The notes under the pieces: generated by a model
Seen by the model: the letters and a program-made list of their open reading frames with translations, nothing else
Told to the model about the DNA's origin: nothing
Database searches by the model: none
Part shown: piece after piece, positions 1-64,000 of the stretch
Layout: each line of letters begins with the position of its first letter
Position numbering within the stretch: position 1 is the stretch's first letter
Assembly (NCBI GenBank): GCA_010692425.1
Contig: JAAHHJ010000030.1
Coordinates: 1-64,000, forward strand
DNA: 64,000 nucleotides
Direction of reading: 5' to 3'
DNA from: Symploca sp. SIO3C6
GTDB taxonomy: Bacteria > Cyanobacteriota > Cyanobacteriia > Cyanobacteriales > Coleofasciculaceae
Translations under genes and position numbers: made by a program

Positions 1-120
1 AAAGTCGAGGAATGGGCAGAGAAAAACTTTAAATTTACCTAAGTATTTTTACTCAGCAACTGCCTCGATTTAGCGCTCGCCTTGAACTCCCTCAGTCCAT
101 GTGACAGTTGAGGGTGCGGA

Positions 121-1170
121 ATGTGGGTTGTAGTAGGAGGTAAGGAAAGCGCAACAGATCAAAACAACAGCACATATTATCTAGTTTCCGACCTTACCAC
201 TGGCTTGACTGAAGGGGAAAAGTGGTTTGAGGGACGATCTAATAGAAGCTACTTGTTGGCAACTGTGGAGGTAGCAGGTGATCAGGTATGCTACCAAGAT
301 AGCCAAAATAATAGTTTGTCTCTGCAATATCCAAGTAGCAGTCCAACTGTAGACTGTCCAGGAGAAAACTTATTATATGATTACATCAAAGAGCAAGAGG
401 CACAAAGTCAAACTCGAGTACCAGACAGTACTAATAATGTAGACAAGATACTGCCGAAGCCTGAAGCACTATTTGATGGTTTCTATAAAGACGCAACTCC
501 TCAATACACGATACCTCAATGCAAGGATAGGAGAGAAAATTTTGCTGATTTATACAAGGATTCAAATGGTCAAGAAGGTTGCCTAACTCCCTCGACATTG
601 TATAGCGATCCGCTTACAAAGAAACGTTACTTCTATTTCGAACAAGATCGTCAAAAGTTTTTCTTAACGGGATCGGAAAACAAGGAGGAAGAAATAGAAT
701 ACAAAGAACTATATGATGCAACCCGAATTGATAAAATTTCCCGGATAGGAGACTTAGAAGAATGGCATTTGGTCAATAAAACTGGTAGTCCCCACGTATT
801 TCACATACACCAGCTTGATTTCGTAGTGACAGAGGTTGAACTAGATAAAGATCCATGTATTAAGAAAGAACAGGGAAAAACAGTATGCACCTACAATAAC
901 TACGAAGTGGAAACAGACCCATGCCCTCAATCTGGGAACGAAGGATATTTGTATAAATTAAAACCCCAGGGGTATCGTGATGTCATCAACTTACCCCCAC
1001 ACAGCACAACGACAATCCGTATTCCCTTCGTAAACCCATTCATTTCCGGTATATTTGTCTATCACTGCCATATATTATTCCACGAAGATAGGGGCATGAT
1101 GAATAATCTGCAAGTGATTAATACAAAAGGGTATGGAGATTTTGAGGTTATACCACAGTTGAGTAATTAA
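121..1170 (+). CDS. Multicopper oxidase, C-terminal cupredoxin part (probably truncated)
   Basis: The 349 residues carry the last-domain copper motifs of multicopper oxidases: HVFHIH at residues 225-230 and HCHILFH at 315-321, followed by the axial-ligand region GMM at 325-327. These would bind the type 1 copper and half of the type 2/3 cluster. The first cupredoxin domain, which should supply the other cluster histidines, is missing; residues 35-55 resemble the end of a middle domain. An in-frame TGA lies at 109-111, just before the ATG, and an earlier TAA at 40-42, so the frame cannot be extended. The 120 bases upstream hold no recognisable oxidase sequence in any forward frame. I infer a 5'-truncated gene, probably inactive as an oxidase. 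It converges on the next gene, and the two ends overlap by 4 bases. Confidence 0.7.
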   Translation: MWVVVGGKESATDQNNSTYYLVSDLTTGLTEGEKWFEGRSNRSYLLATVEVAGDQVCYQDSQNNSLSLQYPSSSPTVDCPGENLLYDYIKEQEAQSQTRVPDSTNNVDKILPKPEALFDGFYKDATPQYTIPQCKDRRENFADLYKDSNGQEGCLTPSTLYSDPLTKKRYFYFEQDRQKFFLTGSENKEEEIEYKELYDATRIDKISRIGDLEEWHLVNKTGSPHVFHIHQLDFVVTEVELDKDPCIKKEQGKTVCTYNNYEVETDPCPQSGNEGYLYKLKPQGYRDVINLPPHSTTTIRIPFVNPFISGIFVYHCHILFHEDRGMMNNLQVINTKGYGDFEVIPQLSN

Positions 1171-3071
1171 GAGCAGCGGTATAGTTTGTATTTATACCCG
1201 CCAACTGACGAGCGATATTTAGAATCAGCCACACATTGCTGCGACTTTAGGTCAACTTTAGTACGAAAGTCTACTAACCATAGATCTAAAGGTCGTGGCA
1301 ATTTATTTAGTTGGGCTTGCAACACTTTAAGGGCATGGTTATGGTTTCTGGTTTCTGGATCTCGATGAGCTAGGAAAAACTGAGGAGCAATTTTCCTTTC
1401 CTTTACCTCCTCATTAGATGCCGACAGACGTTTAAATTCCCAAGCCAAGCCCATCATTCTTCCTGTCTGCCCATGGTGATCATGAGTTGTGGCAATCACA
1501 GTTGGAGCAATAGAAGCTTTTTGAATAATTGGGGCAAGTAAGTCGGGGCGGTGGTTTTGCAGATAGCCGAGATTAAAATTTATCGTCAGCCCTCCGGCAA
1601 GTCCCATTAGCAGAATGAAGATAACTATGATCTTCTTCGGTTGGAGGTGGAGAGGGGGGGAGGGGGAGAGGGGGGGATGAAGTTGAAGAATACTCCGATA
1701 CTTCCTCACTCTTAGACTAATTTTGGGTTTAAAACCTGACTGTTTATAGGGTTTGGCTGTTGGTTTGAGATCCGAATTTCTATCCCCACTATTCCCCTCC
1801 TCTCTTGCAATTGGTATAGCCTGCCAACAGCCAGCCAGCGCCGCGCCTAATAAGACAATCAATGCTGGAAAATAGACGAACTGAAAGCGCGGTGCCAAGG
1901 TTAAATCCATACCTAGACCATAGGTAAAGACAAAAAATAAGGCAATTGCGCCGAGTAAATACTCAACCAAAATTTGGGTAGCTAAACGGGTATCTGGATG
2001 TTGCTGCTGATATTTGAGACCAGAGCTAAGACTTGGCAAAGTCCAGAATAAAAACAATAAGGTAACGATACCAGAAATAATTACAACCGCTAGCGGAATA
2101 GTTGTTACTGCTGATGGCAGCATTAGCCAGCTACTAATTGCCCATAACAGAAATCGCCCTATTGGTGCCAACCAATCAATTCTGGGATTACCGTCGTAAA
2201 TCCACTTCGTTGGGGCACTGCCATGGATAGCTTGTAAGGCAGGCAACCATACTAAACAGCCAATACTTGTACCCACAACCACGGTATAAATTCGCTGCCA
2301 ATGAGGTTGCAGTAGTGCCTTTATGTCTTGGGAAGTTTGTCTCCAAGCTTGTCCTAGCAAAACTGAGCCTTGGGCTCCGAGGGTAAGCACAAAAAAGTAA
2401 TGGGTGGCAATACCTAAACAATTTACAGCTACCCAAATTAAAGCTACGGATATCGGTAGAGTTTTTTGAAGGTGGATATTTTTAACAGCTGTTACTAGGC
2501 AGCAGAGGGAAGCGATAACCAGCAAAACTGCCAGGGTATAGTGACGCGCCTCTTGTGCCAGGAACACCCCGAAGGGCGAAACTGCCATCATCGCTGCCGC
2601 AAGCTGAGATACTAAGAGGGAACCAAAAGCTAGATAGCTAAGACCAAAAACTGCTGGAATTGAAACTATTCCGAATAAAGTAGAGAGCGATCGCGCTGCT
2701 GAGATTGAGACTAGTCCTGTTTCTGATGGGAATAGTTTCATCCACAGGTGCGCTAAGGCGAAATAGACGGGGGGATGGGTACTTTCTGTAAATAGGTGAT
2801 GCACCACAGCGCTAATCCCTGCTTCTGGTAGAGGTTGAAGCGGCTGTAGAAGTATGTCTGAATCAATTAACTGATTGAGGGGTACGGTGCGAAAACTATT
2901 GCCGAGGCTAAATACCATGGTGGCGAACTCGTCAGTCCAAGGGGGTAGGGATGCCAAGTTGCTCAAACGCAAGCTGGTGCCAAGGAATAGCCAGACTAGG
3001 AGTAGTAGTAGATGAGCTGAACGACATGGAATTAGAGTCTTTGACTTGTAAGGACTCGACGAGTAAGACAT
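1167..3071 (-). CDS. Membrane glycosyltransferase, GT39/GT-C (ArnT/PMT-like) family
   Basis: This 634-residue protein has about ten hydrophobic segments. Its N-terminal first loop contains PPWTDEFATMV and, further on, STHPPVYF, typical of the acidic and HPP loop motifs of GT-C enzymes that move a sugar from a polyprenyl-phosphate donor. It should lie in the cytoplasmic membrane and act on the outer side. Residues about 445-480 form a charged, Pro/Ser-rich loop; part of it (PPLSPSPPLHLQ) is the translation of a G-rich low-complexity repeat at 1642-1680 that does not break the frame. The predicted end overlaps the convergent multicopper oxidase gene by 4 bases. Substrate and acceptor cannot be told from sequence. 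Confidence 0.8.
   Translation of the reverse strand: MSYSSSPYKSKTLIPCRSAHLLLLLVWLFLGTSLRLSNLASLPPWTDEFATMVFSLGNSFRTVPLNQLIDSDILLQPLQPLPEAGISAVVHHLFTESTHPPVYFALAHLWMKLFPSETGLVSISAARSLSTLFGIVSIPAVFGLSYLAFGSLLVSQLAAAMMAVSPFGVFLAQEARHYTLAVLLVIASLCCLVTAVKNIHLQKTLPISVALIWVAVNCLGIATHYFFVLTLGAQGSVLLGQAWRQTSQDIKALLQPHWQRIYTVVVGTSIGCLVWLPALQAIHGSAPTKWIYDGNPRIDWLAPIGRFLLWAISSWLMLPSAVTTIPLAVVIISGIVTLLFLFWTLPSLSSGLKYQQQHPDTRLATQILVEYLLGAIALFFVFTYGLGMDLTLAPRFQFVYFPALIVLLGAALAGCWQAIPIAREEGNSGDRNSDLKPTAKPYKQSGFKPKISLRVRKYRSILQLHPPLSPSPPLHLQPKKIIVIFILLMGLAGGLTINFNLGYLQNHRPDLLAPIIQKASIAPTVIATTHDHHGQTGRMMGLAWEFKRLSASNEEVKERKIAPQFFLAHRDPETRNHNHALKVLQAQLNKLPRPLDLWLVDFRTKVDLKSQQCVADSKYRSSVGGYKYKLYRCS
1642..1680. 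repeat. G-rich low-complexity repeat inside the GT39 gene
   Basis: A purine-only run of G tracts separated by A or AGA, related to the GGGGAGAT octamer family found eight more times in this window. It is read on the minus strand as a Pro/Ser/Leu-rich loop without interrupting the reading frame. Confidence 0.8.
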
Positions 3072-3570
3072 ATGATCGTGAGATTAGATTTAGCTATCTT
3101 CTCACTGGGGTTGATTTTAAGTAATAAGTAATAAGTGATAATAAAATATCTTTTACTTTTCAGGCTTTAATCAGCTTTAATCACTATTGTTCGAGGATTA
3201 AGCCCCACTCTCTCGCCAACTGTTGGGCTTCTCTTAGATTGTCTTGAGCTTTGACCAAAAATACGGGATTCAAGCCCCGTCCTTCTAGGACGGCTTGTTG
3301 TGGGATCAATATTGATAAACAATGGGATTGATAGTAGAATAGCATTAGCGGTAAGGCGCACATATTAAGACGGAGTAGGTCAAGCGGACTATTCCTGATC
3401 CGGAGCCCTGGTAGTATAAATCCTAAATCTTGTACAAATGTGGGAATCGTTAGGCGAGAATTCGACAAACCTCGATACATCAATACTGTGGGACACACAG
3501 GAATTTAAGCTTGAGGAGTGAGTTGAAAGGTTAATCAACAGTGAACAGTTTGCTCACAAATAATCACATT
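3072..3570. other. Spacer with heptamer repeats and an IS200/IS605-type hairpin
   Basis: No convincing gene. At 3117-3142 there are AATAAGT-type heptamer repeats (the same family as 44999-45030). At 3271-3297 there is a hairpin, CAAGCC..GTCCT / AGGAC..GGCTTG, of the kind found at IS200/IS605 element ends. A minus-strand open frame at 3184-3498 (104 codons) passes through this hairpin and resembles nothing I know; only its last 25 codons look protein-like, so I do not call it a gene. Confidence 0.5.
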
Positions 3571-4794
3571 TGCTAACAAATGTTACTAGGATTTAAGACC
3601 GAGTTAAGAATCAGATCTCCAAACCTGAAAATCGCTCTAGCTAAACACGCCGGTACTGCGCGCCATGCCTGGAATTGGGGGCTAGCGTTAACCAAAAATT
3701 TGCTTGCTCACAATCAGGCACATCCTGATGACAAGCTCAAGTTTCCCACTGCCATTGATTTACACGTCTTACTAGTCAAGATGGTTAAACCTCAACACCA
3801 GTGGTACTACAAAGTTAGCAAATGCGCGCCCCAGTATGCTCTTAGGCAGCTAGCTCAAGCTTGGAAGCAAGCGTTTAATAAAATCAGAAAGCCGCCGCGA
3901 TTCAAGAAAAAAGGTGGCAAAGACAGTTTTACTATTGATGGGGCAATTGAATGTGGGCATTTCTGGCTCAAAGTGCCGAAACTGGGGAAACTTAAAACCT
4001 ATGAGCGCTTGCCCTGCGGGTTTAAACCCAAATCAGTAACTATCTCTCGAAGTGCTGATCGATGGTTTATCAGTTTCCGCTCTGAAATTGAGCCAGTCTC
4101 AACAGAGTTTGTTAATGGCACAGTGGGAGTTGACTTGGGAGTAAAAACTCTGGCGACACTTTCTACTGGTGAAACTTTCCCTGGATCAAAAAGCTACCGC
4201 CAGTACGAGAAAAAGTTGGCTCGTCTTCAATGGTTGCATCGTCGAAAAGACAAAGGCTCTAACAACTGGCGAAAAGCTCAAATCAAGATAGCTCGTCTGC
4301 ATCGCCGCATTGCCAACATCCGTAAAGACACATTACATAAACTCACCACTTATCTAGCTAAGAACCACAGCCAGATAGTGATTGAGGATTTGAATGTCTC
4401 GGGAATGCTCAAAAATGGCAAACTGGCGAAAGCGATAAGCGATATGGGCTTCTACGAGTTTCGTCGGCAGTTAGAGTACAAGTGCAAGTTGTACGGCTCC
4501 AAGTTGGTAGTAGTTAGTCGATGGATGCCATCATCTAAGACTTGTTCCCATTGCGGAGACAAAAAAGAGATTCTGTCTTTGTCAGAGCGCACATTTGAGT
4601 GTTCTAACTGTGGAATGACATTAGACAGAGATCTAAATGCTGCCATTAATTTGAGCCACTGCGGTCTTGGGGTCTCCCCAATTTTAGCAAGTGGCGTGGC
4701 GATGGCGGGCAGCTTGCCCGTGGCAGCCTGCGGACTGGATAGTGCCGACACTACCAGGGTGAAGCAGGAAGAAAGTGTTAGCAATTGTTAGCAT
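3571..4794 (+). mobile_element. tnpB-only element (IS200/IS605 or IS607 group)
   Basis: The tnpB reading frame is bracketed by a 9-bp inverted repeat, TGCTAACAA at 3571-3579 and TTGTTAGCA at 4786-4794. The start codon lies in a small hairpin, CATTTG-CTAA-CAAATG (3567-3582). No tnpA transposase lies nearby, so the element is either non-autonomous or depends on a transposase elsewhere. The limits are inferred from the inverted repeat and from protein-like sequence resuming just after 4800. A guide (omega) RNA would be expected at the 3' end of tnpB, but I cannot delimit it. Confidence 0.6.
3580..4791 (+). CDS. tnpB: TnpB RNA-guided endonuclease, apparently intact
   Basis: The 403-residue protein has the complete TnpB layout: an N-terminal RNA/DNA-binding region (1-175), RuvC-I with GVDLGVKTLATLS (Asp185), RuvC-II with IVIEDLNVSGM (Glu269), a four-cysteine zinc finger CSHC..CSNC (Cys322, 325, 341, 344) and RuvC-III with DRDLNAAINL (Asp351). 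Family members are guided by an RNA from the element's right end to cut next to a short target-adjacent motif, which helps the element persist. All catalytic residues are present and the length is normal. The C-terminal tail after residue 360 is low in conservation, as is usual. The stop codon lies within the inverted repeat that ends the element. Confidence 0.92.
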   Translation: MLLGFKTELRIRSPNLKIALAKHAGTARHAWNWGLALTKNLLAHNQAHPDDKLKFPTAIDLHVLLVKMVKPQHQWYYKVSKCAPQYALRQLAQAWKQAFNKIRKPPRFKKKGGKDSFTIDGAIECGHFWLKVPKLGKLKTYERLPCGFKPKSVTISRSADRWFISFRSEIEPVSTEFVNGTVGVDLGVKTLATLSTGETFPGSKSYRQYEKKLARLQWLHRRKDKGSNNWRKAQIKIARLHRRIANIRKDTLHKLTTYLAKNHSQIVIEDLNVSGMLKNGKLAKAISDMGFYEFRRQLEYKCKLYGSKLVVVSRWMPSSKTCSHCGDKKEILSLSERTFECSNCGMTLDRDLNAAINLSHCGLGVSPILASGVAMAGSLPVAACGLDSADTTRVKQEESVSNC

Positions 4795-4802
4795 TTTTGG
4801 AG

Positions 4803-5057
4803 CGGACGGGTTTTACTGTTACTAAGGTAGCTACAGGAACCTATGAAGTAGAGTACAATACAAGTTTCAACGATACACCTGCTGTTACCTTAACCCAGAA
4901 CTATCGCGATTGGAATGATTTTGGATATGAGGGTGGTGATACCAGGGATAATTGTGTTTTGGTGGCGAGCAATCGAAATAAATTCAAATTGATCACTGGT
5001 GATTCTCCAGGTGATCATACCGATCGCAATTTTACCTTCATTGCAATCGGTTCATAG
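4803..5057 (+). pseudogene. Orphaned C-terminal beta-domain fragment next to tnpB
   Basis: The frame after the tnpB element encodes about 84 residues (TGFTVTKVATGTYEVEYNTS, then a Phe/Asn-rich stretch ending FTFIAIGS). The GF-x-V-x-K...G-x-Y-x-V-x-(Y/F) pattern is that of a small C-terminal beta-sandwich often found at the ends of cyanobacterial surface or tail-fibre-like proteins. It has no start codon of its own outside the tnpB end, and no N-terminal part is seen upstream of the element. I infer that the element inserted in, or later replaced, the 5' part of this gene. Product and function are unknown. Confidence 0.55.
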
Positions 5058-5291
5058 TTGTGATGCTTTCAGGAACTTAAATCAGATAGTTTGCTGTGTC
5101 TTGATTTACTTGCATTGAAAGTCACCCAAGTTGCAGGTTATAGCTATATTAATAAAGGTTAGGGTATTTAGAAAAAATATGCGTCTACTCATATAGCTTT
5201 TGATCAGACAATATTAAATGAACTATTCTTCAGTATATGTAGTAACTGAGGAATAGTTTCTTAGTTCACATAAAACAGATTTGCCATAGTT
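5058..5291. other. Spacer, nothing recognised
   Basis: AT-rich sequence between the beta-domain fragment and the Uma2 relic. I see no gene, repeat or clear terminator in it. Confidence 0.4.
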
Positions 5292-5490
5292 TCAGGTTAG
5301 CATAACGTTGTCGAGTTGCAGTTGTAAATTTGGAAACAGGTAAGAAACAATAATGTCTCCCAAGTGATACTGTTGCTGCTGTTAGACGCCATTAACTAAG
5401 TTCTCCGTCAATTAATTCATAGCGTGTATCATCCCCGTATTGGGTAATGAACTTCTCAAAGCTAAGCAGTTGGGATGGGGTGTAAGCCAT
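5292..5490 (-). pseudogene. Uma2-family (DUF820) nuclease remnant, internally deleted
   Basis: From ATG at 5490 the minus strand reads MAYTPSQLLSFEKFITQYGD and then DTRYELIDGELS before a stop. This is the typical first 30 residues of Uma2 PD-(D/E)XK nuclease-like proteins, which are abundant in cyanobacteria. About 70 bases on, in another frame, HLGDIIVSYLFPNLQLQLDN resembles the usual C-terminal end (..FPNLQLT..) of the same family. The central catalytic part, about 120 residues, is missing. I read this as one gene that lost its middle and its frame. Confidence 0.6.
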
Positions 5491-5668
5491 AGTTCGTGTT
5501 TTAACGAAAGATAACTTAATTATAAATTTTGTATCTATTTAATTAGGTGGGTGTAAATAAGCTGAACATAGCGCAGAAAATATCTTACTATCCTCCCGTG
5601 AATCAAAATTATTTCTTATCTTTCCCCTACTCAGTTCTACTTTAATGACCAAAGCAGTACCTTGCCAA

Positions 5669-5707
5669 AAGCAGGGCTAATTCATTGTGATCAATGTAGC
5701 CCTGCTT
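5669..5707 (-). terminator. Rho-independent-type terminator for the 49-residue gene
   Basis: Perfect 11-bp inverted repeat AAGCAGGGCTA / TAGCCCTGCTT (5669-5679 and 5697-5707) with a 17-base loop. On the minus strand the stem is followed by TTTTGG. It lies 15 bases past the stop codon of the small gene at 5722-5871. Confidence 0.6.
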
Positions 5708-5721
5708 CAGTTGGGGGAGTG

Positions 5722-5871
5722 TCAATTAATTTCTTCACCTTCCTTCTGGGGTTCACCTTCAAAAGGTTGAACACCTGTTTCTGGATATTCGTCGTCTCTA
5801 GGACCGAAAATTCTTCTTACTCCATCTCCAATGTATTGCAAGAGCTGCTGTAACCATTTGAAACCGGCCAT
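5722..5871 (-). CDS. Small conserved cyanobacterial protein, 49 residues
   Basis: From ATG at 5871 the minus strand encodes 49 residues starting MAGFKWLQQLLQYIGDGVRR and continuing IFGPRDDEYPETGVQPFEGE. An amphipathic N-terminal helix precedes an acidic, Pro-rich tail. The pattern of basic residues followed by FGPRDDxYPxTGVQPF is one I recall from short cyanobacterial hypotheticals, some of them labelled isochorismate synthase without good reason. An AGGTGAA ribosome site lies 5 bases before the start, and a hairpin terminator follows the stop. No function is known to me. The start, ribosome site, composition and terminator together make it a real gene. Confidence 0.75.
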   Translation of the reverse strand: MAGFKWLQQLLQYIGDGVRRIFGPRDDEYPETGVQPFEGEPQKEGEEIN

Positions 5872-6030
5872 AGCTTCACCTCTTTGATTAGAAAGTTGTT
5901 GTTAAGAATAATTAAGGAGTTTGTGTCTGTATTTAAGAGATATTTTTCTTTCCACTTTTATTTTAAAATAAAATTTAAATAAAGAGGCAAAAAATACAAC
6001 TAAGGGCAATGGCAGCAAGGAGTAAACATC
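5872..6030. promoter_or_regulatory. Divergent AT-rich promoter region
   Basis: The 159 bases between two divergently transcribed genes are strongly AT-rich (for example 5950-5985). They must hold promoters for both, but I cannot place -35/-10 boxes with confidence. Confidence 0.3.
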
Positions 6031-6474
6031 ATGGCAGACGTCAACAACTATGAAGCATTTGAAGAAGTTGAAGCTCAACTACTGCCAGAAGGAGCTGAAG
6101 TTGAAGAGGTATTGCTAGAAGACCTCACGGGAAGAGAACATGCTGAACTGATTTTTGAGGGCTTGATTGACCGTGATACTGGCATGGGAAGAACACTAGA
6201 GAAGTTAAGAACTTCATCCAATTCCTGTGCAGATGTCACTGGTGGCGATCTCGACGATAATTTATATCAAGCCGAGGTGGTGGGAGAAGAAGCTGTTGGC
6301 GGGCAAACTCCCACTCCTGATCAAAGTGTGACAGAGGAACTGCTTCAGGCAATGGGACTTTCTTCAACTGATGGTGAACTAGTGCAAACTAGAGATAAGT
6401 TAGAGCGTCGCGATCGCCAACGTTGGGAACTAGACCCTGAGTCTTCTGAAGACTACCAAGAACACTCTAAGTGA
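6031..6474 (+). CDS. DUF6335 family protein
   Basis: A 147-residue acidic soluble protein. Its centre has CADVTGGDLDDNLYQAEVVG followed by EEAVGGQTPTPDQSVTEEL, and the C-terminus has DKLERRDRQRWELDPESSED. These are the signature segments of the cyanobacterial DUF6335 family as I know it: a TGGDxD motif, an E-x-V-GG-x-x-PTPDQ motif and a terminal RDRxRWELDPxS. Function is unknown. The start is preceded by AAGGAG (6016-6021), a good ribosome site. No signal peptide or membrane segment is seen. It is monocistronic, with the next gene converging. Confidence 0.8.
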   Translation: MADVNNYEAFEEVEAQLLPEGAEVEEVLLEDLTGREHAELIFEGLIDRDTGMGRTLEKLRTSSNSCADVTGGDLDDNLYQAEVVGEEAVGGQTPTPDQSVTEELLQAMGLSSTDGELVQTRDKLERRDRQRWELDPESSEDYQEHSK

Positions 6475-6575
6475 CATCCTCTGCACACTCATATCTACAC
6501 CGAAGAAGCTTTCTAAAACCACAAAACCCACCATTCAAGCAGGATTAAATGAAGACCAGAGATTAGTAATTTAAA

Positions 6576-7934
6576 TCATATCCCAACTGTGTTACCGAAA
6601 TCATTTTGGATACAAGCTTCAATTAATTCCTCAATCCCATTAACAGTTAAAATCTTAGTCTCCAACTGACGAGCTACCTCATCAACTCTCAGATCATCTA
6701 AAAATAGGGTGTCACCATGTTTAAGCATTAGAGATGGTAACACAATCCCATCCCCTAGATCTTGTCCTTGCAAACCTTGGAGTAAATCCTCACCAGTTAA
6801 CAAGCCAGTTACAGTTATCTCTTGCCCCCAATAATTGCTCTGCAGCGCCGCCAACTTCACTTCTAGCCCTGCAACTGCATTTAACTGTTCTACAAGGGGT
6901 ACAAAAACCTTTTCTACGGCATTACCCACTACCCAAGTGAGACGGCGGGGCGTCTCCAGATGACCTGGTAACAGGTGAGTGGCTACCTCTTGAAATTGTT
7001 TGATGAATTGGCGAATTGAACCGACACCATTGTCAATTTGAGGGTAATCCTCGTAATGAGACTCCCTAGGCAATTGTTGCCTAGCAATCAAAAACCACTC
7101 ATCAGCTAACCATGTGAAGTTAGAACCTAATTGCTGTCGAAATTTCTCCTGAAGTATTTGAACTTGCCCAATCACTTCCGCTGCCTTCTGGCAGCTTACA
7201 GCACTTAACTCATCTTCTGCTGGACGAAAACGCGTCAATCCCACTGGTACTACTGCCACTGAAGCAACAGCTGGCACCTCATCTTGGTGGAATTTTGCCA
7301 AATCTAGCAAAGTACGTTGCAAATGAATCCCATCATTAATACCAGGGCAAACCACAACCTGAGCATGAATTTGCAGTCTTCGCCCCTGAAACCATTGCAA
7401 CTGCTCTAAAATTTGCCCAGCACGATGATTTTTCAGTAGGCGTTGGCGTATTTCTGGTTCAGTGGCATGGACAGAAACATAGAGGGGGGATAATCGCATC
7501 TGTTCGATTCTACTCCACTCTTTCTGGGTAAGATTAGTCAGAGTTAAGTAAGAACCATAAAGGAAACTGAGGCGATAGTCGTCATCTTTGAGGTAAAGGC
7601 TCTGGCGCTTACCTGGTGGCTGTTGATCAATAAAGCAAAAGGGGCAGTTGTTATTACACTGAATCAAGCCATCAAACAGTGCCGTCTCGAATTCCAGCCC
7701 GAGGTCATGATCACACTCTTTTTCAATTTCTAGCAAGTGAGTCTTACCAGCAGCATCGAGAACTTCTATTTCTAGAATTTCATCAGCACAAAGGAATTGA
7801 TAATCTATTAAATCGCGGGGACGCATACTGTTAATGGTAATAATTGCATCCCCTGCTTCAAAACCTACTTCAGCCGCAATTGAGTCGGGCAGAACTTTGG
7901 TAATCAGTGCAGGACGAATAGAAGTTTCACTCAT
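6576..7934 (-). CDS. Radical SAM / DUF512 protein, TIGR03279 family
   Basis: The 452-residue protein begins with a PDZ-like domain (about residues 8-55, IAAEVGFEAGDAIITINSMR). A radical SAM-like cysteine motif CNNNCPFCF follows, then the conserved IDQQPPGKRQSLYLKDDDYR and SFLYGSYLTLTN. The C-terminal half is the DUF512 domain, with RFRPAEDE and the late catalytic-looking segment TGLLTGEDLL. This combination is annotated as a cyanobacterial FeS oxidoreductase of unknown reaction and is nearly universal in oxygenic phototrophs. The length is normal and no key cysteine is missing. It converges on the DUF6335 gene and appears monocistronic. Confidence 0.9.
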   Translation of the reverse strand: MSETSIRPALITKVLPDSIAAEVGFEAGDAIITINSMRPRDLIDYQFLCADEILEIEVLDAAGKTHLLEIEKECDHDLGLEFETALFDGLIQCNNNCPFCFIDQQPPGKRQSLYLKDDDYRLSFLYGSYLTLTNLTQKEWSRIEQMRLSPLYVSVHATEPEIRQRLLKNHRAGQILEQLQWFQGRRLQIHAQVVVCPGINDGIHLQRTLLDLAKFHQDEVPAVASVAVVPVGLTRFRPAEDELSAVSCQKAAEVIGQVQILQEKFRQQLGSNFTWLADEWFLIARQQLPRESHYEDYPQIDNGVGSIRQFIKQFQEVATHLLPGHLETPRRLTWVVGNAVEKVFVPLVEQLNAVAGLEVKLAALQSNYWGQEITVTGLLTGEDLLQGLQGQDLGDGIVLPSLMLKHGDTLFLDDLRVDEVARQLETKILTVNGIEELIEACIQNDFGNTVGI

Positions 7935-8116
7935 GGGGGCATGGAGCTGGCTGTAGGATGGTTTAAGGGCATCATGCTCACTATTTTAGTTTGCAAGTCC
8001 CACCGCTGTTGTCTAGGGGGAGTGGCAACTTTGATGGTACTAATGTACTATAAAAACAGGTGGTCTGTTTGAACCAGTTAATTTCCGAAGCCCTGGAAAA
8101 TTCAAGGTTTTTCCCC

Positions 8117-8383
8117 ATGACTAAGCATTACATCCTCACCCTCAATCCCAATGCCCAGTACGAGTGGGATCATTGTATCTTAAGAGATCCAATTACAGAT
8201 CAACGCCCAGACTTAGAGGGTTTAATCGCCCAAGCAGTAGAAGAAGCAACAGGTTCTTATCTGATTGCTGTCAATATTGAGGTCAAAGTCTTAGAGAAGG
8301 GATCAATTCCCCAAAACAGTAAACTTCCAGTCGAGACCTCAGCAGTTGCCGTCAATCGGCAAAGATCAGAATTAGTTGCTTAG
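8117..8383 (+). CDS. Conserved cyanobacterial hypothetical protein
   Basis: An 88-residue protein beginning MTKHYILTLNPNAQYEWDHC. I prefer this ATG because the 19 codons before it (from 8060) look unlike coding sequence and the conserved-looking part starts here. It is soluble and acidic, with segments LEGLIAQAVEEATGSYLIAV and VEVKVLEKG-like strands suggesting an alpha/beta fold. I do not recognise the family and assign no function. No clear ribosome site is visible before either start. An inverted-repeat hairpin lies about 30 bases after the stop. Confidence 0.6.
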   Translation: MTKHYILTLNPNAQYEWDHCILRDPITDQRPDLEGLIAQAVEEATGSYLIAVNIEVKVLEKGSIPQNSKLPVETSAVAVNRQRSELVA

Positions 8384-8414
8384 TTGAACTATTTTTACAG
8401 AAAAACGAACTGCA

Positions 8415-8445
8415 TCCCACGTGCTTTAAGCCGTGGGAGTGTCAA
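8415..8445. repeat. IS200/IS605-end-like hairpin
   Basis: TCCCACG (8415-8421) pairs with CGTGGGA (8432-8438), followed by GTGTCAA. This is the typical right-end form (CCG-stem, then G(T)GTCAA) of IS200/IS605 elements in cyanobacteria. No transposase gene is attached, so it is a relic or a stand-alone end. It may also terminate the gene ending at 8383. Confidence 0.5.
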
Positions 8446-8530
8446 TAAAGACGACAACCTTTGTACTCTGGCACAATAGTTATGGTGGCTCACTTACATT
8501 TGCTGCTGAGCCAAAGGCAAGAAATAATCC

Positions 8531-8908
8531 ATGACTATTGTTACTTCCCGAGAAATCGCTCAGTTTCGCTCCGAATTATCAGATTATCCTGAAGCAATGC
8601 AAGCCCTCGACGTTATTGAAGATTGCGAGGGTGACTTAGAAGATGCGGCCATGGCGCTGGCAATTCGTGCTGGACAGCAGCCACAAATCAACAATACCGA
8701 ATGGTTAGATGTTTTGGCTCGAAAATGCCGTGCTGCTATTTGTCAACAGGAATTCCGGGAAGATTTGCTTAAGGGTTCCTATGCTGGGGCGATCAAATAC
8801 TTAGCCAAAACGCCTCTATTGCCGGAAATTCTGGCAACGCCAGTGTTAATGTATGTTGTTAGACAGGGGGTTAATGATTTCTGCGAACCCCTTGACGGAC
8901 AATATTGA
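8531..8908 (+). CDS. Conserved cyanobacterial hypothetical protein
   Basis: A 125-residue, mostly helical, soluble acidic protein starting MTIVTSREIAQFRSELSDYP. It has a conserved-looking DVIEDCEGDLEDAAMALAIR segment and a C-terminal LLPEILATPVLMYVVRQGVN that may be a buried or membrane-contacting helix. I recall such proteins as widely conserved in cyanobacteria without assigned function. The start follows GGCAAGAAATAATCC, a weak ribosome site. No partner gene is close enough to suggest an operon. Confidence 0.75.
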   Translation: MTIVTSREIAQFRSELSDYPEAMQALDVIEDCEGDLEDAAMALAIRAGQQPQINNTEWLDVLARKCRAAICQQEFREDLLKGSYAGAIKYLAKTPLLPEILATPVLMYVVRQGVNDFCEPLDGQY

Positions 8909-9090
8909 TATAGGGCTATAGTTCTCCCTTGAAAGCTTTATCAAGGATGGATCTAGAGAGCGAACCTGGAAAGCTGGTTCAAGTTTGGCTTTGAAAGAGT
9001 TTCAGCAATTTTTGGCAGAGCATTAGAATTTTGGTTCATGGTTCATTGGGTTAGTATTCAACAGTTTTTAAATACCTTTAAAGCGTTAAG

Positions 9091-9573
9091 TTGAAAAAAA
9101 TGCCACAGCCAAACAGCCAATTTATGCAAGAGGCAATTGCTCTATCCCTCAAGAGTATTAACTCTGGTGGTGGTCCATTTGGGGCAGTTATTGTCAAGGA
9201 TGGAGAAATTATTGCCAAAGCTCACAATCAAGTCACTTCAACTAATGACCCAACGGCACACGCCGAAATCGTGGCGATTCGCCAAGCCTGCAAAGTTTTA
9301 CAGACTTTCCAACTGACTGGTTGTGAACTTTATACTAGTTGCGAACCTTGCCCGATGTGTTTGGGAGCAATTTACTGGGCAAGGTTAGATCAGGTATACT
9401 ATGCCAACACTAAGGCTGAGGCTGCCCAAATTGGATTTGACGATCAGTTCATATACGAGGAATTAGATCTACCCATAAGCGATCGCCAACTACCGATGAG
9501 TCAATTGATGAGGCATGAAGCCTTGATAGCTTTCCAGGCGTGGGCAAACAAAATAGATAAAGTGGAATATTAG
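9091..9573 (+). CDS. guaD: Guanine deaminase (cytidine-deaminase fold)
   Basis: A 160-residue member of the zinc-dependent CDA superfamily. The zinc-binding and catalytic motif HAE is at residues 57-59 and the second motif CEPCPMC at 84-90. Flanking sequences TNDPTAHAEI, LYTSCEPCPMCLGAIYWAR and GFDDQFIYEE, and a C-terminus ending in VEY, match the domain-swapped guanine deaminase type (Bacillus GuaD) better than tRNA adenosine deaminase TadA. It should convert guanine to xanthine and ammonia in the cytosol. The TTG at 9091 and an ATG at 9100 are both possible starts; the three-residue difference does not affect the domain. It is monocistronic. Confidence 0.85.
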   Translation: MKKMPQPNSQFMQEAIALSLKSINSGGGPFGAVIVKDGEIIAKAHNQVTSTNDPTAHAEIVAIRQACKVLQTFQLTGCELYTSCEPCPMCLGAIYWARLDQVYYANTKAEAAQIGFDDQFIYEELDLPISDRQLPMSQLMRHEALIAFQAWANKIDKVEY

Positions 9574-9642
9574 AAGCAATCAGTGTAGCCGAAGCATAAG
9601 TAGATTAGTGCTTTTCAATTGAGTTGAGGTACACCTTATTGA

Positions 9643-9671
9643 AGAGAGATGGGGAGATGGGGAGATGGGGA
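9643..9671. repeat. GGGGAGAT octamer repeat, intergenic copy
   Basis: About three tandem GGGGAGAT units followed by AAAGAATCTTTAGG, a tail related to the tails of the copies at 13409 and 55323. It lies in the spacer after guaD. Confidence 0.85.
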
Positions 9672-9813
9672 AAGAATCTTTAGGTCGTGTTTCTAGGTGA
9701 ATTGGATAATTTATTTCTTGGAGTTCCCTAGAATCCTCATTGTTTTAACGCCAACAGGGGTCAATGTTAGGCTGGAGAAAGCAAACAACGCCTTAAACTA
9801 AAAATTTAGAGTA

Positions 9814-10392
9814 ATGAGCCGTCAGGAAACAAAAGCGATCGCTCGTGAATTAACGCTCCAAATTACCATCTTAGGGGGATTTATTGCCCTAATGTGGATA
9901 CTGGAGCTAGCAGATATTTTAGTTCTCGGACAAAGACTTAACTTCTTCGGTATCCATCCCAGAGAAGAAATTGGACTTCGTGGTATCCTCTTTGCCCCCT
10001 TTCTCCACGGTAATTTACCTCACCTAATTGCTAATACCATACCTTTTCTGACTCTGGGCTGGTTTGTGATGTTACAGGAAACCAGCGATTTCTTTATAGT
10101 TACGGCAATCACCATGCTAGTTGGTGGGCTTGGAGTTTGGCTATTTGGCGCAACCGGCTCTGTTCATATTGGGGCGAGTATGCTAATCTTCGGCTACCTT
10201 GGTTTTCTCTTACTGCGGGGCTACTTTGAACGCAACCTGCCCTCAATTATGCTCTCACTGATTGTTGGAGTTCTTTATGGAAGTGCAATTTGGGGAGTTT
10301 TACCAACACGGGCAGGGGTTTCCTGGGAGGGACATTTATTTGGCTTCATCGGCGGTATAGTGGCTGCACGTCTGTTGGCAGGGAGAAAGTAA
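9814..10392 (+). CDS. Rhomboid-family intramembrane serine protease
   Basis: A 192-residue protein with about six membrane segments. It has the rhomboid fingerprint: HGNLPHLIANT (residues 65-75, the H-x-x-x-N motif), the catalytic serine in HIGASMLIFGY (Ser122) and the partner His in WEGHLFGFIGG (His174). Rhomboids cleave membrane-anchored proteins within the bilayer. Most family members have GxSG at the active serine; here the residue after serine is Met, which is unusual but may be tolerated. Start: ATG at 9814, preceded only by a weak site. A G-rich repeat follows the gene. Substrate unknown. Confidence 0.85.
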   Translation: MSRQETKAIARELTLQITILGGFIALMWILELADILVLGQRLNFFGIHPREEIGLRGILFAPFLHGNLPHLIANTIPFLTLGWFVMLQETSDFFIVTAITMLVGGLGVWLFGATGSVHIGASMLIFGYLGFLLLRGYFERNLPSIMLSLIVGVLYGSAIWGVLPTRAGVSWEGHLFGFIGGIVAARLLAGRK

Positions 10393-10421
10393 GCTTCACC
10401 TATTTAACTTGTATCTTTGAT

Positions 10422-10527
10422 AGAGAGGGAGATGGGGAGATGGGGGGAGAGGGAGATGGGGAGATGGTTTGAAGAATTAGTCTGCAAAAAAAATATAAGC
10501 TTTAAATGCACACTCGCTTATTAATTT
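10422..10527. repeat. Octamer repeat plus conserved tail (copy 1)
   Basis: GGGGAGAT-type tandem units (10422-10467) are followed by a tail with ATATAAGCTTTAAATGCACA and CTTATT. The same tail, with few changes, follows the G-rich run at 26619-26712 between chlL and chlN. The two copies therefore belong to a longer dispersed element, not just simple sequence. Confidence 0.8.
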
Positions 10528-10564
10528 TTTTTCCCTTTCACTACACAAGTCCTAGCTATAGCTA

Positions 10565-10819
10565 ATGCCAAAAAAGCAGAAATTCCCTCACCTTGTTGGC
10601 TCCAAATGGACATCCCTAAAACAAACTTGGGGTTGGCGTCATTTTCAAGTGGTCAACCGAAAAAATGAAGGTAAGTGGGTTTTTGCTGAAATGGTTGCTT
10701 CTTGTGACCCAAGTGTCCGCTTTTGGCTCAATGCCCAACAGCTCAAAGACTGCTCCTTGTGGCAAGCAGGCTGGCAATCTTTGGAAGAAATCAAGGAAAT
10801 AGAGAGAGATTTACTGTGA
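10565..10819 (+). CDS. Trp-rich small protein, TIGR02450 family
   Basis: An 84-residue protein with six tryptophans. The family signature KFPHLVGSKWTSLKQTWGWR is at residues 6-25, and HFQVVNRKN, VFAEMVASCDPSVRFW and WQAGW follow. TIGR02450 proteins occur in cyanobacteria and some marine proteobacteria; their role is unknown. A basic N-terminal half precedes an acidic C-terminus. The start ATG is the first in frame. It follows the rhomboid gene on the same strand but is separated by a repeat element, so co-transcription is doubtful. Confidence 0.88.
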   Translation: MPKKQKFPHLVGSKWTSLKQTWGWRHFQVVNRKNEGKWVFAEMVASCDPSVRFWLNAQQLKDCSLWQAGWQSLEEIKEIERDLL

Positions 10820-10925
10820 TTCTAATTTTATTCTCATGTTAATTTAATCTGCCACTAATTCCTATAACATAATGTCGCCTCACACTGGGTGTAGCACTCA
10901 ATAAATAGCCGAGTGAGGTGACTTT

Positions 10926-11945
10926 ATGAAAAAACTCATTAAAATCGCCCTCAGTAGCGCTTCCCTAGTGGCAATTTGTTTTAGCGCCCTGGTTGTCAAT
11001 GCTGGTGGCTGGGAAAACTTCAAACTCCGTTACTTTCATCTCACTGCTTATTTTCACAATCAAGAGCAAGAAATTGGTGACTTACAAAAGCAAAATCTTA
11101 ATCTGGAAAAATCTACACGCATTAATTTAGATGAACTTCTCAATGGGGGACCACCCAAAGACGGTATCCCTAGTATTGACAATCCCAAGTTTGACACTGT
11201 AGATACCACACCTTTTAATACAGACGAGTTAGTAATTGGTGTGGTAGTTAACGGGGAAGCTAAAGCTTATCCCTTCGGGATTATGAACTGGCACGAGATG
11301 GTTAACGATACAGTTGGTGGAGTTAATCTGAGCGTCTCCTACTGTCCTCTTTGTGACACAATCATCACTTTTGAGCGCGGCAGTAGTACCTACGGTGTCT
11401 CAGGTAAACTTTACCAAAGTTGTCTGGTGATGTATGACCGTGCAGATGATACCCTCTATTCCCAGCCTTGGGCAGTTGGTATTGTTGGTTCTAAAGTTAA
11501 CCACAACCTTACTAAAATTCCGGCTGTGAAAACAAACCTCGGCGCTTGGCTAGCAAAGTATCCCCATAGTAAAATCCTCTCAACTGACACTGATTATACC
11601 CGCAATTACCAAGGTTATCCCTACGGTAGCTACTACACCGATGAACAGATTATTTTTCCTGTCCGCAATCAGCACAAGCGGCAACTTCACCCCAAAGCAA
11701 TTGTCAGTTATATCTGGGAAGCTGATAACGCTAAGCCCATTAACCAGTTTTCCGGTAGCAGCCACCAATTTGTTCACGCCGAACTAGAACAAGTGGGGGA
11801 AAAGATTGTAGAATTCAATGGTAGGCAAATACGTGCACGCTGGGACAAGTATTTAAAAACCGTAATTGTTGAAGAACTTGATCAAACCCCAATACCAAGT
11901 TCTACAGCCTTTGCCTTTGTTTATCCAGCGTTTTTCCAAAATTGA
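10926..11945 (+). CDS. DUF3179 domain protein, exported
   Basis: The 339-residue protein starts MKKLIKIALSSASLVAICFS, a Sec signal peptide or N-terminal anchor. The DUF3179 domain follows with IPSIDNPKFD, NWHEMVNDTVGGVNLSVSYC, the paired-cysteine motif CPLCDT, YGVSGKLYQSCLVMYDRADD and TLYSQPWAVGIVG. The family is widespread in aquatic bacteria and archaea, is predicted periplasmic, and has no established reaction; the CPLC motif hints at metal or redox chemistry, which is inference. A GAGTGAGGTGA ribosome region precedes the ATG. The glycosyltransferase gene begins 21 bases after its stop and may be co-transcribed. Confidence 0.85.
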   Translation: MKKLIKIALSSASLVAICFSALVVNAGGWENFKLRYFHLTAYFHNQEQEIGDLQKQNLNLEKSTRINLDELLNGGPPKDGIPSIDNPKFDTVDTTPFNTDELVIGVVVNGEAKAYPFGIMNWHEMVNDTVGGVNLSVSYCPLCDTIITFERGSSTYGVSGKLYQSCLVMYDRADDTLYSQPWAVGIVGSKVNHNLTKIPAVKTNLGAWLAKYPHSKILSTDTDYTRNYQGYPYGSYYTDEQIIFPVRNQHKRQLHPKAIVSYIWEADNAKPINQFSGSSHQFVHAELEQVGEKIVEFNGRQIRARWDKYLKTVIVEELDQTPIPSSTAFAFVYPAFFQN

Positions 11946-11966
11946 AGGCTTCAGGTTGAGCAAAAG

Positions 11967-12716
11967 TTGGAAAGCATCCTCGTTATTATTCCCGTCCTTA
12001 ATGAAGAAGCTACCATCACCGGAGTTATTAAGTCTCTACAATCCTATGGTCTTAAAAAAATTAGGGTTGTAGACAATGGCAGCACAGATAAAAGCGTCCA
12101 AAAAGCCAAAGCCGCTGGTGCAGAGGTTATACTTGAGCCTACTCCTGGTTATGGTCAGGCCTGTTGGCGGGGTTTGCAGCAACTGCCACCAGAAATTGAT
12201 TGGATTCTATTTTGTGATGGTGATGGAAGTGATGAGCTGAGTAAACTTCCCCAGTTTTTTGCTAACAAAGATAACTTTGACTTGATTTTGGGGAATCGCC
12301 GTGCTACAAGCGCTGGGCGAGCAGCCATGACTCCAGTACAAAATTTTGGCAATTGGCTAGCTACCTTCCTCATTCGTTGGGGTTGGGGGTATGGTTATTG
12401 CGACTTAGGGCCACTGCGTTTAATTCGCCGCCGTTGTCTAGAGCAAATCCAAATGCAAGATCGTGGGTTTGGTTGGACAGTGGAAATGCAAGCACGAGCA
12501 GTTGAATGCAGACTGCGTATCTGTGAAATTCCTGTAGGCTATCGCTTGAGACAGGGGGGGCGATCGAAAATTTCTGGCACTGTTTCGGGCAGTATTAAGG
12601 CAGGAACAGTTATTTTGAGTACTATCTTCAGTTTATACCTGCGCCGACTAAGGGCGGATGGGGAGACGGGGAGATGGGGAGATGGGGAGATGGGGAGATG
12701 GGGAGATGGGGGATAA
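11967..12716 (+). CDS. Family 2 glycosyltransferase, polyprenyl-phosphate-sugar synthase-like
   Basis: A GT-A fold enzyme: ILVIIPVLNEEATITGVIKS at the N-terminus, VVDNGSTD (nucleotide site), LFCDGDGSDE (DxD-type metal site) and later DLGPLRLIRR with GFGWTVEMQ. It resembles dolichyl- or undecaprenyl-phosphate hexose synthases that charge the lipid carrier in the cytosol. The only in-frame start after the upstream stop is TTG at 11967. The last 22 residues (RADGETGRWGDGEMGRWGDG) are the translation of the octamer repeat at 12651-12712, so the native C-terminus has been replaced or extended. The next gene, a GT-C enzyme, starts 4 bases after the stop and may use its product. Confidence 0.83.
   Translation: MESILVIIPVLNEEATITGVIKSLQSYGLKKIRVVDNGSTDKSVQKAKAAGAEVILEPTPGYGQACWRGLQQLPPEIDWILFCDGDGSDELSKLPQFFANKDNFDLILGNRRATSAGRAAMTPVQNFGNWLATFLIRWGWGYGYCDLGPLRLIRRRCLEQIQMQDRGFGWTVEMQARAVECRLRICEIPVGYRLRQGGRSKISGTVSGSIKAGTVILSTIFSLYLRRLRADGETGRWGDGEMGRWGDGG
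12651..12712. repeat. GGGGAGAT octamer array forming a protein C-terminus
   Basis: About six tandem GGGGAGAT units with one GGGGAGAC variant. Three 8-bp units make 24 bases, so the array reads as a repeating GRWGDGEM octapeptide at the end of the GT2 protein, whose stop codon TAA is just past the array (12714-12716). Confidence 0.9.
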
Positions 12717-12720
12717 TTCT

Positions 12721-14217
12721 ATGGTTGCTCACCAATTGTCTCGATCGCCAATTCAGTCTCCAAAATCTAAATTTGAATCGCTTCTGCTTTGGCTTGCTGC
12801 TGGGCTCTTGTTAGTTGGTGCAGTTGGCATTATGCCCTATGGGGACTTTCGACAGGTGGGGAATGTCTCTAAGTTTTGGCTGGGTATTGGTGTGATGAGT
12901 CTGGGTTTTCTCCTCTCTTGGAGACTGCGTAAAGTCAGCGGTGTCTGGTTTTGGGGAGTTGCTATCCTGACAAGGCTGTTGTTACTACCTATGTACCCAG
13001 GGGATGATGTTTGGCGTTATCTGTGGGAAGGATATACCCAGACTCTGGGATTTAGTCCTTATGATTTGGCACCAAATGCAGCAGAGCTTATTCCTTATCG
13101 TACTCAATGGTGGTCACAGATTAATCACCAAGATGTTTCTGCTATCTATCCGCCAGTTACTCAGTTGGGCTTTCGAGTTTTAGCGACTGTTACTCCTAGC
13201 GTTTGGCTATTCAAGGCAGCATTTATCTTAGCTGACTTATTAACTTGTTGGCTGCTGAGTCGTCGCTTTACTTATCAACAGGCAATTGTTTATGCCTGGA
13301 ATCCTCTAATTATCTATTCCTTTGCTGGTGGCGCACACTACGATAGTTGGTTTATTTTGCCCTTGGTTGCTGCTTGGTTAGTTTTTGATTACTCTGGCAA
13401 AGCTCTCCGGAGACGCGGAGAGGGGGAGAGGGGGAGATGGGGAGATGGGGAGAAAGAGTTATCTTTTAGAGAGCAATTTGGTATTAAAAGTGCTTTGTTG
13501 CTTGGTATCAGTGTTGCGGTTAAATGGATGTCTCTGCCAATTTTAGGCTTTCTGACTTGGCGAGCTTTCTTGGAAATGAAACCAAGTGGGAATCAAAGCA
13601 GTAATTTACTCTTTCAGAGAGAGAGGGAAAGAGGGAGAGAGGGAGAGGAGGAGAAAAACTTATCTGTAAGAGAGCAACTGGTTGTAAATACGAAACGGGC
13701 AGTGGTTGTTCTAATACTAGGTTTCTTGCCTTTGGCTATCAGTGCTATTGGATTTTGTAATAGTGGGGAATGTCCCTTAATTCCTACAGGCTCTGTTTTT
13801 GTTTCTCATGGGCGTAGTGCTGAATTAATTCCTTATTTAGTTAGCCTGTATTGGGAGCCTTCTCGTTGGGCTAACTGGATTTATTTGTTCCCTCTAGGTT
13901 TGGCAGGGATATGGTTACTTTGGCGGGCATGGAGTTTTCTGCAATTTGCCCAGTGGTATTTTTTTGCTCTGGTGACTTTATCGCCTATTGTCCATGCTTG
14001 GTACTTTACTTGGTTGGTTCCTTTTGCTGTTGCTACTGGCAATTTGGGAGTGCGTTTAGTTAGCATTTCGGCTTTTGTTTACTTTGTCCTACAGCACCGC
14101 GCGGCTCTGGGAAATTACGATTGGGATTTAACTCGTCAGGAAAGATTATGGCTCTGGTTGCCTTTTGTTTTAGGTTGGCTATGGACAACTAGTTTAAAGT
14201 CAAAAAGTAAATTTTAA
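12721..14217 (+). CDS. GT-C mannosyltransferase-like membrane protein (MptB/GT87-like)
   Basis: A 498-residue protein with about eleven membrane segments. After the first segments the loop YPGDDVWRYLWEGYTQTLGF and YDLAPNAAELIPYR, then SAIYPPVTQLGF, match the catalytic outer loop (DDxxRY-type) of polyprenyl-phosphate mannose-dependent transferases. I start it at ATG 12721; an upstream ATG at 12658 would add only repeat-encoded residues overlapping the previous gene. Two repeat-derived insertions, at 13409-13460 and 13615-13660, add charged loops (RRRGEGERGRWGDGEKEL and RERERGREGEEEKNL) without breaking the frame. With the GT2 gene it likely builds a polyprenyl-linked glycan; substrate unknown. 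Confidence 0.8.
   Translation: MVAHQLSRSPIQSPKSKFESLLLWLAAGLLLVGAVGIMPYGDFRQVGNVSKFWLGIGVMSLGFLLSWRLRKVSGVWFWGVAILTRLLLLPMYPGDDVWRYLWEGYTQTLGFSPYDLAPNAAELIPYRTQWWSQINHQDVSAIYPPVTQLGFRVLATVTPSVWLFKAAFILADLLTCWLLSRRFTYQQAIVYAWNPLIIYSFAGGAHYDSWFILPLVAAWLVFDYSGKALRRRGEGERGRWGDGEKELSFREQFGIKSALLLGISVAVKWMSLPILGFLTWRAFLEMKPSGNQSSNLLFQRERERGREGEEEKNLSVREQLVVNTKRAVVVLILGFLPLAISAIGFCNSGECPLIPTGSVFVSHGRSAELIPYLVSLYWEPSRWANWIYLFPLGLAGIWLLWRAWSFLQFAQWYFFALVTLSPIVHAWYFTWLVPFAVATGNLGVRLVSISAFVYFVLQHRAALGNYDWDLTRQERLWLWLPFVLGWLWTTSLKSKSKF
13409..13485. repeat. G-rich repeat insertion in the GT-C gene, first copy
   Basis: An octamer-type purine run (13409-13455) with a tail TTATCTTTTAGAGAGCAA, translated as a hydrophilic loop ending LSFREQF. 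The tail matches that of the second insertion 200 bases downstream (LSVREQL), so both carry the same element. Confidence 0.8.
13615..13695. repeat. G-rich repeat insertion in the GT-C gene, second copy
   Basis: A GAGAGGGA-type purine run (13615-13660) with a tail TTATCTGTAAGAGAGCAA. It is translated in frame and is parallel to the first insertion. It sits in another loop of the same membrane protein. Confidence 0.75.
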
Positions 14218-14583
14218 GCTTGTTCTCATTAAGGACTCATTTTGATCAGGTTAGATAAATCATGAAGGTTCATGGTTCATGGTTCATGGTACGCGCTCCG
14301 CGCATGCTGCGCAAACATTGGGTTGGTATAGCAGTACGTATTAAGGTTAGGACAAGCTAAATCGCTAAAACTTTGTCAAATTCACCCCTTCTGCCTTGGA
14401 GCCTTCTGCCCTGGAGCCTTGCGCATAGCGCTATATAAGGGCAGTTGTGATATGCATCCCCAATGAACAATCAACAATGAACTATGAGCAAACTTTACCA
14501 ATGAACAATCAACAATGAACTATGAACAGTAAGACAATAACAAATGCTGATTACAAGATAGATAATTTATAGTCTCTAAAGTA
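14218..14583. repeat. Spacer with three simple-repeat families
   Basis: No gene seen. 14262-14292 has GGTTCATGGTTCATGGTTCATG units; 14294-14313 has a GC-rich hairpin (GCGCTCCGCGCATGCTGCGC); 14388-14420 has two 15-bp CCTTCTGCCTTGGAG units; 14463-14527 has two copies of a longer AATGAACAATCAACAATGAA unit. All are typical cyanobacterial low-complexity spacers. Confidence 0.7.
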
Positions 14584-15444
14584 ATGAATAAATTCAATCG
14601 ATTTCTGGTTCTATTTCCTGCACTGATTGTTATTACTGGCTGTGCTGGTTCTTTCTCTTCTACTCAAGCACAGCAGGAGATTTCTCAGATAGAAACTTCG
14701 AGTACTGCTTCAGCAGAAACTTTAAGTTATGACGACTATGCCGCTGTCTTGGAAACCTATATTGATGAGAAAGCACTGGTTGATTATCAAGGATTAAAGG
14801 TAAATCGACAGCAACTAGATAAGTTTAATGCGAGTTTGGGCCAGGTTACTGCTAGCACCTATGAATCTTGGAGTTCAGCAGAGCAAATTGCTTTCTGGAT
14901 TAACGCCTACAATTCCTTCACCCTAGAGTCAATCATTGACCAAAATCCTCTTAAAAAGAGTATTAAAGATATTCCTGGTGTCTGGAAAGGACGAAAATTT
15001 CAGATTGCAGCTCAATCTAAGACCTTAGACAATATTGAACATCAAACTCTGCGGAAAGACTTCAATGAGCCTCGAATTCATGTAGCTTTAGTTTGTGCAG
15101 CAATGAGTTGTCCACCATTACGAGATGAACCCTACACGGGGGAAAAGCTAGATGCCCAGCTCGATGACCAAACTCGTATATTTCTTAATAGTCCTCAAGG
15201 CTTCCGCATTGATCGTCAAGAAGGTAGAGTTTATCTTTCTTCTATTTTTAAATGGTTTGGTAAAGATTGGGAAAAAACTTATGGGGTAGATGGAAAGTTT
15301 ACTGGCAATGCTAGTCAACGAGCTGTATTGAATTTTATTAGTGGCTACCTTAGTGCAGAAGACAAAGAATATCTTGCTCAAGGAAATTACAAGGTGAGGT
15401 ATCTCGACTATGATTGGTCTCTAAATAGCCAAAATAAAATATAG
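14584..15444 (+). CDS. DUF547 lipoprotein
   Basis: A 286-residue protein beginning MNKFNRFLVLFPALIVITGC; the ITGC lipobox predicts a lipid-anchored exported protein. The DUF547 domain follows (about residues 95-215) with FWINAYNSFTLESIIDQNP, IHVALVCAAMSCPPLRDEPY and LSSIFKWFGKDW. The conserved AxSCPPL and Cys residues suggest a papain-like or transglutaminase-like fold, but no activity is established for the family. It is monocistronic, with a repeat-rich spacer on each side. An AT-rich region with AGTAATG precedes the start; no strong ribosome site is visible. Confidence 0.85.
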   Translation: MNKFNRFLVLFPALIVITGCAGSFSSTQAQQEISQIETSSTASAETLSYDDYAAVLETYIDEKALVDYQGLKVNRQQLDKFNASLGQVTASTYESWSSAEQIAFWINAYNSFTLESIIDQNPLKKSIKDIPGVWKGRKFQIAAQSKTLDNIEHQTLRKDFNEPRIHVALVCAAMSCPPLRDEPYTGEKLDAQLDDQTRIFLNSPQGFRIDRQEGRVYLSSIFKWFGKDWEKTYGVDGKFTGNASQRAVLNFISGYLSAEDKEYLAQGNYKVRYLDYDWSLNSQNKI

Positions 15445-15516
15445 TCCTTGGTCAGGAGTCATTTTTTCACACCAGTTATCTGCACCTTGATTTCCTTATT
15501 TTTACCACGAAAATAT

Positions 15517-15551
15517 AAGTACTACTAACAATTGGGATTTTAGTAGTACTT
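15517..15551. repeat. Perfect 12-bp inverted repeat
   Basis: AAGTACTACTAA (15517-15528) and TTAGTAGTACTT (15540-15551) with an 11-base loop, about 70 bases after the DUF547 stop. It could be a terminator without a T run or a relic element. Confidence 0.6.
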
Positions 15552-15577
15552 AATATACTACTAAGCAACAAAAATGA

Positions 15578-15690
15578 TTATCGAAATTAATATGGGTCAA
15601 ATACCCCACCATCTATACGGTGCATAAAATTGCTTGAGGTTAAATCCCCATCCAATTTATCTCCGCGTCCCCGTGTCTTCGTGTCTTAAC
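15578..15690. repeat. 115-bp dispersed repeat, copy 1 (inverted relative to 50738)
   Basis: Read on the minus strand, this stretch matches 50738-50852: an array of (A)GACACGGGG-type units, then GATAAATTGGATGGGGATTT, ATTTTATGCACCG and TATTTGACCCATATTAATTT. Most bases agree outside one short variable part. It carries no gene. Confidence 0.85.
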
Positions 15691-15756
15691 TCAGAAGCCT
15701 TGCCACAAAACTCAAAATTTCAAATTTTATCTCATAAAAGTAATGGAAGAGCGCTA

Positions 15757-15853
15757 AGTAGGTGGGCAGAATAAAAAAATTTCAGATGCTATAACCCTCT
15801 TGCTGTAAGGGGATTGATTTTTATATGTTTACATTTATTTATGCCCACCTACT
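15757..15853. mobile_element. 97-bp MITE-like element with terminal inverted repeats
   Basis: The ends AGTAGGTGGGCA (15757-15768) and TGCCCACCTACT (15842-15853) are perfect inverted repeats, extended by AATAAA-like sequence inside. The AT-rich interior has no coding capacity. I could not identify a certain target duplication. Confidence 0.7.
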
Positions 15854-16139
15854 CAATTGCTCTAGAAATGAGCTAAATTATTCAGTAATATTGTGCCCAA
15901 ATACAACCTAAAAACTCACAATCTTGGCATCAGATTTAGTAATTAATTTGTTGAAAAAGGAAATCAGGAAGCACAGTAACTGAAACAATTAGGGTTTTGC
16001 TAGCTGAAGACTGGAAGCATCTGCCCTTCTACTTCTTAGCGGTTAATTTCTAGCTAGTGCCCTTCAGGCAATTGCTTGTTTTGATAAAGATTGTTAATCT
16101 GATCTTGATCAGGATCTGGGAGCTTTTCAGGAAAATTCT

Positions 16140-16305
16140 AGGAGTTACGCACTCTACAAATTAGCCATAGTATGCATCACGCGATTGGGTTATTTCACAG
16201 ACTTCGACTAACCCTAATTTGCTCACTGCTTTTGCTGTGTCAGGGACTAGCAATGGCTGAAATAACCAAATCTTCTATAGTACTAATGTACGATGCGTAA
16301 GTCCT
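16140..16305. mobile_element. 166-bp MITE-like element (AGGACTTACGCA ends)
   Basis: The left end AGGAGTTACGCA and the right end, AGGACTTACGCA on the other strand, form imperfect terminal inverted repeats. Pairing continues inward to GGTTATTTCA / TGAAATAACC (around 16189 and 16255). The AGGACTTACGCA end sequence recurs at 24531 in this window. No coding capacity. Confidence 0.65.
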
Positions 16306-16530
16306 ATATAGGGTTTGCTGCATGAGGGTGAAAACAATGCCAGACATGGGTTTCAAGGATTTTTTTACCAAACAAGTGCAAGGATGGGTGAGTCTCCAGA
16401 TACAAAAACCTTGCACCTTTGTTAACCGATAATTCCCGTAAAACTGTTGATGAACAGCTCTGTAGACAATACACGCTCCTATTCTCCTAACTCCTACTAC
16501 CCTAAATACTTATTCAGCAAACCCTATATA
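16305..16530. mobile_element. 226-bp MITE-like element with 16-bp perfect ends
   Basis: TATATAGGGTTTGCTG (16305-16320) and CAGCAAACCCTATATA (16515-16530) are perfect inverted repeats. The element directly abuts the previous one and ends 23 bases before the sulfotransferase start codon, so its right end lies in that gene's promoter region. No coding capacity. Confidence 0.7.
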
Positions 16531-16553
16531 ATTCGATTTCAACATTTTCAATC

Positions 16554-17363
16554 ATGAAAGATAAGCTAATCAAGATACGACGTACTATTTACCCACAATT
16601 TAGTCAGTTTTTTAGAGGGTATGTAGATAAAAAAATTTTCTTTATTCACTTACCAAAATGTGGAGGTTCTTCGATACATCAAGGGATCAAAAATAGCTTT
16701 AATCCCTTTGAATGGATTTCTGGAAACCTTATTCACTTGGATCCACAAGCTTCATTGAAAGGCTCCCAAATTGCTGGCTCCCAACTCAGCGATTACAGAG
16801 AGAAGCTACTGTTATATTTTATGTCTAAAGACCAATGTAAATATATCAGTGGTCATTTTATATATAGCGATAATGCTTTTCAAGAATTCGGTAATGAATG
16901 GAATTTTATCACCGTTATTAGAGAACCAGTTTCTCGATGGTTTTCTCATTATTTTTTCAATAGGTTTAAAACAGATGATCATTTTCATCTAGACTTGGAT
17001 CTAGAATCATTTGTTGAATCAGAACAAGGTATTGCCTGGGGCAGTACCTATGTGAATAAATTTGCAGGAAATATTCTTCCAGGCGAAGTTTCTTCTAATG
17101 AAGCTATCAACCAAGCAATTAATAATTTGAATAATTTAACTTTGGTAGGAGTTTTAGAAAGACTAGATATTTTCGCCAGAGATTATGAGAAATTATTCGG
17201 GGCTAGGATTGTTTTTGACCGATACAAAACCAATCCTTTATCTAAAGATAAACAACAAGAACAGATCACTGACAGGATCCGAAAGAAAGTAGAAAATATT
17301 TGCCAGCCGGATATTATATTCTATGAATCTGCGCTAAAGCGAATTAGGGCTAAACAGCAATAG
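16554..17363 (+). CDS. Sulfotransferase family protein
   Basis: A 269-residue protein with the two PAPS-binding signatures of the Sulfotransfer_2 type. The 5'-phosphosulfate loop KKIFFIHLPKCGGSSIHQGI is at residues 26-45 and the 3'-phosphate site VIREPVSRWFSHYFF at about 122-136. Such enzymes move sulfate from PAPS to a carbohydrate or other hydroxyl acceptor; bacterial members often modify extracellular polysaccharide. No signal peptide or membrane segment is obvious. It stands alone behind a block of MITE-like elements and its codon use is more AT-rich than its neighbours, suggesting an acquired accessory gene. The ATG is the first in frame; no strong ribosome site is visible. Confidence 0.82.
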   Translation: MKDKLIKIRRTIYPQFSQFFRGYVDKKIFFIHLPKCGGSSIHQGIKNSFNPFEWISGNLIHLDPQASLKGSQIAGSQLSDYREKLLLYFMSKDQCKYISGHFIYSDNAFQEFGNEWNFITVIREPVSRWFSHYFFNRFKTDDHFHLDLDLESFVESEQGIAWGSTYVNKFAGNILPGEVSSNEAINQAINNLNNLTLVGVLERLDIFARDYEKLFGARIVFDRYKTNPLSKDKQQEQITDRIRKKVENICQPDIIFYESALKRIRAKQQ

Positions 17364-17369
17364 CAAGTA

Positions 17370-17521
17370 AAACCTTTGTTTGAATGTGTTCAGGCATAAT
17401 CTCCTGAGCCATCAGCCGCTACTTGTTTTCACAATCTATGGTTTTTCTAGGCAAGGTCCCTATGGTAGTGTTAAGGCTGCCACAACGATAGTCTCTGGAC
17501 TCTTTAAAGAAATCCTATTGT
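17370..17521 (+). pseudogene. Possible gene remnant after the sulfotransferase
   Basis: An open frame without a start codon encodes about 50 residues, including LLVFTIYGFSRQGPYGSVKA and ATTIVSGLFKEILL before TAA. The composition looks protein-like and the segment may be the C-terminal end of a lost gene, but I do not recognise the family. Low confidence. Confidence 0.25.
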
Positions 17522-17587
17522 AAGCGTGATCAAGGGTGTCTACAAGAGCGCGTAACTGAGATCTTGCACCATTATCCCAAAATCCAA

Positions 17588-17653
17588 AAAACCCGATTTT
17601 TAAAGGCTGAAACCCTATTGATTTCGTTGTGGTTTAGTTAAAAATCGGGTTTT
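17588..17653. repeat. 16-bp perfect inverted repeat (AAAACCCGATTTTTAA)
   Basis: AAAACCCGATTTTTAA (17588-17603) and TTAAAAATCGGGTTTT (17638-17653) enclose 34 bases. It lies 130 bases before zds. It is probably a short mobile or structural repeat; it could also end transcription coming from upstream. Confidence 0.7.
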
Positions 17654-17781
17654 CAATATGAGGTAGAAAATCTGAGCGTAACCACATCTGCTCATAATCT
17701 CCTTTTAAAGCGGGGAGATTTTAAACAGATCAAGGCACAACTCTATTACAATATGTAAAAAAACTGAAAGGGAAAGGCTGA

Positions 17782-19248
17782 ATGCGTGTTGCAATCGTCG
17801 GGGCAGGATTAGCTGGAATGGCGACAGCAGTTGAGTTAGTCGATGCTGGTCATGAAGTGGAGATTTTTGAATCCCGTCCCTTTGTCGGCGGCAAAGTCGG
17901 CAGCTGGGTAGACGCTGACGGCAACCATATTGAAATGGGGTTGCATGTTTTCTTTGGCTGCTACTACCAGTTATTTGATTTAATGAAGAAGGTGGGAGCA
18001 TTAGAAAACTTGCGCCTCAAAGAGCATACTCACACCTTTGTTAATAAAGGTGGTCGTATTGGTGAGCTGGATTTTCGCTTCATCAGCGGTGCCCCCTTCA
18101 ACGGTTTAAAAGCATTTTTTACTACCTCCCAACTATCCCCACAAGATAAACTGCAAAACTCTCTAGCCCTGGGAACTAGCCCCATTGTTCGCGGTTTGGT
18201 AGACTTTGATGGTGCCATGAAAACCATCCGCCAACTGGATAACATTAGCTTTGCTGACTGGTTTCGCTCCCACGGCGGCAATAATGGCAGTTTGAAGCGG
18301 ATGTGGAATCCCATTGCCTATGCTCTGGGCTTTATCGACACCGAGAATATTTCTGCCCGTTGTATGTTGACGATTTTCCAGTTATTTGCATCAAGAACCG
18401 AGGCATCGGTATTGCGGATGCTGGAAGGCTCACCCTCCGAATATTTGCATAAACCGATAGTTAATTACCTCGAAGCGCGAGGAACAAAAATTCATACGAG
18501 GCGCCGGGTAAGAGAAATTCTGTTTAGAGAGGAAGGGGAGCAAACTCAAGTCAGCGGCTTAGCCATCGCTAAAGGCGAAACTGAAGAAATAATTACCGCT
18601 GATGCCTATGTCTGTGCTAGTGATGTTCCTGGCGTGCAGCGTTTACTACCACCAGCATGGCGCAAGTGGCGTGAGTTTGATAACATTTACAAGCTAGAGA
18701 CAGTGCCAGTAGCAACTGTGCAGCTAAGATTTGATGGCTGGGTGAGTGAACTTGATAGCGTCACCAAACGCCAACAACCAGTAGCAACCGGAATAGATAA
18801 CCTGCTCTATACTGCAGATGCCGACTTCTCCTGCTTTGCTGACTTAGCTTTAACTAGTCCTAGTGATTATTATCAACCAGGTCAAGGTTCACTGTTACAA
18901 TTGGTGCTAACGCCAGGAGACCCCTTTATCCGCCAAAGCAATGAGGCGATTGCTCAACATGTTCTCCAGCAAGTCCATGAATTGTTCCCCTCTTCCCAAG
19001 AATTAAACATGACCTGGTACAGTGTAGTTAAGCTGGCTCAGTCTTTGTACCGGGAAGCACCAGGCATGGACCCCTACCGCCCTGATCAAAAAACACCTGT
19101 GAGCAACTTCTTCCTCGCCGGTAGCTATACTCAGCAAGATTATATCGATAGTATGGAAGGAGCTACCATTTCTGGTCGTCGTGCAGCCAAGGCAATTTTG
19201 GAAGTTACTGATAGAATTTTAGGTCGCTCTCTGGTAACAGCCGCTTAA
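17782..19248 (+). CDS. zds: 9,9'-di-cis-zeta-carotene desaturase
   Basis: A 488-residue FAD enzyme of the plant/cyanobacterial type (also called crtQ). The dinucleotide motif [20 protein letters not shown] is at residues 3-22, followed by [35 protein letters not shown] is diagnostic for the Zds/Pds group, and the C-terminus has the FAD-contact segment [20 protein letters not shown]. It dehydrogenates zeta-carotene to lycopene on thylakoid or cytoplasmic membranes. The length is normal and no motif is missing. An AAAGGGAAAGGC site precedes ATG 17782. The SRPBCC gene that follows is a common neighbour of zds in cyanobacteria and may be co-transcribed. Confidence 0.95.
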
Positions 19249-19405
19249 TTCCCTAAAACTTATGAGTCCTTAGCTCAAAAAGCCAGTGACTAATGGACAT
19301 CTCCAATAATTAACCTGAAACTTTTGTACTACAGTTGTTGAATCTTAATTTTTGGAGATGTCTAATGATCACAAATATAAAATACTTGTATTCACAAATC
19401 ATCTA

Positions 19406-19846
19406 ATGTCTAATTGGCTAGAACACAGCGTACAGGTACAGGTAGAAGTTCCTATAGAATTAACTTGGAGCCTTTGGTCAGATTTAGAGCAAATGCCCCG
19501 TTGGATGAAGTGGATTGACTCAGTTAAGGTGCTAGAAGACAATCCCGAGCTATCCCGTTGGAAACTTGCCAGTAGCGGCTTTGAATTTAGCTGGCTCTCT
19601 CGCATTCTCAAACTTGAACCTAATCAGATTATTCAGTGGGAATCGGTAGATGGCTTGCCCAACCGAGGGGCAATTCGCTTTTATGATCGTCACGGTAGCA
19701 GTATCGTTAAATTGACCGTAGCTTACGCTATTCCCGGATTTCTCGGTAAATTGATGGATAACCTGTTTTTGGGTAAGATTGTTGAATCTACGATTCAGGC
19801 AGATTTAGAGCGATTTCGGCAATATGCTCTCCAAGCTAAGTCCTAG
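19406..19846 (+). CDS. SRPBCC (START-like) protein linked to zds
   Basis: A 146-residue protein starting MSNWLEHSVQVQVEVPIELT. I choose this ATG over a TTG at 19352 because homologs I recall start here and the upstream 18 codons are not conserved-looking. The SRPBCC/polyketide-cyclase-like pattern includes LWSDLEQMPRWMKWIDSVKV, SWLSRILKLEPNQIIQWESV and GAIRFYDRHGSSIVKLTVAY. The fold binds hydrophobic ligands in a deep cavity. Position after zds suggests a role with carotenoid or another lipid, but this is inference from context only. Confidence 0.82.
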   Translation: MSNWLEHSVQVQVEVPIELTWSLWSDLEQMPRWMKWIDSVKVLEDNPELSRWKLASSGFEFSWLSRILKLEPNQIIQWESVDGLPNRGAIRFYDRHGSSIVKLTVAYAIPGFLGKLMDNLFLGKIVESTIQADLERFRQYALQAKS

Positions 19847-19891
19847 TAATCAGATAACAGAAATAACCAATCAGTTGCTTTGTATCGCTAA

Positions 19892-20752
19892 ATGACACCC
19901 GAACAACTCATCGTTAACGGTATTTCTTTAGGTAGCATTATTGCCCTGGCAGCGGTAGGATTGACACTGACCTATGGTATTTTGCGGCTTTCCAATTTTG
20001 CCCACGGTGACTTTATGAGCTTGGGTGCTTACTTGACATGGTTAGCTAACATCAACGGAATTAACATCTGGCTATCAATGATATTAGGTGCTGTTGGTAC
20101 CGTGGGGGCAATGTTGTTAACCGAAAGGTTAGTGTGGCGACAAATGCGTGATCGTCGTGCTTCTGCTACTACTTTAATTATCCTATCAATTGGGCTTGCC
20201 TTGTTTATCCGCAACGGCATTATCTTGATTTGGGGTACTAACAACTACTCCTATGACTTACCAGTTATTGAAGCGATAGATATTTTCGACCTCAAGATTG
20301 CTTACTATCGGATTATAGTTGTGGCAATGGCGCTGGTGGCGATCGCGGCAGTGCACTTTTTGTTGCAAAATACTAAAATCGGTAAAGCCATGCGTGCCGT
20401 AGCCGACAATATAGACTTAGCCCGTGTCTGTGGGATTAACGTTGAGAAGGTAGTAATTTGGACATGGGTAATTACTGGCACCCTCACTGCCCTTGGTGGT
20501 TCGATGTATGGTCTAATTACTGCTGTACGCCCGAATATGGGTTGGTTTCTAATTTTACCAATGTTTGCATCGGTAATTCTTGGCGGTATTGGCAATCCCT
20601 ACGGTGCAATTGTGGGAGCATTGGTAATAGGTATAGCCCAAGAAGTTAGTGTTCCCTGGTTAGGATCAGAATACAAAATTGGTGTTGCACTGTTAATGAT
20701 GGTATTAGTGCTACTATTTCGTCCCCAAGGTTTGTTTAAAGGTACTATTTAG
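19892..20752 (+). CDS. Branched-chain/neutral amino-acid ABC transporter permease, LivH type
   Basis: A 286-residue integral membrane protein with about eight hydrophobic segments. It has the LivH-type sequences NGISLGSIIALAAVGLTLTY, GILRLSNFAHGDFMSLGAYL and, near the end, VILGGIGNPYGAIVGALVIG, the latter close to the cytoplasmic coupling loop. In cyanobacteria such permeases belong to the Nat system for neutral amino acids or to urea uptake. No LivM, LivG/F or binding-protein gene lies beside it, so the partners must be encoded elsewhere. Start ATG 19892. The specific substrate is undetermined. Confidence 0.88.
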   Translation: MTPEQLIVNGISLGSIIALAAVGLTLTYGILRLSNFAHGDFMSLGAYLTWLANINGINIWLSMILGAVGTVGAMLLTERLVWRQMRDRRASATTLIILSIGLALFIRNGIILIWGTNNYSYDLPVIEAIDIFDLKIAYYRIIVVAMALVAIAAVHFLLQNTKIGKAMRAVADNIDLARVCGINVEKVVIWTWVITGTLTALGGSMYGLITAVRPNMGWFLILPMFASVILGGIGNPYGAIVGALVIGIAQEVSVPWLGSEYKIGVALLMMVLVLLFRPQGLFKGTI

Positions 20753-20921
20753 TTTAGTTCTTCGTCAACTGCTGCACAAAGACTTAATGCTTAGAAGGAG
20801 GTGATTTTCCTTCAGAGTGAGTATTTTATAATTCAATGTTCAAGGTGTTAAGCTGCAATATCTACCTAACCCTTAAAATTAGACATTTGGACTGTACAGG
20901 ATTTACACGATTAGTCGATGC

Positions 20922-22286
20922 TTAACAACTAGCTACTACAGATTCATTTACCCTTTCACCAGTCAAACTAAAAGCACGCACCTGTGTAATTTTAACCTTT
21001 ACTAACTTACCCTTTAATCCTTCAATATCTCCACTAAAGAAAGTAAGCCGATTTCCCCTAGTGCGCCCCATAACTTGAGTGTTATCTCTGGGATTTTGAG
21101 CTTCTACCAAAACCTCTTCCACACGTCCCAAATAACGTTGCGATCGCTCTGCTGCTTTTACTGACACTAAACGGTTAAGACGCTGAAGGCGATCGCTTTT
21201 TACCTGTTCACTAAGCTGATTATCCCATAATGCGGCTGGCGTACCTGGACGAGGAGAATAGGCAGCAGTATTAAGTAGATCAAAGCCAATATCCTCTACT
21301 AGCTTTAATGTATTCTCAAACTGTGCTTCCGTTTCCCCAGGAAAGCCAACAATTGCATCTGCACTAATAGCAGCATCAGGCATATACTCACGAATGGTAT
21401 TGATAATGCGGCGATATTTCTCATGAGTATAGCCTCGCGCCATTGCTTTGAGCAGCTCATTATCACCAGATTGGAAAGGAATGTGGAAATGTTCACATAC
21501 CTTAGGTAACTCCTTACAGGCACGAATCAAGCGCTCCGTGAAATAGCGGGGGTGACTAGTGGCAAAACGGATACGCTCAATTCCTGGCACATCATGAACA
21601 TAATAGAGCAAATCCGTCAAGGTGTGTTGATGACGCCCAGACTCAGTGACGCCTGGTAAATCTCTTCCATAGGCATCAATATTTTGACCAAGTAAAGTTA
21701 CTTCCTTGTAACCTTGTCGCCCTAACTCCTCAATTTCAGCACGAATAGCTTCTGGAGTACGAGATTGCTCTGTGCCTCGCACATTAGGAACCACACAATA
21801 AGTGCAGCGCTCATTACAACCATAAATAACATTTACCCAGGCAGTCACAGCACTATCGCGACGGGGTTTAGTGATATCTTCAATAATCTCAATCGCTTCT
21901 GTGGCAACTACCTGATTACCATTAAACACCTGTTCTAACAAATCCTGGAGGCGATTGGCATGTTGTGGTCCCATCACCAAATCTAACTCCGGCACCCGGC
22001 GTAATAGTGATTCTCCCTCTTGCTGGGCAACACATCCAGCCACTACTAGGGTAAGATCAGGATGTTCCTGTTTGCGTTTTGCCTGTCTACCTAGGTAAGA
22101 ATAAACCTTTTGCTCAGCGTTATCCCGAATAGTACAGGTGTTATAGAGAATTAAGTTAGCATCGTTGGGGTCTTCTGAGAATTCAAAGCCCATATCCTCG
22201 AGGATACCAGCCATGCGCTCAGAGTCTGCTTTATTCATCTGGCAGCCAAAAGTGGTGATGTGGTAGCGGCGCTCAGAAGTAGTCAT
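20922..22286 (-). CDS. miaB: tRNA-2-methylthio-N6-dimethylallyladenosine synthase
   Basis: A 454-residue radical SAM methylthiotransferase. The N-terminal MTTase domain has the three cluster cysteines in [29 protein letters not shown] and [13 protein letters not shown]. The radical SAM motif CNERCTYC follows, with [12 protein letters not shown] and the [19 protein letters not shown] segment, and a C-terminal TRAM domain (about residues 380-445) binds RNA. It adds a 2-methylthio group to i6A37 of tRNAs reading UNN codons. Two in-frame starts six bases apart are possible; the later ATG at 22286 matches the usual N-terminus MTTSERRYH. Monocistronic. Confidence 0.95.
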
Positions 22287-22364
22287 GATCAATTACTGCC
22301 AACGATGTTAAAAGGAAATTGAATTCCTATTATAGAAAATGGTTCATAGTAGGCGCTGGGCAAA

Positions 22365-22436
22365 GGCTAAGTTAACGCCAAAAGATAAGACAATGAACAA
22401 TGAGCAATGAACGATGAACCATTAACCATTAACAAG
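22365..22436. repeat. ATGAACAATGAAC-type repeat at a gene start
   Basis: Tandem AATGAACAATGAGCAATGAA and CCATTAACCATTAAC units. They include the start codon of the next gene and encode its first residues MNDEPLTIN. Similar units occur at 14463, 9039 and 44103. Confidence 0.7.
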
Positions 22437-24386
22437 CGGCGGAAAAGATATTTTCCTTTACTTAAAATTTCCCTGCCACTGCTGTTTAGCTTCAGTTTAG
22501 TCATAGCCAGTTGCTTACACTCACAGGTTGCCAGCTCAGCACCAACTATACATGTTACAGGTCAACCGTTATCAGTTAACGGTACTACTGAAGTACCTGT
22601 AGGATTATTCGGCGTACATGCTACTCCCCTAACTCCTAAGCAGCAGCAAGAATGGGGTATTGAGTCGGTGCGCGTGATCCAGCCTCAACCTAACAGTAAG
22701 CCACTTCTACCAGGCAATCACCAAAGCATACCAGCTACAGTGCAAATGATTGTCGAGTGTTTTTATGACCGCTATCGCCCAGCACTAATACTCTCACAAC
22801 CAAATAATTGGCAGCGTATTCTCTCGGAACTAGGCTCAAATTATGGTAAAGCATCATTAAATACTGGTCAAGTTCACCACGTTGAATTTTGGAATGAGCC
22901 TTATCTCAACTGGGCGGCTAAACCTGGTGTAAACTATGATGGTCGCTTTTATGACCAGTCAAATGTTGCTAAGGGTGCAAGAGTTCGTATTCGTAATCAG
23001 CAGGAATTTACAGAGCATTTAGTTTGGCGTCGAGGTTTGTGGGTATTGCCTGCTGATAGTAACCAGCCAAATTATGTTGCTGCTCGTTATCGCCCTCAGG
23101 GAGTTGGTGTGGGACAATCTTATCAGTGGCGCGATCGCACTTACCGCGTAATTGAAACTTGGCTAGCCCGTGACACTACCCAGACTCACTGGTTTTCTGG
23201 ACAACAGAATCGTATCTTTTACGAAGAAATGTTAGCTGTATTTGGCAAGGCACTCAAGGCGGCTAATCCCAAAGTGCAACTAGTGGCAGGTTGGGGCTTC
23301 CACATTCATCAAGACGGCTGGGAAGGTTGGCGTCAACTTTATAAACCACTTGTTGATAATTTTCATCAACTGCTCGATGGTTTAAATGAACATCATTATG
23401 GGGGCGATACCAGAGTAGTTACGGCAGATTATGAGACAGTAACTGCTTACACTGATCGTACCTACGGCAAGCGCCTGCATTTTTATAATACCGAAGCTGG
23501 TGGTATGCTCGATCCAGAGCGCCCTGACTCGATACGCCCACGTCCAGAAGGTAGTCCCTTGGCACAGGCGTTAGGTGCGATGACTTATACTCTGAGGGAT
23601 ATTGTACATGTAATCGATATTGCCCCAGATAAAGCAGTGGCACGTGCTGCCCATGAAGCTGATAAAAATGGCGGTGATGAATACGCCTTCCGCTTGTTAC
23701 GTCCGCTGCGGGGTAAGTTGCTCTATTGTACAAGCCCTTGGTCTAATCTTTGGTGTGTTGCCAGCCGCAACGGTAATAAAATGGCAGTAGTACTATTTAA
23801 TGATAGCCGAGGGGAGCGTCAAATATCTCTGCAAGTAGATGCACCGAATTCAAATTATTTTAATGGCGCTCGCAGGTTATCAGTTCATCCCCGTAGGGAT
23901 AAACAAGGGCTAGAATTAGTTAGTAATAAATTAAATTTAGATAAGTTTTCCCAGAAGGTATCTAAATTTTCTCAGCAACTGAAACTCCAGGGGAAGTCTG
24001 GCACAACTTTAGTTTTTGATATCGCAGATGGGGATAATAATACTCAAACAGTAACTCTGACTCAGCATTTTGCTGAAGGTATCTTGATGAAGGTGTCGCC
24101 GGAGCAGCCTTTAGAATTATCTATATCGCTTCCATCAGAGGAACTTGCACGAGCTGATAGGACGCGGCTAAAAGTAGTGCTACCTGACTATAATGGTCAG
24201 GGGACAGTTGATATTAATGGTACAACTGTTGCTTTGGAGGAAGGGAAGTGGACAGTGCGACAGGATATTGATCCTAGTTTTTTAAAAACTAATACTAAAC
24301 TGACTTTTAAAACTGATGAGCAAGCTTATGGCTTGTGGATGGTGAGTATTGAATTGATTGATACAGCGGTTTCAGGCTCGATGTGA
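22407..24386 (+). CDS. Exported glycosidase-like protein (clan GH-A features)
   Basis: A 659-residue protein. After a repeat-derived start (MNDEPLTINKRRK) there is a hydrophobic signal segment (residues 18-40, with IASC and ASSAP). The body shows VEFWNEPYLNW, the N-E-P motif that carries the acid/base glutamate in clan GH-A TIM-barrel glycosidases, and later HFYNTEAGGMLDP, a plausible nucleophile glutamate. A C-terminal region (about 470-655) looks like beta-sandwich modules. I infer a secreted or periplasmic polysaccharide-acting enzyme, possibly related to GH39 or beta-agarase-type proteins, but cannot assign a family or substrate. Monocistronic. Confidence 0.65.
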   Translation: MNDEPLTINKRRKRYFPLLKISLPLLFSFSLVIASCLHSQVASSAPTIHVTGQPLSVNGTTEVPVGLFGVHATPLTPKQQQEWGIESVRVIQPQPNSKPLLPGNHQSIPATVQMIVECFYDRYRPALILSQPNNWQRILSELGSNYGKASLNTGQVHHVEFWNEPYLNWAAKPGVNYDGRFYDQSNVAKGARVRIRNQQEFTEHLVWRRGLWVLPADSNQPNYVAARYRPQGVGVGQSYQWRDRTYRVIETWLARDTTQTHWFSGQQNRIFYEEMLAVFGKALKAANPKVQLVAGWGFHIHQDGWEGWRQLYKPLVDNFHQLLDGLNEHHYGGDTRVVTADYETVTAYTDRTYGKRLHFYNTEAGGMLDPERPDSIRPRPEGSPLAQALGAMTYTLRDIVHVIDIAPDKAVARAAHEADKNGGDEYAFRLLRPLRGKLLYCTSPWSNLWCVASRNGNKMAVVLFNDSRGERQISLQVDAPNSNYFNGARRLSVHPRRDKQGLELVSNKLNLDKFSQKVSKFSQQLKLQGKSGTTLVFDIADGDNNTQTVTLTQHFAEGILMKVSPEQPLELSISLPSEELARADRTRLKVVLPDYNGQGTVDINGTTVALEEGKWTVRQDIDPSFLKTNTKLTFKTDEQAYGLWMVSIELIDTAVSGSM

Positions 24387-24763
24387 TCTAGTGAAAGCGA
24401 ATTGAGCATTATTCTACCAACCCCTCTGATTCTACCACATCTGTCGCACTGACGGCATACTCTTTGGCTAAAGTGGCAAATGGAAATGGAAAAGGCAGGG
24501 AAACTTCATCTGCAAAATAATAGGACTTACGCATTGACAGAAAAGTCAAAATATGGGTAGGTGGTTAGAAGATGTTTAACCCCGCTCTATTCGACATAGC
24601 GCTTGCCCTTAACTTCAAAGACCATCAAGAACGCATATTTAATTTTTAGTTCAGAGGGCAATTTGTAGCATAACTTAACCAACCAGTGTATTTTGCTTGG
24701 CACCAGCATTTCTCGGAAGCTCTTATCCTAGAAAGGAAGACTTCACGCATCGTCAACAAAGCT
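24387..24763. other. Spacer with an element-end sequence
   Basis: No clear gene. AGGACTTACGCA at 24531-24542 is identical to the end of the MITE-like element at 16140-16305 and may be the end of another such element; I could not find its partner. An open frame extends upstream of the next gene's preferred start but does not look coding. Confidence 0.4.
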
Positions 24764-25135
24764 ATGGTTAAGCCATTTGATCCCGAAGAGGGCTGGCCCT
24801 TTGATGAACAGACAGAAAGGGAATGCCCTTTTGGTCGAACTCTCGAAGACTATACCCTCACGGGGAAATTACGCAGTTTCCACAACTCTTTTGACAGCAG
24901 TCTCAGAGCGATCTTACAGGATTGCCTATACCGAATTGACGATCAAGAAGGGGTGATCACTTTCCAAATCCTTTGTCCTAACGAAACTGTCTATAAACGC
25001 CTCCTCAAAAAGCGAGAAAAGGTACGCCGCAGCGTTGGCATCGTCGGTGAGATCGACTACTATGCTTTGTGCATAGAACGAGATGGTCTGCACTGTCAAG
25101 TACTTGATACGAACAGCTATAACGGCGGCATTTAA
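24764..25135 (+). CDS. Hypothetical protein, unrecognised
   Basis: A 123-residue soluble protein starting MVKPFDPEEGWPFDEQTERE. I prefer this ATG to an earlier TTG/ATG frame start at 24686, whose extra residues look non-coding. Visible features are an acidic Pro/Trp-rich N-terminus with CPFGRTLEDYTLTGKLRSFH, a possible alpha/beta core and a basic stretch LLKKREKVRRSVGIVGEIDY. It ends with a run of small polar residues. I do not recognise it and see no partner gene. It could be a small regulatory or toxin-type protein, but nothing supports that directly. Confidence 0.5.
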   Translation: MVKPFDPEEGWPFDEQTERECPFGRTLEDYTLTGKLRSFHNSFDSSLRAILQDCLYRIDDQEGVITFQILCPNETVYKRLLKKREKVRRSVGIVGEIDYYALCIERDGLHCQVLDTNSYNGGI

Positions 25136-25740
25136 GCAAAAATGCCATAAGCCGCGCCTAAGCAAATGCCAGGAGCGCGGCACCTCCTAGTTTTCAACAA
25201 AATCAAGATCTGTAATTGTTATTCACAAAAATCCTGAGTTACCGAGCAAATCCCTTAATACCTCTCTAGCAAGGACATCTAGCTCAACAAAATTATCCCT
25301 AAGCCGACTCTTGCTATGGGTAGATGCTCTGAGCCTCAAACCTATTATGTCAGCCCATTTGCCGCTAGAATTCAGTAAATGTAAGTCTTACCAGCTATCT
25401 GAAAAGATTAAATCTTTAGGTATACATATTTTTTTTGTTTATTGTTCCTATTTTTATATTTAAATTAAACAAAATAATATAAAAAAGCTAAATTAGGACT
25501 AAAAAACTAAAAAAAGCCATTATTTTAGCTAATAAATTAAATTAATCATTTTCTATCTCTTTTAAACCTCATTTTATTTGAAAAGACCCTTTCTTTTGCT
25601 TGGCAGTTGGTCAATAATGCAATCAAAGACAACAGGAAGCGAACAACTGCTGGCTTTGGGTCAAAACCTCTGTGCCGAAACAACCCAGCCTCAGATAAGA
25701 AAACCTATTTGAGATCCGAAAGAGTAGGAGAAAAAGAAGC
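25136..25740. promoter_or_regulatory. Long AT-rich leader/promoter region of chlL
   Basis: 605 bases without a gene. 25420-25560 is very AT-rich and probably contains the chlL promoter. The last 150 bases are more balanced and likely form a transcribed leader ending in an AGTAGGAG ribosome site 11 bases before the GTG start. No riboswitch fold is recognised. Confidence 0.45.
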
Positions 25741-26607
25741 GTGAAACTCTCAGTTTATGGAAAAGGCGGTATTGGTAAATCCACAACGAGCTGTAATATC
25801 TCAGTAGCTCTAGCTAAACGCGGTAAGAAAGTACTACAAATTGGTTGTGACCCTAAGCACGACAGCACCTTTACCCTCACCGGCTTTCTGATTCCTACCA
25901 TTATCGATACACTTCAGGATAAGGATTACCACTACGAAGATGTGTGGCCTGAAGATGTAATCTATAAGGGCTATGGCGGCGTTGATTGCGTCGAAGCAGG
26001 TGGTCCTCCTGCTGGTGCTGGTTGCGGTGGCTATGTTGTAGGCGAAACAGTAAAGCTACTCAAAGAACTTAATGCCTTTGATGAATACGATGTCATTTTG
26101 TTTGACGTACTAGGTGATGTTGTCTGTGGTGGCTTTGCTGCTCCCCTTAACTATTCTGACTATTGTATGATTGTCACAGACAACGGCTTTGATGCCCTGT
26201 TTGCTGCTAACCGGATTGCTGCCTCTGTACGCGAGAAAGCTCGTACTCATCCCCTACGCTTAGCTGGTTTAATTGGCAACCGCACTTCCAAGCGTGATTT
26301 AATCGACAAATACATTGAAGCAGTACCGATGCCAGTATTGGAGATTCTGCCACTAATTGAAGATATTCGCGTCTCTCGCGTTAAGGGCAAAACCCTGTTT
26401 GAAATGGCTGAAACTGACCCTTCACTCGAATCTGTCTGCCAGTATTACTTAAACATCGCCGATCAAATTTTAGCAGCTCCAGAGGGTGTGGTACCGAAGG
26501 ATGCAGCGGATCGTGAGTTGTTCTCGTTGCTATCTGACTTTTACCTTAATCCACAACAGCCGAAGGTAGTGAGCCAAGAAGAAGAACTAGACATGATGAT
26601 GGTTTAA
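25741..26607 (+). CDS. chlL: Light-independent protochlorophyllide reductase, iron protein ChlL
   Basis: The 288-residue ATPase, related to nitrogenase NifH, that passes electrons to the ChlN/ChlB complex for chlorophyll synthesis in the dark. The P-loop GKGGIGKST is at residues 8-16, and the cysteines binding the shared 4Fe-4S cluster are Cys95 (AGAGCGGY) and Cys129 (GDVVCGGF). The start is GTG at 25741; an AGTAGGAG ribosome site upstream and the standard N-terminus [13 protein letters not shown] fix it. Full length. chlN follows on the same strand after 215 bases that hold a repeat element. chlB is not in the window. Confidence 0.97.
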
Positions 26608-26618
26608 TTGATACCAAA

Positions 26619-26712
26619 GATGGGGAGATGGGGGGAGGGGGAGATGATTTAAAGAATTCTCTGACAACCAGAAAATATAAGCTTTGAATGCACACTAGTT
26701 TATCCCCATTTC
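26619..26712. repeat. Octamer repeat plus conserved tail (copy 2), between chlL and chlN
   Basis: A GGGGAGAT/GGGGGGAG run (26619-26646) followed by AAAGAATTCT and AATATAAGCTTTGAATGCAC, matching the tail of the copy at 10422-10527. It separates two genes that normally form one transcript and may influence read-through. Confidence 0.8.
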
Positions 26713-26804
26713 CTAAAAGTCTGCTATATATCAATTGCCGCGCCTCCTTGTCTGGTGCCTCATCAGCATCTGTAGCCAAGATAAATGAAATCAGTATTAA
26801 TTAA

Positions 26805-28226
<1,422 letters not shown>

Positions 28227-28275
28227 ATTTCTATTTTTGCTCGGTTTTTAAAGTTCTCTTCTCGAACAGAGCGGT

Positions 28276-28332
28276 CAAATTGCAATTACCCCTGCTTTTA
28301 TGATGCCCAGAGGGTTGTAGGGGTGAGTGCAG
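28276..28332. repeat. Fragment of the 260-bp MITE interior
   Basis: TGCTTTTATGATGCCCAGAG and GGTTGTAGGGGTGAG match the interior of the elements at 31051 and 34152 (TGCTTTTATGATGCCCGGAG, GGCTTTAGG/GGCTGTAGGGGC). No terminal inverted repeats are present, so this is a decayed or partial copy, at the left edge of the accessory island. Confidence 0.65.
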
Positions 28333-28424
28333 AGTGATCGCTCTTTACTTTTGTTTTCCTGAGTCACCCTACGCACCGCAATCATCTTTGCAGTCGAGGA
28401 TTTCATCAAAGTTTTCTGGAGTCG

Positions 28425-28555
28425 TCAAGCGGCACGAAGTGCGGCTCGATAGATTCGCTTTTGCAACTTAAAGAGACGTTTTTCTAGCTTGCGCCAGTTC
28501 CATCCTTTCCATATATACTCCTGACTGAAGTTACCCCGTACAAATGTACTATCAA
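28425..28555 (-). pseudogene. Group II intron reverse transcriptase remnant, N-terminal piece
   Basis: The minus strand reads GWNWRKLEKRLFKLQKRIYR and then AALRAA before a stop. This is the typical N-terminal segment (W-x-N/D-WRKLEKxVFKLQKRIYxAS) of group II intron-encoded reverse transcriptase/maturase proteins. The rest of the enzyme is absent, as are the intron RNA domains. No start codon is clear. Confidence 0.65.
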
Positions 28556-28586
28556 GCTCTCAAAGCTTGATTACGTTTACATTCTC

Positions 28587-28877
28587 TTAGGCGATGTGGG
28601 TCATTTCATTGAGGGTGAACTCTTCAACAGCTCCTTCTGTGGCAGTCATATAGTCTTTCAGGTGCTGGTTGCTTATGTGCCTCTGCCAAAGTTCACGAGA
28701 TTCCCAGTTCTCATAAAACAGGAAATGAGCAGGATTTTCATTGTTCTGATGTAAGTCGTATTGCAGGCAGCCCTCTTCAGCACGTGTAATATCGATGAGC
28801 TTGAAAAGCTCTGCTTTTACAAGATCGATCTTATCTGATTTGGCTTTAATGTTGGCAACGATGGTTAGTTTTGACAT
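28587..28877 (-). CDS. Antibiotic-biosynthesis-monooxygenase (ABM) domain protein, YgiN-like
   Basis: A 96-residue single-domain protein: LTIVANIKAKSDKIDLVKAE, EEGCLQYDLHQNNENPAHFL and FYENWESRELWQRH are the ABM/YgiN landmarks (a ferredoxin-like dimeric alpha/beta barrel). YgiN oxidises quinols without a cofactor, and other members cleave or oxidise aromatic compounds. An AAAGGAG ribosome site is 6 bases before the start. It is the last gene of a minus-strand series with an oxidoreductase, a cupin protein, an SDR and a crotonase. A quinone/electrophile-handling role is inferred from family and neighbours. Confidence 0.85.
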   Translation of the reverse strand: MSKLTIVANIKAKSDKIDLVKAELFKLIDITRAEEGCLQYDLHQNNENPAHFLFYENWESRELWQRHISNQHLKDYMTATEGAVEEFTLNEMTHIA

Positions 28878-29055
28878 GATTTTCTCCTTTTTTTCTAAGT
28901 TGTTAAAGATAAAAATTATAATCTTGGTTTTAGGAGGATTACTGTTTAATTCGTTTAGCTATAGTTCATCTAGATCGAGCTTTACCAGTAGTGTGGGATG
29001 TCAGGACACATAACTCCGCCTTCATTATTGACAAATAAATCTTCGATTGAAAATA

Positions 29056-30075
29056 CTAACTCCATTCGGTCAGAACAATTTTACCAATAGTTTTACCCTT
29101 TTCAAGACGTTGATGAACATCCCGTAGGTTTTTAGCGTTGATAGGTTTGATTACATCATTGCAAGTTGTAATAATTACACCATCTTCGATCAGTTGACTC
29201 AACTCATTAAGTAAATTACTTTGCTCTGCCATATCTTCTGTTTGATACATCGAGCGAGTAAACATAAATTCCCACACTATACCAGCACTCTTACTTTTTA
29301 AAGTATCCATATCTAGCGGTTGTTCATTTTCCACAATGGAACAAATCATTCCTTGAGGTTTAATCGCTTTAGTCATAGCTTGCCAGTGACCATCGGTATC
29401 GTTCAAGCAAAGAATATAATCAACATTTTGATAACCAATTTTATCAATTTCTTCAGCAAGATTATGTCGATGATTGACCACTTGATCAGCACCAAGTTTT
29501 TGACACCAAGCGATAGTTTCTGGACGAGAAGCTGTAGCAATGACATTAAGCTTGGCTAGCTCTTTCGCTAGTTGAATGGCAATAGAACCAACTCCCCCTG
29601 CACCATTGATAATTAAAATTGATTTGCCTGCATCTGCTCCTTTTTTATCAATATTGAGTCTTTCAAATAAAGCTTCCCAAGCAGTGATACCAGTAAGAGG
29701 AAAAGCTGCAGCACTAGCAAAATCTAAATTCTTGGGTTTGCGACCAACAATTCTTGCATCCACCAAATGAAATTCGCTGTTGCTACCAGGACGAGTAATA
29801 TCTCCTGCATAATAAACTTCGTCGACCGGTTGAAATTCTGTTACTTCTTCTCCAACTTCTACCACTACACCTGCACTGTCCCAACCAAGAATGCGGGGTT
29901 CGGATTCAACCTTATCTTTAGGAGCGCGGACTTTAGTATCTACTGGGTTAACAGAAACAGCTTTAACCTGTACTAGTAAATCTTTGCCTTTGGCTGTGGG
30001 TTTAGGGATTTCAAGATCTAACAGGCTATTTTCGTTATTAATTGGTAAATATTGAGTTAAACCTACCGCTTTCAT
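29056..30075 (-). CDS. Zinc-type alcohol dehydrogenase-like NADPH:quinone oxidoreductase
   Basis: A 339-residue medium-chain dehydrogenase/reductase starting MKAVGLTQYLPI. This ATG has GGAGGTAAAAACT before it; a start five codons earlier lacks such a site. Landmarks: VQVKAVSVNPVDTKVRAP, ILGWDSAGVVVEVGEEVTEF, AAAFPLTGITAWEALFERL, and the Rossmann motif INGAGGVGSIAIQLAKEL for NADPH. Structural and catalytic zinc cysteines are missing, as in the quinone-oxidoreductase branch of the family. It probably reduces small quinones or enones. It precedes the ABM gene by 178 bases on the same strand. Confidence 0.88.
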   Translation of the reverse strand: MKAVGLTQYLPINNENSLLDLEIPKPTAKGKDLLVQVKAVSVNPVDTKVRAPKDKVESEPRILGWDSAGVVVEVGEEVTEFQPVDEVYYAGDITRPGSNSEFHLVDARIVGRKPKNLDFASAAAFPLTGITAWEALFERLNIDKKGADAGKSILIINGAGGVGSIAIQLAKELAKLNVIATASRPETIAWCQKLGADQVVNHRHNLAEEIDKIGYQNVDYILCLNDTDGHWQAMTKAIKPQGMICSIVENEQPLDMDTLKSKSAGIVWEFMFTRSMYQTEDMAEQSNLLNELSQLIEDGVIITTCNDVIKPINAKNLRDVHQRLEKGKTIGKIVLTEWS

Positions 30076-30158
30076 AGTTTTTACCTCCAAATTTTTAATA
30101 TTATTAGCTTATGGTGACACAGCTTCGTTCTTGCTTTGAATAGGCAATTTGGGCGCGG

Positions 30159-31028
30159 TTACTTCTTGGGCTGCGCCGGAACAACGTCGAACTTGCCCTC
30201 CATGCGCACATAGATGATGCACTCCTCTCCCACTTCGCACGAGACTTGATGCACCGCCTCTCCCTTCGAGCTGAAATAACTGCCCGGCTCTAAAGTCTTG
30301 ACATCGTTCTCGCCCGACAGCAGGTGATTGGGGCTACCCTGGATCACTACAGCGCGGAATGTCGAGCCGTGGCTGCGCATCATGCCAGTAAATCCGTTCG
30401 GCAGCTTGACTAGGGTCCCGTTCAACTGATCGTCCTGCGGGTTGCCCCAAAGAAAGGCTACCTTTGGTCCATTGGCAGAGGTTGGCATTCCAGGCTGATC
30501 GATCCAAACTATGTTCGATGCGTCCAGGTTAATCGGCTTGTCTTCGCTATGAAACATCTTCTCGGCAGGAAGGACTCCAAATGCATCCTCAATCTCTATG
30601 TATGCTAGAGGGTTACTACCCTTGGCAGCGGTAATGTGCACACCTCCGGCGGGCTGCGTCCAGAAAGATCCCGTCGGCATATACATCTCCTCGGCATTAG
30701 GCTCATCGTTGTGAATGGTGCCACTAATGACCACTCCGCGGTAGGCGATATTGTGAATATGAGGTGGCGACTTGAAGCCGTCCACTGGCTTAAGAAGAAA
30801 GCCTGCTGGTCCAGGGCCGATGCGATCGCCCCAAAGGGTACCAGCCTTCGGGCTATTGTCGCCGCGGGCGGGGTTGAGCTGCTCCCAGTTGACTTCGGAT
30901 CTCAAGATAACCTTGGAGGTTGGCTCAGCGGCTTTTTCCGGAGCGATACTATCTGTATCTGATGCGACCTGCGAGCTATGGCAACCAGATACGCCGATTG
31001 CAAGTGCGAGTAATAGAAACGTTCTCAT
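30159..31028 (-). CDS. Cupin-type DUF4437 lipoprotein
   Basis: A 289-residue protein starting [20 protein letters not shown]; the VSGC lipobox predicts a lipoprotein. AAGGAAGAAC directly before this ATG supports it over a start six codons upstream. Two cupin-like halves are visible: the first with [20 protein letters not shown] and [20 protein letters not shown], the second with [20 protein letters not shown] and [14 protein letters not shown]. Histidines HIH and H in each half may bind metal. The GC content and codon choice are clearly higher than in neighbouring genes, indicating acquisition from a GC-richer donor. No function is established. Confidence 0.8.
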
Positions 31029-31050
31029 GTTCTTCCTTTTGATCATTTTA

Positions 31051-31313
31051 TCCCTCTTCTGTCACTCTCCGAAAACCCTTGCTATTTGTAAATCCTAGAG
31101 CCTTTGTATAGGAAGCAATTGCCCTGCTTTTATGATACCCGGAGGGCTGTAGGGGCAAGCTTCGAGCCAATCGCAGACTTTTTCCTTCATAGAAATTGTT
31201 CCGAGCCGGGAAATTGCCAAAATTCGATGAACAAACGCTGTATCAACTAAATATATGCCTCCTTGCTAGAAAATTTTAATAAAAGGAAAAACCAAAGAGT
31301 GACAGAAAAGGGA
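31051..31313. mobile_element. 263-bp MITE, copy A
   Basis: Terminal inverted repeats TCCCTCTTCTGTCACTCT (left) and AGAGTGACAGAAAAGGGA (right), flanked on both sides by TA (31049-31050 and 31314-31315), which suggests a TA target duplication. The interior has no open frame of note. Copy B at 34152-34410 has the same orientation and about 85-90% visible identity; a fragment lies at 28276. TA duplication and small size fit an IS630/Tc1-type MITE, which is inference. Confidence 0.85.
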
Positions 31314-31367
31314 TAATTTCTCCAAGAGAGTGAGACTACGCAATCACCGTGTGGAGGTCAACCGAGT

Positions 31368-32165
31368 TTAAGCTAAAATCGTCTCAATAATACGTACAAT
31401 CTCTTGTGATTTCTGTGTATCTAGCGCATGGGGATGGGGAGAAGCAAACTGACCTGAATCATTGTCGAAATACTTGCCTGAAGCAGTTTTGAATTCATCC
31501 GTCAGTGCTGCGCGAGTAAGTATTTCTGCCCCGATGCGGATATCACCGCCAACTACCCCAAAAGCCTGCTTCACCATTTTGCTGCCGAGCATCGACCCAG
31601 GGTTAATCGCGATGATTGTAGGACCGCTATCCTTAAGAGAAAGTGCCAGACTGCGCGACCACATTGTAAGCGCCAGTTTGCTTTGTGCATAAGCTGCTCC
31701 GTCGGTCAGTTTGACTCGTCCAGCCAGTGCTTCTGCTTCGACGGTCGATTGAGCAGCAGAGGACAGATTAATCACCCGTCCTGAAGTACCGAGCAGTGGC
31801 AATAGGCGTTGTGTAAGCAGATAGGGAGCAATCGTATTGACAGCAAAGCGTACATCAAGTCCATCCTGCGTGACAGGTTCGGAGGCGTTGTAGACACCTG
31901 CATTATTGATCAGCACATCAAGTTTAGCGTGCTTTTTCGCCACAGCCTTCGCGAGTGCCTCGACATTGTCCATGAGCGACAGATCGGCTACGTAGATTTC
32001 AGCACGTCCGCCACCCTTAATTTCAAGAAGCGTTTTATGCACTTTTTCGAGTTTTTCTGGATTACGACCATGCAATAAAACATCGTGCCCCTGTGAAGCT
32101 AAGAGCTTTGCTGTTTCCAGTCCAATACCATCGGTAGAGCCAGTAATTAAAATGGTTTTTTGCAT
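31368..32165 (-). CDS. Short-chain dehydrogenase/reductase (SDR)
   Basis: A 265-residue classical SDR. The nucleotide site TGSTDGIGLETAKLLASQGH is at residues 7-26, LINNAGVYN follows, and the catalytic Ser/Tyr/Lys appear in LSSAAQS and AYAQSKLAL (YxxxK). The retinol-dehydrogenase-like spacing suggests reduction of aldehydes or ketones with NADPH (inference). The start MQKTILITG at 32165 is preceded by AAAGGAG; a start 14 codons earlier runs into the upstream remnant. It lies on the same strand as, and just after, the luciferase-like remnant, in the segment bounded by two MITE copies. Confidence 0.88.
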   Translation of the reverse strand: MQKTILITGSTDGIGLETAKLLASQGHDVLLHGRNPEKLEKVHKTLLEIKGGGRAEIYVADLSLMDNVEALAKAVAKKHAKLDVLINNAGVYNASEPVTQDGLDVRFAVNTIAPYLLTQRLLPLLGTSGRVINLSSAAQSTVEAEALAGRVKLTDGAAYAQSKLALTMWSRSLALSLKDSGPTIIAINPGSMLGSKMVKQAFGVVGGDIRIGAEILTRAALTDEFKTASGKYFDNDSGQFASPHPHALDTQKSQEIVRIIETILA

Positions 32166-32178
32166 AGCTTTGTCTCCT

Positions 32179-32411
32179 TTATCCATTGAAGTCTGGCAGG
32201 ATCTCATCTGCTAAACGTTTCAGTGTTGTATCAATATCGGTTCTATTAAAGCGCAGGTTCAGCGCAACATGATTTACACCGATCTCTTCCCGTAATTTCA
32301 AATAATCTCGAAGATGGTTGACTCCCAGCCGAAATCCTAAGTGGATAGGTTGGGGAGGGGCATGAGGCACTTCGACCAAATCAACATAAATTTGATGAGA
32401 GCTTCAAACTC
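32179..32411 (-). pseudogene. Luciferase-like (LLM class) monooxygenase, C-terminal remnant
   Basis: On the minus strand the frame reads SSHQIYVDLVEVPHAPPQPI, then HLGFRLGVNHLRDYLKLREE and GVNHVALNLRFNR. This is the C-terminal end of flavin-dependent LLM-class oxidoreductases (xPPQPIHLGFRLG is diagnostic). About 250 residues that should precede it, including the flavin site, are missing. It is directly joined, in a different frame, to the 5' part of a SnoaL-like gene, so a deletion removed the end of one gene and the start of the other. Confidence 0.8.
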
Positions 32412-32708
32412 TTCTTTACCATTGCTCATTTCACCATAAGGTTCCATTTCCAAGGCAATCTGGTCGCCTTCAGCAGTCCAGCCTGTCGGTGTCAGTTTCA
32501 TACCGCCTGGAATGGCTTCTTTAACAGTACCAATCAAACCACCGATGGCTTCTTTGTCCATCTCACCGGACATTGGCAAGCCACCTTCGCTGCCCATCAC
32601 ACGCTAGATGACGGTATCATCAAGCCAATCAAGAGCCGATGAAATATTTGCGGCACAGAAGTGTTCAAAAAACTCACGAACAGTTTCTTTATTCTCTTCA
32701 GTACTCAT
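32412..32708 (-). pseudogene. SnoaL-like (NTF2 fold) protein, N-terminal part with a nonsense codon
   Basis: From ATG 32708 the minus strand reads MSTEENKETVREFFEHFCAA and SALDWLDDTVI, then an in-frame TAG where relatives have Trp, then RVMGSEGGLPMSGEMDKEAI and GWTAEGDQIALEMEPYGEMS as far as NGK. After that, homology stops at the junction with the luciferase-like remnant. SnoaL-like proteins are small NTF2-fold dimers. The start overlaps the crotonase stop (TAATG), so translation was once coupled. Two lesions, the stop codon and the 3' deletion, show that the gene is dead. Confidence 0.82.
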
Positions 32709-33553
32709 TATTTAATCTCCTGAATATCTAACAGCCCCTCGTTCCAATTGTGCTGGTTGTTCATATCATTTTGTATGCTGTTGTCGTCTGCGTATTGGAA
32801 ACGTTTCTGCGCAGGGGTGCGGCTCATCGCCTGATAGAGCCAATAAGCTTCTTCCTTCAGCGCCTCTTCTATTGGCTTGTCGATTGAAGCATAGACAGCC
32901 TGTTTACAGGCATTAATTGAATCAGCTGGGAAATGGGCAATGCGTTTTGCCAACTCATCGACGTAAGCACCAATCTTGTCGGCATCGAGAGCTTTATTAA
33001 TTGTGCCATAGTCTTCTGCTTCATCGGCATCAAAATCACGCGCACTTAAAATAATTTCCAATGCACGTCCCAGCCCTGCCTGACGAGCCATGCGTGATGC
33101 ACCACCACCACAAGGCAGAATGCCCATACCGACTTCCATCTGCATGAACTTTGCTTTGCCACGAGCCGCAAAACGCATATCACAAGCCAGCGCAAATTCA
33201 TGGCCGCCACCGCGTGCGAACCCTTCAATTTTGGCGATAGTCGCCTGTGGCAGTTTACTAATACGCTCCAGCGTGGTCTGTAAATAGAGCAGTTTTACCT
33301 GGTCACGTGATACTGCAGTCGTGGATATGTCTTTGAGGAAATTTGTGTCAGCATGGGCCACAAAAATCTCTGGGTTCGCAGACTGGAAAACAACAACTTT
33401 TACACTACGATCACTCTCGAGTGTTTCCGCCAAACGATTTAGATCATCCAGCATCGGAATACCTTGAATATTCACAGGAGGGTAATCAAAAGTAACAGTA
33501 AGGACTGCTCCGTCCTTTGTCGCCTTGAATGTAGTGTAGTTTTCGTAAGCCAT
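32708..33553 (-). CDS. Enoyl-CoA hydratase/isomerase (crotonase) family protein
   Basis: A 281-residue crotonase-fold protein starting MAYENYTTFKATKDGAVL, with AAAGGAG 6 bases before the ATG. The oxyanion-hole segments are VFQSANPEIFVAHADTNF and IEGFARGGGHEFALACDMRF, followed by FMQMEVGMGILPCGGGASRM. The usual catalytic Glu positions are partly replaced, so the reaction (hydration, isomerisation or hydrolysis of an acyl-CoA) cannot be fixed. It is the first gene of the minus-strand series opposite the HxlR regulator. The C-terminus overlaps the SnoaL-like start by one base. Confidence 0.87.
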   Translation of the reverse strand: MAYENYTTFKATKDGAVLTVTFDYPPVNIQGIPMLDDLNRLAETLESDRSVKVVVFQSANPEIFVAHADTNFLKDISTTAVSRDQVKLLYLQTTLERISKLPQATIAKIEGFARGGGHEFALACDMRFAARGKAKFMQMEVGMGILPCGGGASRMARQAGLGRALEIILSARDFDADEAEDYGTINKALDADKIGAYVDELAKRIAHFPADSINACKQAVYASIDKPIEEALKEEAYWLYQAMSRTPAQKRFQYADDNSIQNDMNNQHNWNEGLLDIQEIK

Positions 33554-33613
33554 ATCTATCTCCTTTTGCAAGTTAAGACTTAGGTGGGTCAGCGAGCTAT
33601 CGCTTTAAGGCTT

Positions 33614-33645
33614 GAAGCCCTGTTCGCTTTAGCACGGGGTGCTGA
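33614..33645. repeat. IS200/IS605-end-like sequence
   Basis: AAGCCCTGTTCGCTTTAGCA then CGGGGTGCTGAG resembles an IS200/IS605 right-end hairpin (CCCCGTGCTTTAGCACGGGG type) with several changes. It lies in the promoter region between crotonase and hxlR. Confidence 0.4.
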
Positions 33646-33718
33646 GTGTTTTATGAGTTCTATGGTTAAAAGTATGATCAAAATCCAAATAATAACAAGT
33701 ACGCACATTTTTTTCATA

Positions 33719-33738
33719 TAGTTACTTAAAAGGAACTA
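33719..33738. promoter_or_regulatory. Candidate HxlR operator
   Basis: TAGTTACTTAAAAGGAACTA is an imperfect palindrome (TAGTT-x-CTT / AAG-x-AACTA) 19 bases before the hxlR start codon. Related half-sites (AACAAGTAC) lie about 25 bases upstream. HxlR-type regulators bind such short inverted repeats in divergent promoters; assignment is by position and symmetry only. Confidence 0.45.
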
Positions 33739-33757
33739 TTGAAAGGTTTAGAGAAAT

Positions 33758-34114
33758 ATGGCACAGAAAAACAATTACGATTTTCCCTATGGATGCTCTG
33801 TCGAAGCCACGTTATCGGTGATTGGTGGACGGTGGAAATCCGTGATTATTTTCAATCTCTTGCAGAATGATGTCTTGCGCTTCGGCGAATTGAAGAACAA
33901 AATCAAAGGCATTACGCAGCGCATGCTTACTAATCAACTACGCGAATTGGAAAAAGATAATATTGTCGCACGAAAAGTCTATGCTGAAGTACCGCCGCAC
34001 GTAGAATATTCGCTTACAGATTATGGTCGTACTCTGGAGCCAATTATGATTGCTATGAGAGATTGGGGAGCCGAGCATATGCATGTAAAATGTGATGAGT
34101 CCTTGTCTTTGTAA
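33758..34114 (+). CDS. HxlR-family winged-helix regulator
   Basis: A 118-residue DNA-binding protein. YGCSVEATLSVIGGRWKSVI contains the conserved N-terminal cysteine (Cys13) and the start of the winged helix. FGELKNKIKGITQRMLTNQL is the recognition-helix region and VPPHVEYSLTDYGRTLEPIM the wing. In related proteins (YodB, HypR) this cysteine senses quinones, diamide or hypochlorite. It is divergent from the crotonase-SDR series and near an ABM protein and a quinone-oxidoreductase-like gene, so control of these by electrophile stress is a reasonable inference. A candidate operator precedes it and MITE copy B begins 37 bases after the stop. Confidence 0.9.
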   Translation: MAQKNNYDFPYGCSVEATLSVIGGRWKSVIIFNLLQNDVLRFGELKNKIKGITQRMLTNQLRELEKDNIVARKVYAEVPPHVEYSLTDYGRTLEPIMIAMRDWGAEHMHVKCDESLSL

Positions 34115-34151
34115 AGCAGTGGAGGAAATTTGGTTGTTCAAGCAGTTTTTA

Positions 34152-34410
34152 TCCCTCTTTTGTCACTCTCGGAAAACCCTTGCTATTTCTAAATTCTAGA
34201 GCCTTTGTATAGGAAGTGATTGCCCTGCTTTTATGATGCCCGGAGGGCTTTAGGAGCCAGCTGTGAGCCAATCGCAGACTTTTTCCTTCATAGAAATTGT
34301 TCCGAGCTGGGAAATCGCAAAAATTCGATGAACAAACGCTGTATTGACTAATATACTCCTTGCTAAAAAGTATTAATCATAGGAAAAACCGGAGAGTGAC
34401 AGAAGAAGGT
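34152..34410. mobile_element. 259-bp MITE, copy B
   Basis: Same orientation and interior as copy A (TATAGGAAGTGATTGCCCTG, CGCAGACTTTTTCCTTCATA, CGATGAACAAACGCTGTAT). The left end is TCCCTCTTTTGTCACTCT; the right end AGAGTGACAGAAGAAGGT is slightly decayed. TA flanks both ends. From here to 34624 I see no gene. Confidence 0.82.
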
Positions 34411-34624
34411 TATCTCTGAAAATATTGAAAATCAAAGATACATCGAATCAGCAGTACAATTTGACTAAACCAGATACTGATATTGCTATTCGTACTACTA
34501 ATAACTCACCAGAACATTGATCGATACTAATCGAAGGTAGAAAAAATATTGTAGCTTCTAACTATAGACAGCAAAAGTAGCTGATTCTCTTCTTTTGGTA
34601 AGACGCCTATACCACAAGTAACAT

Positions 34625-35305
34625 ATGTCTAAATTTCCCAAAATTACTCACGTAATCTACGATCTAGATGGCTTGCTACTAAGTACAGAAACCTTCCATA
34701 CAAAGGTTAACCAAACAATTGCTAAACGCTACGGCAAAACTTTTGACAAGTCAATCAAATCTAAGACTAATGGTAGAAATGCCTTTGATTCTGCCCAGAT
34801 TCTAGTTGAAATGCTCCAGTTGCCCCTAACTCCTCAAGAGTATATGCAACAGCGTAATCAATTGATTTATCAGCTATATCCCCAGGCACAACCTCTTGCT
34901 GGTGCTGTAGGCTTAACTAAGCATCTCGCTTCATATCAAATACCCCAAGCAGTAGCAACTAGTTCTGCTAGTTACCCTTTTGAATTGAAGACAAGCCATC
35001 ACCAAGAATGGTTTACTCTATTTAACTGCATTGTTCTGGGTGATGACCCAGCCATCAATCAAGGCAAACCAGCACCAGATATTTTTTTAATTGCTGCAGA
35101 GCGCTTGGGGGCATCACCTGAGCAATGTCTAGTCTTTGAAGATTCCATAGCTGGGATGGAAGCAGCTAAGGCAGCTGGTATGTCAGTTGTGGTCGTCCCT
35201 GATCCCAATATGGAGCGAGAACTATACTACAGTGCAAACCAAGTCCTTAAGTCTTTAGAAGACTTTGAACCGCAACTGTGGCAATTGCCTGCATTTAATT
35301 ATTGA
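34625..35305 (+). CDS. HAD-superfamily phosphatase, pseudouridine-5'-phosphatase-like
   Basis: A 226-residue HAD hydrolase with a helical cap. Motif I is VIYDLDGLLLSTE (nucleophile and acid/base Asp), motif II VATSSAS, motif III Lys in GKPAPDIFL, and motif IV VFEDSIAGMEAA. The cap (residues about 20-90) and spacing match the HDHD1/Gs1 group that hydrolyses phosphosugars or pseudouridine 5'-phosphate, but substrate cannot be fixed. It acts in the cytosol. No ribosome site is strong (AAGTAACAT before the ATG). It converges on the LabA-like gene, with a MITE-like element between the two ends. Confidence 0.87.
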   Translation: MSKFPKITHVIYDLDGLLLSTETFHTKVNQTIAKRYGKTFDKSIKSKTNGRNAFDSAQILVEMLQLPLTPQEYMQQRNQLIYQLYPQAQPLAGAVGLTKHLASYQIPQAVATSSASYPFELKTSHHQEWFTLFNCIVLGDDPAINQGKPAPDIFLIAAERLGASPEQCLVFEDSIAGMEAAKAAGMSVVVVPDPNMERELYYSANQVLKSLEDFEPQLWQLPAFNY

Positions 35306-35380
35306 TGTCTTCTGCAATTTAATTGCGGCTTAAATGAATGTTTTAAATGTTAAGTTTCCATTGAAAGCACTACTAATACA

Positions 35381-35490
35381 ACTTGATAGGTTAGGAAATT
35401 CAGCAACGGAAAAATGGGTATGGAAGCTGTTTTCTATTTCCTGTTAAGAGTTCCCTTATGTTCCGTTACTTTTTGTCTAACCTTCCAAGT
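35381..35490. mobile_element. 110-bp inverted-repeat element between convergent genes
   Basis: The ends ACTTGATAGGTTAGG and, on the other strand, ACTTGGAAGGTTAGA are inverted repeats; inside them AACGGAA / TTCCGTT also pair. The interior TTTCCTGTTAAGAGTTCCCT also occurs in the 110-bp element at 59987-60096. It ends 7 bases from the LabA-like gene's stop and could serve as a terminator for both convergent genes. Confidence 0.65.
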
Positions 35491-35496
35491 AACATA

Positions 35497-36126
35497 CTAA
35501 CTATCTTTCTGGATATAATCTCTAATCATACTCAGGTCAGTATAACAATCAACAAGATTAATCAGTGTATCACTAGTCATAGAGCGCAAACTGACCAACT
35601 CAAGTCTTACTCCTTCATAGCTAACCTTATTAACAGCATATGCTAAATCTCCATCGCCGCTGACTAAAACTGCAGTGTCGTAGTAACCTACCAAAGTCAT
35701 CATGTCTACAGCTATTTCTACATCTAAATTGGCTTTTTTAGAGCCGTCTAGATGTTCAACTAACTCTTTACTTACTACACGATAGCCATTGCGGCGCATC
35801 CACAGCAGAAAATTTTGTTGTCTTTCATTATTAGTATCAACACCAGTGTAAAAGAAAGAGCGCAACAGCCGAGAACCACCAGTTAAACAACAAAGAAGTT
35901 TAGCGTAGTCAATTTCAATACCTAGCTGCAATGCCGCATAAAATAAGTTGGCACCATCGATAAAAATAGCAACTCGACCACGATTCAAGTTATCAATGAC
36001 AGGAATTTTCCCATTGGTATCCAGCATTCCCATATCTTCTTGAACTGGAGCGGCTACTAGATCATGGTTCCCTGCTTTATTGAAGAGTTTCAGAGCTGGA
36101 GAACTGGGTAGTTTGGCACTGTGCAT
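35497..36126 (-). CDS. LabA-like NYN-domain protein
   Basis: A 209-residue protein. After a variable 45-residue N-terminus the NYN (PIN-like) domain begins: RVAIFIDGANLFYAALQLGI, DYAKLLCCLTGGSRLLRSFF, SKKANLDVEIAVDMM and DTAVLVSGDGDLAYAVNKVS. The aspartates in FIDGAN, VDMM and SGDGD form the expected metal site of a nuclease fold. LabA of Synechococcus acts in negative feedback from the circadian clock protein KaiC; most cyanobacteria have several paralogs, so this is LabA-like, not necessarily the ortholog. A later ATG (MLDTNGKIPV) at 36024 is an equally plausible start. Confidence 0.85.
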   Translation of the reverse strand: MHSAKLPSSPALKLFNKAGNHDLVAAPVQEDMGMLDTNGKIPVIDNLNRGRVAIFIDGANLFYAALQLGIEIDYAKLLCCLTGGSRLLRSFFYTGVDTNNERQQNFLLWMRRNGYRVVSKELVEHLDGSKKANLDVEIAVDMMTLVGYYDTAVLVSGDGDLAYAVNKVSYEGVRLELVSLRSMTSDTLINLVDCYTDLSMIRDYIQKDS

Positions 36127-36409
36127 TGATTTGTTATCCCAATTACTATCGTTAAAATTTTAAACAGTAAGCTTATACTAAGTAAAGCCTTTTAAGTTAG
36201 TCAACTAGTCAACATTATGCAATATTTCTTCAAGGAAGAGATACCCTAGAACTGAAGTGTTTGTCATCAACGTGTTTTATTTAAACGGGAATTGCTTTAA
36301 TTTTCATCAAAATTTGAAGATTAATCAGCCACTATAAATTCTGGTGATTCAGACTAGAAACAATAGCTTGACCAGAACAAACCGAGTCTGTTGACCAATA
36401 ACTTTGATT

Positions 36410-36443
36410 GTCCAGCTGTTCCCTGAGTGCAACTAAGCTGGAC
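36410..36443. repeat. 8-bp perfect hairpin in a gene-free spacer
   Basis: GTCCAGCT (36410-36417) pairs with AGCTGGAC (36436-36443). It lies just after the end of the minus-strand gene at 36449 and may help end its transcript, though no T run follows. The remainder of 36127-36448 shows nothing I recognise. Confidence 0.45.
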
Positions 36444-36448
36444 TAGTG

Positions 36449-36661
36449 TTACTGCAAACTCGATACCAAGAGCCAACCTTGGCACCTGAGCTGATGATAG
36501 GTTGCGTATCCCTTGGAGCCTCCAGGAATATCGTAGTCTTTGACAGCATATTCTGGAAAAGCTGTGTAAGGTTGCCAGGATTGATTGGGTTCAATCCGCA
36601 AATGTAAAACTTTTTCTTGATCTACTCCTCCTATAGGCAACCAACACATTTGTTTAGACAT
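36449..36661 (-). CDS. Small conserved cyanobacterial hypothetical protein
   Basis: A 70-residue protein beginning MSKQMCWLPIGGVDQEKVLH and containing WQPYTAFPEYAVKDYDIPGG and SKGYATYHQLRCQGW. It is soluble, rich in aromatic residues and slightly basic. I recall closely similar short proteins in other cyanobacteria with no function. It follows the 29-residue membrane ORF by 60 bases on the same strand and may share its transcript. A hairpin follows its stop. Confidence 0.75.
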   Translation of the reverse strand: MSKQMCWLPIGGVDQEKVLHLRIEPNQSWQPYTAFPEYAVKDYDIPGGSKGYATYHQLRCQGWLLVSSLQ

Positions 36662-36721
36662 GGAGAATTATTGAACTTAAACCAAGGGCCATCTTTACCT
36701 CACTCAGCAGCAGCTGACTGG

Positions 36722-36811
36722 CTAAGCAGCACAGGCATAAGCAAGCACAATCAGGCCAATGCCAATACCAACGCTGGAAATAATAGGCATCCATTGAAAT
36801 TGCAAAATCAT
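36722..36811 (-). CDS. 29-residue single-span membrane protein
   Basis: From ATG 36811 the minus strand encodes 29 residues: MILQFQWMPIISSVGIGIGL and then IVLAYACAA. Residues 8-27 form one membrane helix. AGGAAG is 5 bases before the start. The size and shape resemble the very small subunits of photosynthetic or respiratory complexes (PetN, PetL, Psb30, NdhP/Q), but it matches none that I know. I therefore give only the structural description. Its strong ribosome site and conserved-looking downstream neighbour support a real gene. Confidence 0.55.
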   Translation of the reverse strand: MILQFQWMPIISSVGIGIGLIVLAYACAA

Positions 36812-36948
36812 AACACTTCCTAATCTTAGTAACTATAGAGACTGCTAAACTGCCCCTATCTTCAGATTAGAACTAAAAAATGAAGAACCTCTGAAGAGTT
36901 AGGGAATTTGTTGTGTGAGTACCACCTGCTAAAGTTTATACCAGCAAC

Positions 36949-37329
36949 TCAACCATTCCAACCCAAAAACTCTGCTACTTGGTTAGCCAGAGTCATGGTC
37001 TTAAAAGGTTTGGCGATAGTTGCCGTAACACCTAGTTTAGAGAATCGGCGTTGATCAGCCGACTGCACCTTGGCAGTCAGAAAAATAACGGGGATTTTCT
37101 CAGTTGCAGGATTAGTCTTTAGCTGTTGAAAGGTCGCGATTCCATCCATTTCAGGCATCATCACATCTAGAAGAATAGCATCCGGCTGTTGGATTTTGGC
37201 GATCGCCACTCCTTCATAACCGGAACTAGCAGTTAATACTTCCCAACCACCCACTACCTCGAGAGCAATTTGAGCTACTTCCCGAATATCTTCTTCATCA
37301 TCAATGATCAAAATGCGTTTGACTATCAA
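36949..37329 (-). CDS. CheY-like response regulator
   Basis: A 126-residue stand-alone receiver domain: ILIIDDEEDIREVAQIALEV (acidic pair), DAILLDVMMPEMDG with the phospho-accepting Asp, VIFLTAK (Thr/Lys switch) and AKPFKTMTLANQVAEFL. No output domain follows. Its start ATG overlaps the stop of the long hybrid kinase (ATGA), so the two are translationally coupled, and it is probably phosphorylated by that kinase or acts in its relay. Confidence 0.92.
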   Translation of the reverse strand: MIVKRILIIDDEEDIREVAQIALEVVGGWEVLTASSGYEGVAIAKIQQPDAILLDVMMPEMDGIATFQQLKTNPATEKIPVIFLTAKVQSADQRRFSKLGVTATIAKPFKTMTLANQVAEFLGWNG

Positions 37330-40300
37330 GATTGCTCTCCATTTCTGTATAGAATAATACGGTTGAGCAAATTAATTACTCGCTGCTCGAATTCCTCTGG
37401 TGTGATGCGACCTTTAGTCAGAAATAAAGTTTGCCCTAACTTAAGTCTTTCTCGGTCAGATTCATCTAAGTCGTGGGCTGTATACACCACTAGAGGCACT
37501 TGGCAGAGGCGATTATGCTGCCTGAGCCAGTCTACTATGGCAAAGCCATCACATTCTGGTACTACTAGATCCAGTACCAATAAATCTGGGATAATACGTT
37601 GACTGCAATCGATAGCTTCACGTCCCGTTTGGGCATGATGGGTTTCAATACCATAGCGTCTAAACCCAGTCATGAGTACTTGCGCTAAATCGAGGTCATC
37701 TTCTACGATCAGAACTTTGATGGTATGGTTTTTGCTAGCTAAAGCTCTTGCTAAAGCTTGGAAGAGCAACCTCTCATCTGGGGGTTTAACAATCCAATCA
37801 CTCACCTCTGGATGTTGCTCTTTTCTAGCATCCGGTAATAAACCGCTCAGGATTATGACTGGAATCTTGCTAGTGTGAGCCTGTTCCTTAAGAGCCGCCA
37901 GAGTATCCCAGCCGTGCATACCGGGCATGAGCAGATTAAGAAGAATGACATCAGGCTGCTGTTGCACTGCCAGCTCCAAAGCTTGATTACCGGAAGTTAC
38001 TGTAATCGCTCTAAAGTTTTGCTGTTCTAACATGAGCTTAACCACAGTGCAAACTGAGGGGTCATCATCGCACACTAGTACCAAAGGAGCACAAGGGTTA
38101 GCCCTGGGTAAAGTCTTTTCTTCTGGTAACACTGGCAGAGTAAAGAAAAAACTACTGCCCATCCCGAGAGTACTCTCGGCCCAGATGCGCCCCCCATGAT
38201 GCTGCACAATCGTGCGACAAATAGCCAAACCCAGACCAGTACCTCCTTTTTTGCGTGAGTCAGACGCATCGACCTGTTGAAAGCGTCCAAAGATCGTTTC
38301 AATCATATCAGCCGGGATACCCCGCCCTAAATCCTTGACCTGAAATTTTATCTGCCTAGCATCTGCCGGAATTAGAGATTGGTGAAATTCCCTGCTCTGG
38401 GATGGCAATTGCTCTTGTAACTTCGCACTTAGCCAGACAGTGGCACCAGGGGGGGAAAATTTAATCGCATTGCTGAGTAAGTTAGTTAGCACCTGAATTA
38501 TGCGGTCGGGATCAGCCCATAGACGAGCTGATAAAGTAGAAACAGATAAAGTCACATTAGCCTTAGAAGCCATGTTCTGTAGGGCTTCGCTGGAGCTAGT
38601 CATCAAGTCGGCAGCATCGCAGACTTGTTTGGTCATCGTGACTTTGCCTGACTCTATGCGTTCGATATCGAGGATATCGTTAATCAAACGTACTAAACGG
38701 TCTGCATTATTAGCAGCAATGTCAAGCATACGTTGGGCTCGCTCTGGTTGAGTGCGCAACACCCCACTAGCGAGCAAATCTAGAGCCCCAAGAATTGAAG
38801 TTAGGGGTGTACGCAACTCATGACTAACTAGAGAGACAAACTCATCCTTGAGTTGCTCAATTTCCCGGCGATCGCTAATATCAATGCAGGAGCCAATGTA
38901 ACCAGCAAAACTACCATCTGGCATGAACCTGGGCACACCTGTATCTAGAATCCAGCGATATTCCTGATCAGCACGCTGCAAGCGATACTCCCTTTGAAAA
39001 GTTTCTCGAGTTTCAAAAGCCCTTCTATAGGTATCGAGGCAATATCGTAAATCTTCGGGATGAACCAACTGTAACCAACCGTCGCCTATTTCTTGTGCCA
39101 AACTCCTGCCAGTAAAATTCAACCAGCTTTGATTAAAAAAGGTATACCTGCCGTCTGTACCAGAGATCCACAGCAATACAGGAGCACTATTTGCCATGGT
39201 ACTAAAGCGCTGTTCACTCTCTCGCACAGTTTCTAACAGCTGGCTTTGAGCTAGGGCAATCCCCACTTGATCAGCCAATCCTTGCAAGAGTTCAGTTTCA
39301 AAGCTTGTCCATTGCCGAGGAGTAGCACATTGATGAGCAATGAGTAAACCCCAGATTTGGGATCTTTGGAAGATGGGCATCACCAGGTTAGCCTTGACAC
39401 TAAACTGCTGGAGCAGTTTTATATGGCAAACTTCTATATCAGAGTTTTCTAAATCCTCAATTACACTAACTCGACCCTGACGATATCGCTCTAGATACTC
39501 TTGACGAAAGCAAGGGTCATCGATGTTTTGTCCCAACATCACAGGCCAACCAGGAACCACTGCTTCTTTTACTACTGTTCCAGAGCCGTCTGCTTCAATT
39601 TGGAAAAGTACAACTCGGTCAGCTTGAAGAAACTTCTGCACTTCTGTCACAGTAGTTTGCAAAATTTCTTCTAGTTGTAAAGACTGGCGAATTTTCAGCG
39701 TCAAATCAGCAAACAATAGCCCTCGTCGGTGTTGAAGCTGCAATTGGGCAGCTGCCTGCTGGCGCTCCCTTGCTGCTAAATCGGCGGCAATAGATTTACC
39801 TATGCTTTGGGCAATTAACTCCACGATTTCCTGTTCGTGAGGCTCAAAATTATTCCTCCTTGCTTCTGTTGAAGAAAAATTAAGTGTTCCGTAAATCTTG
39901 CCATTGACGAAGATGGGAGTACCAATATATGACTCTAGTTTGAGATTTTGGTACACAGGATGAGTTTGCATTGCCTCAATCTCACCAACTTGAAGATAGG
40001 TAATAGTCTTTTGTTGTGTGACTACTGTTTGGCAGTAAGTATCTTCTATGACAAACTCTAATCCAGGTAATAAATTTTCAAAATCAGTTTTAACGGCAAG
40101 GATAATATAAGTCTGGTCTATGATTTGACTAATAATTCCAGTGGAAAGTCCCAGAATTTGGCATCCTGTCTCCAGATAATCAGCAAACAGAGCCTTTGAG
40201 TTGCGGTAAAAAGTAGTATTAATCCGATGCAGGTGTTTGAGATTAGTACTAAAATTTGCCAGTGCTGCCTCAGCTCGCTTACGCTCAGTAATGTCATGGT

Positions 40301-42260
40301 TGACGCCAATAGTTGCCACCAGTTTGCCGTACTCATCTAGCATTGGTAAAACTGTGGTTTCGCAAACCCCCTCAGTTCCATCCTTGCGCAGGAAGTTAAT
40401 TTCGCCATACCAGCGCCCCTTGCGTTTCATCCCCTCAATAATCTGTTTAGTCAGGAAAGCCGAATCTTCTCTTTTGTGCAAAATTCCAGGAGTTTTGCCT
40501 AGAAGTTCTACTTTGAGATAGCCGAACATCCTTTCAGCTGCTGAATTACAGTCAATGATCTGACCTTCTAAATTAGTAAGGACAACCCCATCAGTTATAC
40601 TCTCAAAAATCAGTGCCTGCCGCAGCAGTGATTCTTCTGCCTGTTTCCGTTGAGAGATGTCGAGATTTACCCCTACCATCCTCACGGCTGTGCCTGTATT
40701 GTCATAAAAGACTTGTCCTTGATCAGCGCACCAACGGATTCTACTGTCGGGTAGAACGAGACGATATTCTAGATTGTAATCTTCCCCATGGTGAACAGCA
40801 GCTTCAATTGCCTCCAGAACCCTAGTACGGTCTTCCGGGTGTATCATAGCCAAGAAGGTTTCATAGCGACCATCAAAGCTTCCTGCTCTCATACCCAACA
40901 GGAGTTCTAGGTTTGAGGACCAAGTGAGTTCGTTGGTGAGGATATTCCAATCCCAGGTACCCATGCGAGCTATTTCTAGGGCAATTCTGAGTCTTTCTTC
41001 GCTCTCCCAAAGAATCTCCTCTGTCTGTTTGCGATCGCTAACATTGCGGGCAATTGCATAAATCAAACCCTCCTCAAAGAGGGGAAAGGCTGTCCAAGAG
41101 AGCCATTTGTAGGAGCCATCTTGGCAGCGATAGCGATTCTCAAATTGGATTGTTGGTTTACCTTTAGCCAGTTTCTCAACTTCAGCCAGAGTTGCAGCTC
41201 GATCTTCAGGATGAACAAAATTGATGAATGGTGTAGTGAGGAGTTCTTCTTGAGAATAACCGAGTGTAGTTTCAAAAGCTGGGTTCAAACGCCTAAAATA
41301 ACCGTCTGTATTGGCAACGCAAAGCAAATCAAGGGAGAGTGTGAAGAAATGCTCCAATTCTTCCTCTACACGCTGACGTTGAGCGCTCTCATTAGCCAAT
41401 TGTTGGCTAGAGCGCTGTAATTCGGCAGTGCGTTGCTCAACTCGCTTTTCCAGCTCTTGGTTGAGGGAACTAATGCGTTCCTGGGTCTGCTTACGAGTGC
41501 TGATGTCCCGTAAAATAACAGTAAATACTTTTTCATTGTTCAATTCCAACTTCGAGATTGAGGCCTCAGCAGGGAATTCGGTACCATCTTGGCGGCGACC
41601 AAAAACTTCTCGGCGCTCTCCCATTTGCTTAGCGACATCATTACTATTGTCAAATTCTCTAAGGTGTCGGCGATGAATTTGTACAAAGCGCTGAGGCAAG
41701 AGTAAATCTAAGGGCTGACCTAAAACTTCTTGGGCTCTATATCCAAAAATCCTTTCTGCTCCCTGATTAAACAGAGTAATGCACTGTTTTTCATTAACTG
41801 AGATAATGGCATCATCGGCAATATCAAGAATTCCAGCTAGACGAGCTTGTGAGCTGCGAAGCTCCAGTTGAGTTTGTTGACGCTCAATCCCATAGCGGAT
41901 GGCACGTCTGAGCGCATCGCTATTAATTTGTTCCTTAATAAGATAATCCTGAGCGCCTTCCTGCATTGCCCTAGTCGCAACTGTTTCATCTTCTAAACCA
42001 GTCAGCACTAGTATGGGAATTGCTGGAGCTTGTTGTTGTACTTTGATCAGAGTTTCTAGCCCTTGACTATCGGACAAGAACAGATCCAACAGCACAACAT
42101 CAAATTTTTCTTGCTCCAGACGTAGTAATGCTGTGCTCAGATGCTCAACATGCACCAGTTCCAATTGAAATGAGGTTGTGTCTACCAAGGCTGCCCGCAA
42201 GAGGAAGGTATCTCCGGGGTTGTCTTCAACTAAAAGAACTTTGATGGGTTGAGCTGCCAT
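37326..42260 (-). CDS. Large multi-sensor hybrid histidine kinase (1644 residues)
   Basis: Domains in order (approximate): receiver 7-122; PAS 138-255; coiled coil 260-300; PAS 300-410; PAS 420-540; PAS 550-665; GAF 680-830; GAF 850-1010; PAS 1020-1140; HisKA 1145-1210 with VSLVSHELRTPLTSILGALD; HATPase 1255-1385 with VKDLGRGIPADMI and GGTGLGLAICRTIV; receivers 1395-1510 and 1515-1635. No membrane segment is seen, so sensing is cytosolic. GAF2 lacks the chromophore-binding Cys in a bilin motif that I could recognise, so I do not call it a phytochrome. It is a phosphorelay hub, coupled to the CheY-like gene. Signal and output are unknown. Confidence 0.92.
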   Translation of the reverse strand: MAAQPIKVLLVEDNPGDTFLLRAALVDTTSFQLELVHVEHLSTALLRLEQEKFDVVLLDLFLSDSQGLETLIKVQQQAPAIPILVLTGLEDETVATRAMQEGAQDYLIKEQINSDALRRAIRYGIERQQTQLELRSSQARLAGILDIADDAIISVNEKQCITLFNQGAERIFGYRAQEVLGQPLDLLLPQRFVQIHRRHLREFDNSNDVAKQMGERREVFGRRQDGTEFPAEASISKLELNNEKVFTVILRDISTRKQTQERISSLNQELEKRVEQRTAELQRSSQQLANESAQRQRVEEELEHFFTLSLDLLCVANTDGYFRRLNPAFETTLGYSQEELLTTPFINFVHPEDRAATLAEVEKLAKGKPTIQFENRYRCQDGSYKWLSWTAFPLFEEGLIYAIARNVSDRKQTEEILWESEERLRIALEIARMGTWDWNILTNELTWSSNLELLLGMRAGSFDGRYETFLAMIHPEDRTRVLEAIEAAVHHGEDYNLEYRLVLPDSRIRWCADQGQVFYDNTGTAVRMVGVNLDISQRKQAEESLLRQALIFESITDGVVLTNLEGQIIDCNSAAERMFGYLKVELLGKTPGILHKREDSAFLTKQIIEGMKRKGRWYGEINFLRKDGTEGVCETTVLPMLDEYGKLVATIGVNHDITERKRAEAALANFSTNLKHLHRINTTFYRNSKALFADYLETGCQILGLSTGIISQIIDQTYIILAVKTDFENLLPGLEFVIEDTYCQTVVTQQKTITYLQVGEIEAMQTHPVYQNLKLESYIGTPIFVNGKIYGTLNFSSTEARRNNFEPHEQEIVELIAQSIGKSIAADLAARERQQAAAQLQLQHRRGLLFADLTLKIRQSLQLEEILQTTVTEVQKFLQADRVVLFQIEADGSGTVVKEAVVPGWPVMLGQNIDDPCFRQEYLERYRQGRVSVIEDLENSDIEVCHIKLLQQFSVKANLVMPIFQRSQIWGLLIAHQCATPRQWTSFETELLQGLADQVGIALAQSQLLETVRESEQRFSTMANSAPVLLWISGTDGRYTFFNQSWLNFTGRSLAQEIGDGWLQLVHPEDLRYCLDTYRRAFETRETFQREYRLQRADQEYRWILDTGVPRFMPDGSFAGYIGSCIDISDRREIEQLKDEFVSLVSHELRTPLTSILGALDLLASGVLRTQPERAQRMLDIAANNADRLVRLINDILDIERIESGKVTMTKQVCDAADLMTSSSEALQNMASKANVTLSVSTLSARLWADPDRIIQVLTNLLSNAIKFSPPGATVWLSAKLQEQLPSQSREFHQSLIPADARQIKFQVKDLGRGIPADMIETIFGRFQQVDASDSRKKGGTGLGLAICRTIVQHHGGRIWAESTLGMGSSFFFTLPVLPEEKTLPRANPCAPLVLVCDDDPSVCTVVKLMLEQQNFRAITVTSGNQALELAVQQQPDVILLNLLMPGMHGWDTLAALKEQAHTSKIPVIILSGLLPDARKEQHPEVSDWIVKPPDERLLFQALARALASKNHTIKVLIVEDDLDLAQVLMTGFRRYGIETHHAQTGREAIDCSQRIIPDLLVLDLVVPECDGFAIVDWLRQHNRLCQVPLVVYTAHDLDESDRERLKLGQTLFLTKGRITPEEFEQRVINLLNRIILYRNGEQS

Positions 42261-42416
42261 TTGATTGGGATAGGTTGAGCTCTGTTGTTATATTTCTATT
42301 TTCTCCTGCGGTCTTGTCTTAGGCGAGGATAATTTATAACCTTGCTTCAAGAAGAAGGTGTAGGGTGTCGAAATAGAAAAAGATCTAATTTTTTCTCCAC
42401 ACCCCAAACCCCTTTG

Positions 42417-44120
42417 TCAAAACCCTAAATCTGCCCTAGCTGTCTCCGCTGCCGCAAACACTTCTTGATCCGATTTTTCTTGCCAGGAAGTATCCCCAAT
42501 CTCTTCATAAAATTTCTGGTCATAGGCACGAGTCTTTACCACTACAGGCATGGGCACAGCATGACCTAAAATCAAAGCCTGTTGTTTAGAGTCTAGTTTT
42601 GCTAATACTGAACGTAGACTTTGCCCCCCGGAAACCCCTGTAAAGATTGCTTCAATATCTTTATCATCATTAAGCAAACAGGTAATGCGAGTACCGATTT
42701 GAGACATGACTTCGTTATCAATACCGGAAGGGCGTTGATCCACCACTAGTAAAGTCACAAAGTATTTGCGCATCTCACGGGCAATAATTCCAAAAATAGT
42801 CTGACGAACCGTAGCTGGGTCAAGGAAACGGTGCGCTTCTTCAATTGTAATTACTAAAGGACGGGGTCGATCGCTAGGATTTTTCGACTGTAAAAACTTC
42901 TCAGCTTTACGTACATAACTACTATGGATACGGCGAGTCATTAAATTTGCTGCCAACATATAGGAAAGCATATTAGACTGGGATCCAAATTCCACCACCA
43001 CATGCTTGCCCGCGTCTAGAGATTGTAAAATTCGGTCTACATAATTGTGGGGACAAGCACTGCGCATATATTTCAATTCATCCAAACGCAATAGTTTGCG
43101 CTGCAAGGCCATGATTGAGGATTTATTACCTCGTTTTTCATCACAAAACTCCTGGATTTCTTCATTAGTCATTGCTAATAACTGCACGATCCAAGATTTG
43201 CCAAACTCATTGCGCAAAATAATCGCATTTTCTAGACTCGCCTCGGAAAGATTTAACTCTCCTCGCACCAGCATGATATCTTCAACTTCAATTTGGTCAT
43301 AGCTGAGAAAAAGTTCATGGGCATCTCGAATACCACGGCGTCTAGTGGAGTCAGGATCTAAGGTATAAACTTCTACCTGGTTGGGGAATAACTGCCGCAA
43401 CCCCTTAACTGTGCTAAATTGCTTTCCTTCAGATACGGCTTCCCAACCGTATTCCGAATGCATATCAAAAATTAAATTAACTGCTGCTTGCTTGCGGATA
43501 ATTCCTGATAGCAGTAACCTAGTTAGAAAAGATTTACCAGTTCCAGATTTACCAAAGACACCATTACTACGTTCCACAAAGCGATCCAGGTCAATACATA
43601 TCGGTACATCCATATCTAGAGGTTGACCAATAGCAAAGTTACGGCGTCCAGGGTCATCTTCCCAACCAAAGACAGCACGGAAATCGCGGTCGCTAGCATC
43701 GAAAACTTGAGAGAAGTGACTGGGAATAGTCTTAACTGGTAGTAACTCCATATCCTCACTGCTGTGAGCTTGGAAAGATGCTAAAGAACTATCGCCCTGA
43801 GGTGTATAATTGGGCTTCTCCACTGTTTGAGGAGTAAACATCAGCATCGGCGTCAGGTTAACCGTACCAAAGGTGCTACTACCAGAGAGAACTTCTCGCA
43901 AAAAATTATCATTAGGATCGGGTGGATTAGCTAAAATTCGCTGGCTAGAGGTTCCCAAGGATACATCAGTAAGCATACAGAAAAAACGCGATCGCATTCC
44001 CTGCACCACTAAAAACTTTCCCACTCGCATATCTTCAACAGAGATATCGGGATGTAATCGCACTTCTAGTCCTAAGGAGAGGGAACCTTGAATTACCGAT
44101 CCTAATGGTTCATGGTTCAT
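42417..44120 (-). CDS. HerA/VirB4-like ATPase (DUF87-type)
   Basis: A 567-residue P-loop ATPase. An N-terminal HAS-barrel-like region (about 1-110, with GSVIQGSLSLGLEVRLHPDI) is followed by Walker A in FGKSGTGKSFLTRLLLSG and Walker B in PLVITIEEAHRFLDP, and then an arginine-finger-like RMRKYFVTLLVVDQRPSGI region. HerA proteins are hexameric DNA translocases or helicases; archaeal ones work with the NurA nuclease, absent here. The gene is widely conserved in cyanobacteria and is probably housekeeping. Its start codon lies in an ATGAACC repeat. Confidence 0.85.
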   Translation of the reverse strand: MNHEPLGSVIQGSLSLGLEVRLHPDISVEDMRVGKFLVVQGMRSRFFCMLTDVSLGTSSQRILANPPDPNDNFLREVLSGSSTFGTVNLTPMLMFTPQTVEKPNYTPQGDSSLASFQAHSSEDMELLPVKTIPSHFSQVFDASDRDFRAVFGWEDDPGRRNFAIGQPLDMDVPICIDLDRFVERSNGVFGKSGTGKSFLTRLLLSGIIRKQAAVNLIFDMHSEYGWEAVSEGKQFSTVKGLRQLFPNQVEVYTLDPDSTRRRGIRDAHELFLSYDQIEVEDIMLVRGELNLSEASLENAIILRNEFGKSWIVQLLAMTNEEIQEFCDEKRGNKSSIMALQRKLLRLDELKYMRSACPHNYVDRILQSLDAGKHVVVEFGSQSNMLSYMLAANLMTRRIHSSYVRKAEKFLQSKNPSDRPRPLVITIEEAHRFLDPATVRQTIFGIIAREMRKYFVTLLVVDQRPSGIDNEVMSQIGTRITCLLNDDKDIEAIFTGVSGGQSLRSVLAKLDSKQQALILGHAVPMPVVVKTRAYDQKFYEEIGDTSWQEKSDQEVFAAAETARADLGF

Positions 44121-44135
44121 TGCTCATGGTTCATA
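44103..44135. repeat. GGTTCATGGTTCAT repeat overlapping the ATPase start
   Basis: TGGTTCATGGTTCATTGCTC and ATGGTTCAT units. Read on the minus strand they give ATGAACCATGAACC, which contains the start codon of the HerA-like gene (MNHEPLG) plus extra upstream ATGs in other frames. Confidence 0.7.
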
Positions 44136-44221
44136 TTTGTAGTCTACATGAAACTTTAAATTTTACTATTCCCTATATATCTATATCCATCTAAAAATCT
44201 GCGAGGGCAGGAGCGACCATT

Positions 44222-44374
44222 TTATGCAAAAACTGCAATAGTCTCTTTGTATGAATTGCTGGTGATAAGTTTCCAGGCAGTCAGACAAACACCAATTATA
44301 ATTAATCCGTAACATATTGAGCCACGAATCCATTTTGGCAGACTAGCTGCCAGAAAGGCGTAGTTTGTAGACAT
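44222..44374 (-). CDS. 50-residue single-span membrane protein
   Basis: From ATG 44374 the minus strand encodes 50 residues: MSTNYAFLAASLPKWIRGSI, CYGLIIIGVCLTAWKLITSN and SYKETIAVFA. One membrane helix spans about residues 20-38. A GGTGAG site precedes the start. It does not match any small photosystem or NDH subunit I know. It sits between the HerA-like ATPase and DUF4090 genes, all on the minus strand. Real coding is likely but not certain. Confidence 0.5.
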   Translation of the reverse strand: MSTNYAFLAASLPKWIRGSICYGLIIIGVCLTAWKLITSNSYKETIAVFA

Positions 44375-44494
44375 AGCTCACCCATCATTAGGGTAAATGC
44401 TTGTTGTCAGCGCGCTTACTATCAACACAGTCATCCTATCGCAGAGGAATTGACAGCGAATTAATTTACCGTGTCGGATTTCATCCCGTACTTC

Positions 44495-44800
44495 TCACTT
44501 GCTACCATAGTAAAAAGCTATTTCTTTTTCCTTCAAAGGCACAAAATCAGCACCGATAAGCATCTGATTAAGTTCCTCCTGAGCAATATGCTTAGCCCCA
44601 ATCCGGACTATCCTAGAACGCATCGTATTTGAGACACCACTGCGCTGCCGCCCTGCTTCCAAACCCATCACTTTCTGATATAGAGAAAGTTTAGCCTCCG
44701 GAATAGGAGAACCATCTAAATCAATTCCTTTGGCGATCGCTTCATCTACAGCGTCAGCACCAGTAGTACTTGAAGCCTGTGAATTAGTTTCAGAAGACAT
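44495..44800 (-). CDS. DUF4090 family protein
   Basis: A 101-residue soluble protein. After a polar N-terminus it has TTGADAVDEAIAKGIDLDGS, PEAKLSLYQKVMGLEAGRQR and SGVSNTMRSRIVRIGAKHI, then FVPLKEKEIAFYYG. These are the conserved blocks of the cyanobacterial DUF4090 family, whose role is unknown. The length and motifs are typical. The start is the first ATG in frame. Repeat-rich sequence separates it from the GH57 gene upstream. Confidence 0.83.
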   Translation of the reverse strand: MSSETNSQASSTTGADAVDEAIAKGIDLDGSPIPEAKLSLYQKVMGLEAGRQRSGVSNTMRSRIVRIGAKHIAQEELNQMLIGADFVPLKEKEIAFYYGSK

Positions 44801-44856
44801 AGCAGCCCAGAGTTACGGTACAGGAGTATTGTATGGGAAGAAAGCCCCCAATTAAA

Positions 44857-44896
44857 AGAGATGGGGGGATGGGGACAGAGGGATACAGGGAGACAA
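44857..44896. repeat. Degenerate GGGGAGAT-type run
   Basis: AGAGATGGGGGGATGGGGAC followed by AGAGGGATACAGGGAGACA. It belongs to the same purine-rich octamer family, with more sequence change. It lies in the spacer between GH57 and DUF4090. Confidence 0.7.
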
Positions 44897-44998
44897 GATA
44901 TAAGGGGAATTTAGCCTTCCCATGCCTATAAAGAACAAGAACTCCTTGATTAAAGTAAAGCAAGTAATAAGTAACAAGCATAATATAGTCATAAATTT

Positions 44999-45030
44999 AC
45001 TTATTACTTATTACTTATTACTTATTACTT
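44999..45030. repeat. CTTATTA heptamer array at the GH57 stop codon
   Basis: Four to five tandem CTTATTA units. Inverted copies (AAGTAATAAGTAA) lie about 45 bases away at 44959-44974, so the region can fold. The GH57 stop codon is the first triplet inside the array. Confidence 0.85.
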
Positions 45031-47673
45031 AAATTGCTCAACCAACAAACCAACATCCACAGCCAGCTTATCACCAAGTTGGAGCAACAAGTGTAACTGA
45101 GTAATATCCCACTTAGCTTCTAGTGCAGTAGCCTCAGTGAAACCATTATGGTTACTAATCGCCAAATCTGATATCAACTGCCGAGACTGCGGTAAGATGT
45201 GTGTTTGTAAGAAACTAGAGTATAGCTCCTGACAACGATCACAAGATAAACCAAGTTCAAGCTTCTCCCCAAGGGCTACCACACGTCCAAGGCACTGGAT
45301 ATCCTCCTCTAGGGTATCTTTGTCAGTTTCATGTAACAATTGCCACAACGATCGCAACATTAAATTCTCCAGAATTTGCTTTCCTTCGGGAAGACTCAGC
45401 TTACATTGCAAGTGATTGGCTTCAGTGGCAATTGCTTCCAATTCTGCCAAATAATGGAGACTATTTTCAATTTCGCCACTTTCTTGCTCCAAGGCTTTGA
45501 TTGCATTCAGACAGCGATTAGACAGAGAAATCTCTGCTGCTACCTGCAACTCCTTCGGCACTGGTAACTTATCCCGATGGAAGGCCATTAACACGCCATA
45601 GTTATCTCGATAAACTTGGGTATAGAGTTGGTCTAAGCGCGTCAAAGTTTCCTGACTCAACAGCTGCATAATCCGGTGCCGTTCTTCAGAAAACAAGTCT
45701 TGTAAACTAAATGAACTATCCCCAAACAATTGAGCCATCGCCAGAATTGAGTGAGCAGCACTAGCTTGCTTGAGAGTATTAAATAACTTGTCCTTAAGTT
45801 GACTATAGGCACGACGCCCTGCAAAGGGCTGAATGCAGCAGTGGAAATCCCAGCCGCCCAAATGCAGCACTGCAAATACCAACTCGCTGCTTTCCCAGGT
45901 AATCTCTGAAACTAGCCGCAATTGTCCTACTGCCAACCTTAGTGATCCCATCTGCTGTTGCTGGTAATCTAGCTGATGGGCTTCATAACAGTAGACCCTT
46001 TGTTGCTGCTGATAATTGGTGAACAGAGAGCTAATGGCATAGTGTGCCGCTACTTGCTCAAAACTAATTTGTGCCGAGACAACAAGATGGCGGTAAACCC
46101 CCGCTCCAGTTTTAAAATACTCAACATTACTCGGTGCCAAATCCAGGCGTCGAATAAACTCTTCTTCCAACTGCACTCCAGCCACTTCCCCAGCCAATTC
46201 TAAGGCACGGGCAGCGTAGCGCAGAATCTGAGTTCCTTCGGGACGAGAAATTTCTTCAAAAAACCAACCGCAGCTGGTGTACATCAGCATCGCGTGGCGC
46301 TGCATTTCCAGCAGGCGCAGGGCATCAATTTGCTCTGAAGGGGCAAGGCGATTGCTGCCGTGAAGATCCAGAAAGTTTTCAACATTGACTGGGGAGCGAT
46401 CGCAAACTACCCTGATATACTCATCTCGTGCCCTCCAGGGATCACTAAAGAAATGGCTACCAGTGTCTTCATAAACCTTGATTAACTCATCCCTTAACCA
46501 ATCAAGGGCATCTCGCAATGGACGCCGCCATTTCTGGTGCCATTCACCACCACCACCGCAGCCGCAGTCATCCTGCCAACGATCAACACCGTGAGAACAA
46601 CTCCAAGCGGTTACTGGTTTGAGTACTACTTCCCATGTTGGCTGATTGATACTGAGGTAATGGGCAAAGTTAGTTACTGTCCAATGGCGTTGAGCAAACT
46701 TCTGGGTAAAGACATAGGCTAAGCACTTTTCCGTACTACCTTTATGGTGTCCAAAGGTTTCTCCATCCGTTGCTACACTAATTAACTGTGACGGGCGGTG
46801 ATCCCCGCGTATGGCTAGCCCCAAACGACCAACAAAATTTTCAGAATCTTTCAGGGCATCACTAAAGCCCATATCTCTGGAGATAGGACCATCATAGAAA
46901 AAGACGTCAATGTACTTGCCATCAGTTAAGAAACAGCGGTAAGGCCGTGTGGGATCAATTTGACAACCTCCCACTTCATGCCATTGGGGATCCTGATTGT
47001 CCTCAGTGGAGATCACTCTAGTGCGCTCAGCTTGAGATGGTGCCAAAATAATAAACTTGATCCCCTCTGTCGCCAAAACTTCGAGGGTGGCATAATCTAC
47101 CGCCGTTTCAGCTAACCACATGCCTTCGGGATCACGGCCAAAGTGAGAGCGGAAATCTGCTTTGCCCCAGCGGATTTGGGTGTATTTGTCCCTTTCATTA
47201 GCTAGGGGTAAAATCATGTGGTTGTAAACTTGGGCAATGGCATTGCCATGACCATTGAGGCGGAGGCGACTTTTATGATCAGCTTCGATAATGCGCTGAT
47301 AAACTTCAAGATCATAGCGCTTCAGCCATGACATCAAAGTTGGACCAATGTTAAAGCTTAGATATTCATAGTTGTTAACAATCTCGATAACTTCGCCCTG
47401 AGTGTTTAAAACCCTGGCAAAGGCATTGGGGCGATAGCACTCATGGTGAATGCGCTCATTCCAATCATGGAAAGGAGAAGCACTCGGTTGACGTTCAATG
47501 GTATCAAGATAAGGATTTTCGCGAGGCGGTTGGTAGAAATGGCCGTGGACAGTTACATAGACACCAGCAGCTGTCTTAAGGGGATCATCAGCGATCCCAG
47601 CATTGTCTTGAACCTTTGCAATGGTGTTCATTGCATTAGCCTGTGAAGCAGGAAGCTCAGCAGCAGAAGTCAT
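45025..47673 (-). CDS. GH57-type glycoside hydrolase with DUF3536
   Basis: An 882-residue protein. The GH57 barrel begins VTVHGHFYQPPRENPYLDTI (the HGHFYQPP first strand), continues with INGPTLMS-like and LRLNGHGNAIAQVYNHMILP, and has GMWLAETAVDYATLEVLATE, the likely nucleophile Glu. DGETFGHHK gives the second catalytic acid. The C-terminal half from about residue 400 (WSCSHGVDRWQDDCGCGGGG onward) is DUF3536. GH57 enzymes act on alpha-glucans (amylase, branching or transferase activity). With glgP nearby, a role in glycogen metabolism is plausible, but the specific activity is unknown. Normal length for the family. Confidence 0.88.
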   Translation of the reverse strand: MTSAAELPASQANAMNTIAKVQDNAGIADDPLKTAAGVYVTVHGHFYQPPRENPYLDTIERQPSASPFHDWNERIHHECYRPNAFARVLNTQGEVIEIVNNYEYLSFNIGPTLMSWLKRYDLEVYQRIIEADHKSRLRLNGHGNAIAQVYNHMILPLANERDKYTQIRWGKADFRSHFGRDPEGMWLAETAVDYATLEVLATEGIKFIILAPSQAERTRVISTEDNQDPQWHEVGGCQIDPTRPYRCFLTDGKYIDVFFYDGPISRDMGFSDALKDSENFVGRLGLAIRGDHRPSQLISVATDGETFGHHKGSTEKCLAYVFTQKFAQRHWTVTNFAHYLSINQPTWEVVLKPVTAWSCSHGVDRWQDDCGCGGGGEWHQKWRRPLRDALDWLRDELIKVYEDTGSHFFSDPWRARDEYIRVVCDRSPVNVENFLDLHGSNRLAPSEQIDALRLLEMQRHAMLMYTSCGWFFEEISRPEGTQILRYAARALELAGEVAGVQLEEEFIRRLDLAPSNVEYFKTGAGVYRHLVVSAQISFEQVAAHYAISSLFTNYQQQQRVYCYEAHQLDYQQQQMGSLRLAVGQLRLVSEITWESSELVFAVLHLGGWDFHCCIQPFAGRRAYSQLKDKLFNTLKQASAAHSILAMAQLFGDSSFSLQDLFSEERHRIMQLLSQETLTRLDQLYTQVYRDNYGVLMAFHRDKLPVPKELQVAAEISLSNRCLNAIKALEQESGEIENSLHYLAELEAIATEANHLQCKLSLPEGKQILENLMLRSLWQLLHETDKDTLEEDIQCLGRVVALGEKLELGLSCDRCQELYSSFLQTHILPQSRQLISDLAISNHNGFTEATALEAKWDITQLHLLLQLGDKLAVDVGLLVEQFK

Positions 47674-48106
47674 GATTATCTAGAGTAGACAAAATTGTTG
47701 GGATTACTTACTAGGCAATAAATACAACACAACCTGGTGGGTAAGTGTTAAGTATGATCCTTCCGGTGGTTATGTCTGCTTAGGAATAAATAATCTCAAT
47801 TAGGTAACGAATGTCAGCAGATGCTAAGGAGGATCAATTAATAGTCTCGAAGCTGAAAACTTTAAGTTTGTTTACACTATCATCATTTAACCGCAAAATG
47901 TAGCTCAGATCCGGGTTAGGTTCGTAGATCTTAATTAAAAGATCATATTTTTTGAACTCTGTGATACTGCTCAAAAGGTCTCTGATGTTGCATAGCAAAA
48001 GCAAGTATCCTAAAGTCTAATCACAAACAATCACAGGGAGCGAGATTGCACAGCCCTCAGATAGATTGGGAATGTCCAATCCTTCCTTAATTGAGAAAAA
48101 AACTAG
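47674..48106. other. Divergent spacer between GH57 and cax; possible small ORF
   Basis: 433 bases between two divergent genes. A minus-strand frame (47834-48004, TTG start) could encode 56 residues, including FKKYDLLIKIYEPNPDLSYI and LRLNDDSVNKLKVFSFE. The composition looks protein-like, but the weak start and the lack of a recognised family leave it doubtful; it could be the end of a decayed gene. Promoters for both flanking genes must lie here but cannot be placed. Confidence 0.3.
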
Positions 48107-49225
48107 ATGCTCAACAGAAATACAATTTTGTCGATTTTGCTGATCTTTGTTCCCATCTCGATTGCAGCTCACTTTCTGGAATGGGGATCAACAGCTCTCT
48201 TTATCACTTCAGGTCTGGCAATCCTGCCTCTAGCTGCTTTACTAGGTACTGCCACCGAGGAAATTGCAGTGGTGGTTGGGCCTTCCCTAGGGGGCCTATT
48301 AAATGCCACTTTTGGTAATGCCACAGAATTAATTATCGCTCTATTTGCTCTGAAAGCAGGTCTAATCAGCGTTGTCAAGGCTACAATTACAGGCTCGATT
48401 ATCGGTAACTTACTTTTGGTAATGGGTTTGGCAATGTTTTTGGGGGGCTTGCGCTATAAAGAACAAGAGTTCCAGCCGATTGTGGCGCGGGTAAATGCTT
48501 CCTCAATGAACTTAGCAGTGATTGCGATTTTAGTGCCAACTGCTGTTGATGCTACTTCTTCCGGCATGGCTGAGTCAATATTACAGCAACTCTCGGTTGC
48601 AGTTGCCTTGGTGTTGATTATGGTATATTGTTTAACTCTACTGTTTTCGATGAAAACTCACCGTTATCTGTTCGATGTTGGTGTTGCGGAAATAGAGTCT
48701 CAGCAGACAACTAAGGATAAGCATAACCAAGAGCATTCGTCAGCTCGGTCCAAGCTCTGGTTATGGGTTAGTTTGCTGCTGGGCGTAACTCTGTTAGTTG
48801 CACTGGAATCAGAATTTTTAGTAGACAGCTTGGAAGAAGCCACCTCGCAACTGGGTCTAACAGCCCTGTTTACAGGTGTAATTGTTTTACCAGTAATTGG
48901 CAATGCTGCTGAACATGCGACAGCAGTGACAGTGGCAATGAAAAATAAAATGGATCTTTCGCTATCAGTGGCAGTGGGTTCTAGTCTGCAAATTGCTCTA
49001 TTTGTTGCACCAGTGTTAGTATTAGCTGGCTGGTTAATGGGTCAACCCATGGATTTAGATTTTAATCCCTTTGAACTGGTAGCAGTGGCAGTGGCAGTCT
49101 TAATTGCCAATTCCATTAGTTCTGATGGTAAATCTAACTGGCTAGAGGGAATTTTATTACTAGCAGCCTATACAGTTTTAGGACTGGCGTTTTTCTTCCA
49201 TCCAGTAATTGAGGGCTTAGGTTAG
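48107..49225 (+). CDS. cax: Calcium/proton antiporter, CaxA family
   Basis: A 372-residue membrane protein with about eleven spans. It carries the two Cax alpha-repeats: LLNATFGNATELIIALFALK (residues about 64-83) and VIGNAAEHATAVTVAMKNKM (residues about 263-282), whose acidic residues bind the exchanged ion. A hydrophilic, acidic loop with SQQTTKDKHNQEHSS divides the halves, as expected. It exports or sequesters Ca2+ in exchange for protons across the cytoplasmic membrane; cyanobacterial members support salt tolerance. ATG 48107 is the first start. It is monocistronic. Confidence 0.92.
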   Translation: MLNRNTILSILLIFVPISIAAHFLEWGSTALFITSGLAILPLAALLGTATEEIAVVVGPSLGGLLNATFGNATELIIALFALKAGLISVVKATITGSIIGNLLLVMGLAMFLGGLRYKEQEFQPIVARVNASSMNLAVIAILVPTAVDATSSGMAESILQQLSVAVALVLIMVYCLTLLFSMKTHRYLFDVGVAEIESQQTTKDKHNQEHSSARSKLWLWVSLLLGVTLLVALESEFLVDSLEEATSQLGLTALFTGVIVLPVIGNAAEHATAVTVAMKNKMDLSLSVAVGSSLQIALFVAPVLVLAGWLMGQPMDLDFNPFELVAVAVAVLIANSISSDGKSNWLEGILLLAAYTVLGLAFFFHPVIEGLG

Positions 49226-49411
49226 AAAATTCACCAGACCTCTACAGCAAGTAATCTTTTGGGGCTGCTTAAGTATTGAACACATTACCTCGATTTTAGC
49301 AGTTATACCCTGTTAATCAACTAGCACACCAGTATAAATTATAGTGTAGGGGGTGGTTTCCTCCTAACCCAAATTACAGATTATGTATGGGCTCTCCACC
49401 GCTAAAACTTG

Positions 49412-50788
49412 ATGAATAGCAATCGAGCTGAGTCAACTACAGCAGAAATATTAATAGTGGACGATACACCAGAAAATTTGCGTCTGTTATCTGTGATGCT
49501 GATTGAGCAGGGGTATCAAGTGCGGAGAGTGATTAGCGGGAAACTCGCTTTGGATGCAGCACAGGTGAAGCCACCGGACTTAATTCTGCTCGATATCATG
49601 ATGCCCCAAATCAATGGCTATGAAGTTTGTCAAAGGTTAAAGGCTAACGAGCAAACCTGCGGGATTCCGGTGATTTTTTTGAGCGTTTTGGATGAAGCAC
49701 TTGATAAGGTGAAAGCCTTTGCTGTCGGTGGCGCAGACTATATCACTAAGCCTTTTCAGATTGAAGAAGTGGTAGCTCGGATTGAGCATCAATTGACTAT
49801 ACAGAAGCTACAAAAGCAACTGAGAGAGCAAAATCGACAACTACAGCAGGAAATCCGCATTAGTGAAGCTGCAATGATACGTTGCCAGCAAGCAGAAATT
49901 GCCCAACAAAAACTAAATCTAGAATTAGAAGCAAGAGTTGAAGGGCGTACCAAGGAACTAAAACAGGCGAATGAGCATTTACTCAAACTGCAAACTGAGT
50001 TGCGTGAGTCACTGGTTCAAGAAAAAGAACTTAACGAATTTAAGTCCCGCATTATTAGTACAATTTCCCATGAGTATCGCACACCTTTAACTACAATCGC
50101 TACTTCGGCAGGAATACTAGAGCGTTATCTACACAAGTTGAGCCAACAGAAGCAGTCAATTCACTTCCAGCGTATCCAAAGTGCTCTCAAACACCTAACA
50201 AGCTTAGTTAACGATGTTTTATTTCTGAATAAGTCAGAGTTAGAGAAAGCGAAATTAAATCTAACTGATTTAGATCTAATCGCTTTTTGTAGTGAACTTA
50301 TTGAGGAACAAAAGCTTATCGCCAGCACTAAATACACGATTACATTTACCCATCAAGGAGATTGCAGTGGGAAGCTTTGGGATGAGAGCAAGCTGCGGCA
50401 AATCTTGAGTAATTTACTCTCAAATGCCATCAAGTATTCTCCAGAAGGGGGCTTGATTGAGGTTCAATTATTATGCCAAGATCAGGAGATTATCTTAGAA
50501 GTTAAAGACCATGGAATTGGTATTCCAGTGGAATCTCAGGCTAGATTATTCGAGTCTTTTCACAGAGGCAATAATGTGGGTTCGATTCAAGGAATAGGAC
50601 TCGGTTTATCAATTGTTAAAAAATGTGTGGAATTATATCGAGGTAAGATCACTTGCCACAGTGAAGTGGGAGTAGGCACTCTGTTTAGAGTTGCCCTGCC
50701 TTTGGCAAAAACAGAAATTTATGATGTCGTTAAAGACACGGGGACACAGGGACACGGGGACACGGGGATAAATTGGATGGGGATTTAA
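49412..50788 (+). CDS. Hybrid response regulator-histidine kinase
   Basis: A 458-residue protein. The N-terminal receiver (about 12-130) has ILIVDDTPENLRLLSVMLIE and LILLDIMMPQINGYEVCQRL. A coiled coil (135-210) links to HisKA with IISTISHEYRTPLTTIATSA and an HATPase domain with SNLLSNAIKYSPEGGL and VKDHGIGIPVESQ, GIGLGLSIVKKCV. No membrane segment. It fits the common cyanobacterial receiver-kinase type that transmits signals from another kinase. ATG 49412 is preferred over the TTG one codon before. The last 17 residues (KDTGTQGHGDTGINWMGI) come from a dispersed repeat, so the native C-terminus was altered. Confidence 0.9.
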   Translation: MNSNRAESTTAEILIVDDTPENLRLLSVMLIEQGYQVRRVISGKLALDAAQVKPPDLILLDIMMPQINGYEVCQRLKANEQTCGIPVIFLSVLDEALDKVKAFAVGGADYITKPFQIEEVVARIEHQLTIQKLQKQLREQNRQLQQEIRISEAAMIRCQQAEIAQQKLNLELEARVEGRTKELKQANEHLLKLQTELRESLVQEKELNEFKSRIISTISHEYRTPLTTIATSAGILERYLHKLSQQKQSIHFQRIQSALKHLTSLVNDVLFLNKSELEKAKLNLTDLDLIAFCSELIEEQKLIASTKYTITFTHQGDCSGKLWDESKLRQILSNLLSNAIKYSPEGGLIEVQLLCQDQEIILEVKDHGIGIPVESQARLFESFHRGNNVGSIQGIGLGLSIVKKCVELYRGKITCHSEVGVGTLFRVALPLAKTEIYDVVKDTGTQGHGDTGINWMGI

Positions 50789-50852
50789 CCCCATCCAATT
50801 TTATGCACCGCAAGTGACAGTAGGGTATTTGACCCATATTAATTTCGATAAA
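50738..50852. repeat. 115-bp dispersed repeat, copy 2, forming a kinase C-terminus
   Basis: GACACGGGG-type units, then GGATAAATTGGATGGGGATT, ATTTTATGCACCG and TATTTGACCCATATTAATTT. It matches 15578-15690 on the opposite strand. The first 51 bases are the last codons and stop of the hybrid kinase. From 50853 to 51122 I see no gene. Confidence 0.85.
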
Positions 50853-51122
50853 CTACAATATAATCTGGGGGAGTGAGTATATAAATTGCTAGAGGGAGAC
50901 TTTCAGTCTATAGGCAGTAGCAACCTTATTTCTTGGCAAGAATACTATTAGGTAGTGGTCAGTTTCTGAGAATTTTTATGGTTTTCTTCAGAAGAAACAA
51001 TTGCTTTAGCAATCTCTTCACGAGTAGCACCTGAAGCCCTCTAGGTTCGACCTTCTTTTGAGCCTGATTTGGGATGAGGTAGTCTTTGTTACTCAGGAAT
51101 TACGTAAGTAGAAAATTTAAAT

Positions 51123-52715
51123 CTAAAAATCGAAGTAAATATAAGGTAAACTACCCTGAGGAGCTAAAACCCAAACTGAAAACAAAAATAGCGGTACTAG
51201 CAGCAATTTCACAGGCCAATTCAGTTGTAACTTGAGTACTTTACCGACACCGTATATGATTGCCATGGAAGTGATTAATGCCAATAATAGTAAGGTAATT
51301 TGAAAACGTTCCATACCTATTGCTTCTAGGTAAACCTTTTGGTAAAACTGGACGTCAGCCGGATGTCCCCAGATGTTTTTAAAAACTAAGCTAGATTGTT
51401 GGATATTAGGTAAACGGAAGAAAATCCATGACATAAACACCATTGACTGGGTTAACCACCAAGCCATTAATAAACCTAACCAGCTTTGCCACCATTTTGT
51501 TGTCCAATCTAACCTCTGTGATACTGCTTGGGTTAAGCGATGAATAACTAAAGCCAGACCATGCAATCCTCCCCAAATTGCAAAGCCCCAAGCTGCTCCA
51601 TGCCAAATGCCGATAATTAACATGACAAGGAATAAGTTTAAACAGGTGCGAATCAAACCTTGACGCGAACCACCTAAAGGAAAGTAGAGATAGTTGCGAA
51701 TCCAATCTCCTAAAGTCATGTGCCAGCGACGCCAGAAATCAGCAATGCTAGTACAGAGGTAAGGAGAGTCAAAATTTTCTGGAAGATTAAACCCTAAAAT
51801 AATAGCACTACCCCTTGCCATATCTACATAACCACTAAAATCAAGGTAGATTTGTAAGCCATAGGCAACTATTGCCAACCATAAATCACCACTACCAGCA
51901 CGCTCTAAGTTGCCAAAGCACAAATCAACAAAAATACCAATATGGTCTGCTAGCAATGCCTTTTTGATCGCACCACAGGTAATCAGCCATAATCCTGCTG
52001 TTAGTTGCTCAACACTAGGAAATTGTAGAGTTTTCAGTTCAGCAGAAAATTGATGATAGCGAGTAATTGGACCAGCAATTAGTTTAGGAAAAAACAACTT
52101 GTAAGCGGTAAAGTTTAAAAGCTGCTTAGTAGCTGGTGCTCCTCGATAAACATCAATCAAGTAAGCAATACACTCAAAAATGAAGAAAGAAAGTCCTAAG
52201 GGAACAATTAAGCGAGTACTAATCCAGTTTGTACTCTCTGGTGAAATTGATAAATTTAGGGGCAGTAGCACATTGGTCAAAATAAAAGGAACATACCTGA
52301 AGCCCAGCAAAAAGATAATATTAGCCAGAATGCCTAACCAAAGCAGCTTCAAGCGTCGCCGATTCCAATAAGTTTGAGCTACAAGCCACTCTTGATTAGA
52401 AAGTTGTTCATTGTTAGCGTGGTTTCCTGGCGCTGTGTTAGTTCCAATTGCCTGTCCCAAGTGAAAGTTAATCAGAATAATGACAACTAGAAGTGGAATG
52501 TATTGGATTGCTGAGTAGTCATATTCAATTTGTAGTGAAGCGTAGAAAATTAGGCTGGCAATGATGATTACCCACAATCGCCAAGACTCGATTAGCTTGG
52601 GTTGAGCCTTCAGTTCAACAGAAGGAGTCGCTACCCTGAAAAAATTTGGCACTAACCAGTAGATTCCTAGAATAATAGCTAGGAAAAAACCATAGTCAAT
52701 CGAGGTGAATTTCAT
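51123..52715 (-). CDS. MBOAT-family O-acyltransferase (AlgI/DltB-like)
   Basis: A 530-residue membrane protein with about ten to twelve spans. MBOAT landmarks: TAYKLFFPKLIAGPITRYHQ, LDFSGYVDMARGSAIILGFN, NFDSPYLCTSIADFWRRWHM and the catalytic-His segment LMIIGIWHGAAWGFAIWGGL. AlgI/DltB-type proteins pass acyl groups from the cytosol to the outside, where an SGNH partner places them on a polysaccharide or teichoic acid. Here the upstream DUF1574 gene ends 25 bases before this start on the same strand and is the likely partner. A cell-envelope or exopolysaccharide O-acetylation role is inferred. Confidence 0.9.
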   Translation of the reverse strand: MKFTSIDYGFFLAIILGIYWLVPNFFRVATPSVELKAQPKLIESWRLWVIIIASLIFYASLQIEYDYSAIQYIPLLVVIILINFHLGQAIGTNTAPGNHANNEQLSNQEWLVAQTYWNRRRLKLLWLGILANIIFLLGFRYVPFILTNVLLPLNLSISPESTNWISTRLIVPLGLSFFIFECIAYLIDVYRGAPATKQLLNFTAYKLFFPKLIAGPITRYHQFSAELKTLQFPSVEQLTAGLWLITCGAIKKALLADHIGIFVDLCFGNLERAGSGDLWLAIVAYGLQIYLDFSGYVDMARGSAIILGFNLPENFDSPYLCTSIADFWRRWHMTLGDWIRNYLYFPLGGSRQGLIRTCLNLFLVMLIIGIWHGAAWGFAIWGGLHGLALVIHRLTQAVSQRLDWTTKWWQSWLGLLMAWWLTQSMVFMSWIFFRLPNIQQSSLVFKNIWGHPADVQFYQKVYLEAIGMERFQITLLLLALITSMAIIYGVGKVLKLQLNWPVKLLLVPLFLFSVWVLAPQGSLPYIYFDF

Positions 52716-52740
52716 CTTGCTATTGCTATTGCCTCAGTCC

Positions 52741-55700
52741 TTAGTTATTGGTTGTTGGTTCAGGATTTATCACCAACGACCAAGGAATCATTGGATCTTG
52801 AGCTAAGTACTTGGAAATTTGGTAAGCGCCATAGCGATTAAGGTGACTCGGATCAGAAAAATAATCATCTTTGGTGAGTAACAAATCAGCTAAGTCTCGG
52901 AAAATTAGTCCCCTGTCCATTGCTGTCGCGTGCATGTGTAGCCGAAATTGTTCCTCGTATTTGCTGCGTACTGGGTCTAAGTAGTCCTTGGTAAGGGGCA
53001 AGTTGACAAAAACGATACTAATATTTTGCTCTTGGGTGAATTTTAGTATAGCTTTCAGGGCCCTATGTTGCTCTCCTGCCAACTGAAAGGACTGATAGTT
53101 ACTGTCGTAAGCACCGGCAACTCGAGGATGTTGCTGGTAGTAGGTGGCACTATTAAAGCGGGTTGACACTGCAAGGAAGCCATTAAAGTCGACTGGCTCC
53201 TGAGCAGATAATTTCTGGGGGGAATGAGTCTGAGCAGTTTGGCGAAAACTAGCTAGCTTGAGAATTGTGATCAACTGCTCCTGCAATCGAGACTTAAACT
53301 GCTGTCGCTGGGAATAAGTTGGTGAAATTGATCCCAGAGACTGATTAAGCCACTCACTAATTGATTGATAAGAGCTATTTAAATAAGCCAAGGGCTGTTC
53401 TTGGTGAACAAGCGTTTGGCTGCTATTGGTACTGAGGAAGGGAAAAGTTCCAGCCTCAATCTTCTGGTAGGCTTGTGAGTTAGCGATCGCCTGATAGGTA
53501 ATATCTTCTCGACCGCTATTAAATGCCCTGGCTCCATCTGCCCAGATAATCAATTTCGGCAGTTGCTCTGGCATGAGGATGCGGCGTAGCACAAATTCTA
53601 CAACCTGGGCTGTAGCTCCGTTGACTCCAAAATTAAACACCTCAATATCGGTATAGCCTTGAGCTGCTAACAGATTTTGCAGCGCTTGGGGATCTACACC
53701 TCGCATTGCCCTAGAGCTACCGATGATCAAAACATCAGGAGGGCCCGTCTGAAGTAGGCGCTGTTGGTAGAGGGCTAACTTTTCATTTAACAGCAGGTTA
53801 TTGAAAGAAGGTAATGTTGATCTCGCAGCTGCTAAAATCGCACTCCCTGCTCGATATTGAGGCGTCGATAACTTGTCTACCTCCTCCCCATTGAAAATTA
53901 AACTTGTCTGTCCCTCTTTAGTAAACCCAGAGGCATTGAATTCCTCAGCATTGGGAGAACCACTTTTTTGCAAAGACAATTTGGGCAGTTGAACTGCTGT
54001 CGTTGAGGGCTCGGAAAATTCCTGAGGCGCTGTGATCATCGACGATGATCCAGCACTTAGTAAACGCTTACCAATCCAAAAATCGGCGATTAATGTCAAA
54101 GATAATCCCAGTGCCCCCCAAACCATAGCCACTTTCACACTTTGGGAAGATGAGAAACTTTTTGAACTGTGTAATGGGAGTGCTGCTGACAAATCCTGAT
54201 TCCAACCCGTGGGTACAAATAGCTGACAGTAGCATAACCACCATCTAATTTTACTTGCTGTCTGTTTGAGAGCAAGCCTCCAGAAGTCGTTCAATTCTTC
54301 TTTAGTTAAATCCGGGCGCAGAATTGGTTCGGAGCCTTGAGCTACTAATTCGCTCACAAAAACATCTGAGACAGCAAACTCTGGGGTTGCCTCTGGTACT
54401 AGACGCCGTCGCTTAACAAAATCAACTCCATAATTCCATGCACAAGAGCTAGAACCAGCGCGACGTCCATAGACTCGAACCCCGGCAATTTCTGGAATTG
54501 CAAGCTGTCGTAGTAACCAGGTAGCAGTGGGAGCGACTTGAGAGCGTGCTGGACACACTGGGGCCTCGCTCATAATGTGTAATAAATCTTGTTGACGTGC
54601 AATTTTAAGGCTGATGCCGCCAGTTGCTAAGCGCTGTTGGAGATTAGGATTAAGTAACTGTTCTAGTAAAAAGATTACTGCTGGCTGGCAAGCCTGCTGC
54701 GCCAATGACCATACCGACTTAGCTAAGGCTGGATCTTTTGCTGCCGGTAGGCTTAGCCATTCAACCCAGGCTGGTTTCTGTGGCTGCTGAGAGTCAGTTG
54801 CTGAGGTGTCCACTTCGGCGGGCTCAACACCAAAAATTGTCGCGGCTGTGATCCCTTGGGGGGCAATTAACTCTAGCACAGAGGCAATTACACTCACCGC
54901 CGTTGGCTGTTGGGGAGCAGCAGTTGCTAGAGCATCCACAAGATAGCAAAATATATGAAGTGTAGCTTCTTTGAGAACCACTCTGACTTCCAAGCCCTGT
55001 CCTTGCAGAGCTTGATTCAAAAGCCGCGTGATTGCCTGCCCATCTCCCCAACTAGCCCAATTGTTGAGCATATCTGCTGGTGGAGTCAAATCCACCTTTA
55101 GCTTCCATTCAGGAGCTGCTTCGCCACTAACCTGACTGCAAATGATCGCATCTCGGAACCCTTGAAGTTCTAAGGAACGCAACTGCTCAACTAGTGGTTC
55201 TGCTAGCAAGGAGGGATCAGGGCTATAGTCAGAATGACACATCACCCAGAGACGTTGTTTGTGCAGTGAACAGTTAAGGGATGAGAGCTTGTCATCCTCT
55301 CCTGGATTAGAGTTAAAAGATTCCTCCTCTCCCCCTTTCTCCCCATCTCCCCATCTTCCTGTTTCCCCCTCTCCCTGTTGAAGATGTTGGATGAAGACCT
55401 TAAAGCTAACTCCCAGAAAATTTAGGGCTTTACTAAGATGGCGGGCAATTGCCTCTGGTTCTCCAGAGCGAGCTAGAGTTTCGTTGGTAATGAGAAATTT
55501 AGAGTCATTCTGAGGGTTTTGGCTACCACTGGGGACAGTTTTTGCTTGAACCATAACCCTTGAGTCTAGTGGAATTCCAATTTGCTCAACCCAGTCTGGA
55601 TGTTGCTTTCCTAAGGTGCGCCCGTAGATAATAATCTGATCAATGGAGTGTGCCGGTTCGAGGTAGAGCTTTTCTTTCCCTTCCGGCTGTTGCAATAGTT

Positions 55701-55881
55701 CGAGCAAAGGCTTCACCACTTTTTTGGCTTCTATACTCTGGGGGCTTTCACAGAGTATGTGCAGCTTCTTCCCTCGATACTGGACGTTTAGGTATACCTC
55801 TGTCTGCCCAATGACCTTTTGTATCCATTGAGCAAGTGAGGATCGACGATCTTTTTGGCTGCGCTGCTCGACATCCAACAT
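52741..55881 (-). CDS. DUF1574 protein with repeated N-terminal module and SGNH-like domain
   Basis: A 1046-residue protein. The N-terminal 490 residues hold about four copies of a roughly 100-residue alpha/beta module, visible as LHILCESP..IIIYGRTLG (copy 1), LWVMCHSD..FRDAIICSQV, LHIFCYLV..ITAATIFGVE and LLHIMSEA..GVRVYGRRAG. One membrane span lies at about 584-602. The outer C-terminal DUF1574 domain looks SGNH-like: IIGSSRAMRGVD (Ser723), FNFGVNGATAQ and DPSHLN (residues 1010-1015, Asp/His). A repeat-encoded loop (GEGETGRWGDGEKGGEEES) is inserted at about 170-188. It pairs with the MBOAT gene, like AlgJ/DltD with AlgI/DltB. Confidence 0.8.
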   Translation of the reverse strand: MLDVEQRSQKDRRSSLAQWIQKVIGQTEVYLNVQYRGKKLHILCESPQSIEAKKVVKPLLELLQQPEGKEKLYLEPAHSIDQIIIYGRTLGKQHPDWVEQIGIPLDSRVMVQAKTVPSGSQNPQNDSKFLITNETLARSGEPEAIARHLSKALNFLGVSFKVFIQHLQQGEGETGRWGDGEKGGEEESFNSNPGEDDKLSSLNCSLHKQRLWVMCHSDYSPDPSLLAEPLVEQLRSLELQGFRDAIICSQVSGEAAPEWKLKVDLTPPADMLNNWASWGDGQAITRLLNQALQGQGLEVRVVLKEATLHIFCYLVDALATAAPQQPTAVSVIASVLELIAPQGITAATIFGVEPAEVDTSATDSQQPQKPAWVEWLSLPAAKDPALAKSVWSLAQQACQPAVIFLLEQLLNPNLQQRLATGGISLKIARQQDLLHIMSEAPVCPARSQVAPTATWLLRQLAIPEIAGVRVYGRRAGSSSCAWNYGVDFVKRRRLVPEATPEFAVSDVFVSELVAQGSEPILRPDLTKEELNDFWRLALKQTASKIRWWLCYCQLFVPTGWNQDLSAALPLHSSKSFSSSQSVKVAMVWGALGLSLTLIADFWIGKRLLSAGSSSMITAPQEFSEPSTTAVQLPKLSLQKSGSPNAEEFNASGFTKEGQTSLIFNGEEVDKLSTPQYRAGSAILAAARSTLPSFNNLLLNEKLALYQQRLLQTGPPDVLIIGSSRAMRGVDPQALQNLLAAQGYTDIEVFNFGVNGATAQVVEFVLRRILMPEQLPKLIIWADGARAFNSGREDITYQAIANSQAYQKIEAGTFPFLSTNSSQTLVHQEQPLAYLNSSYQSISEWLNQSLGSISPTYSQRQQFKSRLQEQLITILKLASFRQTAQTHSPQKLSAQEPVDFNGFLAVSTRFNSATYYQQHPRVAGAYDSNYQSFQLAGEQHRALKAILKFTQEQNISIVFVNLPLTKDYLDPVRSKYEEQFRLHMHATAMDRGLIFRDLADLLLTKDDYFSDPSHLNRYGAYQISKYLAQDPMIPWSLVINPEPTTNN
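55323..55377. repeat. G-rich octamer insertion inside the DUF1574 gene
   Basis: On the minus strand: GGGAGAGGGGGAAACAGGAA, then GATGGGGAGATGGGGAGAAA and GGGGGAGAGGAGG. It is translated in frame as a charged loop between two folded modules. The tail GAATCTTTTAA matches that of the copies at 9643 and 13409. Confidence 0.85.
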
Positions 55882-55956
55882 TACAAACCTGTTAACTGGA
55901 CTGACAAGGAACTAGTGTTTTTTACCTTTACTATTTGTACACCTGCTTTCAACCTA

Positions 55957-55994
55957 CTTATACTTGCAGTTCTTGCTTATACTTGCAGTTTTTG
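55957..55994. repeat. Two tandem 19-bp units upstream of the DUF1574 gene
   Basis: CTTATACTTGCAGTTCTTG and CTTATACTTGCAGTTTTTG lie head to tail in the divergent promoter region (55882-56200), about 80 bases before the DUF1574 start. They could be a paired regulator site or a slippage duplication. Nothing else is recognised in this spacer. Confidence 0.7.
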
Positions 55995-56200
55995 AGGGAA
56001 AATCCCAGCCCAAAGAACTCGCAAGTTACACAGGTCGTGTACAATTAACTGATCTAAATACATCTAAACAGTTTTATACAACATCAGTGCCTAAAGTTAT
56101 GCTACATAATTTTCAGGCACAGCTATGATATTTGTACCAGCTAGAGACTCTGGCTTAATTGAGTGATATGTTTACAGCCTTACTATTTTTGTCTTCACCA

Positions 56201-56623
56201 ATGTCAACCTCTAACCAAAAACTACCGGAGATTAAGGCCAAAGATCTCCCATCAGCCGTGGTGCCAGCAGAATTCTTATTAAGTCTAGCTACTGGCCCAA
56301 TGCTTCTAGGCTTACTCTCTGGTCAAGCTATTTTCTCTTGGTTGCAAGCTACAGGCATTGCTAGCGAGGAATTATTTAGAGGCTATAGCTTACCGGTGCT
56401 GCACTTCCCAGAGGTTGTTAAAGATGATTAACAAAAAATTGAAAGGCTTTTTAAGGTTCTGACTGGCTGTGGCAGAACAACTTATGAGATTTGGTGGCGT
56501 TATGGCATTACTAGCACTTGGCTAATTCCAGAATTTTATTTGGCTGTAGTCAACACACCCTTTACCAGTTTAGTCAAATTAATTGGACAACTCTCAGGAC
56601 GATTTTATCTGGCGAAATTATAG
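56201..56623 (+). pseudogene. Conserved hypothetical gene interrupted by an in-frame TAA
   Basis: ATG 56201 begins MSTSNQKLPEIKAKDLPSAV and continues to PVLHFPEVVKDD, then TAA (56429-56431). The same frame then stays open for 63 codons, QKIERLFKVLTGCGRTTYEI onward, through WWRYGITSTWLIPEFYLAVV to GRFYLAKL and TAG (56621). No start codon lies near the second part. The whole reads as one 140-codon gene with a nonsense mutation at codon 77. The alternatives are a genuine 76-residue protein with a decayed 3' extension, or read-through. I do not recognise the family. The neighbouring ppc gene is on the same strand. Confidence 0.6.
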
Positions 56624-56713
56624 TCAGAAATTAAATCATAGCTTGATTACCGTTGTTGAATGAGTTGACTGAACTAGACTCGACTTGTCATTTTCCCCCA
56701 TGCCTAAAAACTT

Positions 56714-59700
56714 ATGAATTCAAACTATTCTTCTACGAATTCACTGCTCAATTCATCTGATCAGGAATTCGCCTTCCCCCCCAGTGGAGAGGTGTTTCTG
56801 CGCCATCGCCTCAAAATTGTTGAGGACTTGTGGGAGTCTGTGCTTTACTCAGAATGTGGTCAGGAATTGGTGGATTTGCTCAAACAGCTGCGCGACTTAT
56901 GTTCGCCAGAGGGACAAACACCAGAATTCCCTGAATCTTCGGTTCCCCAGTTAATCGAAAATCTAGATCTAAATTCAGCTATCCGGGCATCGCGAGCTTT
57001 TGCCCTCTATTTTCAGCTAATTAATATCGTCGAGCAACATTACGAACAACAGACTCAAAAACTTTCTCTACGCGCCAATAATCTTGATCCTGGAGCAACT
57101 GAACGCTGGCAAAGGCAGCAAGCAGGACTCATAGAGAACTGGAATTCTACCATGGCTTCGATTAACGCGGTGGAGAAAGATGTGGACACCCGTGAGCTGG
57201 GAAATTCAACAGTTGGTCATTTTGGAGATTTTCTGGAAAAAAGCTGGCAGGCTCATCAGGCTTTACAGAGGGAATTAGGAACCTTTAAGTGGTTATTCCC
57301 TCACCTCTGGCGGCTGAATATGCCACCCCAACAAATTCAGCGACTGATTGACAATTTAGATATTAGACTAGTCTTCACAGCCCACCCTACCGAAATTGTT
57401 CGCCGCACGATTCGGTCTAAACAGCGTCGCCTTGCTAAAATCCTGCAACAGCTAGACAAAGCAGAGGAAGCTCAAAGAGCATTAGGTTTGACATCCTCTT
57501 GGGAGGTAGAAGAATATACTGAACAGCTCAGGGAAGAGATTCAATTATGGTGGCGTACTGATGAGTTGCACCAATTCAAGCCCACAGTACTCGACGAAGT
57601 GGAAAATACCCTGCACTATTTTAAAGAGGTACTCTTCGATACCATTCCCCAACTCTATGGTCGCCTGAAGCAGTCCCTCAATGAATCTTTCCCCTGGTTA
57701 CGACCTCCTGTTAAAAACTTTTGTTATTTTGGCTCTTGGGTAGGTTCTGACAGGGATGGTAATCCTTCAGTGACGCCGCAAGTTACTTGGCAAACCGCTT
57801 GCTATCAAAGGGATTTAGTGCTTGAACAGTACATCAAATCCATCGAGCGTCTTACCAATTTGTTGAGTTTATCATTGCATTGGAGTGACGTCTTACCAGA
57901 ACTTTTGGAATCTCTCGAACAAGACCGAGCACAGATGCCAGAGGTTTACGAGCAACTGGCAATTCGCTACCGACAAGAACCTTATCGACTCAAGCTTGCC
58001 TATATTCAAAGACGTCTAGAGCTGACACGGGAGCGCAATCGCCACCTTGAGAACTATGATCATCTCTCCAAAGAGATTACCGAAACTACAAGTCCTAGCA
58101 TTTACAAATCAGGAGCAGAATTTCTAGGGCAGTTGCGACTCATTGAGCGCAATTTAACTGAGACAGGGTTAAGCTGCTCTGAGTTAGATAAATTAATCTG
58201 TCAGGTGGAAATTTATGGCTTTAATCTGACGCAGCTCGATATTCGCCAAGAAAGCTCCCGCCACTCAGAGGCAATTAACGAAATTACAGAGTATCTGCAA
58301 CTTTTTCCTAAGCCCTACAACGAACTATCAGAAGTAGAGCGTACCAATTGGCTCAGTCAGGAGCTACCAACCAGGCGCCCCCTAATTCCGGCTGAGCTGC
58401 CGTTTTCAGAGAGGACTCGCGAAACCGTTGAAACTTTCAGGACACTGCGGCGGCTGCAACAGGAGTTTGGTCCCCAAATCTGCCAGACCTATATTATCAG
58501 CATGAGCCGTGATGCCAGCGACCTCTTGGAAGTGCTATTACTAGCACAGGAAGTTGGACTCTACGATCCTGCCACTGGCAAGAGCAGTATTCGAGTAGTA
58601 CCGCTATTTGAAACGGTAGATGACCTTAAAAACTCCCCAGCAGTGATGAAATCACTGTTTGAGCTACCTCTGTATCGCGCCTGCCTCGCTGGTGGCTACG
58701 AAAAGTTAGAAACTGAAGCCTCCAGCACCATTAGCCATGACTCAGAAGCCCTAGCCCCTTATCTCCAAGAGATCATGCTGGGTTACTCTGATAGCAATAA
58801 AGACTCTGGTTTCCTCAGTAGCAATTGGGAAATCCACAAGGCTCAGAAAGCGCTACAGCAGATTGCTGAGGAATATGGCATTACTTTGCGCATCTTCCAC
58901 GGGCGCGGCGGCTCAGTCGGTCGTGGTGGAGGCCCAGCCTATGAGGCAATTTTGGCACAACCAGGTCGCAGTATCAATGGGCGCATTAAGATTACTGAGC
59001 AGGGCGAAGTCTTAGCGTCCAAGTATTCCTTACCAGAATTGGCTCTCTATCATCTAGAGAAGGTGACAACGGCAGTAATTCAAGCCAGCTTACTACGTAC
59101 CGGCTTTGATGATATTGAACCCTGGAACGAAATTATGGAAGAGTTGGCAGTGCGATCCCGCTCCCACTACCGCGCTCTGATCTATGAGCAACCAGACTTA
59201 CTAGATTTCTTCCATGAGGTGACACCAATTCAAGAAATTAGCCAATTGCAAATTAGCTCAAGACCAGCGCGGCGTCAGGGTGGCAAGAAAGATTTAAGTA
59301 GTCTCAGAGCGATCCCCTGGGTTTTTAGCTGGACTCAGAGCCGCTTTTTGCTCCCTAGTTGGTATGGTGTTGGTACTGCCTTACAGGAGTTCTTAAATGA
59401 GGAACCCCAAGAAAATTTGAAGCTGCTGCGCTACTTTTACTTCAAGTGGCCGTTTTTTAAAATTGCCATTTCTAAAGTCGAGATGACTTTAGCGAAAGTG
59501 GATCTACAAATGGCTCATCACTACGTGCGAGAATTGTCTAGCCCAGATGATGCTCAACGCTTTGAGCGCTTGTTTGAGCAAATTGCCAGTGAGTTCAATC
59601 TCACTAGCGATATAGTTCTGGCGATTACTGGACATAGTAAACTGCTTGATGGCGATCGCGATCTACAGCGATCAGTATATTTGCGCAATGGTACGATCGT

Positions 59701-59863
59701 ACCCCTTGGTTTCTTGCAAGTGTCTTTACTTAAACGCCTGCGTCAACACAACAAGCAGACAGCATCTGGTGTGGTTCACTCCCGATATAGTAAAGGTGAA
59801 TTGTTGCGGGGAGCGCTGTTGACGATTAATGGTATTGCCGCTGGCATGCGAAATACTGGTTGA
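56714..59863 (+). CDS. ppc: Phosphoenolpyruvate carboxylase
   Basis: A 1049-residue enzyme, typical in length for cyanobacteria. The catalytic histidine is in [20 protein letters not shown] (His224), the PEP/bicarbonate region [18 protein letters not shown], the mobile glycine loop [14 protein letters not shown] and the C-terminal active-site end GMRNTG. The enzyme adds bicarbonate to PEP to give oxaloacetate in the cytosol, feeding the TCA branch and amino-acid synthesis. No N-terminal phosphorylation serine of the plant type is apparent. ATG 56714 is preceded by little ribosome-site sequence. It is followed by glgP and ppsA on the same strand, each with a long separate leader. Confidence 0.97.
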
Positions 59864-59986
59864 GGCAAGAATGTAGTTAGAAGTGGGGGATCGGACAAGT
59901 CTAGAGGTAAGAAGGTTTTACACCAATTGTTTACAGATTATATTTGCTCCTATTTCCCCATTTTCTACTTGGTCTTTTGACCTAAA

Positions 59987-60096
59987 AGAGTTATAGCAGT
60001 CGCCACAGCTGTTAGGACACTCTCTTGTTTCCTGTTAAGAGTTCCCTTTGAATCCAAATAGGATGTCCTAACTGACATGTCCGTTGCTATAACTCT
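59987..60096. mobile_element. 110-bp inverted-repeat element downstream of ppc
   Basis: AGAGTTATAGCA (left) and TGCTATAACTCT (right) are perfect ends, with pairing continuing to GTTAGGACA / TGTCCTAAC about 20-30 bases inside. The interior TTTCCTGTTAAGAGTTCCCT is shared with the 110-bp element at 35381-35490. It lies 124 bases after the ppc stop and could fold into a long hairpin. Confidence 0.75.
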
Positions 60097-60758
60097 CAGT
60101 TTCTTTAAATAAATAAAGCTTTCTGCATTTGACCTCTAAAGGTTGTAAAGCCGGTAATTATTAAAAAAATGTTTTATAAATCAACGTAATCAACTTAATT
60201 CTGCTACAATTTCATACTTAAATCTTGGTCTAATTAAGATAAAGTCAATTTCCAAATAATTTATTTTTTCTTCATAAAGTAAGTCTAAGGGTTAGATTTA
60301 GATGAGCTTGACGATGGCAACAGCAAAAAGCTAAGAATTAATTAGGTATTTTCTGTCCCAACTAATATTTTACTAGTGCTTTTGTGTAGAATATAATCTA
60401 ACTTCCATGAGGTTGTTAAACCTTGAATCAACCATCCAGGGAATTGTCAGGAGAATAACTTATTTAACCCTTCAGTAAATCTAGTGTTACCTAGCTTAAT
60501 CTTGCTTATCTCTATAGAGTTTCCGGTAAAAACTCTCAATCGTTGCTCAAATAAAACACTAACACTTAGCAGAAACTCGAGTGAGAAAGTTGGGAGTTCT
60601 TGACCCATAGTGACTAACATTCAAGAGAATCTAAATTGTTCAGTTGCTACCATTTTCCTGCGATAAGGTTGGGGTAGTTAGTTTTGTTGAGCTTCCCGAG
60701 TTTTTCTCGGTTAGTAAAATCTGGATCATTTGTTCTTTAGTGCTTACAGTGAGAAGCA
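60097..60758. promoter_or_regulatory. Long leader of glgP with hairpins
   Basis: About 660 bases without a gene, strongly AT-rich at 60160-60260. Two small hairpins lie near the gene: AGAGTTT..AAACTCT at about 60517-60537, and CCGAG-TTTTT-CTCGG at 60696-60710, 48 bases before the start. These could take part in control of glgP translation or transcription; no known riboswitch fold is recognised. Confidence 0.4.
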
Positions 60759-63302
60759 ATGGAAAAATATATCACTCCTACAGAGGAAATTGAAGTGCAG
60801 ATCGAGGATGATCGCACTGGCATGAGTGTGAAAACGCTCAAACGAGCTTTCGCAGACAACCTGTACTACATCCAGGGGAAAAATGAGTTTTTAGCCACGC
60901 CCTTTGATTACTATATGGCCCTGGCATACACGGTGCGGGATCGCTTACTCCACCGCTGGATTAACACAGCAACCACATACATCAAAAAAGATGTTAAGAG
61001 TGTTTATTACCTCTCAGCAGAGTTCCTGATGGGTCGCCAATTGGGCAAAAACCTGCTAAATTTAGGTATTTACGAGCGTGCTCGCCAAGCGATCCATGAA
61101 TCCGGACTTGACATCAATGACCTAATGACCCTTGAAGCTGAGCCAGGGTTAGGTAATGGAGGTTTAGGGCGTCTAGCAGCTTGTTTTCTCGACTCTCTCG
61201 CCACCTTAGAAATTCCAGCCGTTGGTTACGGGATTCGCTACGAATTCGGTATTTTTGACCAGCGCATTGAAAATGGAATGCAAGTGGAACATCCTGACAG
61301 ATGGCTCCGTTTTGGCAATCCCTGGGAAATAGAACGCCCGGAATTAACTGTGGAAGTATTCTTCGGAGGACACACCGAACCATACTATGATGAGGCGGGT
61401 AATCATCGCTTACGCTGGATTCCGGGGCGGAAAGTTCTAGGAACGCCCTATGATACACCTTTGCCTGGATACCAAAATAATACGGTCAATATCCTGCGCC
61501 TGTGGAGTGCCAGTGCCAGCCAAGATTTTGACTTCCAGGTGTTTGACAGTGGCGACTATGCTGGTTCTGTCACTGACAAGATTGTCTCAGAGAATATCTC
61601 GAAAGTTCTCTATCCCAACGATAACACTTCTCAGGGTAAGCAACTGCGATTAGAGCAGCAGTATTTCTTCGTCAGTTGCTCTCTCCAAGACATCATTAAC
61701 TCCTACTGCCTCACTCACCCTAATTTTGATCAATTCCATGAGAAGGTAGCAATCCAACTCAATGACACTCACCCTTCCATTGGCATTGCTGAGTTGATGC
61801 GACTGTTGATAGATAAGTACCATTTGGGTTGGAACCGGGCATGGTATATTACCAAGAATACTTTTGCCTACACCAACCATACGTTGCTAGCAGAGGCTTT
61901 AGAGCGTTGGCCAGTAAGCCTGTTTGAGCAACTCTTGCCTAGACATCTAGAAATTATCTATGAAATCAATCGTCGCTTCTTAGATGAGGTACGCGCCAAG
62001 TATCCTGGTGACACAGACAGAGTAGGGCGGATGTCGCTAATTGAAGAAGGAGACCAGAAGTACGTCCGTATGGCACACTTAGCTTGTGTGGGCAGCCATG
62101 TCATTAACGGGGTAGCCCAACTACACACGGATTTACTCAAGCAAGATGTCCTCAAGGACTTTCATCAGTTGTGGCCACAAAGATTCCAGAATAAGACTAA
62201 TGGGGTAACGCCGCGTCGATGGCTCAGGCTGAGCAATCCCAAACTTTCTGATTTGATTACCGAGAAAATTGGCGATGGTTGGATTACTAACCTCGAAAAA
62301 CTCAAGCAGCTGGAAATGTTTGCTGATGATCCTGAGTTTCGCCATCGCTGGCGTCAGATTAAGCAGGAACTCAAGCAGGAGTTAGCAGAGTATATTCTAC
62401 TGGCTAATGATATTGAAGTGAATCCAGATTCTCTATTTGATGTCCAGGTTAAGCGGATTCATGAATATAAGCGTCAGCTTTTATGTATACTTTACGCCAT
62501 TACCCTCTACAATCGCATTAAAAGGAATCCCAGCCTTGATATTGGCTCACGAACCTTTATCTTTGCAGGCAAGGCAGCTCCCGGCTATTATATTGCCAAA
62601 CTAGTGATCCGATTGATCAACTCGGTGGCTAAGGTGATCAACAATGACCCGGACGTTGCAGACCGCATCAAAGTGGTCTTCCTAGAAGGCTTCTCCGTAT
62701 CTCTTGGGCAGCGAGTTTATCCTGCTGCTGAACTCTCAGAGCAAATCTCAACTGCTGGTAAAGAGGCTTCTGGAACTGGCAATATGAAGTTTGCGATGAA
62801 CGGTGCACTTACCATCGGTACTCTTGATGGTGCTAATGTCGAGATTAGAGAGGCTGTCGGCGCAGAGAATTTCTTCCTTTTTGGTCTGACTACCCAAGAA
62901 GTTTATGCCCTCAAAGCTAGGGGATATAACCCTCGGGAATACTACGACAATAACCCTGAATTACGGGATGTGATCGATCGCATTGCTACTGGATGCTTCT
63001 CCAATGGTGATCAAGAAATGTTCCGACCAATTGTGGACTCTCTGATGTACCACGACCAGTATATGCTGTTTGCAGATTACCAGTCTTATGTTGATTGCCA
63101 GGAGCAAGTCAGCCAAGCTTATCGAGACCAAAACAATTGGACGCGGATGTCAATTCTCAATTCAGTTCGTATGGGTAAATTCTCTTCAGACCGCACAATT
63201 AAAGAATACTGTCAGGATATCTGGAAAGTTAGTCCTGTGAAGATTCAATTGGAAGAGTATCTTCCAGAAGAAGCTGGTTTGAAGTTGATCGAGAAGCTAT
63301 AA
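60759..63302 (+). CDS. glgP: Glycogen phosphorylase
   Basis: An 847-residue GT35 enzyme that releases glucose-1-phosphate from glycogen. Markers: [20 protein letters not shown] near the N-terminus, [20 protein letters not shown] (substrate and phosphate region), [14 protein letters not shown], and the PLP-lysine motif [20 protein letters not shown] with Lys at about 677. The regulatory extension of animal enzymes is absent, as in bacteria. AGAAGCA before the ATG is a weak ribosome site. A long leader precedes it and a hairpin terminator follows at 63369. With ppc and ppsA it forms a block of carbon-flow genes, though each seems to have its own promoter. Confidence 0.97.
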
Positions 63303-63368
63303 CTTAATTTTACCACTCAAATTTGTCAATATAGTTTGCAATTTTGAAGTAGAATTTCGTGATAGTAG

Positions 63369-63392
63369 AAGGGTCAATGGTTGTTGACCCTT
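63369..63392 (+). terminator. Terminator after glgP
   Basis: AAGGGTCAA (63369-63377) pairs with TTGACCCTT (63384-63392) around a 6-base loop and is followed by TTT. It lies 67 bases after the glgP stop. Confidence 0.7.
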
Positions 63393-63518
63393 TTACTAGG
63401 GATATAGTAGATAGCACGCATACCAAGCTTTGAGAGGCTGGTTTTAAGATTGATTAATCTCATAACTTTCCTAGGCAGCCAAGGACTAAGCTGAAATTAG
63501 GAACAGGAGGAAATACTT

Positions 63519-64000
63519 ATGGTTACAGCGCCTCAAACCAAGTCTTCCCAAGTCTCTAAACAACAGTCTTTCGTCCTCTGGTTTGAAGAAGTAGGAATTG
63601 CCGATATTCCCTTAGTAGGAGGCAAAAATGCCTCTCTCGGCGAAATGATCCAACAGCTAACGCCGCAGGGAGTTAATGTTCCTACAGGTTTTGCTACCAC
63701 TGCCTATGCCTATCGCTACTTTATTAAAGCAGCAGGTTTAGAAGAGAAGTTACGTCAAATATTTTCTGATTTAGATATCGAAGATGTTAATAACCTGCGG
63801 CTGCGGGGTAAGCAAGCCCGTTCTTTAATTCTCAATACACCCTTTCCCCCAGACTTGCAAACAGCGATCGCCACAGCTTACACTCAACTATGTCAGCGCT
63901 ATGGCTACAATCCTGAATTATGCCAGCGATTTGACCCTGATTACCGTCAGCAGTGTGAACTGGAAAGTCAAAATACAGATGTTGCGGTTCGTTCCTCTGC
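63519..64000 (+). CDS. ppsA: Phosphoenolpyruvate synthase, N-terminal part (runs off the window)
   Basis: About 160 residues are visible. After a variable start (MVTAPQTKSSQ), FVLWFEEVGIADIPLVGGKN, ASLGEMIQQLTPQGVNVPTG and FATTAYAYRYF form the start of the PEP-synthase/PPDK N-terminal ATP-grasp domain (Lys in GGKNASLGEM contacts nucleotide). DVAVRSSA at the edge is the next ATP-site block. The full enzyme is about 800 residues and makes PEP from pyruvate and ATP with release of AMP and phosphate. An AGGAGG site is 7 bases before the ATG. PPDK is less likely because PPDK has a different N-terminus. Confidence 0.92.
   Translation, partial: MVTAPQTKSSQVSKQQSFVLWFEEVGIADIPLVGGKNASLGEMIQQLTPQGVNVPTGFATTAYAYRYFIKAAGLEEKLRQIFSDLDIEDVNNLRLRGKQARSLILNTPFPPDLQTAIATAYTQLCQRYGYNPELCQRFDPDYRQQCELESQNTDVAVRSS

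Follow-up and report, generated by a model that had tools for sequence, protein, structure and literature searches.

In-frame insertions in two loops of a GT-C-like membrane protein of Symploca sp. SIO3C6 as probable copies of a dispersed MITE family with a minisatellite core

A gene for a GT-C-like membrane protein in Symploca sp. SIO3C6 contains two purine-rich insertions with similar tails. The question raised by this locus is whether these insertions are expanded simple repeats, duplicates of one another, or copies of a longer element that was inserted twice without breaking the frame, as the original prediction claimed. The stretch of DNA analysed, hereafter the window, comprises 64,000 nucleotides (contig JAAHHJ010000030.1, positions 1 to 64,000), and all coordinates without a locus name refer to it.

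Host protein and borders of the insertions

The host gene occupies positions 12721-14217 of the plus strand and encodes a polytopic membrane protein of 498 amino acids from ATG, within a 519-codon ORF that is open from 12658. The two tails, TTATCTTTTAGAGAGCAA at 13459-13476 and TTATCTGTAAGAGAGCAA at 13660-13677, are both located in this ORF and are translated into LSFREQF and LSVREQL, and purine arrays detected by TRF (13409-13453 and 13619-13654) lie immediately 5' of them. Positions, arrays and reading frame are as originally described. All other tail matches in the window have three or more mismatches with the consensus tail. An AlphaFold2 model of the host protein was built from an alignment of 33 sequences (mean pLDDT 89.6). 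The ten best Foldseek matches of this model in PDB are GPI mannosyltransferase I, AglB, PimE, ALG6, ArnT, ALG3 and a GPI transamidase subunit, all of which we take to be GT-C enzymes or GT-C-fold subunits. Their E values range from 1.6e-3 to 0.1, none being 0.001 or lower, with probabilities of 0.99-1.00 and TM scores by query of 0.32-0.51. The assignment of the host protein to GT-C is a prediction from fold matches that are weak but consistent. No family is assigned to the protein by Pfam or NCBIfam, and a search of 12300-14700 at Rfam gathering scores gives no match. The inserts correspond to residues of about 230-254 and 286-322, with mean hydropathies of -1.84 and -1.42. Like some other stretches of the model, both are predicted with low confidence; they are placed between long helices, and the second insert is partly modelled as a helix itself.

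In the window, GT2 and GT-C are encoded by two overlapping ORFs (11967-12716 and 12658-14217), and a related octamer array without element ends, detected from the sequence and by TRF, is located where they meet (12657-12711, plus strand). In G006 and G004, GT2/GT-C is a single continuous ORF (715 and 764 amino acids; L003 and L005) with a charged repeat-like linker between the two parts, and in G005 it is a frame of 750 amino acids.

Both inserts are absent from the homologs of G004, G005 and G006, which belong to one genus (g4), and the loops of these homologs are short. Three of the four Moorena genomes (g10) were taken for the alignment (G013, G015 and G016); in these, the loop-2 insert is missing and loop 1 has a different sequence. 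When the 108 bp at 13577-13684 are removed, the remaining sequence, WRAFLEINTKRAVVV, has the same length as WRTFRQVGIVKAVIV of G006 and is aligned with it without a gap. Alignment with homologs lacking the insert, which had been proposed as a check, thus gives exact in-frame borders for loop 2. Both inserts are present in the congener (G017), in which the loop-1 array is longer. Both insertions thus predate the split from the one congener compared. The GT-C gene of the congener ends at a contig edge within the loop-1 array (start of L002, G017:C364:1), and the first half of this gene gives no match in the same search; the cut is probably an assembly gap.

Other inserts are found in the same two GT-C loops in Okeania, Moorena, Oscillatoria, Trichodesmium and Xenococcaceae (L149, L142, L119, L111, L115 and L116). 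DNA similar to loop 1 of Okeania is also present elsewhere in the loci that were fetched. The original prediction named distant homologs with the same loops coded by unrelated DNA as evidence against it. Some distant homologs do have long loops of other DNA; this result shows that the loops tolerate inserts, but it does not undo the element.

A dispersed element with terminal repeats

The element has the layout TNA-TACCAAGTTGCAATCAAAGAAGCAATTTACTCGTTC-purine core-GAGAGAGTTATCTGTTAGAGAGCAACTTGGTA-TNA and is about 95 bp long. Full copies read TNA-TACCAAGTTGC...GCAACTTGGTA-TNA, the two ends forming terminal inverted repeats. Two models of 15 rows each were made for searches: R1 for the right end, built from sequence only, and R2 for the left end. 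In loop 2, the copy is nearly full length, and its homology extends about 40 bases left of the array, up to the left terminal repeat. It consists, on the plus strand, of the left end AACCAAGTGGGAATCAAAGCAGTAATTTACTCTTTC at 13580-13615 (R2 match at 13577-13619, E 9.3e-9), a purine-rich core at 13616-13656 and the right end AACTTATCTGTAAGAGAGCAACTGGTTG at 13657-13684 (R1 match at 13641-13690, E 3.1e-11). The excision comparison places TGA at 13577-13579 on its left and TAA at 13685-13687 on its right, so that N is not the same on the two sides, and its terminal repeats are degraded. In loop 1, the insert at 13409-13483 is a 5'-truncated copy, in which an octamer purine array of the GGGGAGAT type (13409-13451, plus strand) replaces the left end and is followed by the right end GAAAGAGTTATCTTTTAGAGAGCAATTTGGTA (13452-13483, plus strand; R1 match at 13439-13489, E 4.3e-15) and an adjoining TTA (13484-13486). 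All three matched ends are themselves training rows of the model that matches them. The claim that the same longer element is present in both loops therefore holds nearly in full for loop 2 and only for the 3' part in loop 1. The element is more than an array with a tail, because it also has terminal repeats and has relatives with a TNA duplication. When folded, two full copies of the congener give z values of -1.44 and -3.05 against shuffles; the loop-2 copy (z 0.10) now folds no better than shuffles.

The tail is dispersed. In the genome search proposed as a check, the tail pattern gives, with up to two mismatches, 17 matches in the own genome (G000) and six in the reversed control. R1 detects at E<=0.001 at least 28 right ends in G000, 11 of which are model rows including both window copies and 17 of which are new, and at least 22 in the congener, four of which are model rows. 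Of the 20 genomes in the family search, at least eight give a match, G018 with at least 14, and no match is obtained among the scored candidates of the three g4 and the four g10 genomes. Across 148 genomes of the order, at least five have a match at E<=1e-4 with stricter filters. These counts are lower bounds, as the best 150 candidates per genome were scored, or the best 39 in the order search. At E<=0.001, R2 detects nine left ends in G000 (eight model rows) and 13 in the congener (seven model rows). Because right ends are more numerous than left ends, truncation or rearrangement has affected many copies. With one mismatch allowed at most, the end pattern TNATACCAAGTTGC is found 43 times in G000 (reversed control, 8), 59 times in the congener (control, 3) and 257 times in G018 (control, 9). 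Several of the G018 sites (L227-L266) are at contig edges, and the MITE family is strongly amplified in this genome and seems to break the assembly.

These results bear on the reading that a plain octamer repeat (STRR) expanded in two loops, with the shared tail either native to the loops or the result of convergence at the protein level. The window is rich in octamer arrays and many copies have no left end, as such expansion would produce. However, homologs without the inserts are also without the tail, the tail is found at numerous unrelated sites including intergenic ones, mostly followed by a variant of CAACTTGGTATNA, and full copies carry the left end as well. Plain octamer expansion is rejected because the element ends are dispersed, and we consider it very improbable. 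The claim that a longer element was inserted twice, in frame and in hydrophilic loops, is instead borne out by the homologs lacking the inserts, the gap-free excision of loop 2 and the dispersed tail.

Sixty stretches were fetched around the ends (40 from G018, 12 from G000 and 8 from the congener), and 28 pairs of facing ends 60-400 bp apart were analysed, an alternative 348-bp pairing in L282 being omitted. Identical TNA trinucleotides are present on both sides in 24 of the 28 pairs (16/18 in G018, 3/4 in G000 and 5/6 in the congener). The binomial probability of this identity is 1.5e-9, when about 30% is expected if N is free, and this value is to be read with the pairs being partly dependent: L267 and L279 look orthologous, 18 of the 28 pairs are from one genome, and six G018 pairs contain N runs. 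The apparent size of these six pairs, 305-350 bp, is not real because of the long N runs inside. In end pairs without N, the element is 68-218 bp long; it is multicopy and has no transposase gene. Many of its relatives in G018 have a purine tandem core built from another unit, such as GACAAGGG. Within a 182-bp copy at positions 2764-2945 of L283, there seems to be another small element with inverted repeats, AGTCGGACA...TGTCCGACT. The window's own copies lack a matching duplication, loop 2 being flanked by TGA and TAA and the left end being absent from loop 1. Of the 13 two-ended copies in the subfamily to which the window's copies belong, five have matching trinucleotides at their flanks, or six if L096, with CCA at the right, is counted at N, which is no clear excess.

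A 1,508-bp stretch of G002 (L289) has the same ends, flanked by TTA on both sides, and contains two ORFs with an IS630-type HTH and DDE_3. Both domains exceed the Pfam cut-offs. The ORFs match the NCBIfam IS630 model with E values of 9.7e-22 and 6.9e-20, each half being under the whole-protein cut-off, probably owing to a break that divides the gene into two parts. A second relic is present in G018 (L303), where the same left end lies about 125 bp ahead of the start of the same transposase. A search of nine genomes with the transposase ORF of the relic gives no intact autonomous IS, just relics and distant homologs, with no match at E<=0.001 in G000 and the congener, and no autonomous copy is seen by eye among the ORFs of 21 single-end stretches. 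ISY100, an IS630 element, duplicates TA (PMC2170065, in the part of its text available). The TA duplication of IS630/Tc1-mariner elements is not found here, as the element duplicates TNA. Derivation of the MITE from an IS630-type transposon is therefore likely but not proven, because TNA differs from the TA of ISY100.

Movement is seen at one filled/empty site, L049, which constitutes the evidence for mobility. The NACHT-WD40 gene of G000 contains a 105-bp insert at this locus, and the congener is empty there (CAATGC|TCAATAG), without a scar. NACHT homologs of G002, G005 and G020, identified by similarity and with orthology assumed, also lack the insert. The simplest reading is therefore that the G000 lineage gained the insert. 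The NACHT linkers of these three genomes hold other short stretches.

Copies within proteins and their common frame

Right ends are located inside long ORFs in 7 of the 28 cases in G000 and 5 of the 22 in the congener, at nine sites in all. The hosts are both GT-C loops (in G000 and the congener), a NACHT-WD40 protein (two sites in G000, one of them common to the congener), a hybrid histidine kinase, a sigma-70-like protein, an ABC transporter, a CHAT-TPR protein and a large protein whose Pfam matches are all below threshold. Three further copies are not included in these numbers: one in the congener's sigma-like ortholog (L100, R1 E 0.0013), one at the C-terminus of a membrane protein (L276) and one, shortened, in the CHAT gene of G000 (L269). 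All 12 counted copies are in sense orientation and in the LSVREQLG frame. In 32 other copies, the 49-base stretch around the tail is open in the LSVREQLG frame in 18, in another sense frame in 15 and in an antisense frame in 24. Thus, stop codons alone do not dictate the frame choice. The frame statistic is partly biased, in that L018/L049, L027/L050 and L028/L080 were first found by protein search in the LSVREQLG frame; the sites found by DNA only (L060, L072, L087 and L094), together with the C-terminal copy of L276, agree on the frame in five of five cases. L058 and L098, two antisense copies that are preceded by only 44 and 11 codons, respectively, at the 5' edge of an ORF, may count against the common frame, or the true start of these ORFs may be downstream of the copy. 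None of six congener loci that were rechecked is within a long sense ORF, the longest sense frame being 123 codons (L098).

The GT-C and NACHT-WD40 genes hold two copies each, as they would if one copy had given rise to the other within the gene, so that loops 1 and 2 of GT-C were derived from one another by local duplication and not by two insertions. Against this, ends of the CAATTTGGTATTA type link loop 1 with other copies, not with loop 2, and both loops' copies are already present in the congener. The tolerance of these loops, which in distant homologs carry other DNA, can also explain the doubling. Local duplication is therefore unlikely, and two insertions are the preferred explanation. 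Among the 11 of 14 loci (L310-L323) in which the linker of NACHT-WD40 was compared, it differs between most of the genomes, and G018 and G010 share theirs. The G018 linker has similar DNA at other fetched loci and the G006 linker has a 34-base match; for the loop and linker inserts of other lineages, no second place is seen in the small set fetched, save these two linkers and loop 1 of Okeania. It is possible that the NACHT-WD40 linker is a hot spot for repeat-derived peptides.

The same frame and orientation at nine sites would also be produced if the peptide encoded by the element had been domesticated and selected, for example as a regulatory cytosolic linker, and the loop-2 insert is 108 bp long in both congeners. 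However, this insert differs between G000 and the congener at 24 of 108 bases (13/72 at codon positions 1 and 2), as compared with 36 of the 530 bases of the host stretch downstream (22/177 at third positions and 14/353 at positions 1 and 2), and the model is of low confidence at both inserts. With a divergence above that of the host's third codon positions, the loop-2 insert has the look of a tolerated passenger. This comparison of one insert in one species pair fits a passenger whose length is kept and whose sequence would be little constrained; a domesticated functional module is correspondingly improbable.

Both GT-C loops thus very probably hold copies of a dispersed, protein-coding MITE family with a minisatellite core, presumably mobilised by an IS630-type transposase and tolerated as linkers. 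The MITE would be moved in trans by a transposase with the same ends, as the relics suggest, and its purine-rich middle would expand and contract as an octamer minisatellite. If a copy landed in sense orientation within a protein loop and its length was a multiple of three, it would be read through without a stop (..GEGEKELSVREQLG..) and retained as a hydrophilic, little-constrained linker, presumably close to neutral for the protein. Copies that landed in another frame or at an essential place would be lost. The copy in loop 1 would have been formed by truncation and array growth, the order of which is conjectural.

Relation to known small repeats

STRR, heptamers, small dispersed repeats and the Nezha MITE are likewise small cyanobacterial repeats, and small dispersed repeats within tandem heptamers and minitransposons of cyanobacteria were reportedly described by Elhai in 2008. 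The nearest analogues of the element are Rickettsia palindromic elements (RPE), for the in-frame insertion, and BrickBuilt, for the minisatellite within a MITE. RPE are small repeats that have entered numerous unrelated protein genes in frame and encode a conserved peptide, according to the available text of PMC10969869. The cyanobacterial element is like them in being inserted in frame in unrelated protein genes, a likeness by description, but RPE are about 150 bp long and from a different phylum, and in the present element terminal repeats are visible, together with a TNA duplication and a relative of IS630 type. BrickBuilt of Porphyromonas gingivalis is a MITE with a tandem-repeat core between a leader and a tail with small inverted repeats (PMC4596501, available text), and is similar in having a minisatellite core within a MITE. 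Its unit is, however, of 23 nucleotides and not an octamer, and the word in-frame is missing from the main text of the source, where no coding insertions are seen described. QMITE1 and QMITE2 of Coxiella extend or interrupt ORFs, some in frame; they differ from the present element in that mostly C-terminal overlaps and hypothetical ORFs are concerned, and an octamer core goes unmentioned in the accessible part of the source (PMC5896051). The parts are therefore known (MITE, RPE-like in-frame insertion and minisatellite in a MITE); their combination is not found reported for cyanobacteria, as none of the papers listed in literature searches deals with a comparable in-frame MITE in this group.

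We tentatively suggest that this transposon-derived element may be preadapted to translation, in that tail and array form one hydrophilic sense frame, and may spread into linkers in one frame and orientation with the minisatellite core tuning linker length, certain linkers (the GT-C loops and NACHT-WD40) being recurrent landing places for different repeat families in each lineage. The family would represent a free-living, large-genome counterpart of the parasitic DNA turned protein of Rickettsia, in which terminal repeats, the duplication of relatives, a transposase-bearing relative and an empty site are visible. It also suggests an origin of some cyanobacterial octamer arrays inside MITE ends, and warns that charged stretches of the GEGERGRWGD type in cyanobacterial proteins can be passengers from mobile DNA and not domains. 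G-rich heptamer arrays are under-represented in coding regions (PMC4692102, available text); unlike them, the octamer array here lies within coding sequence, as part of an element that has terminal repeats. Directly 3' of the host gene, the window contains intergenic heptamer and 15-mer arrays at 14267-14528 (GGTTCAT, CCTTCTGCCCTGGAG and CAATGAA).
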